Shown: piece after piece, positions 1-64,000 of the stretch
Layout of the letters: each line of letters starts with the position of its first letter
How positions within the stretch are numbered: position 1 is the stretch's first letter
From: Pseudofabraea citricarpa
Lineage: Eukaryota > Ascomycota > Leotiomycetes > Helotiales > Dermateaceae
Direction: 5' to 3'
Length of the DNA stretch: 64,000 nucleotides
Assembly: GCA_029641185.1 (NCBI GenBank)
Contig: JAPWGK010000004.1
Location: 1,302,001 to 1,366,000 of the forward strand
Program-made: the position numbers and the translations under genes
The notes under the pieces: generated by a model
Seen by the model: only the letters and a program-made list of their open reading frames with translations
Told to the model about the DNA's origin: nothing
The model's database searches: none

Positions 1-2
1 AT

Positions 3-1606
3 TACACCAAGCCGGCCTCCTCACATGCCACCACCACCACCCAGCTACCGGCGACCCTGCTGGCCAAGTATGGCGGCGACGTGGTTCTGCGATTCAATTT
101 GAGTACCACGGCAGAGGAGCAGGCTTTGGCAGAGGCCGCAGAGACATTGTTTCTAGATGTCTGGGAGTTCACAAATAATTGGGCCGACATTCGTCTGCGA
201 GAGGATGATGTGCGTGAAGCGTGTATACAACTTCAAAACTCCAGCTAATTGTGGTGACACCGCAGGTTCCATCGCTTCTCGGCTTGTTACCCAAGTCTCT
301 CCAGACGGCATATTCGCATCTAATGCCAGACCTGGCAAAGTCGATTTATCAGTCCTACCCCTCGATTACATGGCAGGAGCCAGAACCAGCTTTTCCTCCC
401 CGCCATGAAGCACAGCCATTCAGTTTGGCCGTGAAGACGAGAGATGGCCCTGACTTTGATAATATATTCTTTCAAAATTACCAGCCGCTCTCCGTCATCG
501 TACCCTGGATGCGACTCATGGCGTCGATGTTTACAACCCATGTGCGTTTGATCAATATAGGAACATCTTATGAGGGACGCGATATCCCCGCGCTCCGAGT
601 AGGTGTCTCTCCGAAGAACGATCAAGAACCAACTGGGCCTCGTAAGACTATAATTGTTTCTGGTGGTTTCCATGCCCGTGAATGGATCTCTGTTAGCACG
701 GTGACTTACACCGCGTGGTCCCTAATTACCTCGTATGGCAAGAATCCTGGAATTACCAAGCTCCTTCAAGAATTCGACTTTGTCTTTATTCCTACCGTCA
801 ACGTCGATGGCTATGTCTACACTTGGGAGAATGATCGCTTATGGCGCAAGAACAGACAACAGACAACTCTGAGATTCTGCCGGGGCTTAGATCTGGACCG
901 TTCATTTGGATTCGAATGGGATGGCAACACTTATCAGAACAACCCATGCTCTGAGAGCTTCCCTGGAGAAGAGCCGTTCCAAGCTGTGGAATCACACAGA
1001 CTTGCCGAATGGGCAAAGAACGAGACCGAAAACAACGGCGTGAGGTTTGTTGGGTTTCTGGATCTCCATTCATACTCACAGCAAGTGCTTTATCCATATT
1101 CGTACTCCTGTGCGGCATATCCGCCAAGCCAAGAGAATTTGGAAGAACTTGCCATGGGACTCGCAAAAGCTATCAGAATCTCAAGTGGGGAATCATATGG
1201 CGTCTCATCTGCATGCGAAGGGGCAGTTTCGTCAAGAAGCAACGTTGGTGGGGGAGTTAAGGCGAGAATGGAGACAGGGGGTGGGTCAGCAATTGATTGG
1301 TTCTACCACGAGTTGCGCGTTCGTTACAGCTACCAGATCAAGCTCAGAGATACTGGAAGCTATGGGTTCCTGTTACCCAAGGAAAACATCATCCCTAGTG
1401 GAGAAGAGGCATTTAGCGCCTTGAAGTATTTTGGCGATTTCCTCCTCGGAAACAAGGGCATCGAGAGTAGCCTTTTCCCCGAGATGCATCAAGAGCCTGA
1501 TCTGCAGCACAACATTCTTTCAAAGGAGGACATTGGGCATGTCGATGATGAAGCTGAGGAGAATTTTGAGGAGAAGAATTGGGAACTGCGGAGGCGGAGA
1601 AGATAG
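3..1606 (+). CDS. ecm14: Ecm14-like inactive metallocarboxypeptidase (M14 family), 5' partial
   Basis: The gene enters from the left edge. Exons are 3-209 and 266-1606; the 56-nt intron joins ...IRLREDD to [12 protein letters not shown] in frame, and the propeptide-like N-terminus lies outside the window. The fold is that of zinc carboxypeptidases A/B: HAREW gives two zinc ligands (His, Glu) and LDLHSYSQ the third His. The stretch [15 protein letters not shown] aligns with the segment that in active enzymes carries the catalytic Glu before LRDTG; here that residue is Lys. This Glu-to-Lys change with intact zinc ligands is the hallmark of fungal Ecm14, a secreted or vacuolar pseudo-enzyme linked genetically to the cell wall. 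The acidic tail ends in a run of Arg. An active carboxypeptidase is unlikely. Confidence 0.93.
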
Positions 1607-2266
1607 GACAAAAGAATCTTGAAAATATTTATTAGCTTGCGGCGTTGGTTGGAAATGGGAATACCTGGGGCCTGGCAGGCATTAATGACCCGGCGTTTCT
1701 TTTTTTTTTCTTTGTCTTTTTTTTCGTACACAAGTTTCAATTCCCCAATCATTGAGTAGCACACACTAGGATATAGGATATTTTTTATGAAATTATTGAG
1801 TATGGCACAAAAGTGAGAACCGCCTATAGGTACAGAATCTTGAACGTAAAGACGTAAAGAGACTAGCTTGGCATCACTTTGCTTATCATCTCGACCATTG
1901 ATAATCACCCCATCGCTTGGATTAATAATGTCATCCGCCCTTCAATTGTCAATCAACAGCATACATGAGTCAACAACATGCAACAACATGCAATAACGTC
2001 AATGCAGCTTGGAGCTTGCAGGCAGCCCCGCCTCGGTACTTCACTCACGCCCTTCCGACCACCTGAGGGGTTGCGGAGATACGTCACGCTACACAACATT
2101 TAAGAAGCTGCTAAGCATAGTCAGTAGTGCCGTTCTTGGGAGAAATCCATGTTTCACGTCGTCTATAAAGTTCGGGATTTCTGCTGAACTTTGTACTCCC
2201 ACCGCCAGTCTTGATTGTTTTCAGAGACCAGACAAAGACATCCCGTTACAGATCCTACCAATCACC
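1607..2266. other. Intergenic region with epoxide hydrolase promoter
   Basis: No gene is supported here. There is a T-rich tract near 1700-1730 after the ecm14 stop and repeated copies of acaacatgca near 1974-1992. An in-frame ATG exists at 2009, but the epoxide hydrolase family start fits the ATG at 2267, so 2009-2266 is taken as promoter and leader. Confidence 0.5.
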
Positions 2267-3667
2267 ATGTCACCCCAGCCTTTCCAGATCTCGGTGCCGC
2301 AATCGAAGATCGATAACCTTAAGGCAAAACTCGCCCTCGCTGAGTTTCCTGACGAGCTGGAGGGAGCCAATTGGGATCTTGGGGCTCCGTTGGCTGATGT
2401 GAAGAGACTAGCTAAGGCATGGGAGAAGTGGGATTGGCGACAGGCTGAGGCGAAATTGAACAAGCTTCCTCAATTTCATACCGAGGTGCAAGTTGATGGC
2501 TTCGAGGACATTGATGTCCATTTCGTCTGGCAGAAGAGCGAGGTCAAGAATGCTATTCCCTTGCTCTTCGTTCACGGCTGTAAGTAACTTCCTTCCGCCG
2601 GCCCGGCCCGGGACGGCAGATGGCAGATGGCGATGGGTCTGGTCAATTGCTGTGCAGGATCGTATTGACTTTGAGTTAGGGCCCGGCAGCTTTATTGAGG
2701 TGCAGCATATTCTGCCTTTGCTGGCTCAACCGGATGGACCGGCTTTTCACGTTGTGGCTCCTTCGCTGCCAAATTACGGGTTCAGTTCAAGGGTCAAGAA
2801 GCGCGGGTTTGCAGCTGCACAGTATGCCGAGACGTGCCACAAGTTAATGCTCCAGCTTGGCTACGACGAGTACGTAACGCAGGGTGGAGATTGGGGATCT
2901 ATCATCACTCGCTCCATGGGCGTCTTGTATCCCGATCACGTGAAGGCAAGTCATATCAACTTGATCCTCGCCAACGGCCCACCGACATTTACGAAGAACC
3001 CTCTTCTTGCCCTCAAGCACGCCGTCACTCCCTACACGGCGCAGGAAAAGGCTGGTTTCAAGCGTACAGAGTGGTTCCGCCAGGAGGGGGTAGGTTATAA
3101 CATCACGCAATCCACCAAACCCCAGACGATCGCTTATGCACTTAACGACTCTCCCGTCGCGCTCCTGGCGTGGATCTATGAGAAGCTGCACGACTGGACG
3201 GACTCATATCCCTGGACGGACGAGCAAATCCTAGAATGGATCAGCATCTACCAGTTTAGCCGCTCTGGTCCGGGTGCGGCTCACAACATCTACTACGAAA
3301 TCATGCATACGACATCTGGGCCCGGGAAGGTTACCAAAGAGGACATGTGGCAATACGTGCCCAAGGTGAAGCTGGGAATCGCTCTGAACCAGAAGGAACT
3401 TGCTGTCCCGCCCTTGAACTGGGCGAGGACCTTGGGGGATGTCGTATACGAGAGTAATAACCCAACCGGAGGGTAAGTTTCCACTGGTCTCCTGGGTGCT
3501 TGTTGTGGGTGGCCTTGTATCTGACTTTGCATCGCAGACACTTCTACGCAACTGAGAAACCCGAATGGGTCGTCAGAGATCTGAGGACCATGTTTGGCAA
3601 GGGAGGTGGGGCTTTTAATGTCGTGAAGGGGAAGAGCGGATATGATGATGATCGGGCAAGACTATGA
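2267..3667 (+). CDS. Epoxide hydrolase, microsomal/juvenile-hormone type, alpha/beta hydrolase fold
   Basis: Three exons (2267-2579, 2680-3472, 3538-3667) give 411 aa, normal for the fungal family. The N-terminal epoxide hydrolase domain begins [11 protein letters not shown] and is followed by the alpha/beta hydrolase domain. The first intron splits the Trp of the oxyanion motif HGWPG, and the second lies just before the catalytic His in [11 protein letters not shown] (about H370). The nucleophile is Asp in QGGDWGS (about D175). The predicted reaction is hydrolysis of epoxides to vicinal diols through an ester intermediate, typically in xenobiotic or lipid-epoxide detoxification. No signal peptide or membrane anchor is visible, so it is probably cytosolic. 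The physiological substrate cannot be inferred. Confidence 0.93.
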
Positions 3668-5962
3668 ATCAATTTGTACAAATGTATTCTGTGAAGAGCT
3701 GATGATAGCATGCAATTTAGAGTCCGCCAATGTTCAAGGTATTCATATATCGTATTCATTCGCTCAGGTGATTTATTAATATAGCAGATCCCTTTATATG
3801 CATCGTCGGCTATCTTGGCTACTGGAAAATACCTCTTATCAAAATCCAAAGTTCGATCTTGATTGAAGTCGAGAAGGAGCATGCAGGATAATACAGTACA
3901 CGAGGGGCAGGGGAACAAACTTTAAAAGCAAATCATCAAGTGATACCTCGGATCGTGCGGATCGATTTAAGCAAGGCACAGAACTGCCAAAAGGGGATTT
4001 GAAACCTAGCGATCTTCGAGTCAAGTATAGGGCTGAATTGCTCAAAGCTTAATGATAGATGGCCGATCTTCACAAAGCCTCCTCATCTCTAATCTCACAA
4101 AGCGTAAACCAGGCATCCGGCCTTACCGCTCGCTCGCTCGTCAACCTCCAAGTTCGAACTCCGTACTCGACTCTTCTCTGAACTCTCTTTTAGCGCTGTT
4201 TCATTTTCGCGACTTGGTGACCGCTACACGCAGCGGATATCCAGAGGATCCTGATAGTCCGAGGATTTCTTGCATGCTGCTCTCTTCGGCCTTTTTCTCT
4301 TCCGTCGTATCTCCGTCCACTGGCTTCTGGATACTATCTACAAAGGTTGCTTGCTTGCTTGCTCGACTTGCCTAGCGCCGAAAGTACGTAGATACTGATG
4401 CGTCTGAGGATCATGGTATTTCTACTGCTCTTATTTTGTGAACATGGGCTCTGAGATTGCGGTTAGGTATTCGTGGTATAGAGTGTTTGTATTGAATACT
4501 GCTAGTTCAAGCTTCTTTTTATATCTCTGTAGATACGTCTATGAGGGGGTTAGGGATGACTAGAGGGTGTACTTTTCACAGGCGCTCATAGCGATTGTGC
4601 TTTTGTGTTTCCATACCGTGAGCTATATGCCACATGCTGTTTCTCTATAGATAGATTGCCTCACCTCTCATTTTTGATCTACTCTTCTTGAAATACCTTA
4701 TCCCAACTTATCTTTTGGAACACGACGCATTGTCAAGGCACATTGATATCGATTCCGTCTATGTGACCGAATTACATTAGCGAGCATCTGAGTAAGAAGC
4801 AGCGATGACATCTTTCTGAATTGTCCAAGTCTGGAGGAAATATACGAGTAGATACCATATAAAGAAGTGCAAGCAAGTCGAGTTTTTCTCATCCATTACT
4901 TTTTACCTAGATATACATTCCTTGCTTTCTCTCCTCTCTTGTCTCCTGAAGGTTGCCACCGACCAATTCCCTAAACTGCAATGTCAACAAGAAAAAGAAA
5001 ACGCACACACAGACTTTTGTGTACATTCCTTCATGGACATCTTGATAGTTACGTATGATCCTCCACGAACTCTTGAAAAGTCGTGATCCATGATTTTCAC
5101 ACTCCAAGCCCCAATCAGAATAGCGATGTCACGCAAAAGTTGTTGGCCGTGCATGCAGCTCGAGGACTGCTACGTGAATGAGCACTTGCAGCTCTCAGCC
5201 ACCTTAAGCAGTACATTCAGGTAAGTGATGAGCTGTGTGAGAGTATGGCCGCCAATCTGGGCTATTAATTAGGGGTATACTGCTAACTGCATACTTCTGC
5301 CAGTTCACTGAAGGTAGACGGTTACTTATGCGACGTTAGCCGACCAATGTGACACTTGGTGAGTGTTTGTTTATTCATCGCTTGAAATCCGTTTTCCTCG
5401 GAACCTTTACTTTGGATCTCATGCTCATTGCTATGCTGTATCGTGTGGCAGATTTGTAACGTGCTTGCCTTCGATCTTCATCCCTCTCTGTTGACTTCTC
5501 GTTCTGGTAGAAGTTCAAGATCTTCCTCAACTGCCATAACCACCCACGTGTAACAAGCGAGCACGGATTACTAGCACAGGTCCCGTCATTAAAAACACGC
5601 CAGGATTTGATATCAGCATAATTGCATCCTGCGGCGAGAGATTGCCCCATGGAATGTTTAGTGCCTGGGATGGGAGTCTTGCAATGGACGGTCAACCAAC
5701 TCAAGAATGGTGGGGATTTATAGTAAAATCCAATATCAGAGGATAGCTTTACAAGGTCTAGGACTATGTGCTATAGATCCATGGTAGATCGTATATATTT
5801 CTAGTTAAAGCGAGTAGCAGCCGGCTGCCAAAAAGTGCTCGCTTAACTTTCCAAACCTCTGTCTCTGGCAGAGTAAACCGGAGTTCCATCCCGGCCGCAA
5901 GAAATCCCATGTACTTAACACTAAGGGAGAGATTTCTTTCGCGTAGGTTTTAGAGTAGACCA
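3668..5962. other. 2.3-kb gene-free interval
   Basis: The short reading frames here (for example 4052-4375 plus and 5375-5704 minus) show no recognisable domain, no splice continuation and no conserved motif. The interval separates the 3' ends of the convergent epoxide hydrolase and DUF300 genes. No clear repeat or RNA gene was seen. Confidence 0.5.
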
Positions 5963-7429
5963 TCAAGAGCCCGTAGCTACATGCCTCTGCTTCCGCCCAA
6001 CAACGAGCCAGCGAGCACCTCGACCAATAGCTCTAACGAAGTCGGCGAAATTCAAGGCGTCACCAACAGCTCTCACCGCAACAGTTCTCCCATTGTCCTT
6101 CGACGAATGATCGTTAGCGCACTCTTCGTTTTCGAGACCCGTGCGATCGGTACTAGGTAGCGGGATCGAGTCATCCGCAGCGGCGTCCTTCACCTGCGGG
6201 TGTCCGGCCTGGTAGGGCTTCCACGGGTAGGCCCACAGGTGCAGGATCGCGGCGATGCACATGTCGAGACACAAGAGCGCGCTGGGGATGGCGACTGCTA
6301 GAGACTGGTAAGAGATGCTTGCAGTCAGCTTGAGTACAGCGTCGTCGCCGCTGGTCAAGAAGCCTAACAGGCCCTGTGCTCTCGTCAGCGGGTCAGTAAT
6401 CCAAGCATGGTAATACCAGGACTCACGCTTTGCATGTAGGCGAGGGCGATGACGAGCTTGATGGCTAGGAACTTTAGGAACGGGTTGTGCTCTTTCAGCG
6501 TCCCCTTGAACTGCTGGTAGAACTGCAGCAGCCCGATCATGACGGCGGCTAGGGAGAACATCTGCAGAATCGTGACCTATATTAACCATGATCAGACAAT
6601 TTTCTTTTTCTGTCTTCTCTTTCTCTCTTTTGGTCGGCACTGGATATACCTACCCAGATATGAGCGAAGTGAAAGCTCGACGAGGAGACACAGAAGACGC
6701 CCAAGAACTCGGTGACGAACGAGACGAGCGTGAGGCCGAACTTGACGAGCGAGAACTGAAACACGAGGACCCAGAGGATCTATTTGCGGTTTTTCCAAAT
6801 CAGCATGCGGCTTACCTAGGTCGAGCGAGGCTGCCGGGGAGAGCTCACGTTGAAATAAGTCAGGCCGCTCCTCGGGATCCGAAGGTACCTGATGACGAGG
6901 ACCCATTTCCGCGGCTGCACGCTGCGGAAGTATGCCTTCAGCGCCCTCAGCCCACCTGGGGCCAGGCAGTCGCAGAGAAGCATGAAGAATGCAGCGAGGG
7001 CCAGGGCCTCGTAGAACTGGTGCACGGCTTCGAGGTAGACGTGATGCTTGTAGAACTTGATTGACAGGCATGCCGTCAGGCTGTAGATGGGCACCATGAG
7101 GAGAATGCGGATAATCCTGCGTGCAAATATCAAACGTCAGTCATGTTCGCCCAGGTGAAGCTTTTTTTTCTTTCTGGAATAGCCTCACTGCTTTTGCTGG
7201 CTCGGCTTCGTGTAGTGCCTGCTATGCTGGAAAATGAGGTAGCCGGATAGCACACATGCTATAATGGTTAAGGAGACTGCGAGATGGAAGCTGAGATCGT
7301 TAAATGTGAGGTCTCCAAATAGAGGTTCTTCTTGGACTGCGAGAATATGAATCAGTAGAGAATGAAGCAAGTTGGGACACTATTCGTACTCGGCTCATCT
7401 AGTTTCGACGTGTCGCATTTCTTCATCAT
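5963..7429 (-). CDS. DUF300/TMEM184-type (organic solute transporter Ost-alpha family) membrane protein
   Basis: Six exons on the minus strand (7429-7390, 7336-7189, 7116-6849, 6779-6654, 6576-6427, 6373-5963) join in frame to 380 aa. Family landmarks in order are HYTKPSQQKQIIRILLMVPIY, the acidic/aromatic segment YEALALAAFFMLLCDCLAP, RSGLTYFN, FKGTLKEHNPFLKFLAIKLV and a last membrane block around LLCLDMCIAAILHL. At least six or seven hydrophobic segments are visible, followed by a polar tail. The first 40-nt exon is inferred: it gives MMKKCDTSKLDEP and a good donor and branch site (CTACTGAT), and it matches the usual Cys-containing start of the family. A start at 7370 is the alternative. Relatives are TMEM184 and plant LAZ1; the transported solute in fungi is unknown. 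Confidence 0.87.
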
Positions 7430-9214
7430 GAGTTGCTTTATATTTCGAGATCTTTAACAATAATTTAGGCCAAGGATGTTTTTAGGAGAGGATAAGTATC
7501 TAGAGAGCGACTTCTATGGGAGGGAACGTAGAGCATTTTGTACATGCGACGGCACAGAGGCTGAGATAGCCAAGGCCTTCTGAAGTGCGAAAAGGTTGAC
7601 TCGAGTTCTTATTCGGGGCAGGCTCGTGAGTGGACAATAGCAAAGCCGCACATCGATTATGCTCGTCTGCTTAAAGAAGTATTGTTTGTAACGACTCTTG
7701 CTTGAATAAACAAGGATCGTGCGACCTGACCAGTGCCTGCTTAAGCAACGAGTTGTCTATTTACTCGTCGGTAAAGCATCCTGTCGGCCAATGGCCGCTC
7801 GCTTCACTGCTATAAGCCTTTTTCTCTGACTGCAGAGCACGCCGGATCTTAGCCGGTTGATACGGGGTACGATGTACTCGTACTATCTCAGTCTGCCATA
7901 CACGAATACGGGCCTTCAATTCATACCTTCAGGAGTTTTCTTTTTTTGGTTATTATGAACGGGAAGACAATTAAATCACCATCTCGTACTTGGTGTTATG
8001 TCATTTTTGTGCAGCCCGCACAAGTTGCTAATTCACTTCTGAATCGCCGGTATCAGTGTAATCCGCGGCCCGGACGATGGAGGAATGGTTGGCCGGTTGC
8101 CGGTATTTGGTTCGAGTTGGTACTTCAATTGGAAGCCAAATTATTTCAGAGTTAAGATTTCTGGTGATTGAATGAGTTCTCGTGTAAAATTAAGCATAAC
8201 TTTCATGAAATTAATTGGGTAGCCTGACTTGCAAATCCCATCTGTAGAAGATGAGTTATTACTGAACTCCAAGCTCGCTTCTTCGTTGGCACGCACGGTG
8301 CACCACTAAGACCAGCAACTCTCAAAAAAACGACAAGACAAGACAAGACAAGACAAGACATATCATAACACTGTTTTCGTATCCCAAAACCGAGTAGCCA
8401 AGAGGAAGAGGTTAAAAAAACAAATTTCTTAATCCCATAAATGCCAATTGAGTTTTAAGACGGACAAAAAAGAAAAAAGAAAAAAAAAGAGAGACCAGGA
8501 AGCATCCTGACGATTAGTGATCCCGCTGAGCTTTATCATCCTCTCCTCCAACCCCGGAACTCTAACGTGAAGGCGACGTGAACATGAACATGGACATGGA
8601 CATGGACATAAGAAGAAGAAGGGATCCCATAAAACAAAGCAAGCTTTCTTACTTCTCTCCCTCTTCTCTTCTCCAATCCTTTTATATAAAAAGAAAAGTG
8701 CGACATGGGAGAAATCACCAAGTCCTACTCTCTAGTCCAATAATAGAGAGTCTTACCTACCTTTCTAGCTATTACCGACCTACCTATCCCATCCCATCTA
8801 TCCGCCATCGCCGGCCACACACACAGCACACAGCACACAGCACACAGTCATGGTTATCTCTTTTATCTATCTATGTACGTATGGCGTGCTCCTCCCATGC
8901 GACTTCGTCTTCGTCTTCCGTCTTCGTCAGCAGCTACTGTACGGTATAAGAATCTGGACATCAGCACCTGCAACCTGCACCCGCAATCCCCAGAGTCGCG
9001 ACCCCGTTCTCGTCACCTCACGTAACCCATCCTCAGCCTCCCCGAGACTTCTTCTTCCTTCTTCTATCATCCATCCATGCATCCATGAATTCCGACCGGT
9101 CGGGCACGAGAAGCAGAAGCAGAAGCAGAAGCAGAAGCAGAAGCAGAAGCAGAAGCAACGGTAGCTAGCGCTGACGGGAATATGTAGTGTATGTATGTAT
9201 GCTGTTTAACCACG

Positions 9215-9246
<32 letters not shown>

Positions 9247-9940
9247 GCACAAAAGATACACACAAACAGACATACCACACTACGGCGCTGCACCCCACGG
9301 TGCCAACAAACCCCCCGACGGGCAGACTGCTCGTTGCAAGATGCCGACTGCTGCGGGATGGTATGCTACGGTACACACACAAGAACACATGCATGCATGC
9401 ATGCGACGCGACCATCAGCATACCTCTATCGTCGGGCCAAGATCAATGAGGATTGGTGGTAACCATCAGGACTACGGTACTCTCGTACCACAGACCTGAG
9501 ATGGATCATGATGATGGATCAGATTCAATTGATGATTGATGATTGATGATCCACCTCCACATCTACCACCGCCGCGGCCAGTGTGCAACTGGAGGAGCCC
9601 TTTTTCTCTTGTTTTCTTTCGATGTCATTCTACACGTTTCACCATGCATGGCCTTGCGAGAAACTCAAGCGCGGCCGGACACCGACAAACTGACACTTGA
9701 CACGAGCAACGGGACTAAGGACATTACATGTGCCCAGTTACCTATCTCCGCTGTTTGTGCCAGAGTACGGTACAGTACTATTAAAAAGGGCCCAAGTCTC
9801 GTTTCTCCCTATCGTCTTTTCCCTTTCTCTCCCAATCTGCAATTTCCAATCCCACCTTCTCCAATTGACCTTGACCCTCTCGTTATCAAGAGAAAACATC
9901 CAAATCGCAAAACCTACCTGACCCACCTCGAATACCAGAT
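7430..9940. other. 2.5-kb gene-poor interval rich in simple repeats
   Basis: This stretch separates the start of the DUF300 gene from the MAPEG gene. It holds many short tandem repeats: acaag units at about 8332-8360, CATGGA-like units at 8581-8610, cacacag units near 8817-8848, eight agaagc copies at 9109-9156, gcac units at 9215-9245, atgc units near 9388-9402 and gattgat units near 9526-9550. Peptides read through these repeats are low-complexity artefacts. I see no supported gene. Confidence 0.6.
9109..9156. repeat. Hexanucleotide microsatellite (agaagc)x8
   Basis: Eight exact copies of agaagc are read directly from the sequence. It is followed after about 60 bases by a (gcac)n tract at 9215-9245. 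Confidence 0.95.
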
Positions 9941-10468
9941 ATGCCGACCTTGGAGATCCCCGCTGAGTACGGGTGAGTTATACCCACTAGAACCGCAATG
10001 CCAACGAGGGTGAAAGAGGGAGAAAAATGCTGACAGCGAAACCCCTACAGATATGTCCTGCTAGCTGCAGCATCGACCTTCGTGCTCAACACTGTCCATA
10101 TGATCAACACGGTTCGCTACCGCAAAGCCGCAAAGGTCGAGTACCCAGCTACATACGCGCCGTCGTCCAACACATCCATCGAAGCGTACCAGTTCAATTG
10201 CGCGCAGCGGGCGCATGTCAACTTCCTCGAGAACCAACCGACGACGGTCGCGTCGCTTTTGATCGCCGGCACGTCGTTCCCCATCACAAGCGCCGTGTTG
10301 GGTTTGGGTTGGTCGGCGAGCAGATACATGTATATGGTCGGCTATTCGACGGGCGAGAAGGGCGGCAAGGGGAGAGGCAAGAAGGGCGGCTTGTGGTTCT
10401 TCCTCTTCCAGTTCGGCTTGATGGGGATGGCCATTTACAGCGGGGTGGCGATGGTTTTGAGTAAGTGA
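9941..10468 (+). CDS. MAPEG family protein, microsomal glutathione S-transferase 3-like
   Basis: Two exons (9941-9972, 10051-10468) give 149 aa, the usual size of MGST3/LTC4-synthase-like proteins. The short first exon encodes MPTLEIPAEYG, and the intron splits the Gly codon. The signature FNCAQRAHVNFLENQP matches the MAPEG glutathione-binding motif. Four hydrophobic segments are expected; those around YVLLAASTFVLNTV, TVASLLIAG and FFLFQFGLMGMAIYSGVAMV are plain. A Lys/Gly-rich loop (EKGGKGRGKKGG) precedes the last one. The predicted role is a membrane glutathione-dependent transferase or peroxidase of the endoplasmic reticulum in lipid-peroxide or xenobiotic handling. The longer frame 9543-10013 overlaps the first exon in another phase and is not coding. 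Confidence 0.93.
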
Positions 10469-13400
10469 GCGATGTGCGATGGGAGAAGAAGAAAAGGGGA
10501 TTTGTAAGAGGAGAGGTACCTTATGCAATGCAATCTTTGTAAGATTTCGGAATGGATACATATAATACAATTACGAGTGTTTCTCCGGCTGCTTACCTTT
10601 TGTCAGAGTTGGCCATGCGAGATGGTTTCTAAGCTGTTCGAAGCAGTGCATGGTAGCTAGGCAAGTCGCCTCTGAGCTGCAAGCTAGCTTAGAAGTTTCA
10701 AATGCTATCCAAACGAATCTGTCACGAGCATCTTTCGGGTTATCGTATTGTTGCTGAGTTCAAGAACTCCCGGATGCACATCTGCTTATCCAACCGGGAA
10801 GCTTAAGGTGTCGTCAGATAGAAGTTGGCATGAGCACTTCTTAGATGTATCCGCGATGAGCGCAAGAGGTTCAAAATGCACATGTGCTTATCCATGCACG
10901 TTGTTCGAGGCACCGGGAGGCAATCAGATGTGGCAATAGGTAGTTCCTAAGAATATCGATGGCAAATACACCAAGAGGAGCTCGAGGGAAGAAGATCATA
11001 GAAGAAGGAAATATGTTCTGTTTCTGTTCCACAAAATCGTCTCAAGCAACTTATTTCAGGAACGAAAAGAAATGATAATCTCCGAGAAGTCAGACGCAGT
11101 GAGATCGGCAGGGGAAAAGCGTGTGGCTTGTATAGCTTTACCAGAAGAGGCTTCACGTAAAAGACTCTCGTAGCGAGGCGCATTCCCCAGTGTGTCCCGA
11201 CTTGGAATGCGGTGGTGTGCTGTGCCTTTGCTCTGCTGTACAGTATAGAGTGCTGACAGGAATCAGCTCGACAAGGGGAGAGAGGTTGAGATGAACGGAG
11301 GAGGCGAAATTGCACATTGCAAGAGCAAGAGACTGCTGACAGTGTGACATTCCAAAGCAAAGAAGATTCTCGCACTTGACATCACCGTCGACTTAGTTAC
11401 GCTGGTTACCTTGAGCTTGTGAGACATTCGCAATCGAGTCACCACTTAGTCCGGAGGCAGCAAGGCAGATTCCCCCATCCTCGAGTCCTCTTTTCTGGAC
11501 CAAGTCAGCTGATGATGGACCGACTGACTCGAGACGTCGTTACAGTTTTTTGTTGGATTCAAGGAGAAGTGCACGCGATCAAGAAAAAAGTGAGGCTATT
11601 CTGAACCCGTTTCAGGAGCGTGAAACAAAGGCTGGGTAGTTTGTACCTGCGTCGGGGCCTTCGAGTTACTAATGGATGCGGTGCACTCCACCCGCCCGAC
11701 TTTGACTCGTTCACCAACGAATTGCGTTTGGCGACGGTGAAGAGCCAACAAAAGTTGCGTCGCTAATTTTTCATCGTGAACCATATGCCATGCCATGCAA
11801 GCAGATCTGGAAAACTTTGATGCTTCGAGGCGCTACATCCCGGTCGTGAATGGCTGGAGTACGGCGAGAAGAGCACAGCCCGTGCTGTGGTGGAGGCTTC
11901 TCTGGGTGTTCGCTGGGCTTGGTGGTGGGTGTAGTGGGGTGGATGATGCACAAAATACACACAGACTGCGGCGGTGCATCCCTACCTCCCTTCCACCAGC
12001 AAACACCAGCAGCATTATTGCAGCGGCCAGCATCACATCTGCAGCCAGATCGTCAACCCTCCGAGCCAGCAAATGACGATGTATATCCCTTCCACACACC
12101 CAGGACCCGCAAGCAGGAGGCGCGCTTCCCAGTTCGAGCTTCGGCCAGCCCTAAAAGGCTGAAGCACACCGTCACTTTGTCACTATCCCATTCGCCGTGT
12201 CGTGGCCGCCATGCTGCAGCAAGCGCAACCAAGTGCAAATCCCCCGAAGCAGAATGCAGGAGCCTGAACGAGGAGTGTCAAGATGGAGGAGCCTCTGCCA
12301 GTCCAGTGGATGATGGGTGGATGGGTGGATGGCGCGTCAGGTCGCGACCCCAGGCGCCCTCCACAGGAAGCATCATGATGAATACACGCGCACGAGAGAA
12401 GGATGAACACCTCAACCCCTAGTTGGAGTACCGTGCTATTGGCTGCTTTCTTGTTTCCTGTTCCTCTCCAGACTCTTGAATCTGCCTTGCCAGGAGTGTC
12501 GCGCCGTCCCGACTCCGAGTCTGTGTGACCGATCCGGGACAACTTTGCGTGTCCCTGTTCTGTTCTGGATGGTGTGTGTGGTCGCTTTGGTGGAGGGTGT
12601 GTGGAATCGGTGGATGATTCCTCTGCTATTTTCGGGTCCCCTGAAGAACTCATCCAACCATAGACGCGACTCGATCTGGTCAGGCGTCTGGTATACTCTA
12701 AATGAACAGACAGCGTCGCGGTTGACCCAGTGGCCCATCTGATGGTGTGCTTGTCAGAATAAGGATGTTGGAGTTTCAAGGGACAAGGGACAAGGGGGTG
12801 TATAGTGTGTGTGTGGGCTGGTGGTAGTAGTGCTGGTGCTGGTTGCTGTGCTGTGCTGTGCTGCTGTGCCGTTGTAGGGGAGAGAAAGAGTGAGAAAGAG
12901 AGAAGAGCGAAGAGCTCAGCCCCACGAGGCTGAAGGACCGGCCGAAGTCCACCAGCCCTTGTTCTCCAGAGTCATTCGGCAATCAGTCATCCTCCACCCA
13001 CCACCACCAGCTCCTCCACCACCACCATCATAGTTCGCATCTCGACAACTTAGGCAGACAACCTGCTGAATGACCATTGTTGTCCAGTTCCACCCCCCCG
13101 GTAGGTGACCTTGAGAATATAAGTAGTCCTCCATTCCCGCACCACTCATACCCTTTCCTTCCCCTCATGCCATCTCCCAATCATACCTTCAACTAAGTCA
13201 CAGCATCCGACCAATACCTTCCCAGCTACTAGCTAACATCATCGCCTCGCTTCATCGTCATCCATATCAAAGGATTGCGCTGTTTCTATTACCAGACCTT
13301 ACTCAGATCGGTCCTCTCGCCATCGCTTGTACGTCAACAGCAGTATACATGACGGCCCTATGTCGTTAAGACACCGGATATACCCAGAAGTTCGATTACA

Positions 13401-13611
13401 ATTTGTACCAGACTTTGGAGACTGAAAACACTTCACATATCCCAGCCGTATCGCCGCCCCCACCCCCACGAGCAAGCCAGATAAAATCATACCTTTCCCG
13501 GCCATACGATCCCCAGCAACCCACATTCCAGAGACCGAGTATACTTCGGTGCTAAAACAAAACAAGAGAACCACCAGCCATTGGGCACTTGACTCGAACT
13601 CCCTCGCTACC
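10469..13611. other. 3.1-kb interval without a supported gene; probable long promoter/5'UTR of the next gene
   Basis: Two longish frames (11850-12422 plus, 12183-12779 minus) overlap each other antisense, have Cys/His/Pro-rich low-complexity composition and show no domain, so I do not call them. Pyrimidine-rich sequence from about 13140 to 13600 looks like a promoter and leader for the gene starting at 13612. Short GT and TGCTG repeats occur at about 12796-12875. Confidence 0.5.
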
Positions 13612-14724
13612 ATGTGTGTCGAGAATGTCTATATCGATATCTACCCGGACGGGAGACAGGTGGAATTCAGACAGACGTCCATCTGTCAATACGGCCAGCC
13701 TGATCGTCCATGCCATACCTTGACGACTCTTGCCAACCCACCAAGATACATCAAGTACGGAGAGATCTCTACGCAGCAAATGCTTACCCAGGCCTTCTAT
13801 CCTCGCCATCCCCAAACACCTCCTCGATCCTCAGGTGGCTCCCAACACCGACGTTCGGGGTCACACCACCGCACACCAGAGAGCAGCCCTCGCCGTGCTC
13901 GAAGAGACAGCGGCCTAGCCGCTGTCCTGAACGGCAAGAAGCTTCGCCAGCACCGCAAAGAGCGAATAGTGATTGTCGATAGCCCTCCAACTCCTCGTAC
14001 ACCACCTCAACATTTCAGCCAGGTCTTCACGGCTCCTTCCTCTCCTGCTTCACCACCAAATGCCTTCGATATACCGATCCGACGAAGCCGACCAATCATC
14101 GTCGACGAACGTCCTCTGAGACGAGAGCGTGCCCCATCGGTTGGAGCTGTTGTTGGTGAACGACTTCGAGCACGATCAATGTCTCGACCACGGCACCTGT
14201 CACCCGCATCAACTACCCTTAGCGAGCGAATCCGTCGGCGCGAAGAGGAGGAACTCCGCGAAGAGAGAGAAGCGAGAGAGAGGGAGGAGAGAGAAGAGCG
14301 ACGACGAAAACGAATTGAAAGGGAAGAGAGAGAAGCAGAACGAGAAGCAGAGCGTCGCCGCGAAGAACGAATTGCTCTTGCGAATGAAGAGATCCTTCGC
14401 AGACCTGCTGTCCCCATGCCTCCTAGACGCATCGAGGAGAGACCATACTTGAGACCAGTTATCGACCAATCAATAACGCTCCAAGACGCCATGGGCGCCT
14501 TGAGCTTGGAGGATAGAGCAGCCGAGCTGGCAGCAGAAAGACGACGAGAGGAAAGAGAACGCATGCTTCGCAAACGCTTGCAGGTTGAGAAGGAGGCTGC
14601 CGATGAGGAAGCCCTCCAGAGAAGATTGAAGGAGCGACAGATGCCTGGGAGACGCTTCTCTGTTGGCCCTGGACATCGTCGCACCCGAGTTGTTTACGAC
14701 GATGGTGTTTACCGCTGGGAATAA
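13612..14724 (+). CDS. Conserved fungal protein with N-terminal domain and long Arg/Glu-rich helix
   Basis: A single exon encodes 370 aa. The start at 13612 has a favourable context (ctaccATGTG) and opens the ordered part MCVENVYIDIYPDGRQ. The N-terminal about 65 residues contain several Cys and a compact pattern (FRQTSICQYG, RPCHTLTTL, YIKYGEIST). Next comes a Ser/Pro/His-rich linker with SPPTPRTPP. A strongly charged segment dominated by RE/EE/RR dipeptides (roughly residues 205-262) should form a long single helix or coiled coil. A second charged helix follows, and the tail ends VVYDDGVYRWE. I recall similar N-termini among uncharacterised fungal proteins, but no function is known to me. 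Confidence 0.8.
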   Translation: MCVENVYIDIYPDGRQVEFRQTSICQYGQPDRPCHTLTTLANPPRYIKYGEISTQQMLTQAFYPRHPQTPPRSSGGSQHRRSGSHHRTPESSPRRARRDSGLAAVLNGKKLRQHRKERIVIVDSPPTPRTPPQHFSQVFTAPSSPASPPNAFDIPIRRSRPIIVDERPLRRERAPSVGAVVGERLRARSMSRPRHLSPASTTLSERIRRREEEELREEREAREREEREERRRKRIEREEREAEREAERRREERIALANEEILRRPAVPMPPRRIEERPYLRPVIDQSITLQDAMGALSLEDRAAELAAERRREERERMLRKRLQVEKEAADEEALQRRLKERQMPGRRFSVGPGHRRTRVVYDDGVYRWE

Positions 14725-14867
14725 GATAAGAGCGCATTGTGTGATTAGATAGATTTAGATAGCGTGTGTACAATACAAGAGCGTGTACAATACACTTCCA
14801 CCAGACTTACATCGGTCTCCTCTCCCTCTGACAACGTGAAGCGAGCAAGGTCATCGGATGCCAGAGG

Positions 14868-16042
14868 TCAGATCTCGATCAGGATCTTGACATGCTCCTC
14901 TTTGTGGTGGATCAGGGCCATAAAAGCATCATCGACGACATTTTCCAGTGCGACCTTCCTCGTGATCATGTCGCCTGGTTTCATCTGGCCTGCGCAACGT
15001 CAAGACATGAATCTACAGCAAAAGGATGATGGCCAACTCACCTGAGGCAATCGCCTGGATCACATCCTTGAAATCCTGCTTCACATATCCCAGACACGCC
15101 GTATACATGCCCTCCTTGAAGACGAGATCATTCGGTTGGAACGGGACAGCCTTCTCCCAGATGGCAACATTCACCACGGTGCCTCTGGCCTTGATGGCTC
15201 TGCACGCCGTCTTCAAGCCCGCCGCGACCCCCGCACAATCAAAAGCGATGGCGACGCCGTCTCCATCTGTCAACTCCCTGACCTTCCTCACCACATCCTC
15301 CTGGGTCGGGTCCAGCACACAATCGGCCCCGAAATGCAGGGCGAACTCTTTCCTCCGCGCACTCGGCTCCGAGACAATGATCTGCCCACATCCTCGCGCG
15401 CGCAATGCCAGAATGATAGCTATCCCGATCGGACCGCCGCCAAGAATCAACACGGCAGAGTCATTCTGCAGCGGGCTCTGGGCCACGGCGTGCCAGCCAA
15501 CGGCCAGTGGTTCGACGAGGGCTGCGATGTCGAGCGGGATGTTGTCTGGCAAGGGGAGCGCATACGAGGCTGGGACCGTGATGGCATCCGATAGTCCTCC
15601 TCCCCATCCAGAGAGCCCGACGAACCCCCCGCTGTAGCAGACGTTGGTGAGGCCCGCGTGACATGCCGAGCATGTCCCGTCGTAGATGGTGGGCTGGACG
15701 GATACGTGCTGGCCGGGCTGGAAATCAGTCACGCCTTCTCCGACCTCGATCACAGTCCCGCTGAACTCGTGCCCGAAGGTGACGGGCAGCACTTCCTTGG
15801 TCACGAGATGAGGAACAGTGGGTGCGAATGTCGGGCCTCCCAAGAACTCGTGTAGATCTGCATCGTCGTGGTCGTCGATCAGATTTCTGCTTCTCCCGGC
15901 TGCGTGTGACTGGAGCTGACTCACCTGTACCACAGATGCCAACAAAGGCCGGTTTGATCTTCACCTGCCCTGCCTGACATACCGGCTCCTCGATCTCCTC
16001 GACGCGTATATCTCCGGTGCCATAAAAGCGTGCTGCTCGCAT
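14868..16042 (-). CDS. Zinc-dependent medium-chain dehydrogenase, (R,R)-butanediol dehydrogenase-like
   Basis: Three exons (16042-15925, 15857-15042, 14989-14868) encode 351 aa starting MRAARFYGTGDIRVEE. Catalytic-zinc ligands are Cys of ICGTD (C37), and His-Glu of GHEFSG (H69, E70). The structural-zinc lobe reads YDGTCSACHAGLTNVC, so the first of the usual four Cys is Asp, as in several fungal butanediol dehydrogenases. The Rossmann motif is VLILGGGPIG. The last exon restores the end MITRKVALENVVDDAF...HVKILIEI. The expected reaction is NAD(P)-dependent oxidation of secondary alcohols or reduction of acetoin-like ketones. It is transcribed away from a ThDP enzyme across a 653-bp shared region, which suggests a common acyloin substrate. 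A xylitol- or sorbitol-type dehydrogenase is possible but the motif set fits BDH better. Confidence 0.9.
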
Positions 16043-16695
16043 CTTGGAATGGATCAGTGGTCAGCAAGCAAGGGCAATTATCAGAAATAGGATGAAGTCA
16101 CTAGATACTGACAAGAGGGGGAACGAGCTTACTTATATGCGACCCTGAATGGAACTTAAGACTCGCCTTATCGTCACTCCATTGACCAGTTAGTTCGTCG
16201 TACGACTTGCAGACCACCAGAGGTAGGTAAGGCACAGCACAGTATCTCCGGTCCCCTCGTGCCTTTTGCCCCGGCCGTGCACTCTGGGGAAGTGGATCTG
16301 TTGGATTGTGGAAGTACAGTAGTGTAGTGTAGACGATAGGAGGATCCCGGAGACGCCGTGTGATATTCGGCCGAGTGACTTGGACAAAGGAACAAAAGAT
16401 GTTGGTCCTTTAAGCGCGACTTTCCAATTATTCTTAGGTCATTGCCGGTGTTGTTTCCGCTGCCAACGACCCCGCAGACGACGGCTTAATCAACGCCCGC
16501 TCGCTTGAGCCGATATGGCGGGGTAACTTTTTGACTTTGGGACACGACAATTGATCACATTCCATCCAAGCGGTAAGAGTGTCGTGAGAAGGGCGTGAAG
16601 CAGATATAAACGATCATCTCCCGAGCATTCTGTTGTACTTTTACCGTTTTCAATCCATCCTCCAATTCTGCAAGAACTATACAAGGCCAGCCATC
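16043..16695. promoter_or_regulatory. Shared divergent promoter of the BDH-like and ThDP-enzyme genes
   Basis: This 653-bp region separates two start codons pointing outward. It contains an inverted CGG triplet pair spaced by eight bases (16446-16459), a layout used by some Zn(II)2Cys6 regulators, and CGG/CCG triplets elsewhere. None of these is decisive alone. Confidence 0.5.
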
Positions 16696-18781
16696 ATGTA
16701 TAGTGAGTCTTCCACAGCTCTCCTCCACGGGGAAGTTACATGAGCTATCATACTCAGACCGGCAATATCGACCTTTGGTTGTAGATATACTGATTATTGT
16801 TTCTTCTAGCTGCTTCTTTTGCCTTTTTCGAAGCCCTCTGGGTATGTCATTTCAAAACCCAAACCTGATTCGTTGCTGACGGAACTGTCAACCGCAGGAG
16901 GCCGGAGTTACTCACTGCTTTGTGAATCTTGGATCTGATCATCCTAGTATCATCGAAGCCATTGTCAAAGGCCAAAATGAGAAGAAAGGCCAATTTCCAC
17001 GCATCGTCACTTGTCCCAATGAGGTATGACCTGTTCTATATAAATATGGCCTTACTTTTTGCTGATGGACTCTCAGATGGTCGCTATGTCCATGGCAGAT
17101 GGCTATGCCCGTTTGACTCGGAAACCTCAATGCGTAATCGTCCATGTTGACGTCGGCACGCAAGGACTGGGGGCCGCAGTACATAATGCAAGCACAGGAC
17201 GTGCTCCAGTTCTCATCTTTGCCGGATTGTCACCCTATACAATAGAAGGAGAGATGCGAGGATCTCGAACCGAATATATCCACTGGATCCAAGACGTGCC
17301 GGACCAGAAACTGATTCTAGGACAATACTGCAGATACACGGCTGAGATTAAGACGGGAAGAAACATCAAGCAGATGGTCAATCGAGCTTTGCAATTCGCA
17401 ACAAGCGACCCAACCGGTCCGGTATACCTCTGCGGAGCGAGAGAAGTCATGGAGGAGGATTTAACTCCATACCAGCTCGAACAGACCCATTGGAATCCAG
17501 TTGAACCTGCAGCACTCTCTGACGCTTCGGTTAAGACTATTGCCGATGCTCTGGTCGGTGCCAAGAATCCCTTGCTTATTACCGGATACAGTGGACGCAA
17601 CCATGCCAGTGTACCGGCTTTGGTAAAGCTTACAGAGCTCGTCAAGGGACTTCGGGTTCTTGATACCGGGGGAAGTGATATGTGCTTCCCGGCTGATCAA
17701 CGTGCTTGGTTGGGTCTGAGATATGGTATTGATAAATCAATTCCAGAATCAGACGTCATTGTAGTCATAGATTGCGATGTGCCTTGGATCAATACCCAAT
17801 GCGCCCCTTCAAAGGATGCCAAGATCTATCACATCGACGTGGATCCATTGAAGCAACTTATGGTTAGTTTGAATCTTGAAGAAGAGGAGTAATCATACTG
17901 ACAATCCATAGCCCGTATTCTACCTGCCCGCCATAGCACGTTACCGAGCAGATAGTTTCACATCCATTACTCAACTAAACAATTATCTCTCGTCACCAGA
18001 TCTCACAAAGACGCTGAGTGCTGAATCATATACGCAAAAATGGGAAGCCCTCGCCGAATCCCACGCAAAGCGCCTCTCGACAATCGCCGACCTAGCAAAG
18101 CCACACCCGGACGGTACATTCGGCACGGGTTACCTCTGCCGAACGCTTCGCAAGATCGTGCCAAAAGACACCATCTGGGCCATCGAAGCCGTTACCCAGA
18201 CAGGCTTCGTTGCAGATAACGTCCAGGCGACCTTTCCAGGCTCGTGGATCAACTGTGGAGGTGGTGGGCTCGGCTGGTCCGGTGGTGGAAGTCTCGGCAT
18301 CAAACTAGCAAGCGAGTATGAGAACGGGCCAGGCAAGGGTAAATTCGTCGTCCAGATCGTAGGAGATGGCACCTTCTTATTCTCGGTTCCGGGAAGCGTG
18401 TACTGGATCTGTCAGAGATACAAGATCCCCATCCTGACTATCGTCTTGAACAACAAAGGTATGTCTAGAAACGCACGCCCGAAAACCTCTCTCGTCTCCG
18501 TCGGCTAATTTTGTGCTCCAGGCTGGAACGCACCTCGCAAATCGCTGTTGCTCGTTCATCCCGATGGCGAGGGATCTAGATCTACAAACGAGGAATTGAA
18601 CATCTCGTTCGATCCGGTGCCAGATTACTCGGGCATCGCCAAGGCGGCTGCAGGTGGAAACTTGTTCGCCGAGAAGGTGGCTAAGGTTGATGATCTAGAG
18701 GATGTCTTGACACGAGCGGTCGAGTCGGTCAAGAATGGCACGACGGCTGTGATTGACGCCGTAGTTGTCCTGGGTTCTTAG
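16696..18781 (+). CDS. Thiamine-diphosphate-dependent enzyme, acetolactate synthase-like
   Basis: Six exons (16696-16702, 16810-16841, 16898-17023, 17077-17862, 17912-18458, 18522-18781) join to 585 aa, normal for this superfamily. The first exon is only 7 nt. The conserved ThDP-activating Glu is E55 in CPNEMVAMSMADGYAR. The central domain ends at IDVDPLKQLM. The C-terminal cofactor motif starts GDGTF and ends NN (LNNKGWNAPR), spaced as in the GDG-x(about 25)-NN rule. Acetolactate synthases, benzoylformate decarboxylase and benzaldehyde lyase share this architecture; the sequence alone does not choose among them. No mitochondrial targeting peptide is evident, arguing against the Ilv2 of branched-chain biosynthesis. 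The divergent neighbour is a butanediol-dehydrogenase-like enzyme, so an acyloin-forming role is an attractive inference. Confidence 0.88.
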
Positions 18782-20635
18782 AGATAGGATGGAGATGGTA
18801 TAGATATGTGGTCGCTTTTCGTTTGTGGGGTTAGGTGGTGGTTATTGTTATTAGTTGCAGGTCAAGCAAATTGCTAAATCTGCTTAGCCAGGTAGACAAT
18901 TAAGGAAGATAGGCGGGTGTCGTCACTGTGATATGGCACTAGCTTGCTTGCTTTTCTTTGTTAGTAGAAAGAAGAAGAGAAAAGAATGAATGAAGTGAAA
19001 CAGTTTGGGATGAGCTCTATCTGATACCAGACTTTCGGTGTTTGAATTAGTTGCCGTTGGGTCCCCATCTATGCAGGGACACTTATACACCAACCGGGCG
19101 GGAGTACCTCTGAGCACGAAGAGAAATTACATGCAGATACATGCATATACATATATCCACTGATCTCTAATTTTCCTTCTCAAAAAAAAATAAAAAGGGG
19201 ATAATCTCGTTCATCTATCCACACCCCTCTGATACGTGCTACCGGAGGTGCAGCCAATGTTCCAACCCCCCTCGCTTTTCGAAAGCACTTACCTACTCAC
19301 TTTTCATATGTTACCTACTGCGTATTCTATACCCTGTAGACTAATCCAAGTCCCATGCTAAACAAGGTAGGTAGGTAGGTGTATGAGGCGAGCCACCTAT
19401 CTGTCTCTTACAGCAAAACAAGTAGCTAGGTGGCTCAGTGGCTCAGTGGCTCAGTGGCTCAGTGGCTCAGTGGCTCAGTGGCTCAGTGGCTGGCGGACTC
19501 CCTTTTCGAGGGACAAAACTATGTTACTTGAAACAACACATAATCGGCTGCGAATGATCAAAAGACAAGAAAAAGAAGAGAAATCAAAAAAGAAGAAATC
19601 AAAAAAGAAGAAATCAAAAAAGAAGAAGAAGAAGAAGAAGAAGAAGAAGAGAAAGAAGAAGAGACGGGAAGGTATTTCACTTAACTTCTTCTCTCCGTAC
19701 GAACCTACCTACCTAGCTACGTATTCTTCTCAAGTCTGTAGTTTTCCGTCCCACGAATAGCCAACTCAGCCGGACACCGCAGATATATCATATAAAAACC
19801 TCACATACCCCCAAATCTAGAATCCCAAGAAAAGGGTTGAAAAACATCCATCCATCATCCATCGCATGAACCTCCGCTATCGGGTCTTGGGTCCTGCTTC
19901 CATTTAATTTTTGCTTGCAATCTGCTGCTGCACAACCTCCAGGCAGGCTCATTGCGTATTCGAGCATTCGTCAATATCTTGGTTTCGCAGCTAATATTCT
20001 TTGACTTTGGCGTCCGTCTGTTGATGGGACGAAGGAAGGGAGGGATTTATTCACTTATATCACTTACTTAGAAGGGCGACTGGACTGGGGAGTGAGGAAA
20101 GGACTCGTAGTTAGCCAGACCTTCAAATATCCACCTGCCTTTCACCAAACTCTTGTACCAACTTCTAACCCTGGCACCATGGTGAGTTAACACGTGCAGC
20201 TTTGAGTCTACGTATGAGCTATCGGCCGTTTGATATACGAAGAAACTTATCCTCATCTCGACGACGAAAAGCAAAAGCAAAAGCAAAAGCAAAAAAAAGA
20301 AAAAAGTATTAATTAGAACGACAAAATCTCTATGCTCATCCGCCTCCTATGTACACACAACACAGCGCAGAACTACGCACCTACGTACGCATCGCTACCA
20401 ACACCGGCAGCACCATCGCGTCCGTTCGTCCGTCCGTCTGTCTGTCTAGAAGAGACACCCATCATACATCGTACAACCATACTTGATACAAAAAAAAAAA
20501 AAAAACAGACAAAAACAGAAAACAGAAAGAAGAGAGAAAAAAATCATCTACGCCAGCCACACGCTGCCAATTCGTTTCTCATCCTCGCCTCGAGCTTCTC
20601 TCGCATATCCTAACTCCCGTAAACCACAGAACACC
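18782..20635. other. Convergent intergenic region with tandem repeats
   Basis: No gene is supported between the ends of the ThDP enzyme and the Trk transporter. It contains the 8-nt tandem repeat at 19430-19491, a purine-only AAG/GAA-rich tract at about 19565-19665, aaaagc units at 20266-20300 and an A-run near 20490. Confidence 0.6.
19430..19491 (+). repeat. Tandem octamer repeat (gtggctca)x7.7
   Basis: Seven exact gtggctca units plus a partial eighth unit. The unit length is not a multiple of three, so an open frame through it changes phase between units. This supports a noncoding minisatellite. Confidence 0.95.
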
Positions 20636-22862
20636 TCAAAAATCTCCTCTAACTCCCCCCCGCGCATCTGCATTGGCATCCGAATCCTCGTCTTTGTCCT
20701 CATCCTCTTCAGGCAACATAACAGCACCGTCAATGACGACCGGCAACGACCTATGTCTCCCTCTGAGCATGACAGCGATGAGGATAAGCTTGCTGCCTGT
20801 TGTCCAGGAGCCCGAGAAGCTATACTCGTGGTCGGGAAGGCCAAGGCTCAGACCGACGGGGCCATAAGCGGAGATGATCTCGAAGAGATAGTTGAACAGG
20901 GGATCTGTTCTGCCGAAGGAGCTTTCGATGATGACGATGACGAACATGCAGAGCATGATCCACCAGAGATCGTGAGAGAGCTGGAGGCGGATCTGCTGGC
21001 GGAGATTCTTCAAGCGAGGCGTGGGCGGGCGAGCCAGGGGAGGCGAGGAGATGCCCAGAGCTCGGTCCTCGTAGATGTTGCTTGACCGCAGCGCCATCGT
21101 GACCGGATAGATGGAAGTGTACATCATGACGAGCGCCAGGACTTGGTATCCAGGGGCGAGATCCTTGAAGGCGATCAACTGAAAACCCGACGAGCGGTTA
21201 GCGATCGCTTGGAAGACGCCTGAGAAGATGCGTGCTGGAATGGGCAGCGCTAGAAGAAGCTCATTACGTCGGTTTAAGAGCTCAAAGGCGATCCAGTCTA
21301 TAGCTGTAAGGACACATATCGTGAGAAGCAGGTAGATTGAGTATGTAGAGGGGAAGAGGTGTGTGTACACGCGGCGAGGGTGGTCGAGCATGAATTGAAG
21401 AGTTGGTCTCGTCTTGGTGTTTGAGGGGAAAAGGAAGCGGCCGGCGGATATGGTGAAGCGCAGGAAAAGCGGATATCTGGTTATTTTGTTAGACATCTGA
21501 CTTGCTGACTTGAAGGTGCGGGATTGAATTGAAATGAATTGAGTTAGATTGGATTGGATTGTACATACGCTATGTTTCCTGCCAGCATTAATGGGAGCAG
21601 CATAATGATCAGGTATGAATTTGTATTCAACGAAACCTGCAGAACATCAGTAATTGAAACTTTCTTGAAGCCGCCTCCTTTTCTTTATTTCTCTCTTACC
21701 ATGCTTTGATCAAGGAGTGACATTCCCATGTTATTGAATGCAGATACTGTAAGGAAGATTCCCGTCCAACTATTCCATATACATTAGCAATGAACTCACA
21801 AAGGATAATTAGAGACCGGAGAAACTTCTCAGCCCTGCGAGATTTCCATCTTCTTTAAATTGTAGCCTTGGGTACTTACGAAGGATCAACCCCATTCCGG
21901 AGTGCTACACGGCTCTTGTTCAAAGTGATGTAGCTTGCAATGCACAAGGAACCAATGATTTGCCAAGCAGCAAGATACAAAGGAATGACCCAGGCGAATA
22001 GTCTGAGGGCACGATACTCCACACCACCAAGATGAAATCTACCTTCTCGAGTTAAATCATGGACGTGTCCAACAAGAGGCGGGTTCAAGCTGGAAAACTG
22101 CGGCATTTGAACTGTAGAAGTAGACCGAGTTTCCTGTGCCGGTTGATTTGAGAGTCGTACTCCAAACTCATTTTGTGAGTAGACCGAGCTAGCTTGTGTA
22201 CGATGACCCAAGTATTCAGGTGCAACATAGGCCGTCTGGTTGTCTTGTGGTCTATCGACACCTTCAATTGTCGACGTGGAGAGGATAAAGCGTCGAACAG
22301 GAATAATTGAGCGAGCATCATTAGTAGATGAGTCCTGGTTCTGATTTCGATCCTGTAGCAGTGTCGAATGGTAACCTAGTGTATTAAAGCCCGGTATTAG
22401 GTCTTGCAGTTGTATAGCCTCTACGATTTCTCGTCTAGTCTGAGCCTCTACAACCTCTTTAAATTTCTTCTCGAAACCACGTTTCCGGAACAGAACCACG
22501 ATCCAGCTGATGAATAAAGGATTACCAATGACTGCTAGAACAAATAGTAATACTTGCTGGAAAGTATTGAAGGAACTAAGATTTAGAGTGTGTAGTCCTG
22601 TCTCTGTCATAGCCGATGCTGTCATGAAGAGACTGTCAATATAAGAGATCTTACGTGGCTGTGGAGACGAGGCCCAGAAGACGACAGAGAAGATCAGAGT
22701 AGTGAGAATAAAGTAGAAGTAGTGGATTGTCAGAAAATTGACTGGCGGTAGTAAACGTGTAATCGAGGATGGAAGAAAGACTCCATGGAGGAGAGCTGCA
22801 TTGTCAGTTCAGAACAATTGATATCATGTGAGCTACTCACCGAACTTTTTCGGCTTATCCAT
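20636..22862 (-). CDS. trk1: Trk/TrkH-family high-affinity potassium transporter
   Basis: Five exons (22862-22841, 22795-21880, 21769-21700, 21636-21569, 21476-20636) encode 638 aa. Four pore-loop units are visible in order: MTETGL, FNNMGMSL, ANRSSGFQ and AYGPVGLSLG, each with the filter Gly expected of the Trk/HKT fold. The C-terminal signature RGRHRSLPVVIDGAVMLP is typical of fungal Trk. A variable cytosolic loop of about 140 residues (from about EVVEAQTRRE) lies between the first and second units, shorter than in yeast Trk1. The tail is strongly acidic (EEDEDKDEDSD). It acts at the plasma membrane in K+ uptake, driven by membrane potential. Tandem repeats lie just upstream of the start (22930-23390). 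Confidence 0.93.
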
Positions 22863-22929
22863 AGTTGCGTGGGTGATTCGTAACAGAGAAGTATTGACAG
22901 ATTTGACAATACAGACACGTAGATGTCAA

Positions 22930-23390
22930 TGAAAGTCGGTCTTCACCAAGAAGATAAACAGGCACTCCTTTCGAGTCGAATTACTTGCTGTCTTTAAAAG
23001 GGTGTCGAATATTCGAGGATCCTGAAGGGAAACAAATTGTAAAAGTCGAGGTTAGTGGAAACGTGTGAGAATGTAGGAACGGATGTTGAAGAAAGTCGTA
23101 GTTCAACCAGAAGACAAAACGACGCTCCCTTGAGACTGAATTACCTTAACTGCTTTGTAAGACAGAAGGACTTTAGAGAGAGCGTGTAGTTGCAGTAGTC
23201 GACGTAAGTCGAAAGGAGTGAGATCGCGGATGATAAAGAAGGTAACTGGCTAGTTCCAACCAGAAGACGAAAACAAGGCTCCTCTGAGATTGAATTACCT
23301 TATCTGCTTTGCAAGACAGAAGGGCTTTAGAGAGAGCGTGTAGTTGTAGTAGTCGACGTTAGTCGGAGTATGTGCGTATGATAAAGAAGG
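22930..23390. repeat. Imperfect tandem repeats (about 150 bp unit) upstream of trk1
   Basis: Two well-conserved copies occupy about 23101-23242 and 23253-23390. Each begins with a caaccagaagac-like block, contains gacagaagg(a/g)ctttagagag and agcgtgtagttg(c/t)agtagtcga, and ends with gatgataaagaagg or atgataaagaagg. A shorter, more divergent third copy (accaagaagat...gtcgaattac) starts near 22940. The array sits 70-530 bp upstream of the trk1 start, so it is in the promoter or 5' leader. Confidence 0.8.
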
Positions 23391-24157
23391 AGAGAGAGAG
23401 AGTATGTGTGTGTGTGTGGGTAGCTGTGACCAAGAGAGGAAGAGAGTGTGCGTCGTCGACAACAGCCGACGGTATTAGGGAAAACGAGGTTCGTTAGCTC
23501 ACACTCTCAGACTCTAAGACACGAGAGAATGTACGTGTAGCTGTAATAGCTGGAAAGGTTTGCCGTACGTATGTGTGGGTGTGGGTGTGCGTGTTGGGAA
23601 TTTGTTGTCGAGGCAGGAGAGATCTGTAGGTAGTAAGTAGTAGTATCGTTCGCTTGCTTCAGAACGACGACTCTTTCCGTATCTGAACGATGCGGACGAT
23701 GCAAATGATGCGGACAATGCTCGTGAAAGGAAAAATACACACGGGCAGACGACGAGACTGTCTTTGCTGGAAAGAAAACGACGAGCGGTATTCGTGGTCA
23801 GTTGGAGTAGGTAAGAACAGAATGGTGGTGGAGAAATGAGAAATCGCCGAGGCGACTGAATAACCAAGATTGACATGAATACACTGTTCTTCATACGTCT
23901 GGACCTCTATCATCTCCTTAACATAGTCTCGAAGAAAAAAAAAGAAAGAAAAAAAAGTGACAGCCAAAGTTGGCAAATGTTGTTTTGTGTGATTAAAAAT
24001 GGCACAAGGCCTTAGTTCGGGTGTATATTTTTTGATAAGTACAATAGCTGAGGATGCTCGCTCAAAAGCTGATACTGATGCTCCGCCGTCCCTGAATCCC
24101 ATTCGCCATGCCGTTTATACAATGCAGATGTGCAATAATTAACTGTCGATAATATGA
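23391..24157. other. Remainder of the trk1 upstream interval
   Basis: It contains GA and GT dinucleotide runs at about 23389-23419 and no supported gene. Overlapping frames on the minus strand are Phe/Ser-rich and lack motifs. Confidence 0.5.
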
Positions 24158-25969
24158 TCATTCTCCTTTGCCTTCTTCGGCTTCCATAAGATCATCTAAT
24201 AACATCCTTTCGCTCATGCTTCGGGGTGTCCCAGAGAAACTTCCAGTACTGCCATACTTCAGGCTTTCTCGGAAGCTCTGCATTATGTCACTCTCGTCCA
24301 TACCGCTTCGCCCATCAACACTGCCCACAAAGCTGTGGACTGCCCCCAGCGATGCTACTTTGGCGTGCAGTTCCTGATTGACGACTGGCTCGCTGAAGGG
24401 GTGGCCTTTCCAGGACTGTGATTGAATGGTCTCTTTTGGTGTGGCAGACGTGGTTGGCCAGATAATAGTGCGTGCTGGCGACCGGGAATATTGACTAAGG
24501 CTCATGGGAGCTTGTTCACCTACAGTGGTATCAGAGTCCGATTCACCTTCATCTTCATCCGCATGAGTCTGGCGTTGTTCCTCTCCTGCATGCTCATCAA
24601 ATTGAAAAAGCACATCATCCTCATCCTCAAATTTCAGGTAGCCTTGGCTTCTAGATTTTCCTTCGGATTTTGTTGGATCCGCTGACTGTTTTTTTGTTGT
24701 AGGTATGATAATTGCATCCGTCCTCGAATCGCCATTGCTTTCTTTTAATGTTTTGCCAGTGCTAGGTGTCACTGGCTTGTTCTTGACCGGCCTTCGAGGC
24801 TTCATGTCTAGACCTTCATCCTCCGAGGAATCTTCTTCTGCCTGGCCCTGTACCTCGATTTCAGCGACGGTCGAGTTGTCAACTGTTGTGTATCCGTTGA
24901 TCGGCGACTTTGTAACATTCTCTGGTAGTTCTGGTATCCTCTGCAGTCCCCCATTCGTGGTCGGGAGACTTTCAGACGAAGAACCTTGTGACTGCCCATT
25001 AGCTATAGGGATGGATGGCGAGCCATCTGGGGGAGCGGATACTACAGTCCATTTCGTACCGTCGTCTTCCAAGGGCCCTCTTGACAGAGCGCGCAACGCT
25101 TGAGAGGATGATATTCTTTTTGGTGGTGGGTCTTCTATGTTCTCCACCTGCTCCGACCCACCCTCGTCATCTGAATCACCAAAACTCGAGTATTCTGAAC
25201 CTGCATCTGGGGACAAAACCGAGTCATTCACCGGTGACGTGGTGGGCAGAACCTCTTCACCCGCAACCTCGAACCGAACCCGACGAGGACTATGCACCTT
25301 GGATGAGCTCGACGTCCGTCGTAGTGCGCTCCGGCGAATTGGCCCGTCACTCCCATTCGACGTGATGGAGACCTCGTCTGTATTCCTTCGTTTTGGTGTT
25401 CCCGGCCTCGGTGGTTCAGGTGTCGCAGACAGTGACCTCGACGTGTTCGTGCCGGCATCGACGCCCATATTCTCCATTTGCTTCCCTTTGCCTTTATCTG
25501 TCGGTAACAATGCAGCCGGCGTGTCTTCGCTCCATCTGCGCTCGTTGCGATTCGTACTGTCGAGGAGTGGGAGGTAGCTGGGGGTGAAGAGGCCTCGAAA
25601 TTCCTTCTCTCGCTCGTGGGGACTTCGTGGTACTTCCGTGTCGTCCTCCCGCCCCGCATCAGCCTTGACAACGGTCGAAGTTTGAAGGGTTAAGGGCGCA
25701 CTTTTGGAGGAGCCGTTTGCGTCGGTGCCTGGGGCGGATGAGTCAAGCACGTCGCTGAAGCCGGGATGAAGAGCCTGGCAGTCCTTCATGGAGGCGGCAA
25801 TTGCCTTGGAGACTGTTTCGGAGATGTCTTTGGGTACATTGCGCAACACGTCCTCGGTGTACTTGGTGAACTCGGAGGCCATGTCTCGCCGGTACAACCA
25901 CACCTTCCGATCCAGTTCGTGCAGTCGAGTCTGAAGGTCCGACACAAGCTTGCTTGCTTCGTCCATCAT
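24158..25969 (-). CDS. Large intrinsically disordered fungal protein with RVxF motif
   Basis: A single exon encodes 602-603 aa (tandem ATGs at 25969 and 25966). The N-terminal about 65 residues are ordered-looking and heptad-rich (LVSDLQTRLHELDRKVWLYR), suggesting a coiled coil. The rest is Ser/Pro/acidic and disordered. A conserved-looking island around residues 212-246 holds RRSALRR, then SPRRVRFEVAGEEVLPTTSP, where R230-F233 reads RVRF, a match to the RVxF docking motif for protein phosphatase 1. Another ordered island is RSQGYLKFEDEDDVLFQFDEH. The C-terminus has FRESLKYGSTGSFSGTPRSMSERML, rich in possible phosphosites. I do not recognise a named family. A role as a phosphatase-binding scaffold is only an inference from one short motif. 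Confidence 0.8.
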   Translation of the reverse strand: MMDEASKLVSDLQTRLHELDRKVWLYRRDMASEFTKYTEDVLRNVPKDISETVSKAIAASMKDCQALHPGFSDVLDSSAPGTDANGSSKSAPLTLQTSTVVKADAGREDDTEVPRSPHEREKEFRGLFTPSYLPLLDSTNRNERRWSEDTPAALLPTDKGKGKQMENMGVDAGTNTSRSLSATPEPPRPGTPKRRNTDEVSITSNGSDGPIRRSALRRTSSSSKVHSPRRVRFEVAGEEVLPTTSPVNDSVLSPDAGSEYSSFGDSDDEGGSEQVENIEDPPPKRISSSQALRALSRGPLEDDGTKWTVVSAPPDGSPSIPIANGQSQGSSSESLPTTNGGLQRIPELPENVTKSPINGYTTVDNSTVAEIEVQGQAEEDSSEDEGLDMKPRRPVKNKPVTPSTGKTLKESNGDSRTDAIIIPTTKKQSADPTKSEGKSRSQGYLKFEDEDDVLFQFDEHAGEEQRQTHADEDEGESDSDTTVGEQAPMSLSQYSRSPARTIIWPTTSATPKETIQSQSWKGHPFSEPVVNQELHAKVASLGAVHSFVGSVDGRSGMDESDIMQSFRESLKYGSTGSFSGTPRSMSERMLLDDLMEAEEGKGE

Positions 25970-26181
25970 GAGGGGGCCAGTGGGCAGAAGGGTCGCAGGC
26001 TTGTGCAGGGAGGGCCGGCGTAGGGTAGGGTCAATAAACCGGGAGCATGTCAGACCAATGCAAGGAGGAGCGTGTGATTTTGGGCTGGAAGTCTTAGATT
26101 CTAGCTTGCGCTTTGGGGGGAGGGGGGAGATTCGAAGATCTCGGTAAGTTAGCGGACGACGCTAGAAGCACACGGGGGGGT

Positions 26182-26530
26182 TGGCTGGGCTGGCTGGGCT
26201 GGCTGGGCTGGCAATTGGGATTTTATAGCGACGGGAGGAGTGGGAGGAGGGGGAAGGAGGGGGTGTGTTGGGAGAGGGAGTGGGAATAGGATGAAAGGGA
26301 TAGGATGGGATGGGATGGGATGGATGGGGTGAGATGGGAAGGGGATTATTGAATATTGAATGCTAAAAATTGAAAATGATGCGGGTTTGTGGGCGGTGGA
26401 CAGTGGGCAGTGGGCAGTGGGCAGTGGACAGTGAGTGTATGTAGTGTAAGTAGTGTAGTGTAGTGTAGTGGGCATTATGTGCTAAGATGATGGATGATGG
26501 ATGATGGATGATAATGGATGATGGATGATA
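26182..26530. repeat. Cluster of five different microsatellites
   Basis: In order: tggctgggc units at 26182-26212, gggat units at 26300-26329, cagtggg units at about 26394-26432, tagtg units at 26451-26470, and gatggatgat units at about 26486-26530. Each is a different motif, read directly. Confidence 0.9.
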
Positions 26531-27152
26531 ATAAGACGAATGACTGGTAGAGTAGGTACATAGAGACTGGGGGGTGTGAGGGAAGTATAAGCAGGGGCAG
26601 GGCATAAAAAGTATTATCTGGCGATGACATAGCCATGTAGATGTTTACTGATAATAATACTGTCTGTTTGGGGGCTGTTTTTGGTGGTAGAGACTGTATG
26701 TGACCCCCAAGTGGCCCCCAGCTGGTTGCCTTGTGGCTGCTGTGGGGGAGTACGTAGGGTAGGGTAGGGTACTGTAGTGGTAATACGTTGGAAGTTCTAG
26801 GCTGCACTGCCTTGTGTGCCTCACTGTCAGTGACTGTCTAGCCCTGTGACTCTCTGGCACTCAATCACTACTGACCACTCAATCATCCATCATCCATCAT
26901 GCAGCCCAAACTCCCAAAACTCCCTAAACTCCCACACTCCCGACTCCCGACAATTACCAGCATTCATGCATTCTAGAAGCCATCACGTGCATCTTGGATC
27001 TGCCATCTCCCATCTCCCATCTGCCATCTCTGATCCTGATCCTGTTACCCAATATCTGCCACGGCATCCCCGACTTTCTACCCAACAACCCAATTACCCA
27101 ATTACCCAGTTACTCTCATCTCTTGGTGCAACCACACTTGACTCCTCCATGA

Positions 27153-27203
27153 TCAGTGCTCAGTGCTCAGTGCTCACCTCACCTCACCTCACCTCACCTC
27201 ACC
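27153..27203. repeat. Adjacent (cagtgct)n and (cacct)n repeats
   Basis: Three cagtgct-like units pass directly into five or more cacct units. This abuts more low-complexity sequence on both sides. Confidence 0.9.
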
Positions 27204-27429
27204 ATAGCTTCCTGATCCTTGGTGGCTACTGTATAGCCCTGCATCTTATTTAGCTCAGCTACCTAGATACATTGAGCATGTGGGCGGGAAAGTGGGATGA
27301 CCATGCTCTTTGCTTATCAGCATCATCACATCAAGAGATGAGCTGACTGAGTCACAACCACAACAATATACTTTGAACCTACAGCTAACTTCAAAGATAA
27401 GAGCCTTTTGGGGCGCGTGCATGATCGCT

Positions 27430-27471
27430 TTCACCTTCACCTTCACCTTCACCTTCACCTTCACCTTCACC
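27430..27471. repeat. (ttcacc)x7 microsatellite
   Basis: Seven exact hexamers. Translation through it gives Phe-Thr or Lys-Val repeats on the two strands, so frames here are artefacts. Confidence 0.95.
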
Positions 27472-28089
27472 TGCTGCCCTCATCGTGACCAGTGACCACG
27501 TCCTATGCACCACAACGGAGCAGAGCACGGCCCAGGACAAATCAGTTCCCCCTTCTGTCCTTCATCCCAGCTGCAGATTCTGCATCATCCAAACCACCAG
27601 CACAATTCTTTGCGTAAAAGCTTAAAGCGGAAGCAGGAGCATCTGATCCGGCTCGCGATACTACCTAGGTACGGACGTACGTACAGCAACACGCTCTTTT
27701 AAAACCACAGTAGTGATCATATCGCAATCTGACTTTTTCATTTAGTCTTGAGGACCGACCACATTACTTTTATTCCTCTCATTAGATATTTAGGCACGGT
27801 TATTTAATTATTCATCTTTTTTTTTATTTAATGCGTATTCGTGTATTGCAAGGTTGTTTGCGGCTGAATCACAGCCTGTTGTGAAAATCTGTCTGAATTC
27901 ATTCGGCTGGTGTTTTACGCAGTCTTCACTTCTCGCTTGATTGCTCAGCTACTCACGTGCGCTCATTCAGTGTGCTGTAACATCAATGTTCATCAGTAAT
28001 ATTCTCAAGAACAAGGCAACGAGGAAGAAAGGCGTACTCACTTCCTAACTCCGGCTTCATTCTTAAGTCTTTCTTAGTCTTTCATAGCT

Positions 28090-29355
28090 CTATTTGTTAA
28101 CTACACTACTCTCGCTAATCTCTGGAGAGTACTCCGAAAACCATGGGTTTCTTGCAATATCCTCCGCCAACAGACGCTGGCTAGGCTCATATGAGAGCAT
28201 TCCTCGGAGAAGGTTGAGAAATGCTTCCTGCTGGCTCAGTAGAAGCTGCGGGCAGTGCTTATTGACTAGCGAAGTGAGCGGGCGACCCGGTTGAAATGAT
28301 TCGGCATACCACCACGAAACGGGTTCGCGATCTGCCAAAGTGAACGAATGCTCCCATTCCGCTGGAAAGGGGCCGAGCACATCAACTATCGTCCCGAGCA
28401 TTATATACACGTTATCGAAGACGATGGGGAAAAGCCTCACCGAGCTCTGAATCTCGAAGATCAGGCATGCGAGAGCCCAGATGTCGCTCTTCTTCGAGGG
28501 AGGAAAGCCGAAGCACATCTCGGGTGCGAAAAACGACGGTGGTGTTCCTACGCCATCCGGCGGGCTTTTGGCAAAGAAGGATTGACCAAAGTCGCTGATG
28601 CGAATGTTTCCAAGTAGGTTTAGGTCGATGGTGGAGAAATCGACAGCCTGGACGACCTTTTTGGGAGCATGTGGCGAATATGACCCATCTACCAGTCTTA
28701 GTGAAGCAGTTTTAACAGGACCCAGACGCTTGTAGATTTCAGACTTTGACCAAGACTGGACGTCTCGAAGCTCAAACAGCACGTTGGAGTGAGTTAGATC
28801 TTAATGTAACTTTAGCGACAGGCTTGCAGTGATCAGATATTAAGACGTACCACCATGACATATGTCTAAGGAGTGTAAATATGCCAATCCGTTGGCAACC
28901 TGTTGAGCCGCCTTGTGGCGAAGGGATTTCGGAAGCTGCCTTTCACTCGTATTTTTAATGCTTGGTCCTAGGACAGGAAGGACCAAGCAGCAATGTAAGC
29001 CGTTCGGTCCATTGATTTGAAAGACATCATCAAGAGACGATATATTCGGATGAGCAGCGGCACATTTCTGGAGATGCTGGAGGATGTTGACTTCCATATC
29101 ATTTGTAACGTTGGCACACAGGATCTTGAGGGCGTAGTAGCGCTGCTCATCCACCGAGCGAGCAAGCCAGACTGTTGAAAAGCCTCCTGATCCAAGTTTG
29201 TGTATAACTTCATACAGTTTTTCTTCTTTGCCTAGTATGTCGCCTATGTTGACCGGATGGTAACCACCGATAGTGTATTTCTCAACATCTTCAACACCGT
29301 CTAGATTTGGGTCGCAGTACAGCCATTGTATTGACTCTGCAGACTTTCGAGACAT
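28090..29355 (-). CDS. SRPK-like protein kinase
   Basis: Two exons (29355-28851, 28799-28090) give 404 aa. The lead-in EDVEKYTIGGYHPVNIGDIL is characteristic of SR-protein kinases and their fungal relatives. Kinase landmarks follow: glycine loop LGSGGFSTVWLA, ATP-binding Lys in ALKIL, catalytic loop HGDLTHSNVLF (completed across the intron), metal-binding DFG in ISDFGQSFF, a degenerate APE segment in PSFFAPEMCFG, and DIWALACLIFEI. The usual Lys two residues after the catalytic Asp is Thr, as in many fungal SRPK-like paralogues, so activity may be altered. The long spacer of true SRPKs is missing. It probably belongs to the expanded fungal SRPK-like group rather than being the splicing kinase itself. 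Confidence 0.9.
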
Positions 29356-30100
29356 GGCGAATCAGGTAATGTCTAGAGGATGAAATTGAAGATGGTTGTT
29401 GAGAAGTAAGTCTACGATAGCATTCTAGATCGAGCTGTTAGTATGGTTTATTATCATTTTTCTGTAGGTACTTACTGTTAACCTGAGGGTACGCAGATAC
29501 ATAGGTCGGTATATGGTGGAGTGGTGACACATGACCAGCTGATCACGGGATCGCAACAACCGTGAATACCAGACTCTTGTAATTACTAGTAAGTAGGTAT
29601 ATAGTGATTATTAAGGACCATTTACTATCAGAAGTACATACGACGTTTAGCGTTCTAGTCCATAATGATTCCGGCTGTGTATCACTTGGCGGCTCAACTC
29701 ATCTTCGGCTTAGAGTCTCGGCACAAACCACTCGTGGTTCTCCACGTCAATAGGTCCGATTACTCCCCTAACTCCCCGTCGACTTGTACTCGGTGAAGTG
29801 AATAGGCATCAAGTCATGTGGAGTCTGAACCCCAAGGAGTAGCTCTCTAGGTAGCCATGCCATGTACGAAAGTACAGTACCAAGGCAGCTCAGCCCTCAG
29901 CGGCTACAAGACAGCATGGCTGATCCCAAACTGCAGACACGAGCACCACCTGCACGAACCATTCCTGCTGCCAATCCAATCAGGAGCCTTAGTATGACGA
30001 TCGTGTGCTTCGACGGTTCGAGAACAATAAGCTCCCCCGCTCTTCAAGAGGACTTTGTTACTGGTTGTGGTAAGGTAGGTCCTTGAATACAATATCCGGA
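29356..30100. other. Intergenic region between kinase start and CxDR gene end
   Basis: No supported gene. It presumably carries the kinase promoter and the 3' end of the CxDR gene. Confidence 0.5.
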
Positions 30101-30844
30101 TCAACATCGTCCTCCACAGCGGTTGCAGCACTCCCCACAGCACCTGGCCAGGTTAGCACATATCATGTCACTTTTGCATTTTGCTTTACCTATCACAGCA
30201 TCTATCACAGCATCTATCGCAGCACCTGTCACAGCACCGGTCACAGCATCTATGGCCATTAGCATAGTCCGGCAATTCCGTTGGCTGTAGATAATACCTG
30301 TCGCAGCACCGGTCGCAGCATCTGCCATTATAAGTCAGCACATTGCTCTATATTGAAGACATCTGTACTTACCTATCACAAGCACGATCGCAACACCTAG
30401 CAAGCCCAATTAGCATCAAAAGCAAGTGGTGGAGAGAATCGTTCTGCCTACCGATCACAAGCACGGTCACAGAATCGATCACAGAATCTATCGCAGAATC
30501 TGTCGCAGCATCTACCACAGCATGTCAATATCAATATCGCTCGAGGAACAGAGCTAGCCAAAGCGAAAGAAATACCTATCACAGCACCGATCGCAACACC
30601 GATCACAATTACAACAAAAAACCCACCCACAGCAGTTCTTGATGCTCCCCCAGAACCCACTCCGTCTCTTCCCAATTCTCTTGCTAATTCCGAATTCGTC
30701 TTCAAGAGTGTGTGTCTGCTGCATCATGACTGGTCTGGGCATAGGTCCTGGTTGCTGCTTGACCAGGTAAGCACGTTGGTGATGCTGCGGTATCATATCT
30801 TCCTCTCTTGAACCGAGCCGCGTCCATGGTGCCGTTGACGACAT
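30101..30844 (-). CDS. Cysteine-rich protein with tandem Cys-x-Asp-Arg tetrads encoded by symmetrical mini-exons
   Basis: Six exons (30844-30576, 30511-30452, 30396-30373, 30321-30298, 30249-30190, 30143-30101) join in frame to 159 aa. Residues 1-65 are unremarkable (Gln/Met/Pro-rich, then SKRIGKRRSGFWG). From residue 70 the sequence is nearly all Cys, Asp and Arg: KNCCGWVFCCNCDR, then about 17 tetrads of the type CCDR, FCDR or ACDR, ending CCGECCNRCGGRC. All five introns (46-64 nt, GT...AG) interrupt the Arg codon of a tetrad in phase 2, and the four internal exons are 60, 24, 24 and 60 nt. No signal peptide is visible. The regular Cys spacing suggests metal binding or disulfide or palmitoyl chemistry, but I recognise no named family and give no function. 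The exon structure is deduced from splice consensus and perfect frame maintenance. Confidence 0.82.
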
Positions 30845-32794
30845 GACGAGGAGACCAACAAAGCCAAAGAAGGGTCAAGTCTCCAATATCATAGCGGGAA
30901 GATGTAAAATAAGATAAGTAAAGCGTGGATATACATCCGGCCACGAGCTGTGCTTCTGAGGCTCCGGAGGACATTAAAGTCCTCTTCCCAAACACCATAA
31001 TTAACAAACCATTATACCTACCTCGCGAACATTGCCATATTGTCAACTGCCGCAGGCCAAATATGTTCGATCCCCCAGCTTTCTGAGATGCGTTTCTTCC
31101 TTCAAGGTAGCTAAATCCTTAACCCCGTGTTTCAGCGACCATCTCCCGTGGCTTGGCCGGAGATCACAAGGCTTGCTCTTGCTTATGATAGCATGGTGAA
31201 AGATCCCAACGAACTGGTTTCCCGGTCTTTGCTACTTTAAAGGACGGTAGCTTTTGAGGAAACCCAGGGTATGGGATATATGCATCGGCAAGGGTGCGGT
31301 ACTGTTATTAGTGATGAGGGACACGGTACCATGCTGTACCTCGGGATCTCTACAACTCTCGGCTTTATGAATATTATTTGCTTTTAATGAATAAGCATAA
31401 GCCTTTAAGGCCATAGTATAAAAGATTTATCATCCCTAACTAGTTCTAGAGAATAAGAGATAGCTAGGTAATTGTAGATTAGCTCTAAACCGGCTAATGT
31501 TTTATTCCGCCATGTACCAGGGATGTAGTGAAAGCCATCAGCATCTATATCTTGATATTGCTGCCAACGTCTGGCTACCCCCTAAAGAAAACCAACAATC
31601 GAGAAGAAAGATCAATGATGATCCCCGAAAACTTATGGTGTAAAACCCAAAGGCTTTCATAGATGTTATAGCTACTATAAGCTGGCCGAAAGAACTCTTG
31701 GTTCATCTCCTGGTACAGATATGTGGAAGGAAGAGAGCAAAACATTTCAGCTTAGCATATTCTAAAATCTGTAAAAACGTCTGATTGTCATATAGAATGG
31801 GCGTTTTTCATAATGGATTGTAACCCTACACACTTCTGGTGCCCTATAATCTACGGGTCCTCTATATCTGCGAATGCAAATGTCCATACCTCAAGCTTAC
31901 AAGGACTGGTACCATGGAAAAGTAAAGAAATGTTAGATGGAACTGGACAATTGACTCATTTGGTCGACGATAGAATAGCCCCGAGGCATAATGGAGCACA
32001 TGAGAGGCCGATGTAGAATCCTACCTGGCTGTGCACTCTACTGTACATTAAGAGCGCGAAGTACGTGACATCCTCGTGGAATAGAACCAGGAACGATGCT
32101 GCCCAATGGATGGCTTGTGTTTCTCTGAGCCAAGCAGATACTCACGCCATCCTCTGCAATGGCAAGACTAGGAAACAGGAAGGAGCGTAATGCGAACTTG
32201 AAGATTCGTTTCATGTGGCACCTCACGTCAGACGCGTCGTAGAAGCCATTTGTAGAATCTGATGGTTGAAGCTGCTCCAAGTCAGAGGTTGAGGACTATG
32301 ATTAGATAACAACAGATCCAGCTTGAAAACCCACAAAACATGTGGTGGGCTACCATCGTCGCGAGTTGGAAGAGCTGCAGATGATGTTGTTATTCTTTGG
32401 AGGGTCGCGTCGCTTAGAGTTTCTGCCTGAATCAGGCACCAAGTCTCCCGACGGCAGAGCTGTCGGTTCGCTTTCAGGGAAAATCAAATCAGCCAGCAAA
32501 CGAGCGCTTGGGAAGATCCAAATTTGAGAAATTGTTTTTGCAGGTTGCGCTCGCGCTTTCCAGTCGACGTTCCAGAAATAGACTAGCGCGGTTTATTTCG
32601 CAATCAGTTGAGGCAACCACGCCCGCCAAATTATTAAGTCTCATCAGCGCCCACCTTCGCTTCTTCATTCTTCTTTCTCCATCTTTCAACTTCATCGCCA
32701 ACCACCAAATCCATCACCACATCATCGATACCGTCAGAGTCGACGCGTATTTCATCACCAAAACACCTTCACTAAACACCTCAACACCTTCAAC
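30845..32794. other. Divergent intergenic region, partly AT-rich, with H4 promoter
   Basis: About 1.95 kb between the starts of the CxDR gene and histone H4. The stretch 31400-32000 is AT-rich with many stops in all frames and looks like decayed sequence. No intact element was found. The last 300 bases should hold the H4 promoter. Confidence 0.5.
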
Positions 32795-33368
32795 ATGACT
32801 GGACGTAAGTAATCTCTCTCCCTTTATCGCAAATCGCGATTCCTCACCGTCGCGGGCCCTCTCGGTCGCGCGTTACCTAGTGGGTGAGGTGATACTATTC
32901 CGAGATATCGACGCGCTTGATCCTCAACCAATAGCATTCACCTCTACCCACCACGGCATCCACTGTACACTTCTACAATACATGAATATATACTGACGCG
33001 TTTTCATTACAGGCGGAAAGGGTGGAAAGGGTCTCGGAAAGGGAGGAGCCAAGCGTCACCGCAAGATTCTTCGTGACAACATCCAGGGTATCACAAAGCC
33101 CGCTATCCGTCGTCTCGCGCGTCGTGGTGGTGTCAAGCGTATCTCAGCCAGTAAGTCGCGTCAGCTAACCCTCACTTTCTACACCATACTAACATATTTC
33201 GCAGTGATCTACGATGAGACCCGTGGTGTCCTTAAGGGATTCCTTGAGGGTGTTATCCGTGATGCCGTCACCTACACTGAGCACGCCAAGCGCAAGACTG
33301 TCACCTCTCTCGATGTCGTCTATGCCCTCAAGCGCCAAGGCCGTACCCTCTACGGTTTCGGTGGTTAA
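32795..33368 (+). CDS. H4: Histone H4
   Basis: Three exons (32795-32804, 33013-33150, 33205-33368) encode 103 aa, the canonical length. The N-tail [19 protein letters not shown], the core beginning [18 protein letters not shown] and the end GRTLYGFGG match H4 throughout. The first exon is only 10 nt and the first intron 208 nt. It is a nucleosome core component partnering H3. No H3 gene lies next to it in this window; the upstream neighbour on the opposite strand is the CxDR gene about 1.95 kb away. Confidence 0.99.
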
Positions 33369-33475
33369 ATACCCTTTACCAATGTACAATACCATCACCT
33401 CTCTTCCGGTCTACCGTTCAAAGTCTCTCAACATTCTCCGGCGCGACGTGGTATCTTCGTGGGCATTTTACGTTA

Positions 33476-33671
33476 CCTTTTGATAGTCTGCGGACGGTCT
33501 AGTATCCTGTTTACGGGAGGGTTTCGCTCATTGACAGATACCACTTCTCTTTGGACTTTTCTTTGAATCGGCACATCTCGATCGCGTCTCACCCGGAATT
33601 TCTCATGGTGATACATACAACCTTTTGATAGTCTCTTGCAGACGGTCTGGTATCCTGTTTACGGGAGGGTT
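33476..33671 (+). repeat. Direct duplication of a 48-51 nt block downstream of H4
   Basis: The block beginning ccttttgatagtct and ending tatcctgtttacgggagg occurs at 33476-33523 and again at 33621-33671, differing by a three-base insertion (ctcttgca versus ctgcg region) and a few substitutions. The first copy starts 108 bases after the H4 stop, so both are in or near the 3' UTR. Confidence 0.85.
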
Positions 33672-34622
33672 ATTCACCGCCGAAATCTTCTGGCGCATTT
33701 GGGACATCTGGATATGCATGGGCTGGATGGGGTTATTGATGGGCCTGTTTTATTGGCTGGGGATTTTCTTCCGCTTCAGCTTGCGATGTGTTTTTTCTTT
33801 TTACCCGGCGTTAATGGGACTCCTTGGTCTGGATGGGCGCGTCTGGAAAGGAGGGAATACCGGGGGAATGCTTTTTACTGAAAGCCTCTGGTGCATAAAT
33901 TCAGCGCGTACACGATACAATAAAATCGGGCTCTCGCCTTGACAAGAAAATCATATGTGCCTCCGGTTGTGTGACTTTAACTGTGATATGAATATTGCTC
34001 TGTAGATGAAATGATCGATAATACCCCGTGTTTTACACATGTCCTTGAGATTTTTCCGGTAGACGCTTTGTGTTTTCCTTGTCCAATTGACAAGATTAAT
34101 AAAGAATTTGATTTCAAGTCTCACTTGGTACAATATTTCCCTGAAGGAAGCTGTTGAGAGACCTAAGAGCCATAAGAAATTGGATCTCTGTAAACGTAGC
34201 ATTCATTCACTGGTCTTTATTCTGGGGCCCGACATTAGCTTGATGCTAGAATTGCCGACTTCACGTCATCTCTAGACCTATCCTCATCCGTTGATTTCCC
34301 AGTTTCCTGTCCAGTAGGCTGAGATACTACTCCATCCAGGCCAGAGGTATAATATAGCCTTACTTGTCCTTTCTTACTTTAGTGGACTGCATATCCTCGA
34401 AGTCCTCTCCCCCATCGCAAGCATCTTACAGCCTTTGGTCTTTCATGGCTTAGTAAGTAGGTCTCCCTGGCTAAGCTTCAAGGCCAGTAAAGGACCGGGC
34501 GGCCATTGTCATTTGGCAATGTCTGAACTCGAAGAATTCCTCTAATCACTCATGTTTTTGCCAATTCAAGCGTGGGGGAGGAAAGATAACATATCAACTC
34601 GCATCGGATTCGGATCAGAAGC
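33672..34622. other. Convergent intergenic region
   Basis: Between the H4 downstream repeats and the end of TRS20. No supported gene or repeat. Confidence 0.5.
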
Positions 34623-35253
34623 TCATAGATATTTCTTCCCCGCGGCGGCGACCCTGCTCCTGAACACCGGGCTCGTCACCTCCATGTTGACCTGGTAGAA
34701 CGGGCTCATGATGGTCTTCACCCACGTCTCATAGATCTCGGTAAAGAACTGCTTGATAGCTTCTTCCGTCTGCGGGGATGTAGGGTTCGCAGCTATCGAC
34801 GTGCTGGCGCGAGTCGTCGTCGTCGCAGCGGGTTGGGAAGGGGAGTGAAGGAGGAGGAATTTAACATCTAAGGAGAAATTTCAGCCTGATAGTCTTTCAG
34901 AAACCAAGGGGAGGGGACGAACGTACTGCCGCCCGTGATGAAGCAGGACACGTAGTTGTTGTAGAACCGATCGATGCACTTGAGGTACCTGCAGAGAGGA
35001 TCAGTCCTGGTTCTTTGATTGTTGTTTTTTCTTCTTTGATTTTTGCTAGGGGAGAGAGGTTCCCTTACATCTGTCCGTTCCCCCACTGCACTTCCTCCAC
35101 GATGTCCAGACTGCTGTGCACAATGAACTGGTTCATGTGCCGCGCCTGCTCGGGAAACCGCGCCAGCCCATCGCCGCCCTGCTTCGCCGTGCCGAACTCG
35201 TACTCGAAAATCGGGTTGTCCTGCGTGCCTACGACGGCAAAGTAGTACGACAT
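34623..35253 (-). CDS. TRS20: TRAPP complex subunit Trs20 (sedlin/TRAPPC2)
   Basis: Three exons (35253-35069, 34988-34927, 34867-34623) encode 163 aa. The longin-like fold begins MSYYFAVVGTQDNPIFEYEF. FIVHSSLDIVEE, then YLKCIDRFYNNYVSCFITGG, NVKFLLLH and the C-terminal helix FFTEIYETWVKTIMSPFYQ match sedlin. An insertion rich in Ser/Thr/Ala (about residues 95-115) makes it longer than the usual about 140 aa. Trs20 is a core subunit of the TRAPP tethering complexes acting on ER-to-Golgi traffic and autophagy. Its start lies 221 bp from the divergent mL60 gene. Confidence 0.96.
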
Positions 35254-35474
35254 AATTGCGCTGAGGTTGGAGGTATGCAGTGCAGTACAGTTCGTGGAGT
35301 CGGGTTGTCGAGGTCGCGAGCTCGCAAGCAAGCGGCCGCTGAGTGATTGGTGGGTCGGCGCGGTCACGATCTGATCTTGGCGTGGATAATTCTTGAGAGC
35401 TCCTTGCCGGCGTTGAAGCAACGACAACACTTCGAAGCTGCAAATCCCACCGACCAGCCAGCCAGCCAGCCACA

Positions 35475-35931
35475 ATGTTCGGAGCTTTCAGACCTACGAA
35501 CTCGCTCTCAGGAGGTCTCCTCTGGTACGTACTTTTTCTTCTGGCCTGCCAATGGCCTGGGACCCGGGACTGATTGGCCGTTTCGCGATATAGGAAGATC
35601 CCCTGGAGGCTCTCGAAATTCCAAAAGCAACGCCAGCGTAGACGTCTTAGAGCGGTCGATACGGTCGTCGCTGTGGTGGATCAGGCTTTGGCAAAGCAGG
35701 GTATCACTACTAAGGCCGTCGAGAGATGGAAGGATGAGATGCCGACTGAGCAGGAGATGTTGCCGAAGGACAAATATACCCTCTTCGACAGGAAGGAGAA
35801 GAAGTACAGAAAGGGAATTCACAGTACGTCTGCCACTGGAAGTAGCAGGACGAGGCGTAGAATGCTGATGCCCAATAGAATTGCCCAAATGGACGAGAAT
35901 ATCACAGCGCCTCAACCCTCCTGGATACTAA
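35475..35931 (+). CDS. MRPL31: Mitochondrial large ribosomal subunit protein mL60 (Mrpl31-like)
   Basis: Three exons (35475-35524, 35594-35823, 35879-35931) encode 110 aa. It starts MFGAFRPTNSLSGGLLWKIPWR, continues with the very basic LSKFQKQRQRRRLRAVD, contains [37 protein letters not shown] and stops there. This is the compact basic protein of the fungal mitochondrial 54S subunit. The final exon of 53 nt is needed for the conserved KWTR...NPPGY end. The 221-bp gap to TRS20 probably serves as a bidirectional promoter. Confidence 0.92.
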
Positions 35932-36164
35932 GCATAGAATTGCAATTTGGACGATGGATGTATCATAGTGTTTGGCATACCGCTTTGCGCGGATGGCGTT
36001 TGGGGGATATGTATCACCATGTAGATCAATGGCACGAAAAGAAACTACTTCTCAGACGGCAACGCAGAGCTGCTACTGATCCTCTTGATTATTCCATGAC
36101 TTTATCTTACACTTGCCCGCCCAGGCTTTTCCTGTACGCCTACCAAACGCCATGAATGTTAAAT

Positions 36165-36837
36165 CTATCTACCCTTGCCGTACTCTTCCTCTTCCTTCAT
36201 TCTCTCGGCCTGGATAGCTCGTCCGAGTCCCCCTCTGCCCTCATCGTATTCTTCCCGGTACTCGTCGCGCACTTGGCCGCCAGACTTTCCCCTTCCATAT
36301 TGCCTACCCTCTTGAAAGCCGGGATCCAAATCAGTCCGGATAATACGTTCATCCAGCTTGGTGCCGCCGACATATTTCATGCAGTCCAAGGCATCCTGAT
36401 GTGTGTAATACTCGACAAAGCAGAATCCGCAGGGTGTTTTGTTGAATCGATCTAATCCCATAACCAAGCGCTTGATCTCTCCGCACTTTGCAAAAAGCTC
36501 GTGGATCTGTTCCTCTGTAGTGTAAAATGACCTGGGTTGATATGTGAGTTTGTGGTTTGCGCCGGCGGGAAATGGACAGACATACAGATTGCCTACATAG
36601 AGGGTAGTGGCATCCTTTAAAGGATCCTCAGCTGGCTCGTCTGGCGTCTTAGGTCTCTCGTCCCGCTCATCATCTCTGTTGTATTTGCGCTTATTGTTCT
36701 GCCAGCAAGCAAGCAATACCGTTAGTCTACCGCAATTGACACACATCCGTGACAAGAGGGAAACAACTTACTCTGCTTTGATAGTAGGCGCTAGGCTTGT
36801 CAAGCCTATCGACAGTATTGCGTACCGCTCCTGGCAT
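36165..36837 (-). CDS. CBC2: Nuclear cap-binding complex subunit 2 (CBP20)
   Basis: Three exons (36837-36772, 36698-36586, 36531-36165) encode 181 aa. The RRM has RNP2 as LYVGNLS, spliced across the second intron, and RNP1 as GFCFVEY. Flanking cap-contact regions are conserved: LDKPSAYY at the N-terminus and [30 protein letters not shown] after the RRM. The product binds the 7-methylguanosine cap with CBP80 and acts in pre-mRNA splicing and export. It converges on mL60 and is divergent from NUP82, with 274 bp between start codons. Confidence 0.98.
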
Positions 36838-37111
36838 GTTTGTTGTTGCTGGTAAATAGAGGCAAACTGCGGACCTTACCGTAGGTACAGTAGGCCGCTT
36901 TCTGGATCTGCTGCTTTCGCGACGCGCTAGCGCGCGAGCGAGCTTCAATTGTCGACGAAAAAACACAACCAACAACGCACGTCTGAACGAGCCAGCCATA
37001 CAAGAAGCTTGTTGCTGCGCGCAGAAAGGTCCTCCCCGGATGCCCTGCGCTTTGCTCTGAACCTGTCTTCACAAGTGCGCCCAGCTCTTGGAGGGACGCT
37101 GAATTGCTCAA

Positions 37112-39796
37112 ATGCCTAAAGTTACAAGCTACACGCCGGCCTGGCTATCCAAGCCAACTCCTGGCCACGATATCTTCACCGCAACGCCGCCGCCGACGAA
37201 TGCCTCGAATGGATCTCTGCACCCGCCTCAGAGTGCAAGCAAGAAGAATGCAAAGCCTGGACCGAGCCGGAGGATCGCGCACCGCGGAACGGAGGTGTTC
37301 ATAGCTGTTGGAAAGGAAATCCGGTGGGCGGATCTGGTCTACCTCAAGGAGACATGGGAAGATAAACAATTGAGTGAGAAGCAAGCGAAAGGGAAGGGAA
37401 GACATATCGGCATACCGCAAGAGCAACCTAATGATCAAAACGCCCAGGGCTATCGGGTGCGTGAGACTTCCCGAATCGCAAATCATACATGCTAACATTG
37501 CAGTAAGACAATCAAGACTCCTGTCGCGGACGACATTCAACAGCTTATCATCTCTCCAACTGGCACCTACATCGCTATTTTGACTACACACACAGTACAT
37601 ATCGCCTTGTTGCCCGAATCTTCACATCTTACTGCTCCGGATACTGGGCCCATGCGGTTGAAAACATACACACTTGGTCCAACTACACATGTCACATCAC
37701 AATCTGGGATCGCTTCCGCACTATGGCATCCGCTGGGAGTCAATGGGACTTGTTTGGTGACGGTTACTCAGGATGCGGTAGTGAGAATATGGGAACTATC
37801 AGCAACGGATCGATGGTCTTTCGACAGGCCTACACTTGCCATTGACCTGAAGAAGCTAGCTGATGGCACTTCATTGGAACAAGACTTCGGTGCTTCGGTC
37901 TCGGGCATGAACAAGAGTTTCTCTCCGGATTCTTTCGAGATGGAAGTTGCCTCGGCTTGCTTTTCTGGTAGAGGATCAGGTGGTTGGTCTCCCATGACAC
38001 TATGGGTCGCTATGAGAGGGGGAGATGTGTATGCTCTCTGTCCTCTTCTGCCTCAGAAATGGTCGCCACCACCAACTCTTATTCCATCTTTGTCTATCTC
38101 AATTGTTGCCAAAGTTGCTACTATGGAGGATGATCCCGAAGTGTCACCCAGCAGTAGACTTTTAGCTCAACAACAGCTATCCTGGATGTCCGATTTGGAT
38201 AACCAAGAGCCAATGCATATCGAGTCTCACGCAGGAGAAGAACCGGCTGAGGTATACATACGACCAAGTAAGCCGGGCAGAGTACCTAAACTTCAAGGGC
38301 CATTCGAATTCGACCTTGCGCCAGAGGAATCTGAAGAAGATCTCGATAATCTCTTAACTGATATCCATGTGATTGGAGCAAAGATCGACGCTGATGAACT
38401 CATGTTCGGAGAGGAGGACGATTTGGAAATGGACGATGCTGAACAAGAAGGTCTTTCAGTTGGAGTGGTCTGTTTACTCACTAGCAGCGGCCGATTATCG
38501 ATTTGTCTGGATCTTGATGGAGTTGAAGCGCAGTGGTTACCAAATTCGAAGTCCAAGCACACCCGTTTTCTCGACGATGCCGATCCTCAATCATTATTGA
38601 CGTTCCAAGTCATGGACACCTCAAAGGCGTCTGAGGTGTGGGAAGGAAGTTGGCCAATGTTCAGTCAGGATGTAAATTCCAGATACTCATTCTACATCAC
38701 AGATACTTCGAGCATCACCTTTATTTCCCTCTCGCCTTGGGTTTTCCGATTAGAAACCGAGTTGAGTGGCGGCAACCAAGGTACGGACTTTAGAATCGAC
38801 CTCCTCGTAAAAAGCCAAAGCTCGATCCGAGAACGCGTATTTACACAGAAAATGGACGACAAGTCAGCCCCACTCACTGCGAGCACTTTAATCCGCGATC
38901 CAGATCTTGGCTACTTTCTACTTTCTGCTACTCCACATGGTCCTTTGGCCCTCACCTTTGAATCACCAGAAATCGACATGGGCTTGGTAAGGAGAGAATC
39001 TTCACCTCCATGGGGCTCCGAACCTGATAAGCCTCTGATTCTCTACGAGCCACGACCTGTTTACGAGCCACCCCACGCATTAGAAACGGATTTAGCAGTT
39101 CCAAAACTCTTGGAGAAATTAGAGCAGAGCAAATACAAGCGGATCTTGCGTGAAGAGGTGCGAATGTCACCCGCGACTCTTACAATCTTCACGGATGCTC
39201 ACAAACTTTTGAGTGAAGAGACTCATCGCTTAGGTACAGCAGCTGCAGAGCTCTTCCGACGTTGTGAACGCTTGCAAGTGGAACTTCAGACCCAAATAAG
39301 CAGAGCTCATGAGGTAGCTTCTCGTGTTGAGGCGATTACAGGGGATGATATTGATGACGGCCCTGCGATTGGCGCGAACGAACGAATTGAGCAGCGCATC
39401 CGAGATGCACAGGATAGGCAAAAGGATCTCGTTGAAAGAATGGAACGAATGAGACGCAAGGTGAACAAGGGAGTCAGTCGAGAGTTGAGTGACAAAGAAC
39501 GCGAATGGGTGGAAGAGATCCAGACGCTCGAAAGCCACGTCATGGGCGACGGAGATGGTATCGACCCGGCTACCAATTCCAAGCAGCCGTGGCGACGCTA
39601 CGAAGACGTGAAAGAGTTGAAGGATGACTTGCTGGAGCAGTTCTCGAGCGAGCAGCTCGATGCGTCGTCACCGAGTATCAAGGTGCCTTCAGAGGTTCGC
39701 AAAGCCAAGATGGCTAAGATTAATGAATTGTTGGATCGGGAAACGGCGCTCGTGGAAGGTGCCAAAAGTCGTTTGGAGAGACTCAGCCTGTCATGA
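37112..39796 (+). CDS. NUP82: Nucleoporin Nup82
   Basis: Two exons (37112-37456, 37508-39796) encode 877 aa. The start MPKVTSYTPAWLSKP and the junction GYR-TIKTPVADDIQQLIISP agree with the fungal family. The acceptor must be TAAG at 37504-37507, because the CAG four bases earlier would put a stop in frame. The N-terminal two-thirds contain the WD-like propeller (TQDAVVRIWELS, PMTLWVAMRGGDVYAL). The C-terminal third (about residues 630-870) is a long coiled coil rich in Glu, Arg and Lys (IEQRIRDAQDRQKDLVERMERM). Nup82 anchors the cytoplasmic mRNA-export platform of the nuclear pore with Nup159 and Nsp1. Confidence 0.94.
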
Positions 39797-40311
39797 TGAA
39801 TAGTTGATAATATTAGACACTTTACTTCGGAATGTTCCTTTGAGGTGTACTTTGAGGTGCTCTACGTTACGAGCAGAAACAAGCTCATCTTAATACAGGC
39901 TAGGGGGCCACTCCAAAGGCTGCAAGTAATAATCACCTGGCTCTTTTATATCCAACTAAAGTCATATATGGCAACTCCCCCGTATGCCATCTTACCCTTT
40001 AGCTAGTTTGGTATATTTGGAAAGTTCATGATACCTACCTCAGATACTATATGCTTTAAATGCCTTTGGTAATCTTCGTCCCTAAACAGGAGGCTGTATA
40101 AATGTCGGACTATCATTTTTACAATCAGCAGAGAGTAGGAACTATTCAGAAGAAATAACTCGGAGGTTTAGACTTTGCACAAAGCACTGTGAACTCGGTA
40201 GCATGAGAGTGACCGTTCCATTATCCATTATAAAGGCCAGCGCCTTCTAACCATCTATATACCAATATTTTCATTATCCATCATAACGCATGACACTCAA
40301 GCTCCTCCAAT
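39797..40311. other. Convergent intergenic region
   Basis: 515 bp between the ends of NUP82 and the Asp f 2-like gene. Nothing beyond AT-rich 3' flanking sequence was seen. Confidence 0.5.
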
Positions 40312-41434
40312 TTAGACACAGTGAACTACACCGTCGTCATGGGTGTGGCATTCCTTTCCTGCTTCGCTGCCAGTCTCCGTAGCCGCGGCAGCAGAAGTTG
40401 TGGTAGACTCAGCGGGGATGACACGAACCGGGTTGACAGAAGCAGTCTGGGTCTCGATGACGGCCGAGCTGGAAGCACTAGCAGCAGTAGAAGTAGTAGC
40501 AGAAGCTGCTGCAGCATGGCCATGACCATCATCCTCCTCAGCAACCGGCTTTCCCACACATCCTTCGCCCGGCACCGCAACATCGTACGCATACACTTCC
40601 ATAGCGAAGTACGTCAAAGTCGCACTGTTCATACCAGCCTGCGTATAGTTCTCACCCGCCGCCAGCTCTATGACGCCATGGTAGCCATCCGCATAATGAT
40701 CCACGACACCCTCTCCAACAAGCGGAACGTGGTACAAGCGATGCATCAAGTCGGCGGCCCAGTAATTCGCAGTGCGGCCCGTCGCCAGATCAAAGCCGCG
40801 CGCGCACACGGCCGAGAGTCGGTCGCGAGATGTATATGAGAGAGGGCAGATGACCGTCTCTGAAGTGGCATTCGAGCCTCGCCAATGTCCGGCCCAGCCT
40901 AATTCCGCTCTGTCAGTCTTTGATCTTCTTTCTGCATCCTGAAGCATGCGATGGTAACGTACTGTCTTGAGTTGCGCAGTTCTGATCAATGTCATCACAT
41001 CGGAACAGAATACCGGCTCGGTTGCCGCTCACGATCTTGTCGAACCATCCGATCACAGGGCCGGTGGGACCAGCTCCGAAGTACTTCTGGAAAATGGCCG
41101 AGTTGTTGCCTTGAATAAGCACTGTTTTTGCGGTTAGAATGCAAGGGAAGCTTTGTTTTATTTCGGGTAACTTACCATGCTCCTTTGCTTGACGGGCGAG
41201 TACAACGGTCTCTTCAAGTGCAGCAGTCAACTCGTGATGCTCGGTTGCATTGCACGAGGAATGAATGGGGAACTCGGATACATATCCGGATTTCCAATCG
41301 TACTCTGTGGTCGTTGCCTCTGAGGTGAACAATTGGCGTGTCTCAACTGGCTTGTTCTCAATAGCTTGAGCTGGGTAAGCAGCTACTGACAAAGCTTGGA
41401 AGATGGCTCCGGCGAAAAGAGTTGAAGTGCGCAT
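40312..41434 (-). CDS. aspf2: Asp f 2/Pra1-family secreted zinc-binding protein
   Basis: Three exons (41434-41176, 41121-40963, 40898-40312) encode 334 aa. A signal peptide (MRTSTLFAGAIFQALSVAAYPAQA) is followed by the family body: HSSCNATEHHELTAALEET, QKYFGAGPTGPVIGWFDKIV, FRCDDIDQNC, WAGHWRG, CPLSY and the HxxxH-type zinc site LMHRLYHVP (H192, H196). A second His/acidic cluster is EEDDGHGH. A low-complexity Ala/Ser/Thr linker then leads to the terminal motif CHTHDDGVVHC (residues 323-333). Family members (Candida Pra1, Aspergillus Asp f 2) are zinc-starvation-induced secreted zinc binders. The divergent neighbour is a ZIP zinc transporter, the classic partner. No peptidase activity is implied despite the M35-like zinc site. 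Expression under zinc limitation and alkaline pH is inferred from promoter motifs. Confidence 0.94.
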
Positions 41435-42816
41435 CTTGAGAGTGGTATAAGTATCCGAGAATCTAGCAGGATGAGAGATGCTTGAGAGAGCTTTGCTGAT
41501 GGATACTTCCTGCAGTGGTGGGTGTACAGTCGCTCTTTATAGTCCAAGACTTTACCCCATTGTCAACCTCACTCACTACTCTCGTCCACCTACCTCTTTG
41601 GATTGCAAAAGCCTCATGAAATAACAAGAACCGTGCAAGGCCGGTCGGGAAACAAAAATCGAACATTGTTTACTGTCTCTCTTCGTATCGCAGAGGCACA
41701 GAAACAAGAAGAAAAATCAGATATGGTCCATGTCCGGCGGGATTAAAGTAGCCAAGACAGACTTAGAATCTGGGCAAAGCTAAGGGCACCTCCGAACATG
41801 CATGTCTTTCGTTCTTTTTTGACTCGCATTGGGTTTTATTGCCAAGCTGGTGGATGTTCGCCCTCACCGAAGGATGGATATCGACATGGGAAGCATAGAG
41901 AAGAGCCCATTTTCCAGGAACAGTCTTACGTTTTTGTTGGTAGGTGTGTAGGTCTCTCTTGGCTTCGATCATGTGCGTACAAATGCTTGTACGTATCTGT
42001 CGAGCGACATATAGCTGTCGTCGCTTAATATTAGGCGACGAGACTATTGCGGAAGCTTTTCTGATTTGAGCATCTCGCAGCTAGCTTCCAAAGCCATAGC
42101 GAGGATCTTGAAGCTATTATTCGAGCTCTCCTCGCGTTTCAAGCTCGACAACAACTAACAGTTTGAAGGTCTGGCACATTTCTTCGTGTGTAGCCATCAA
42201 GGTACTTATAACAAACCCTACCGTCTCCGCTTTTCCTCCGCATATCATTTTTCTGGGCAAACAGCACAACACCATTGCCAAGCGCGGACGCAAGTATGAG
42301 CGCGCTAGAAGGACTCCACCGAGGAACATGAGATGACAAGCAGGAAGGAAAATTTTAATTCGCTCAGCGATCTCCCATGTTTCTGCCCTTCCTTTCCTCG
42401 CGTCGCCAACCCAAGGCGATGCACGAGGCTTGAAAGCCTTCCCAGCCTCTCGACTTTCTCGCTTCGTTCCGATCTGCACGTATACCAAGACCACCTCTCA
42501 AGGTGCCCGATGTCCTCAGTCTAAAGAATGCCAATTCTCTTGGACGCGGCCTTGGTATCTTCTTTTTCTCACTCTCTGCCCAGGACGGCAAACAAATCAG
42601 AGCATACGAGTAGGTAAGAAGAAAAACGTTTCTGTACATTTCCTAGGAAAGGTGGGATTTACCTTGGCTGTCTTTCTCTCTCGTAATGTATGAATTTCCT
42701 GTCTCTCGTCTTCGACTTGAGAATGGTTCTATATCAATAGCGTAGCTGCATTCTTTGCTTGAATCCAGTCCCTTCGTGTCGCTTTCAAGTCCCGTCTTTC
42801 CTAAGCCCATCTCGAT
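41435..42816. promoter_or_regulatory. Shared zinc/pH-responsive promoter of aspf2 and the ZIP gene
   Basis: The 1,382-bp region between the two outward-pointing starts holds five GCCAAG hexamers (PacC consensus GCCARG): 41751-41756, 41841-41846, 41958-41963 (reverse), 42287-42292 and 42663-42668 (reverse). It also holds three CAAGGT hexamers (core of the ZafA/Zap1-type zinc-response element): 42198-42203, 42499-42504 and 42661-42666 (reverse). At 42661-42668 the two motifs overlap as GCCAAGGT on the minus strand. A related GAAGGT is at 42165-42170. By chance fewer than one of each exact hexamer would be expected. Confidence 0.65.
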
Positions 42817-44735
42817 ATGTTGGATAAGATGCTCTCCCGAGTTGTTTTCGCCGGTCTGTTGATTCAAGCTTGTGTGCAAGTAAATGCGCAAATTACTCTC
42901 ACGGGCTGCCATCTGGATGCCGGGACAGAGTAAGTGCCAATTAGCAAATTCCCAATGCGCCGCATAGCTGATCAGTTAGATACTGTTTCCTCCCCAATGG
43001 CGAAGAGACTGCGATTGTTACTGGCACGCCTTCCATTACGGCTTCGCAAGCATCCAGCACAGGTCCTATAACTGCCTCGCCCACGGCACCTACCTCAGTA
43101 GCGGCGGAAACCACAGCTGCGGCGCAGACCACGGCGATCACGGATTGCCATGATCACGGAACTACTCAGTAAGAACCAATCCGCATATAAAGCAGGATAC
43201 AGTGAGACTTACTGGCATAATTTAGGTATTGTGTGAGAGGTGACGGCCAAGAAGTCCAGGTTCTGGCGACGGCTACCGGCTCTGAGGCGCTTCCTACTGC
43301 ATATACAGGATGCCATGCGCATGATACTGAGATGTAAATATTCATATTTTGGTCCCAGCAGGATGACTTACTGACTTTAAGTATCTAGGTTCTGTATAGC
43401 TCCGGATGGATCTGAAGTTGAGGTTGTAGGCGCCGCTACTGAGACTGCGTCCGGTGATACGGCAAGCGAAGAAACCACCGAAGAGGGAGGAGAGAATTGT
43501 CATTTCCATGCGGGTGTAGAGTAGGTCTTGCTTCTTGGCCTTCGAAGAAGAAATGTAGTACTAACTAATTGAACAGACATTGTGTTGGCAGTGGAGGTGA
43601 AGAATCAGAGTCAAATTGCGAGAGGCGCGATAGAGACTATAATGTTGGACTGCGAATTGGTCTCATCTTCCCTATTCTAATTACAAGTGCTCTTGGTAAG
43701 TTCTTTGAATCTCCATCAAAGAAATATGCTAATGACGTGTAGCTGTATATGCACCACTCGTTCTTAGAAGATTGCTTAAGGTCGATGTTTCCGGCTTGGT
43801 CTTTACTGTTATTAAACAGTTTGGAACAGGTATCATCATTGCTACAGCTTTTGTACATGTAAGTCACAAAAAGCTTGAGTTGATATTTAAGACTGACAAG
43901 TCGAACAGCTTTTAACCCATGCAGAACTGATGTTTGGTAATTCGTAAGCCATCTCGAACTAGACGTTGGAAACTTTGCTGACCATTGCCTCTTTAGATGT
44001 CTCGGAGAACTAAAATATGAAGCAACAACCACTGCTATCGCCATGGCGGGTGCCTTCATCGCCTTCCTGATCGAATATGGCGGTCATCGACTAGCCCACT
44101 GGCGACAAGGGCTGGTGAAATCCCAGAGCAACAACAGCAGCTTAGGCGATGGAGCCATTTCTACTCCTCCGCCGGGGGACAGCAAGCATGAAGCGGCACC
44201 AGTAGAAAACCTCGCTGCACTCAGTCATCATCACAGCCATCACGCTACTAGTCCCACAGATACCGTCAGCGTCCTCGTACTAGAAGCAGGAATCATCTTC
44301 CATTCCCTCTTGCTAGGTATTACGTTGGTTGTTGCAGGAGACTCAGTCTTCGTCACGCTCTTCATCGTCATCTTGTTCCATCAATGTTTCGAGGGTCTCG
44401 CCCTCGGTGCCCGTATCGCTGCCACAGCTACGAGTAACAAAGTCACAACATGGATCTTACCTATGGCTTTTGCACTTGTTACAGCAACGGGAATGGCCAT
44501 CGGAATCGGAGTCCTGAACCAGTTCAATGGCAATGATCCCTCGACCATCGTCGCTCTAGGCACGCTCGATGCACTGTCAGCAGGTATCTTGCTCTGGGTC
44601 GGACTGGTTTCCATGTGGGCCAATGATTGGATATATGGCGAGCTGAGGAATGCGCCGCTCGTCAAGACGGCTATTGGGTTCTTCAGTTTGATTTCAGGAT
44701 TGCTCCTTATGAGCGTCCTCGGGAAGTGGGCCTAG
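42817..44735 (+). CDS. zrfC: ZIP-family plasma-membrane zinc transporter with four extracellular Cys-His motifs (ZrfC-like)
   Basis: Eight exons (42817-42929, 42980-43168, 43226-43333, 43389-43520, 43577-43695, 43743-43858, 43909-43943, 43997-44735) encode 516 aa. A signal sequence is followed by a long extracellular N-terminus with four ten-residue motifs: CHLDAGTEYC (31-40), CHDHGTTQYC (94-103), CHAHDTEMFC (130-139) and CHFHAGVEHC (174-183). Each is followed by a similar PNGEE/GDGQE/PDGSE/GSGGEE-type segment, and they are separated by Thr/Ser/Ala-rich linkers. Introns 1-4 all split codon 8 of the motif in phase 2. The ZIP core starts near residue 205 (LRIGLIFPILITSALAVY), has a His-rich cytosolic loop (SHHHSHH), TM4 EAGIIFHSLLLG and TM5 HQCFEGLALGAR. 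This layout matches the alkaline-pH zinc transporter ZrfC that pairs with aspf2 in Aspergillus fumigatus. Confidence 0.94.
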
Positions 44736-45201
44736 ATGGCTACCTATTTGTTGGTGCTCATGACTTGATGACATTTGGGACTTAGACTTTTATGATATAT
44801 ATGAACTGAAATAGACTGGAAGGGATGGCTACTGAGCATATTGGGTTAGTAAATAGGAATACACGTAAAGTAATGGATAAATATCATTTGCTGGATTCGC
44901 GTTGGGCTGCAACCTGACCAGAAATTCAATATTCCGTATCATTCATTTTTTTTTTCTTTTACTAAAAAAAAGAACCTTTAGGGCAGTAGAGAGTACACAC
45001 ATTACAGGACCACGCATGAAAAGCAAATCAATCATGTATTCAGCTAAACTCGCCGTAATGCTAAAAGCATGAAAGCAATGGGGGCTTGCCTTGCTCTCGA
45101 CTCAGCGCTCGCTAAAAACCGGCCATAATATAACCCATTACGCACCGCGTCAGGGTTCCCGCGACAGACCCCCGACAGAATTCCCGTCACCAACCTGCAA
45201 C
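44736..45201. other. Convergent intergenic region
   Basis: 466 bp between the ZIP gene and the 323-aa gene, with T- and A-runs near 44945-44975. No gene was seen. Confidence 0.5.
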
Positions 45202-46387
45202 TCAATTCCGATCAAGACGGTTGAACGGCAAAGCAACTGCGTTTCCTCCCTTCGCCCTAACCTGGTTGGACGATTCCTCGCGCATCTCAACATCGACCTC
45301 GGCATTCGCAGCAGCAGCAGCAGCATCAATCATTTCCTGGCGACCGGTAGAGACATAGTTTGTCGAAGCGAGAGATGGCTGCTGGGCAATCTCGCGGTCC
45401 ATCTCGTCAAAGAACTTGTTAGCTGCCTCGGTGGCCTCGCTGGTGTCGGTGTATGGCAATTCTCGAAGAGGCGAAGAGATGGAAGTCGTATGAGAGTAGC
45501 TGGGCTGAGGGCATGGACCGGGAGGCGGTGGAGGCGGCGGCGGTGGGGGAACGAAAGATGCTGATCCTCGAAAGCTCGACGCATACAGGTAAGTTGCTGA
45601 CTGCTCCTCAGAGTCTTCGTAGGATAGTGAAACGGGGTATTCGGCCGGGGCTCGAGACTGGTTGTAGTAGTGGGACTGGTTTGGTCGCTTGTTCCGAGCT
45701 GCATTTCAAGTTAGAAGCAAACTCGCAAAGGGAGAAAGAAAAGGAGAAAGAAAAAAACACCAAGAGGAAATCATGGGAAAGAAAAGAGAAAGGAAGCAAG
45801 GAAGAAGAATCCTCGGCTTACACGCCCGGAAATCAGTACCTTCAATCGACGTCCCATCCGGACCAGCAATATCGCCCTCCGCCACACCTCTCTGGAGCAT
45901 CTTCTCCTGTTCCTTTTCCATCTCGAGGGTCTTCCGGCCACGCTCCCACTCCAAGACAGATCCATCAAATTCAATCAGCGGTCTGCGCTGGAAGGTCAGC
46001 CGCATGGTCCGCGTGATCTTGCCCATGCGAGCACGATTCAGGAAATTCATGAAGCCCTTGGCGCTCATGATCTCATCGATCTTTTTCGCCACATCGCGTT
46101 GACTGATGTCCCTCTCGAAGGAGCTCCCATGCACGGCCTTGTTGAGCTCCGTGGTGATGTTGAGATATGCGTGTCGCTTAGCAGCTCGAAAATCATCGCC
46201 GCGCCTCTTGGGGTTGCTGAGGTGCAGGCCTTTGCAGAGGAGACTGAGGACAGTGCGCAGCTGCAGGGTGTTAGATCGGATCTTTCTGGCTCAACCCTTG
46301 GTAAGATGTGGGGGAATTAAGATCGTTTCTTACCTCGAATTCAGTCCATTCATGCTCTGCATTGTTAAGAACTCTTCTTGAACTCAT
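45202..46387 (-). CDS. Conserved fungal protein, possible Myb/homeodomain-like N-terminus, Pro-rich linker
   Basis: Three exons (46387-46334, 46260-45840, 45698-45202) join in frame to 323 aa. The N-terminal about 95 residues (EHEWTEFELRTVLSLLCKG...DISQRDVAKKIDEIMSAKG) have a Trp-led helical pattern that vaguely recalls Myb/SANT-like DNA-binding folds. They continue into FMNFLNRARMGKITRTMRLTFQRRPLIEFDGSVLEWERG, a compact conserved-looking block, then a charged helix. The C-terminal exon holds a run of ten Pro, an aromatic/Gln-rich region and an acidic helix with an Ala run (AAAAAANAEVDVEM). I do not recognise a named family, and the DNA-binding idea is weak. The intron of 141 nt before the last exon is longer than most here. 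Confidence 0.75.
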
Positions 46388-47572
46388 CGTGGGCACATCG
46401 ATCCAACCTGAGATGAAATGTTGGATAGTCCTGTTGTGTAGGAAGATTTTTGTTAGTTGAAGAGGAGATGCAAGACGCGAATATGAAAGACAGGGAATGA
46501 GTTGCGCAAGATGGAAGGCCCTTTTGATAAAGAGGAAGAGGAGGAAGAAAGGAAGAGGAGAGGAAGAGGACGGAGAAGATTGTTGGAGATATTGCGCAAA
46601 GACGCGTTTGCTTCGCGATATACCTGATGTTGGAAGCAATTCATAAATACTTGTCAAGGTAGGAGGATCTGTTATCCGCTCTTGTTTAGCTTGAAATGTG
46701 TATGGTATTCATTTAAGCGACAAAAACAAAAAGCGGCTTATATAGCTAAGCGACAATTCACCTCACATATCAAGTTTATCTTTTGACATGCCATGTGCCA
46801 GGACAGAGACTGTGAATACTTACAAGCCAGAGTCATTATGTTTTATTCACCCGGAAAATAAGATCATTCCAATGATTTATTTTACTTCATTGTTACAAGA
46901 GATTCACATTAGCTGGCCTGGTATTAGGACCCTCCAGGCTATGTTATTCAGCGCTGTTTGCCAGCAGGAAATCATTCTATACTTAACTCAAGAGTAACGA
47001 TACATATATAGACTTATTCATCTACTGCCATGCTGAATTCTGTTATCAGTGACCAAATTTGAAGTTCCAATAAGCACCTAAATCCATTCTTTAAACACTT
47101 TTCTCTCTCTCTCTCTCTATTTAGTAACACAACAGAATACGAGGAAATCACAACAGAACCATAACTACCAACAGCATATTTAAACTCGTCTAGACCTTGC
47201 TAGGAACCACAAGCCGTGAAAACATCTGTCCTCAGCTATCAAAGAACACCCACAAGAAGACATGATCTTTCTGTAGATGCTATCATTTATATGAATGTCA
47301 TCCAAGGTGTTACCTCAGCGCTTGTGGGCCCCACAGGTCATATATACAAGTGTCAAAATTAGGCAGCGAGTTATGAAAGCCAAAGTCTTACAAGACGCAC
47401 ATATACTTTGTAAGTTAAATCATGTACACCCCTTTTATCTAAGGGCATAGCTCGCTCGTATCTCAAAGAAGAGCCTGAGTAACCTCTCCCAGATCGCCAT
47501 CATGACCCATGAAAATGCCAGATATCCAACGCCATCTAGAATGCACCTGCATCTTGCAACAGACCTTCAACC
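46388..47572. other. 1.2-kb AT-rich gene-free interval
   Basis: It lies upstream of the 323-aa gene and downstream of PIK1. A (ct)n run occurs at about 47102-47118. No gene or element is supported. Confidence 0.5.
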
Positions 47573-50500
47573 CTAATATATACCTTGTGTACGGTACTGA
47601 AATGTATCGTAACTGCTATTTGTTAGCTTGTTTCAATTCAACTGTGCCAAAAAAACCTACAGTCGTGTGTAATAACTTCCCAACGACTTGCCAATCAAGT
47701 CCGTCTCAACAAACTGCTCAGCCTCATCTGCACTAAGCTGTAATTGGAACCTTTGTCGCAAGCTATTTGTGGCTTGCTGAACACCGTATGAAAAGCAGGG
47801 CATCTTTGATTCGCGTCCCATCATGCTCACCAAGTCAATCAAGTTATCTGCAGAACGCCGAAGAGCTATATGAAATTAGACGGGGATGCCAAAAACAGGA
47901 AGAGCTCTTACCTTGGAAAGCTTGCTTGCAAAGCTTCTTATAGTCATCAAACCCAGGAGAACCAACACCACCAAGAACATCGACATAATCCTGAGTCAAC
48001 TTAAATGGCGCAGCTTCGAAACCAACAGATCCAGGTGAGTTAGAAAGCATAAATCCGAAATCGATATGTATTATGTGACCTTCGTTGTCAATCAACACAT
48101 TTCCGTTGTGGCGATCTTTCAATTGTAGAACATAAGAAATGATACTATATGCTGCCAAAGATCTCTTGAAAGCATCTTCGGCTGCCTTGTAGGCATCGCT
48201 ATCCGTTGGGCCAAACGTCTTGATGAAATGATCCTTCAATGTGGCAATCTTTCCTCGAGGATTTTTGCCTGATTCTATTGTGGCAAGAGTAAGACTTCTC
48301 TTGAGTGAATGAAGCGAAACACCATTTGTGATAGTTTCAATCAGACCGGAGGACTCTCCTGTTACCAGAATACGCATGCGCTTAACCCAAACCGGAGTTC
48401 CAGCATCCGTCCAGATTTTATCGCAGACTTGAATAAGCTGGCAGGCAAAGGCTTCTTGTCTTAAATCAGCCCCTGTTTTGACGATGACACTCAAAACATC
48501 CCAATTCCTCATCCAGCCGTAGGGGGAGGATTTTCTAATTCGTTCCTTTTTCATGTTCCATGCCTCTCCAAACGTGGCGGCGCTGGGATCGTCTCTATCA
48601 CCTTTGCGTTGTACTCCTCCAGTCTTCTGATCATTCTCCATTCGATCGGCTCCAGCGCCAGTATTGAGCATGTTCTCAGCTGCGCTATCTTCTTCAATAT
48701 CTTCTGGAGTTACCTTTGCTGCTGCCGCATTCGCGTTTGCCATTATCATATCGAACGTTGGCGTACTAACAGTGTCCTCAGATTCAAAGCTTTGCTCTTC
48801 CAAGCTCTGCATGCTTGCAATTATCTTTGCACGGATTGCAGCAACTTCGCTCTTTGGTCGCTTCCCACTTGTCGAGTCAAGCTGAGCAAGCATCTGAGAT
48901 GCAGTTCGCATATGTGTGGCCAATGCTGAGAAGTCTGTTTGATCCGCTGCAGATGGTCGACCATGGCCCGTTAAAGTATTTTTTCGTGTAGGGCCAGGGC
49001 TACTCGAACGAGAGGTCGAAGCTCTCGGAGTAGCAGCATTTGAGAGTGACGAAAGCGTAGATATACCACTTGAGACCCTCAATGGACGTGCTGGCACAAC
49101 TGCCGAGATATTTTCCTTTTTTTGCTGGCCCTCCTCAAACTCACCCGAACGAGGGGAACTTCCGATATCACCAGACATAGGCTCGAAAACGCTATCTGTA
49201 GCACTCTCTGGAATTTTTGTGCCATTAAAGGAGCGAGAAGATTCCGAGAGATCAAATATGCGTCTCCGATTTGTCCCTTGCTCAGAAACAAGTTTGCTAA
49301 GAAGGGTTTGGTTGTCGCTAGTGTCAGGGTCGAACGAAAAATCATCACGTAGAACCTCGACCATGAGCAAGTATGGTACCTTTTCAGCACTGTTCAAAAC
49401 TGTCGCCTCGGCTGGATTCAAGCGCACAATACGATGATGCCGACTCTTGCTAGCGATACCATCTACGAGTGTAGCAGGACATATCACGGGGATATCCACT
49501 TCGGCTGGTAAATCTTGTGCAATCAAGGCCAGCTCAGCACGTAACGCACTCAAACGTGCGGGTTTAGGCACAATCACGAGACGATTGGAAATATCCTCAA
49601 GTGCCGTGAGGAACTGCGTTTGGCAACGGAAATAGTTTTGTCGGAGTAGTTTCACTTTTTGCGACGAAGAAAGTGTTGAAGGATTGAGATTACCAGGATG
49701 GTGCGTCGCTCGTCGGGATGCTAAGTCAGTATGGCGATGAACTGGTCCTGCCGATACTGGCGTAGAGGGCCTGGGAGATACTCTTGGGGAACGCAACTCA
49801 GGTAATGGGAGGGAAGCGGAGCTGAGCCTAGGATCCATTGCTTGCAATTCCAGATGGGCTGGCCGTCGAGGCTCAGCTGGTGTTCTGCGACTAGACCCAG
49901 AAGACTGTGGCCTTTTGGAAGAATCCGAGGATTTAGGCCGAGCTTCTGATCTAGATGGTCTACCGTCTGGCGCACCACTAATCCTGCTGCCATCCTTCTT
50001 TCTTCTCGGCCTTGTAGATGGTGCTGCCGTTGTATGACTACGAACAATCTTTTGAGTTTGACTCGCATCCGATATCACATCTCCAGAGGACTGCGGTTTG
50101 CGCGCCTGTGCAATAGCAAGTGGGCCAGCCCATTTTGGCAGAAATGGGACTGCGACACTCGCCAACACAAAGCTGGCCAGAACTGTGACTGGAAGCGCAT
50201 TCTCTTTGATCTTCTCTTTCCCCCCAGTCTCTGACACCCCAAAAACAATATGCTGAACCTTGTTATATAGCCTTCGACATGTTTTGAAAGCTTCGGATTG
50301 AGGATTCGCGGACAGATCGTGTAGGTAGGTTTGGAACAGCCAGAAGGTCTGTGGGCTTCATCAGCAATTGGTACGTATCGCGGAATCCCAGGGGCCTACC
50401 AAAAGCGCCGCATTTACTGATTCCTCGCACAAATCCAGAATAAATTCTTCCAATGCCATAGACTCGTTGTCTACGCTGATAATAAGATGGCATAGCTGCG

Positions 50501-50725
50501 GTAGAAAGAACTCGATCTCTTCGTAACTGAACTGTCGAAGCTTCGAGCAGAGGACATAATGAATCCCTACATGGTCGGCGTATCGTCTGCGAGCCCAGAT
50601 TAGCAATCGGATACCTCCAATAACCTATTTGAGGGGTGCCCGTACGACAGGTAAGCTACGGAGAGGAAGGGATTCTGGTTGAAGACATCGCTCTCGATGA
50701 ACCGCTTCAGCAGGTCCCAAGACAT
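47573..50725 (-). CDS. PIK1: Phosphatidylinositol 4-kinase Pik1 (PI4K-beta type)
   Basis: Five exons (50725-50646, 50586-50400, 50348-47912, 47865-47661, 47612-47573) encode 982 aa. The N-terminal lipid-kinase-unique helical region begins MSWDLLKRFIESDVFNQNPFLS. The long middle is Ser/Pro-rich and disordered. The kinase domain has SPYGWMRNWDVLSVIVKTGADLRQEAF, LVTGESSGLIETI, catalytic LKDRHNGNVL and metal-binding HIDFGFMLSNSPGS. The end TRLYDTFQYRTQGIY is recovered only by splicing a final 40-nt exon; without it the frame stops at TRL. The enzyme makes PI4P at the Golgi for secretion and is essential in yeast. Yeast Pik1 associates with Frq1 through its N-terminal region. Confidence 0.95.
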
Positions 50726-51457
50726 TGGGACAGGACTGGGCGGTGTAGAACGTTAATAAGTTGAGGCGCAACGCCTCTTAAGTATCTCGACATCAACAGA
50801 CTAATCGAGAAGAATGTATCATGGCTGTACAGGCCATGTAGTGAGCGTGTACGGGTGGGTATTTTGTGCTGGAGGTGCCAAGTTCGAGAGGGTCAGATGG
50901 AGATAAACTCAGCAGTATGTGATTGGATGAACAGACGAGACGGCCTAACTGTAGCTTGCCGAGCCCCTTTATGCTTAAAGTTGTTGACCCCTGAGGGCTT
51001 TGACTACCGACGTTTTCATGTCTGAACTCTACTTGACCACATGCCATTTATGCAATCACATACTTGCAATTCTCCTCACATCAGACGACTGTAATTATTG
51101 ACTGGATGCGGAGACTTGATTACGAAGCTTTTTTTGCCTGATCTGTAATTTCATTAGCAGGCAGGCGATGAGAGAACTGAGGCGAAACCAAGTCTATAAA
51201 ACCAAGTCCAGCTCAGCTCCTTCCGTTTTAAAGTCCCAAGTAGAGCTACCTAACAAGGCATATGAATCTGCTGCTTTACACCTTCTAATCATAGTCGAGG
51301 GCTCACTGTGGCGGAAGATACATTGTGCTCACTTTGTCTCACGAATAGAATACTGTTAAGGTGATGGTATTTAAAGCTTGCCATCTATCTTTGCATCTCT
51401 CGTACTTCTAACACATCTGAGGGGAGTTGTCTCTTTTATCTTGCAAGAGAAACAAAT
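50726..51457. other. Intergenic region: PIK1 promoter and 3' flank of the 366-aa gene
   Basis: 732 bp. No supported gene or repeat. Confidence 0.5.
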
Positions 51458-52703
51458 TCAATTCTTGCCTTCCTTGCCTTCCTTGTCTGCTGGTGAATCA
51501 AATTCACCTGCCGCCAAGGCAGCAGCGAACATATCAGCAACCTCAGCATTGTGATCACGGCACTCCTTCTCAGTGCGCTTTCTAAGATCCCCCCAAAGAG
51601 CCAGGTTTGTAGTAGCCTCCTCCGCAGCCTGGTGCTCCTCTCTTGAAACAAACTCTACGCGGCCATCTGGACGTGGAACAATGAAACCATCAGATCCCTC
51701 GCTGAGGTAACTGCCAATTTCAATGCGTTCCTCCTTGCTATAGCGCTCGAACGGATTGGGGTAATGCTCTGCCGATTGACTGTCGTTTCTTGGGGCGTAA
51801 GGGGATCTGTAAGGTTTTGGTGCTGTCATAGTTGGGATGACTCTGCGCTTCTTTGCAGATCGACCGACACCAGCTGCTTCGTGAAATTGAGAAGCAGTTT
51901 GCTGCATGCTAGAAGGAGTTGCGTTGGTTTGCTCGAAACTAGATGCCCAGTCGGCTAGATAGCCGTCGGCTGGCGTAACAAAGCGACGCTTGTCGTCTTG
52001 GTCGGAGTTCATAGCAGTGCCAGGTTGAGGAAGTCCTGCTACATTGTTAGCTCAATGATCGATTTGTGGTGTACCGAAGCAGTGCCCGTTGTCTTGACAG
52101 GAGCTTCAATGACTGTGAGACTCACCAGAAGCAGGTACGTAGCCAGATCTAGGAGCTGCCATTTGGTTGCCAAGGGGACCTTCGTTGTCTTGATAAGATG
52201 ACATACCATCAGTGGCTTGGTAGGGACCAAAAGCAGCGTTAGTAGGACCTGCACCTGTGCCATCTTGATTGAAGCCTTCACCAGTGCCTTCGCTGTTGTT
52301 GTTGCTAGCCATTGGTCCTGTAAATCCCAATGGGAGATTGTGGTCGTCGCGGTCCCGGGTCTTGCGCTGGTTGGGGACGAAGTTTGGGTTCTTGTGGGGA
52401 GAATCGCGTTTGCGCTTTAACTTCCAGAATTGATATGGACGACCTTGAGCGTCGCGTAGCTGCGGATCGTTGGGATCAACAACAGAATTTAAGTCTGTAT
52501 GTCTGTCTCCTGAACAATTGCTTGTCAGTATATTCTATGGTTTAGGGTTGAGAGTTACTTATACCTCTATAGCTTGGTGGTTGTCTTTGACGTGCAGGTG
52601 CCGTCCGATTTCGATTGCCTGTGAATCCGTAGGGCGCTAGAGGGTTGATCTGACGCTGAGCCTTAGCGTTTTTGGCTCCTTTGTTCTTTGGTACTGGCGT
52701 CAT
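51458..52703 (-). CDS. Conserved fungal protein of unknown function, basic and largely disordered
   Basis: Three exons (52703-52565, 52509-52126, 52035-51458) join in frame to 366 aa, starting MTPVPKNKGAKNAKAQRQ. The N-terminal third is basic and contains LRDAQGRPYQFWKLKRKRD, which could be a nuclear localisation signal or nucleic-acid contact. A Gly/Asn/Gln-rich segment follows. The C-terminal half has conserved-looking pieces: RRFVTPADGYLADWASSFEQ, PNPFERYSKEERIEIGSYLSEGSDGFIVPRPDGRVEFV, and a final helix WGDLRKRTEKECRDHNAEVADMFAAALAAGEFD. No family name comes to mind. An acidic/basic nuclear protein is the most that can be inferred. Confidence 0.78.
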
Positions 52704-55014
52704 CTTGGGGTGCGTTATCCGTTATCGGCTTGAGGCGGGAAGTATGGGGAATTGTGTTGTTGGAGGTGCGGCACGTGGAGGTGGAGGTGAAGATATTCAC
52801 TCACCTTCCCTGGTCGCTTAACTTTTTCGGAAAGCGTCGACAAGTTTTTCTGCACAGACCCAGCTACCACTTCGACTTGATTATGCTAAACTACCCTATA
52901 AATGAGCGGTTCATGTCACTCTCGAGTGCAGGAAATTCTATATTCTTATGCAATAACCTAAACTGCTTGAATCATTGAAAAGTGCTCCGTGGCTAGTACT
53001 CAGAGCCTTGGCCGAGAAGCACAAAACAACTTCCAGGAATTTGATACGACTAAAGGGTTATCTTGCGAGATCTTACTGGCTGCTGGTCATCAAAATACCA
53101 TCTCCATATTTATTTGTAGTTAGTATGTAGATACTTCAAGGCACACGGCAACCTGATTACCATACGACTTCAAGTAGCTAGTTATCTAGATACTATAACT
53201 AGCTACTTTAGTATTGTAGAATACTAAGTTGAATTGGTCGTTATAGAGAAGATGAATTGGCTATAAGTAAATATAACATGTTGTTTCCCTAAAACGTTAT
53301 GGTATTACTTAGCCCCAAAGGCACAACATATATCCAGAGGTAACATAATTATACTTATATATATCTCGAGTACTACAGGCAATATTTGTAGTTAGAGAGG
53401 TTATATTTGGTTTGTCTGTTTGAGAAGTACCGAATATTATCCTTAATGCGCAGTGCTTGGAAGCTAAACAGTTCTCTAACTCTATCAAACTTTAGAAATC
53501 GGTATCAATTGGTATTGTGTTTACAAAAACAGAGGGCTCTCCTATTAAGAACTTTAAGAGTCAAACCAATCGCATCTAATGATTCGGTCTACGCCTCGGT
53601 GACTGATAATATATCTAATGTAGGTATCTTTGAAAAGCAGCTATGTATCACGTGACAACCATAAGATCAAGCGACGTTGACCTGTTTACCGCCACTCTTT
53701 TCTCTTGTTGATATCACTGAATGTAGCCTTATCTTTCTATTTATCTTGGTATTCTCCGAGGGCGATACATGCGAGAGGTTCGAAAGCTCTTGGAATTGTA
53801 TCCTCTCGAATGGGTCCAGCTAGTCCTTTCAAGCTGTTATTTTGCATTGAAAATACAGCTATTATTGTGATTATTAATATCGGATCATTCTACCAGGTTT
53901 TGCTCAACATAGTTGTGTCTCTGATGTCCTCATGGCAACGAGACAAATTATTCCAGGGATTGGGATTCAGAGCGCTGTGATATTGTCAATATTGCGTATA
54001 TGTCACGTGAGACGACATTGCCACTTGGGTAATGCTTCAATCTAAGAGTACGAGCTACCTTCTAGCTGGTAAGATGGCTTTGGACCGGGTTATTGAATTT
54101 ATTTTTTCTTTCCAGATGGCAGGTTGACACACGGTCGAGATTTCCGATTGCTTCACCGAAACCATATTCGACCATGTGGATGTGGCGTGGCGTCATCATT
54201 AATACAGACCGTCCTTGCTAGAAACAGGAGATGTAACATGAGGGATTTTGTGGTGGTGGTGTATCTCAAGCTTCATCTCTACAGTATCTATACATTGTTG
54301 TGTGGCTGTGTGAAGTTTGAAGAAGAGAAGTATGAGGGATATTGCTCATTGAACCATATTCGTCGCTAGCGCGGTTGCGCGATTTTTTGATAGAGAGGAG
54401 GTCAGTTCACGATTGCCGCTGGAATGAAAAACGAGCAAAACAAGCTGTGCAATAGAAGGTGTGGGCGAGCCCCAGAGGGCGGAGTCTCTAGCGCTGTCTG
54501 GTCTCTGGATCATGGAGTTCGTCCCAGGAGCATGGTGAGGTGAGGTGAGCCGCACAAGCAATCACCGAAGACGAAGCGAGCCCCCTCCTCTTGCCCAATC
54601 ACATCAAGCCATTACCGACCGTTTGGTGATCTTTATGCAGTTATGGCATTTCCCCAAAGCTGGGAGAGCTTGACGTGTGTGGGATGTCTAGGCTGGACTT
54701 ACCGTATGTGGTTCAGCATGGGCATAGTGTGCTCAAATGTTATGAGGGATATATTCAACTCGCAGAGAGGCTCACACAGCTGCTTCTGGTCCAGTCATGT
54801 TTCTGAGAAGCATATTCATCACCGGGTCCGATATAATTTCCTCCAAAGGATAGGGTTGCAGAAAGCTTGCTCCATCGGACAATAAGGCTCAAGCTTTTAA
54901 GAGTTACAACTGCTGTGCATTATTTCTTGACAATTCCATCTCGTCTCTCACACTTTCTCTCTTCTAACCTTAACTTCTCTTGCATCACGGTCGCAAAAGG
55001 GGATAGTCCTTAGC
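52704..55014. other. 2.3-kb AT-rich interval with a perfect hairpin
   Basis: No gene is supported. The part 52980-53660 is clearly AT-richer, rich in TA steps and stops, and contains a perfect inverted repeat listed separately. The last 400 bases should hold the P-type ATPase promoter. Confidence 0.5.
53172..53208. repeat. Perfect 14-bp inverted repeat with 9-nt loop
   Basis: Arms aagtagctagttat (53172-53185) and ataactagctactt (53195-53208) are exact reverse complements around the loop ctagatact. It could be the tip of a decayed MITE-like element or a cruciform-forming site. Confidence 0.9.
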
Positions 55015-58000
55015 ATGGCAGACCTTGACGATGAAAAACCCGGAAATGGCCGCATCCAGTGGAATGACGCAGATGTCGAATCTGGTGTCAGACCGCGTGG
55101 ACAACTCCATCGCTCAAACTCGAACATATCCATCAACAGCCATCACAGTCGAAGAGAGACGATAGATCCCTCCTCTGCACTTCCAATCCAATACCGAACT
55201 GTGTCTTTTCAGATAGCGGAGTCGAAAGAGAAGAACGCTGCTGAGATTCAGAAAGCAAAGAATGATGCAGTTAAAGGTGCACGACGCCCTTGAATCCATT
55301 TAGACCATTCTAACACCCAACCAGAGCTCGCAGACCTCGACTGGCACACTGCCACGCCGGCAGAGATCTATACCCGTCTCTCTACCTCACTCACACAAGG
55401 GCTTTCTTCAGAGCAAGTCAAGAGGCGACTTACACAGCACGGCAAGAATATGCCATCACCGCCTCCAACCCATTATTTCCAGCAGATATTTGGATACTTC
55501 TTCAAGGGGTTTGGCTCTATTCTTCTCGTTGGCGCCATCTTAGTTTTCGTATCTTGGAAGCCTCTCGGTGAACCTCCAGCTCAAGCCAACTTGGCTTTGG
55601 CCATCGTCCTCCTAGCTGTCTTTTTCATTCAAGCTGCTTTCAATGCCTGGCAAGATTGGTCATCCTCTAGAGTCATGGCTTCTATCACTACTATGCTTCC
55701 AGATAACTGCTTAGTCCTTCGTGACGCTGCAAAGATTACGGTTGTGGCGAGCGACATCGTTCCAGGTGACATCCTCACTATCAAGTCTGGGAATAAATTG
55801 CCAGCAGATGTGCGATTTGTTGAAATGTCTTCAGATGCAAAGTTTGATCGGTCGATCCTAACAGGTATGACATCTATTCTTCTACTGTGAAATAACTACT
55901 AACAGTAAGTAGGCGAATCACTTCCGCTAGCAGGCACAGTAGAGAATACCGACCAGAATTATCTCGAGACAAAGTGTATCGGTTTACAGGGCACGCATTG
56001 CATTTCGGGCAGTGGTGTGGGAGTCGTTGTATCTACAGGAGACTCCACCGTCTTCGGAAAGATTGCGAAATTAACGAACACCCCAAAGACCGGCCTCACC
56101 ACTCTCGAAAAAGAGATCTTCAATTTTGTTATAATCATCTGTGCTATCATGCTCACCATGATTATTATTGCCATCGCAGTCTGGTAAGCAACCTGGTCTG
56201 ACAGTGATCTGAACTTGGAAGTTGATAATATCAGGGCGGGATATCTGCGAAAGGAGTATCCCAACTGGATAAATGTCCCTAACCTCATTGTCGCTTGCGT
56301 CTCTCTCGCAATCGCTTTTATCCCCGAAGGACTGCCAATTGCTCTGACGGCTAGCTTGACTATCACTGCGAATCTCATGCGGAAAAACAAGATTCTCTGC
56401 AAGTCCTTGAAGGTATGCAACTGATCATTCATGGCGTCTTCTTCAGGGAAGAGCTTGCTTCTGACACTCCTTTAGACCGTCGAAACTCTCGGTGCTGTTA
56501 GTGTCATCTGCTCCGATAAGACTGGTACACTCACAAAGGTATGGGCTGAGATCAATTCAAAGACTACCTTGGTTAACAGGGCGTAGAATAAAATGTACGT
56601 CACCGAATGCTGCATTGGCACAGAAACCATGACACCGCAATCCCTCCGAGACGACATGATTCATCGCCGACAAGAAATGAAGGGGAATGCCATCGAGCAG
56701 CTCCAATTAGTAGCAGGACTTTGTAATTCGGGAGAGTTTGATGCCGCAACCGATAACCTTCCTCTCCACGAGAGAAAGATCAATGGAGATGCGACGGATC
56801 AAGCTGTTTTGAGGCTGTCTGAATCATTGGGACCTGTGTCTGAGCTTCAGAACCTGTGGAAAAGGACATTTGAACTCGCATTCAACAGCAAGAACAAATA
56901 TATGATTCGAACTCTAGGTCTAGTCTCTGAGGAGGGGCTCAATTACGCACTGCCTAAATCCGAATCTGCTACTTTCAGACCTGACGATACGTGAGCTAAT
57001 GCCATACTCCAAAATGTAGAATTGAAGCTGATGAGATTTAGACTCTTGACTATCAAAGGTGCACCGGATGTCTTGATCGGCAGATGCACACACTATACTA
57101 CTATGGATGGGGAGTCTGACATTCTAGACGACAACACTCTCGCAACCATCGAGAATATCAAGAATACATGGTCTGCCCAGGGTAAACGTGTTATTCTTCT
57201 CGCTCGAAAGACAATATCTGTTCAAGAAATCAAATCTGCACCTACCTCAAGCCATTTCGAGGATGAGATTATGCATCATGCCAGAAGTGATCTTACACTC
57301 GTTGGCATGGTTGGAATCGTTGACCCCCCTCGTGATGAGATTCCTACTGTTGTCAAGACTCTGCGACGCGCTGGCATTCGAATATTTATGGTAAGCATTT
57401 TATCGACAAGAGGGTCCAAAGCTAACCCACGCATGGTAGGTTACTGGAGACTTCGCTCTTACTGCGCAGGCAATTGCGGCAGATTGCGGTATCATTACAA
57501 ACCCTCCTAGCCTGGTAAAGAACATCTCCGCACTCCGGCGTTCTGAAGCCTCATCTATTTCGTCAATCGATGATTGCAAAACTGCCGGTCATCCACCACA
57601 TGGAACAACCTCTATTGTTCTCTCAGGACCAGAATTGATAACTCTGAACGAAACACAATGGGATCAGCTCTGCACCTACGATGAGATTGTATTTGCGCGC
57701 ACCACTCCGGAACAGAAGCTTCGGATCGTCAAGGAGTTTCAAGGACGCGACGAAATCGTGGGTATGACAGGTGATGGCGTTAACGATGCCCCGTCCCTTA
57801 AGGCAGTCGATATTGGTATTGCGCTCGGCAGTGGTAGTGACATTGCTATCGAAGCCGCCGACATGGTGCTTCTGGAGAGTTTTGGAGCTGTAGTCGAGGC
57901 AGTCCAGTATGGCCGTGTGGTGTTCGACAAGTAAGTGACCTCTTGTACAGTCCACACAATGAGACACCCTGGTTTCTGACACAGCTCTTAGCCTCAAGAA

Positions 58001-58975
58001 AACAATTGCCTACCTCCTCCCAGCTGGGTCATTTGCTGAGTTCTGGCCCGTCATGACCAACGTCATCTTTGGTCTTCCACAGATCCTGTCCTCGTTTCTC
58101 ATGATCATCATATGGTAGCTCCCCATCATGAATCCCAACATAAGCTCTACTAATAGAATCTGAAGCTGTTTCACCGACTGCGCCGCCGCGACTGTCCTCG
58201 CCTACGAAACCCCAGAAGCCGATGTCCTGCTTCGAAAGCCCCGTAACCCCAAAACCGACCGGTTGGTAGATTGGCAGCTTATGCTGCAAGCATATGGCTT
58301 TGTTGGCGTTCTCCAGACCGTCAGCTCCTTTGCTATGTCTTATTGTAAGTGACGCCAAGAACTATTTGCATGTTCTCGAGGATGTTGGATCTGTGAGACA
58401 TCCAAGCAATGGCTTCAGCCACACGATCTTGGATCGCCGCGCCGGCATTGGATGATTTGTGGGAGAGCTATCCAACATCCAACGCAGTTACCTTTTGAAT
58501 GTGATTTTCCAGAACAGTAACTAACCATCTGCTAGGGTATCTCGAGCGAAACGGCATTGATTTCAAATACCTCTGGTTCCAATACGGACAACTGCCCGAC
58601 TCCATCGAAGCCGACTACGCCAGCAGCAAGCTCGCCGAAGCCTCCAGCATCTACTTTGTGAACCTCGTGGTTATGCAGTGGTTCAACCTGATGGCTTTGC
58701 GTACGCGTCGGCTGAGCATCTTCCAACACCCGCCGGCATTCAACAAGGCTACACAGAACCTGTACCTCTTCCCGGCCATCGCCTTCTCCCTCGTCATGGC
58801 CATCTTCTGGCTGTATATCCCACAGCTGCAGTCCGTTCTTGGCACATCTGAGGTGCCGGTTGAGCACTTCTTCCTCCCTGCGGCTTTTGGTCTCATCATC
58901 TTGTTCTTGGACGAAGCTCGGAAGTGGGGAGTCAGGAGATGGCCGGCTGGGATTCTTGCGAGGTGTGCTTGGTAG
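55015..58975 (+). CDS. P-type ATPase, type IIC (Na,K-/H,K-ATPase alpha-like)
   Basis: Eleven exons (55015-55276, 55325-55864, 55913-56183, 56235-56412, 56476-56538, 56587-56990, 57042-57390, 57440-57930, 57992-58114, 58166-58344, 58536-58975) join in frame to 1,099 aa. Actuator motif LTGESLPLAGT, TM4 FIPEGLPIALT, phosphorylation site CSDKTGTLTK (D431), nucleotide domain KGAPDVL, and hinge TGDGVNDAPSLK are all intact. The region after TM6, LAYETPEADVLLRKPRNPKTDRLV, is the type IIC signature shared with animal Na,K-ATPase alpha, not with ENA or SERCA pumps. Ion-site residues differ: TM5 reads AYLLPAGSFAEFWPV (Glu kept) and TM6 reads CCFTDCAAA, with Cys at the Asp804-equivalent. The transported ions are therefore uncertain. 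No beta subunit gene is nearby. Confidence 0.94.
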
Positions 58976-60342
58976 AGGCGATTGTTTGTTTTCGTTGAGC
59001 AGGTTGGTGTTGGTTGGTAGATCAGCGGGTGTCGAGAGTTAGCGATCGGTTGTGGGGGGCGATGGCGGTTTACTTAGGACTTCCGTAATGATACCATTTT
59101 TGTTATATTTTTAATTTCGCATCGATAGCCTTACATAAACACCCTGCAAGGTATGCAGATATAACTGCGCATTGTAATACAGTTGTGCTCGCCTGCATTG
59201 AAGAGCGAAGATGGAAACGTAGCGAGGCGGCGGGCACAAGCAAGGCTGATACTGTATTGTTAAACATAGGTTCATCCCAAGAACCCAAGCATCGCCACGA
59301 TCGGCTTCCCACAGATTCCAACCGCAGTTGAATAAATTAGATAGAACTCCAGTATTGGTCCCTGGACTTGCGTCGATCACCTCATAGGACGATGACGATG
59401 CACGGGCACTCGCTTCGCTTGGGCAGTCTAGCCCCGATCCAGAAGGTCGGAGAGGGCAGACAAGAGGATTCCCGGGCGATAACAACAAGAGCTGCCTTTG
59501 CCAGCTTTTGCCAGCCTGTAAGCACGCTCTACGCAGCCTCTACGCACCCTGTAAGGTCCTGGAGCTTCCTACTCTGTGATGAGTGCCGTTCGTCATGATG
59601 CAGCGTGCGGAGGCCGCTCGGGTAAAGGTACTGTACCTACAGTGCAGTGCAGTGCAGTGCATTTGCAGTGTAGCGTAGGTAGGGTATAGGTAGGCTATGA
59701 TGAGATGAGAGAACGAAGATCCCACTCTTTCCTGCCTATAAAGCTTGATTGATCTCCCTCCTCTCTTTCTCAGGACACCGAGAGCTGTCTAGGTCGAGAA
59801 AGCCGGAAGTGAGCTGAAGCTTTGGTGAGTCTCTCTTTTGCCGTCTTCATTTGTCGTTACCCGTCACATCTCTTGAGTCATGTCTGCTTAGGATTCAGAA
59901 ATGAGAGGAGACTCAGTCGTCGGGGTCCAGCTTGCATTGAGTTCTGGGGTTTCTTTGTTCTGCCAGACAAAACTCGCAGCTTGATATTGTTCTCTTAGTC
60001 GTGTGGTCGTGTGGTGGTGTTGTCTTGTCTCGTGTCGGGTCACGCTTGGGCGCAACCGCATCGCCGCAGGACTTTGTCTAATTACCTCCTCGCCTTGCCA
60101 TTGTTTTTGTTCTCCTTTCTTTCCTACACGATCCCAACGCCCACGTCGACTGACAGTGCAATGGGAACAGGTGTTAGTTAACAGAGCACACGCAAGCAAC
60201 ATCCTTCTGTCCCTCCTTCTCTGGGAATTCTTCACATCTTCGCAACTTTCACATTCGTTTGTCTACTTTGCGCGACCAGCAATTCCCGAGTGCAGCAAGA
60301 GAAACCTCGAGCTTCTGATCTGGGTTATTGAGAATCGCAAAG
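58976..60342. other. Intergenic region with S28 peptidase promoter
   Basis: 1.37 kb without a supported gene. A short (agtgc)x4 repeat is at 59641-59660. Pyrimidine-rich sequence from about 59750 onward looks like promoter and leader. Confidence 0.5.
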
Positions 60343-62234
60343 ATGCAGTCCTCGTGGATTCGTGCACTTGTCGTGCTTCTTACCGCTCAAGCTGCCGCGG
60401 CCTATTCTCCTAAGTCGGCTGCTATTGAGAAGCGCATCAATGTAAGTACCATGTATTCACCACGAGCTATTGACCAACATCAATACTGACTACATTCAGT
60501 CGAACACTCTCGGCAGCAGAAGCATTCTACCACGAGAGGAGCTCGCACTGACTGATTTGTTGTAAGTCACGTTTTTGCCCATGTTTTCTGGGCACCCTGA
60601 CTCGAGAGACACTATTAACACACGCTACAGTCCCGAGCACAACATCTCAGTCCCCGTTGATCACTTCCGCAACTCCAGTCGTTATGAGCCTCATTGCAAT
60701 GGCACATTTGATCTCAGATATTACTTCGATGCCACGTACTACAAGGCAGGGGGACCTGTAATCGTCCTTCAATCTGGTGAGACTTCAGCTGTTGGCCGTT
60801 TGGGATTCTTGCAAAAGGGCCTCATTCACCAACTTGCCGAGGCGACCAATGGAATCGCAGTCGTGCTTGAGCATCGTTACTATGGAACCAGTTGGCCCGT
60901 CCCTGATCTGTCCACGGAGAACCTGCGTTTCTTAACCACCGAACAAGCTCTTGCCGACGAAGCGTACTTTGCACAGAATGTCGTGTTCCCGGGATTAGAA
61001 GACCTTGATCTGACGGCACCAAATGTGCCTTGGATTGGATATGGAGGATCTTACGCAGGAGGCTTCAATGCCTTCTTGCGAGTCGTTTATCCGGATGTTT
61101 TCTGGGGTATGCTTCATCAGATATGTTCGATGGCCCAGTTACTAACTTGCAACAGGCACAATCTCATCCAGTGGAGTCGTTGAAGCCATCTGGGATTACT
61201 GGACCTACTACGAGCCGGTAAGATGGTATGCGCCTCAAGACTGCATAACCAACGTGCAGAAGCTCACGAATGTCGTGGACAACATTCTGCTGAAGCTCAA
61301 CTCCAGCTCCACCACAGCAGAGCTAAAAGCAGCCTTCAATCTGCCCAACGTGACGTATGACGATGATTTTGCCAACGTCCTGAGCTACGGCATCTCAGGC
61401 TGGCAGAGCAAGAACTGGGACCCGGCCCTCAACTCTGATGACTTCGACCTCTTCTGCAACAACATAACATCGAGTGAGATCATCTGGCCCGCCGAAGAAT
61501 CCCTGACGACCACGGTCAAGGACCTGATTACCAAGGGAGGATATGCCGCCGAAGTCGACAACCTGACTGTGCCCATGCTGAACTACATCGGCTATCTGAA
61601 CGACTACGTGATCAGCGGCTGCGAGAGCATCGACCAAGATGCATGCTTCACGCAGCACGACTTCAGCGCGTACGAAGAAGACGACCTGAGCGCCTCATGG
61701 CGAAGCTGGCCCTACCAGTACTGCACGGAATGGGGATACCTGCAAACGGGATCCGGCGTGCCGGCCGACCAGCTGCCTCTGCTCTCGCGGCTCATCGATC
61801 TCGAGTACAGCTCGCTGATCTGCGAAGGAGCATTCAACATCACGACGCCGCCCGACGTCGAGAAGGTGAACAAGTACGGCGGATTCAACATCTCGTACCC
61901 GCGCCTCGCCATGGTCGATGGTGAGTGGGACCCGTGGCGTCCAGCAACTGCGCACGCCTCGCCCTTCAACGAGACGGCTGTCAATCGCACTGATTCCGTC
62001 AGCGAGCCTTTCATCTTGATTCCCGCCGCCGTGCACCACTGGGATGAGAATGGGCTGTTCCCGAACGAGACGGTCAACACGCCGCCGGATTTGTTGCCGC
62101 CTCAGACGGTGCGCGACGCACAGGCAGCGATCCTGTCTTTCGTCCAGGAGTGGCTGGCTGAGTGGGAGACATATAGCAGCAGTTCCTCAACGGCGGAGGA
62201 GAAGGAGAAGGAGAACGACGAGGAGGATCTCTGA
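60343..62234 (+). CDS. Secreted serine peptidase of family S28 (lysosomal Pro-X carboxypeptidase-like)
   Basis: Four exons (60343-60441, 60500-60561, 60631-61106, 61156-62234) encode 571 aa. A signal peptide (MQSSWIRALVVLLTAQAAAAYS) and a short pro-region with KR precede VPVDHF, the usual start of the catalytic domain. The nucleophile is Ser194 in GYGGSYAGG; the Asp is in DGEWDPWRPA and the His in AAVHHWDENG. Many N-glycosylation sequons (NIS, NSS, NGT, NIT, NLT) fit an extracellular enzyme. Such fungal proteases cleave after Pro or Ala at acidic pH and serve in nutrient digestion. The C-terminal tail is unusual, a Ser run followed by an acidic/Lys stretch (EEKEKENDEEDL). Confidence 0.95.
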
Positions 62235-63062
62235 AGACACTACTCATGCCGGTTGGTGCGATACCTGTATTCTGGATTGTTTGGCTTGTTTGGATTGCTT
62301 GCTGTGCCAGTGTGTTTGAAGTCTTCTCTTTTCTTCTGCTCTTCTTTTCGGACGCCAGAGGATTGGGTGTGGATGTGAGATCCAAAGGAAAAAAGGAAAA
62401 AAGAAAAAGAAAAACGAGGAAAGGGTATTATAAAATGTTTGCTGCTGCGGAAGAGGAGGAGCCGCGCGGATGTGGAACTTTGTATGAGTAAAGATCGAGG
62501 TTCTTCTTTTACCTTTTCTTTCACCTTTCCTTCCACGCGCCTTGCTTTGGCTGCAAACACATAATAAGATACAATACAGCACAATAAAATTCAATTCAAT
62601 CCAATTCAATGAATAGATGTATGAATAGCGATTGAGGTCTATTGAGGCAGCGTCAATATCATGTGTTCCTATTGAGGGCGGAATCGCGGTCGGTGTATAA
62701 ATGTAGGCGAGGTACCTGTAGATATCCGCTAAACCAATGCTAGAATTGTTTCTTTGGTCATGAATAGGTAAACACATGGAACGGAATCAATAATTCTGGT
62801 AGATATTTCCTGCACTACATACCTATACACATGCTATCAAATGCCAAGGTGGGTTTCTTAAGAAGCTGAACTTGGCAAGAGACCCAGAGTGTGTATTTAC
62901 GGCTCGGTTCTGCATCCTGTACCTCTTGAGTCTAGATTATGGCATAGCCACCGCGCGGAATCGAACAGGCGTCTAACTTTCTCCTTCTCTTCTGCCACCT
63001 GTTACGTACAGAGAGATGCCCTGCACTAACCTCCTCGGCTTTCGTGTCTATTCTTGTCTTCT
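62235..63062. other. Convergent intergenic region
   Basis: 828 bp between the S28 peptidase and the reductase. It has A-rich runs near 62375-62430 and no supported gene. Confidence 0.5.
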
Positions 63063-64000
63063 CTAGAAAGCAAAAACTTGGTCCTCGAGCTTGCTGACGG
63101 GTTTGGCCTTCTTGAATCCTAGTCCTTCAGATGCCTTTTTCATGGCGCTGATCATAGGAGGAGGTCCACAGAGCAAAAGCTTGACGTCATCTGCAGCCTT
63201 GGGCAACCATTTCTACAGGAATGTAAGTATGGAACAATTGAAGTTAAAGAGCCAAAAACTTACGGTCATCATTTCTGGGGTAACGAATCCGACACCTCCA
63301 GCCCACTTCTCTGGTGGGTTGTTCAATACGTAGTGAACTCTGAATCCCTTGTCCTCGGCGGCCAACTTATCCAAATCGTCCTTCAGGAGAATATCTTCTT
63401 GGTTGACATTGGCAAAGATGAGGTCGATTTCCGTCTTGTCTCCGCTTGGGCGACCTCGGATGACAGCGCGAATGATCTGGAGCATGGGGGTAATTCCAGT
63501 TCCACCTGCAATCATACCAAAGTGACGGACCATATTGGGGGTGTAGACCATTGCGCCCTTAGGACCGCGGACTTTGATGGTTTGACCGACGGTCAGCGAT
63601 GCCATGTACTTTGAGATATTTCCGGTAGGGTAGGACTTGATCAAGAGATCAAAGAATCCGGGTTGGTGGTCTCCGGACACTGGGGTGTAGGAGCGAACAA
63701 TTTCCTTGGTTGCGCCATCGGGTTGAGGTAAGTTGGCAGAGATTGAGATGTGCTGACCGATTGGCAGGCCGAGAATTGAGCTTGAGGAAGGGAGAGCAAA
63801 ACGGTAGCTGTAAAATGTCAGAGTCTGGTCTCGCAAAAGAGCATTTTAGGTTTCGGTACTGACATTGCAACGTTGTGAGAAATGATAGTCTTCTCGGTGA
63901 GCTCAAAATCTTGGAAGACGGTAGGCTTGAGAACAGGCGTGGAGCCTAGAATAAGTCAGAATCATCATCTAAGGGCAGCAACGGTGGAAAACGTACGACT
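63063..64000 (-). CDS. CBR1: NADH-cytochrome b5 reductase (Cbr1-like), 5' partial
   Basis: The gene leaves the window at the right edge. Visible exons are 64000-63997 (four bases), 63945-63864, 63807-63264 and 63212-63063. The FAD-binding motif is RSYTPVS, with a second FAD contact in [10 protein letters not shown]. The NADH domain has [12 protein letters not shown] and the terminal [38 protein letters not shown]. The visible part lacks the N-terminal membrane anchor. The N-terminal segment [30 protein letters not shown] matches the outer-membrane or ER Cbr1 group rather than the mitochondrial intermembrane Mcr1, but the missing N-terminus prevents certainty. It passes electrons from NADH to cytochrome b5 for sterol and fatty-acid modification. 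Confidence 0.94.

Follow-up and report, generated by a model that had tools for sequence, protein, structure and literature searches.

A spliced fungal gene for a novel CCDR tandem-repeat protein, tentatively read as a metallothionein-like thiolate array

Long multi-exon fungal metallothioneins, e.g. TmMT of Tremella mesenterica, CnMT1/2 of Cryptococcus and AcMT1 of Agaricus crocodilinus, are built from repeated Cys units. The TmMT gene has 10 exons of 63-105 bp, introns from 48 bp and repeated Cys blocks, and genes of this kind are said to be often misannotated (PMC4755600). In AcMT1 the introns measure about 50 bp, and an intron was included in an internal duplication (PMC12508003). Closely spaced cysteines are also found in the CC-x2-CC motif, the tetracysteine spacing to which biarsenical dyes bind (PMC3157907), and in the CYSTM proteins, described as small, Cys-rich, tail-anchored membrane proteins of many eukaryotes (PMC10217909). 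The gene reported here, from Pseudofabraea citricarpa, is like the fungal metallothioneins in its repeated Cys units, and its anatomy is comparable to that of TmMT and AcMT1.

The gene lies in a window, i.e. the whole stretch of 64,000 nucleotides that was analyzed and to which all positions refer. On the minus strand, between 30844 and 30101, six open blocks joined across five GT-AG introns give 480 nt, encoding 159 aa and ending in a TGA stop. An earlier, sequence-only reading had proposed a six-exon, 159-aa model on this strand, which was reproduced exactly. A stop codon is found in frame upstream of the ATG, and the spliced CCDR frame contains no premature stop. Exon 1 (30576..30844) carries the start codon, a Q/P-rich N-terminus, a basic-aromatic linker and the first three CDR units. 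It is followed by intron 1 (30512..30575; 64 nt, GTATTT...TAG, with a branch-like ATTGAC) and by exon 2 (30452..30511), whose 60 nt are five units, namely one CCDR, three FCDR and one ACDR. Intron 2 (30397..30451; 55 nt, GTAGGC...TAG, branch GCTAAT) leads to the 24 nt of exon 3 (30373..30396), i.e. the two units CCDR and ACDR, and intron 3 (30322..30372; 51 nt, GTAAGT...CAG, branch GCTGAC), the retention of which would bring in an in-frame stop, leads to the 24 nt of exon 4 (30298..30321) with two CCDR units. Beyond intron 4 (30250..30297; 48 nt, GTATTA...TAG, branch GCTAAT), exon 5 (30190..30249) consists of 60 nt and five CCDR units. Intron 5 (30144..30189; 46 nt, GTAAAG...CAG, branch GCTAAC) separates it from exon 6 (30101..30143), which holds the degenerate last units CCGE CCNR CGGR C and the TGA.

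All five introns are in phase 2, each splitting the Arg codon of a repeat tetrad, and exons 2-5 (60, 24, 24 and 60 nt) each contain a whole number of 12-nt units. The introns had been called canonical, and this is true of their GT-AG borders, but the GTAAGT donor occurs only in intron 3. A CTRAY branch motif, of which about 9.5% of shuffled 30-nt stretches contain one by chance, is present in introns 2-5, and a weaker TTGAC in intron 1; the distance from the motif A to the intron end is 9-13 nt in all five. Intronised repeats and copied introns were both considered as sources of the introns, and comparisons with shuffled controls showed neither. The lowest shuffled fraction was 0.06 in five tests of similarity between intron and array and 0.03 in ten tests of the introns against each other, nothing outstanding given the numbers of tests.

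The product begins with a Cys-free, Q/P-rich N-terminus and continues through the basic-aromatic linker into 17 in-register CDR units (NCDR, then 16 CxDR units in mixed order: 11 CCDR, three FCDR and two ACDR) and the degenerate tail, in agreement with the sequence-only count of about 17. Two Cys per unit, as claimed in the same reading, are found in 11 of the 17, but not in the remaining six, where the first position is occupied by Phe (three), Ala (two) or Asn (one). Cysteine makes up 38 of the 159 residues, and 38 of the 89 from residue 71 onwards. Ten CC-x2-CC motifs (nine CCDRCC and one CCGECC) form two overlapping runs of two and eight, and there are 14 Arg-Cys junctions and a single CxC motif. 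The N-terminus has no hydrophobic stretch such as the signal peptide of a secreted small cysteine-rich protein would show; among 19-residue windows, the one with the highest mean hydropathy (0.59) begins only at residue 62. A structure predicted for the exon-1 product only was uninformative (mean pLDDT 55.9, pTM 0.13, no secondary-structure assignment).

The main evidence that this reading frame is the one that matters comes from a codon-by-codon comparison of the 16 CxDR units (120 pairs). The second Cys, the Asp and the Arg are identical in all 16, while their codons differ: TGT and TGC occur 9:7, GAT and GAC 10:6, and Arg is encoded by AGA (7), CGG (4), CGT (2), AGG (2) and CGA (1). Pairwise differences amount to 280 synonymous and 119 nonsynonymous (N/S 0.42), with the nonsynonymous ones confined to the first codon of the unit, i.e. 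Cys, Phe or Ala. Relative to the consensus, nine nonsynonymous changes were observed where 33.4 would be expected from random placement, and none of 20,000 simulations gave a value as low, a figure that is only a guide since the simulation takes the units as independent. The other five frames of the array gave N/S values of 11.3, 7.1, 25.6, 1.44 and 346 to 0, and one of them contains 15 stops. At the codon level, then, the array bears the mark of purifying selection at Cys-2, Asp and Arg, and this bears out the earlier opinion that a chance origin was unlikely with a stronger argument than the frame continuity cited for it.

A 12-bp repeat may nevertheless exist at the DNA level only, or have its coding frame elsewhere, and control arrays speak on both sides of this alternative. 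Among 20 viral contigs with CDRx4 matches, nine hold at least 10 units and the other 11 hold three to five. In 17 of the 20, the CDR frame is surpassed by some other frame as the longest open one across the array (in L036 with 221 codons against 220), so such shadow frames are a common source of CDR-like DNA. The exceptions include L024, where the CDR frame of 130 codons is the longest; L033 and L034 are uninformative, since their nominally longest frame only ends at the array. The nine long arrays (L023, L025, L027-L030, L036, L037 and L041) each have 17-36 copies of a 12-nt unit that can be read as CDRx in one frame; their longest open frames specify different tetrads, e.g. AATD or RPDL. In all nine the CDR-frame N/S exceeds 1, as against 0.42 here, although the figures for L025 and L029 are identical, so that the nine loci represent eight distinct arrays. 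Most of the 11 short viral loci show no differences at all between units, and two of them, L024 (five units, 4/8) and L042 (four units, 0/6), have a CDR-frame N/S below 1 like the present array; since these values arise with few units, the test needs a long array. Codon-level selection, the worse values of the other frames and the viral controls together make the CCDR reading the likely product, and a non-coding minisatellite or a shadow frame very improbable.

The stricter CCDRx3 pattern gave eight DNA matches in viral and prokaryotic contigs. The CCDR frame measures only 15-56 codons in six of these; it reaches 166 codons in L022 and 342 in L019, where it spans a stretch of N. Codons repeat identically or nearly so at these loci, the same array is found in L016 and L017 and likewise in L020 and L021, and L018, L020 and L021 are partly or wholly CCDS, since Ser is allowed by the pattern as well.

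Pfam, NCBIfam and protein-database searches assigned the protein to no known family, in line with the earlier statement that no characterized family with this repeat is known. Profile searches returned no Pfam and no NCBIfam family at E 10 or below. A database search with the whole protein yielded 729 candidates and one match at E 0.001 or below, the hypothetical protein P7K49_017149 of Saguinus oedipus (E 4.4e-9, 37% identity over 58%). This protein also has runs of CDR/CDG tetrads, but it is uncharacterized and of low complexity, with mixed tetrads of C, G, Y, W, S, D and R, and the resemblance is probably due to chance. PUF4 chains in the PDB (E 0.02) were judged to be compositionally similar and were set aside. 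For residues 1-82, no protein-database candidate shared three 5-residue words. By their titles and the beginnings of their abstracts, none of the papers listed describes a CCDR array, and the string CCDRCC occurs in no paper of the collection searched.

Within the fungal genome (44 Mb in 43 contigs) no second locus with the array was seen, and the search with the gene gave one place. The protein search hit this locus in three pieces and, on contig C4, a candidate paralogue (E 0.004) that turned out to be a CAGA microsatellite. The CDR-x-CDR pattern matched 12 times at the locus and once elsewhere, with a single two-unit match on contig C8. In L006, bases 2621-2746 are a long CAGA microsatellite with TDRQ-type tetrads in all three forward frames.

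An SRPK-like protein kinase gene of 404 aa with one 51-nt intron is situated at 28090-29355 on the minus strand, and it served as a yardstick for database coverage, with 620 matches among 3776 candidates. Among the 120 matches listed, the best was an ENA protein without a name and, of the named ones, a protein from Chlorociboria aeruginascens, both 76% identical, and partial matches of 73-82% came from Leptodontidium and Scytalidium. The best named match suggests a genome in or near the Leotiomycetes. Since the kinase finds such matches, leotiomycete proteins are present in the database, though perhaps none from a close relative, and missed annotation may be part of the reason why the CCDR protein has no match there. 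Other features of the window are a short open frame at 33204-33368 on the plus strand, which resembles the C-terminal part of histone H4, closely packed short tandem repeats with many different periods at 26178-27472, and a perfect 8-base tandem repeat, GTGGCTCA, in 7.8 copies at 19430-19491.

The lack of any relative for residues 1-82, together with the one low-complexity match of the whole protein, would also fit a young or decaying orphan gene, whose array was selected formerly or expanded recently and whose protein is now without a fixed function. Codon usage points the same way in being unremarkable: residues 1-82 score -0.031, and 70% of 1039 other open stretches (median 0.015) score as high. 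The N-terminal part thus gets no support from codon usage, in a test of little power, as even the neighboring kinase gene scores only 0.025. Against this explanation stand the three invariant residues of the 16 units, kept despite diverged codons, and the spliced frame free of premature stops, and we regard it as quite unlikely. On the evidence of the sequence, the spliced nuclear gene is real and its repeat novel.

What the protein may do can be approached through the systems described at the outset. The sequence-only reading had named metal binding, a disulfide ladder and multiple palmitoylation at a membrane as candidate roles; we rank a metal-thiolate array first, S-acylation second and oxidative cross-linking third. 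Of the features of fungal metallothioneins, the protein has the small size and the very high proportion of Cys. The CxC-rich 7-Cys blocks (PMC4755600) are absent, and so is any match to a family profile. For these two latter reasons we do not class the protein as a fungal metallothionein, although it may work like one. While the TmMT blocks are CxC-based and contain Pro and Gly, the array is a strict C-C-D-R tetrad without Pro or Gly, preceded by a Cys-free N-terminus of 70 residues. Its CC-x2-CC motifs have the spacing of the FlAsH tag (PMC3157907), the difference being that the tag is an engineered single hexapeptide and the array a natural overlapping tandem series.

We tentatively favor, at somewhat less than even confidence, a small and probably intracellular protein that works as a metallothionein-like thiolate array. 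A reducing compartment is likely given that the protein has no hydrophobic N-terminal stretch, and in a reducing cytosol the array would be a polythiol ligand. Each CC-DR-CC block could coordinate one soft or borderline metal ion (Zn, Cd or Cu(I)) through four thiolates, or could hold trivalent arsenic; with the tetracysteine spacing, binding of any of these at such a block is plausible. The Arg next to Cys would favor thiolates, the Asp would balance the charge, and the ten overlapping blocks, by sharing cysteines, could act as a metal buffer or sink, with the basic-aromatic linker possibly tethering the protein near a membrane or nucleic acid. Several observations count against this reading. 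The six units without a first Cys remove CC-x2-CC sites from the middle of the array, and no recognized metal-binding motif is present, given the single CxC and the empty profile searches. Furthermore, no Ace1-like copper site, by the motif that we assume for it, was found in the 1 kb upstream, against 0.92 per kb across the window, which is weak evidence against copper control.

The same linker and array could instead be palmitoylated at many Cys and anchor the protein to a membrane in the manner of cysteine-string or CYSTM proteins, which likewise have a small size, a Cys-dense C-terminal part and Q/P-rich N-termini. The basic-aromatic stretch and the closely packed cysteines behind it (7 basic, 2 acidic and 5 Cys among residues 50-82) agree with this, as does a first unit position that accepts C, F and A, i.e. 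hydrophobic or small residues. However, an Asp follows every repeat Cys pair, and Asp beside cysteines is unusual for acylation sites. Neither the CYSTM profile nor its hydrophobic C-terminal Cys module was found, the maximum hydropathy given above falling short of a transmembrane-like stretch, and the Asp-Arg between Cys pairs sets the array further apart. S-acylation, which we rank second, is possible but rather doubtful.

Third in rank is an oxidative cross-linker, in which disulfides between arrays would give an insoluble structural material, e.g. in spores or under oxidative stress. In hair and sperm, tandem repeat proteins rich in Cys serve as cross-linked structural material, and the Cys density of the last 89 residues would suit such a role. 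Its low place is due to the missing N-terminal hydrophobic stretch, signal-peptide-like or otherwise, that would direct export to an oxidizing compartment, the cytosol being reducing; the strictly kept Asp and Arg are also not obviously needed for it, and we consider it unlikely.

Returning to the gene itself, each internal exon consists of whole units and all introns share one phase, so any skipping among exons 2-5 keeps both frame and register and changes only the unit count, the units from these exons then numbering 0, 2, 4, 5, 7, 9, 10, 12 or 14. Variable unit number could in this way be a property of the gene anatomy, its regulation being putative. Intron 4, as the only one of the five that is a multiple of three without a stop, is possibly retained, and its retention could give a 175-aa form. 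Intron position, repeat register and splice-site sequence coincide here in a clean case, and a gene split every few repeat units could escape annotation.

A more far-reaching version of the thiolate reading, which we hold to be rather unlikely, is a natural polymer of a new class that binds metals or arsenic, i.e. a strict CCDR thiolate array unlike the CxC metallothioneins, with the number of sites set by exon skipping. If metals or arsenic are bound, the protein would be metallothionein-like under a different spacing rule, CC-x2-CC with a fixed Asp-Arg, and nature would have an equivalent of the tetracysteine tag, of a simplicity that would allow its reconstruction as a material.
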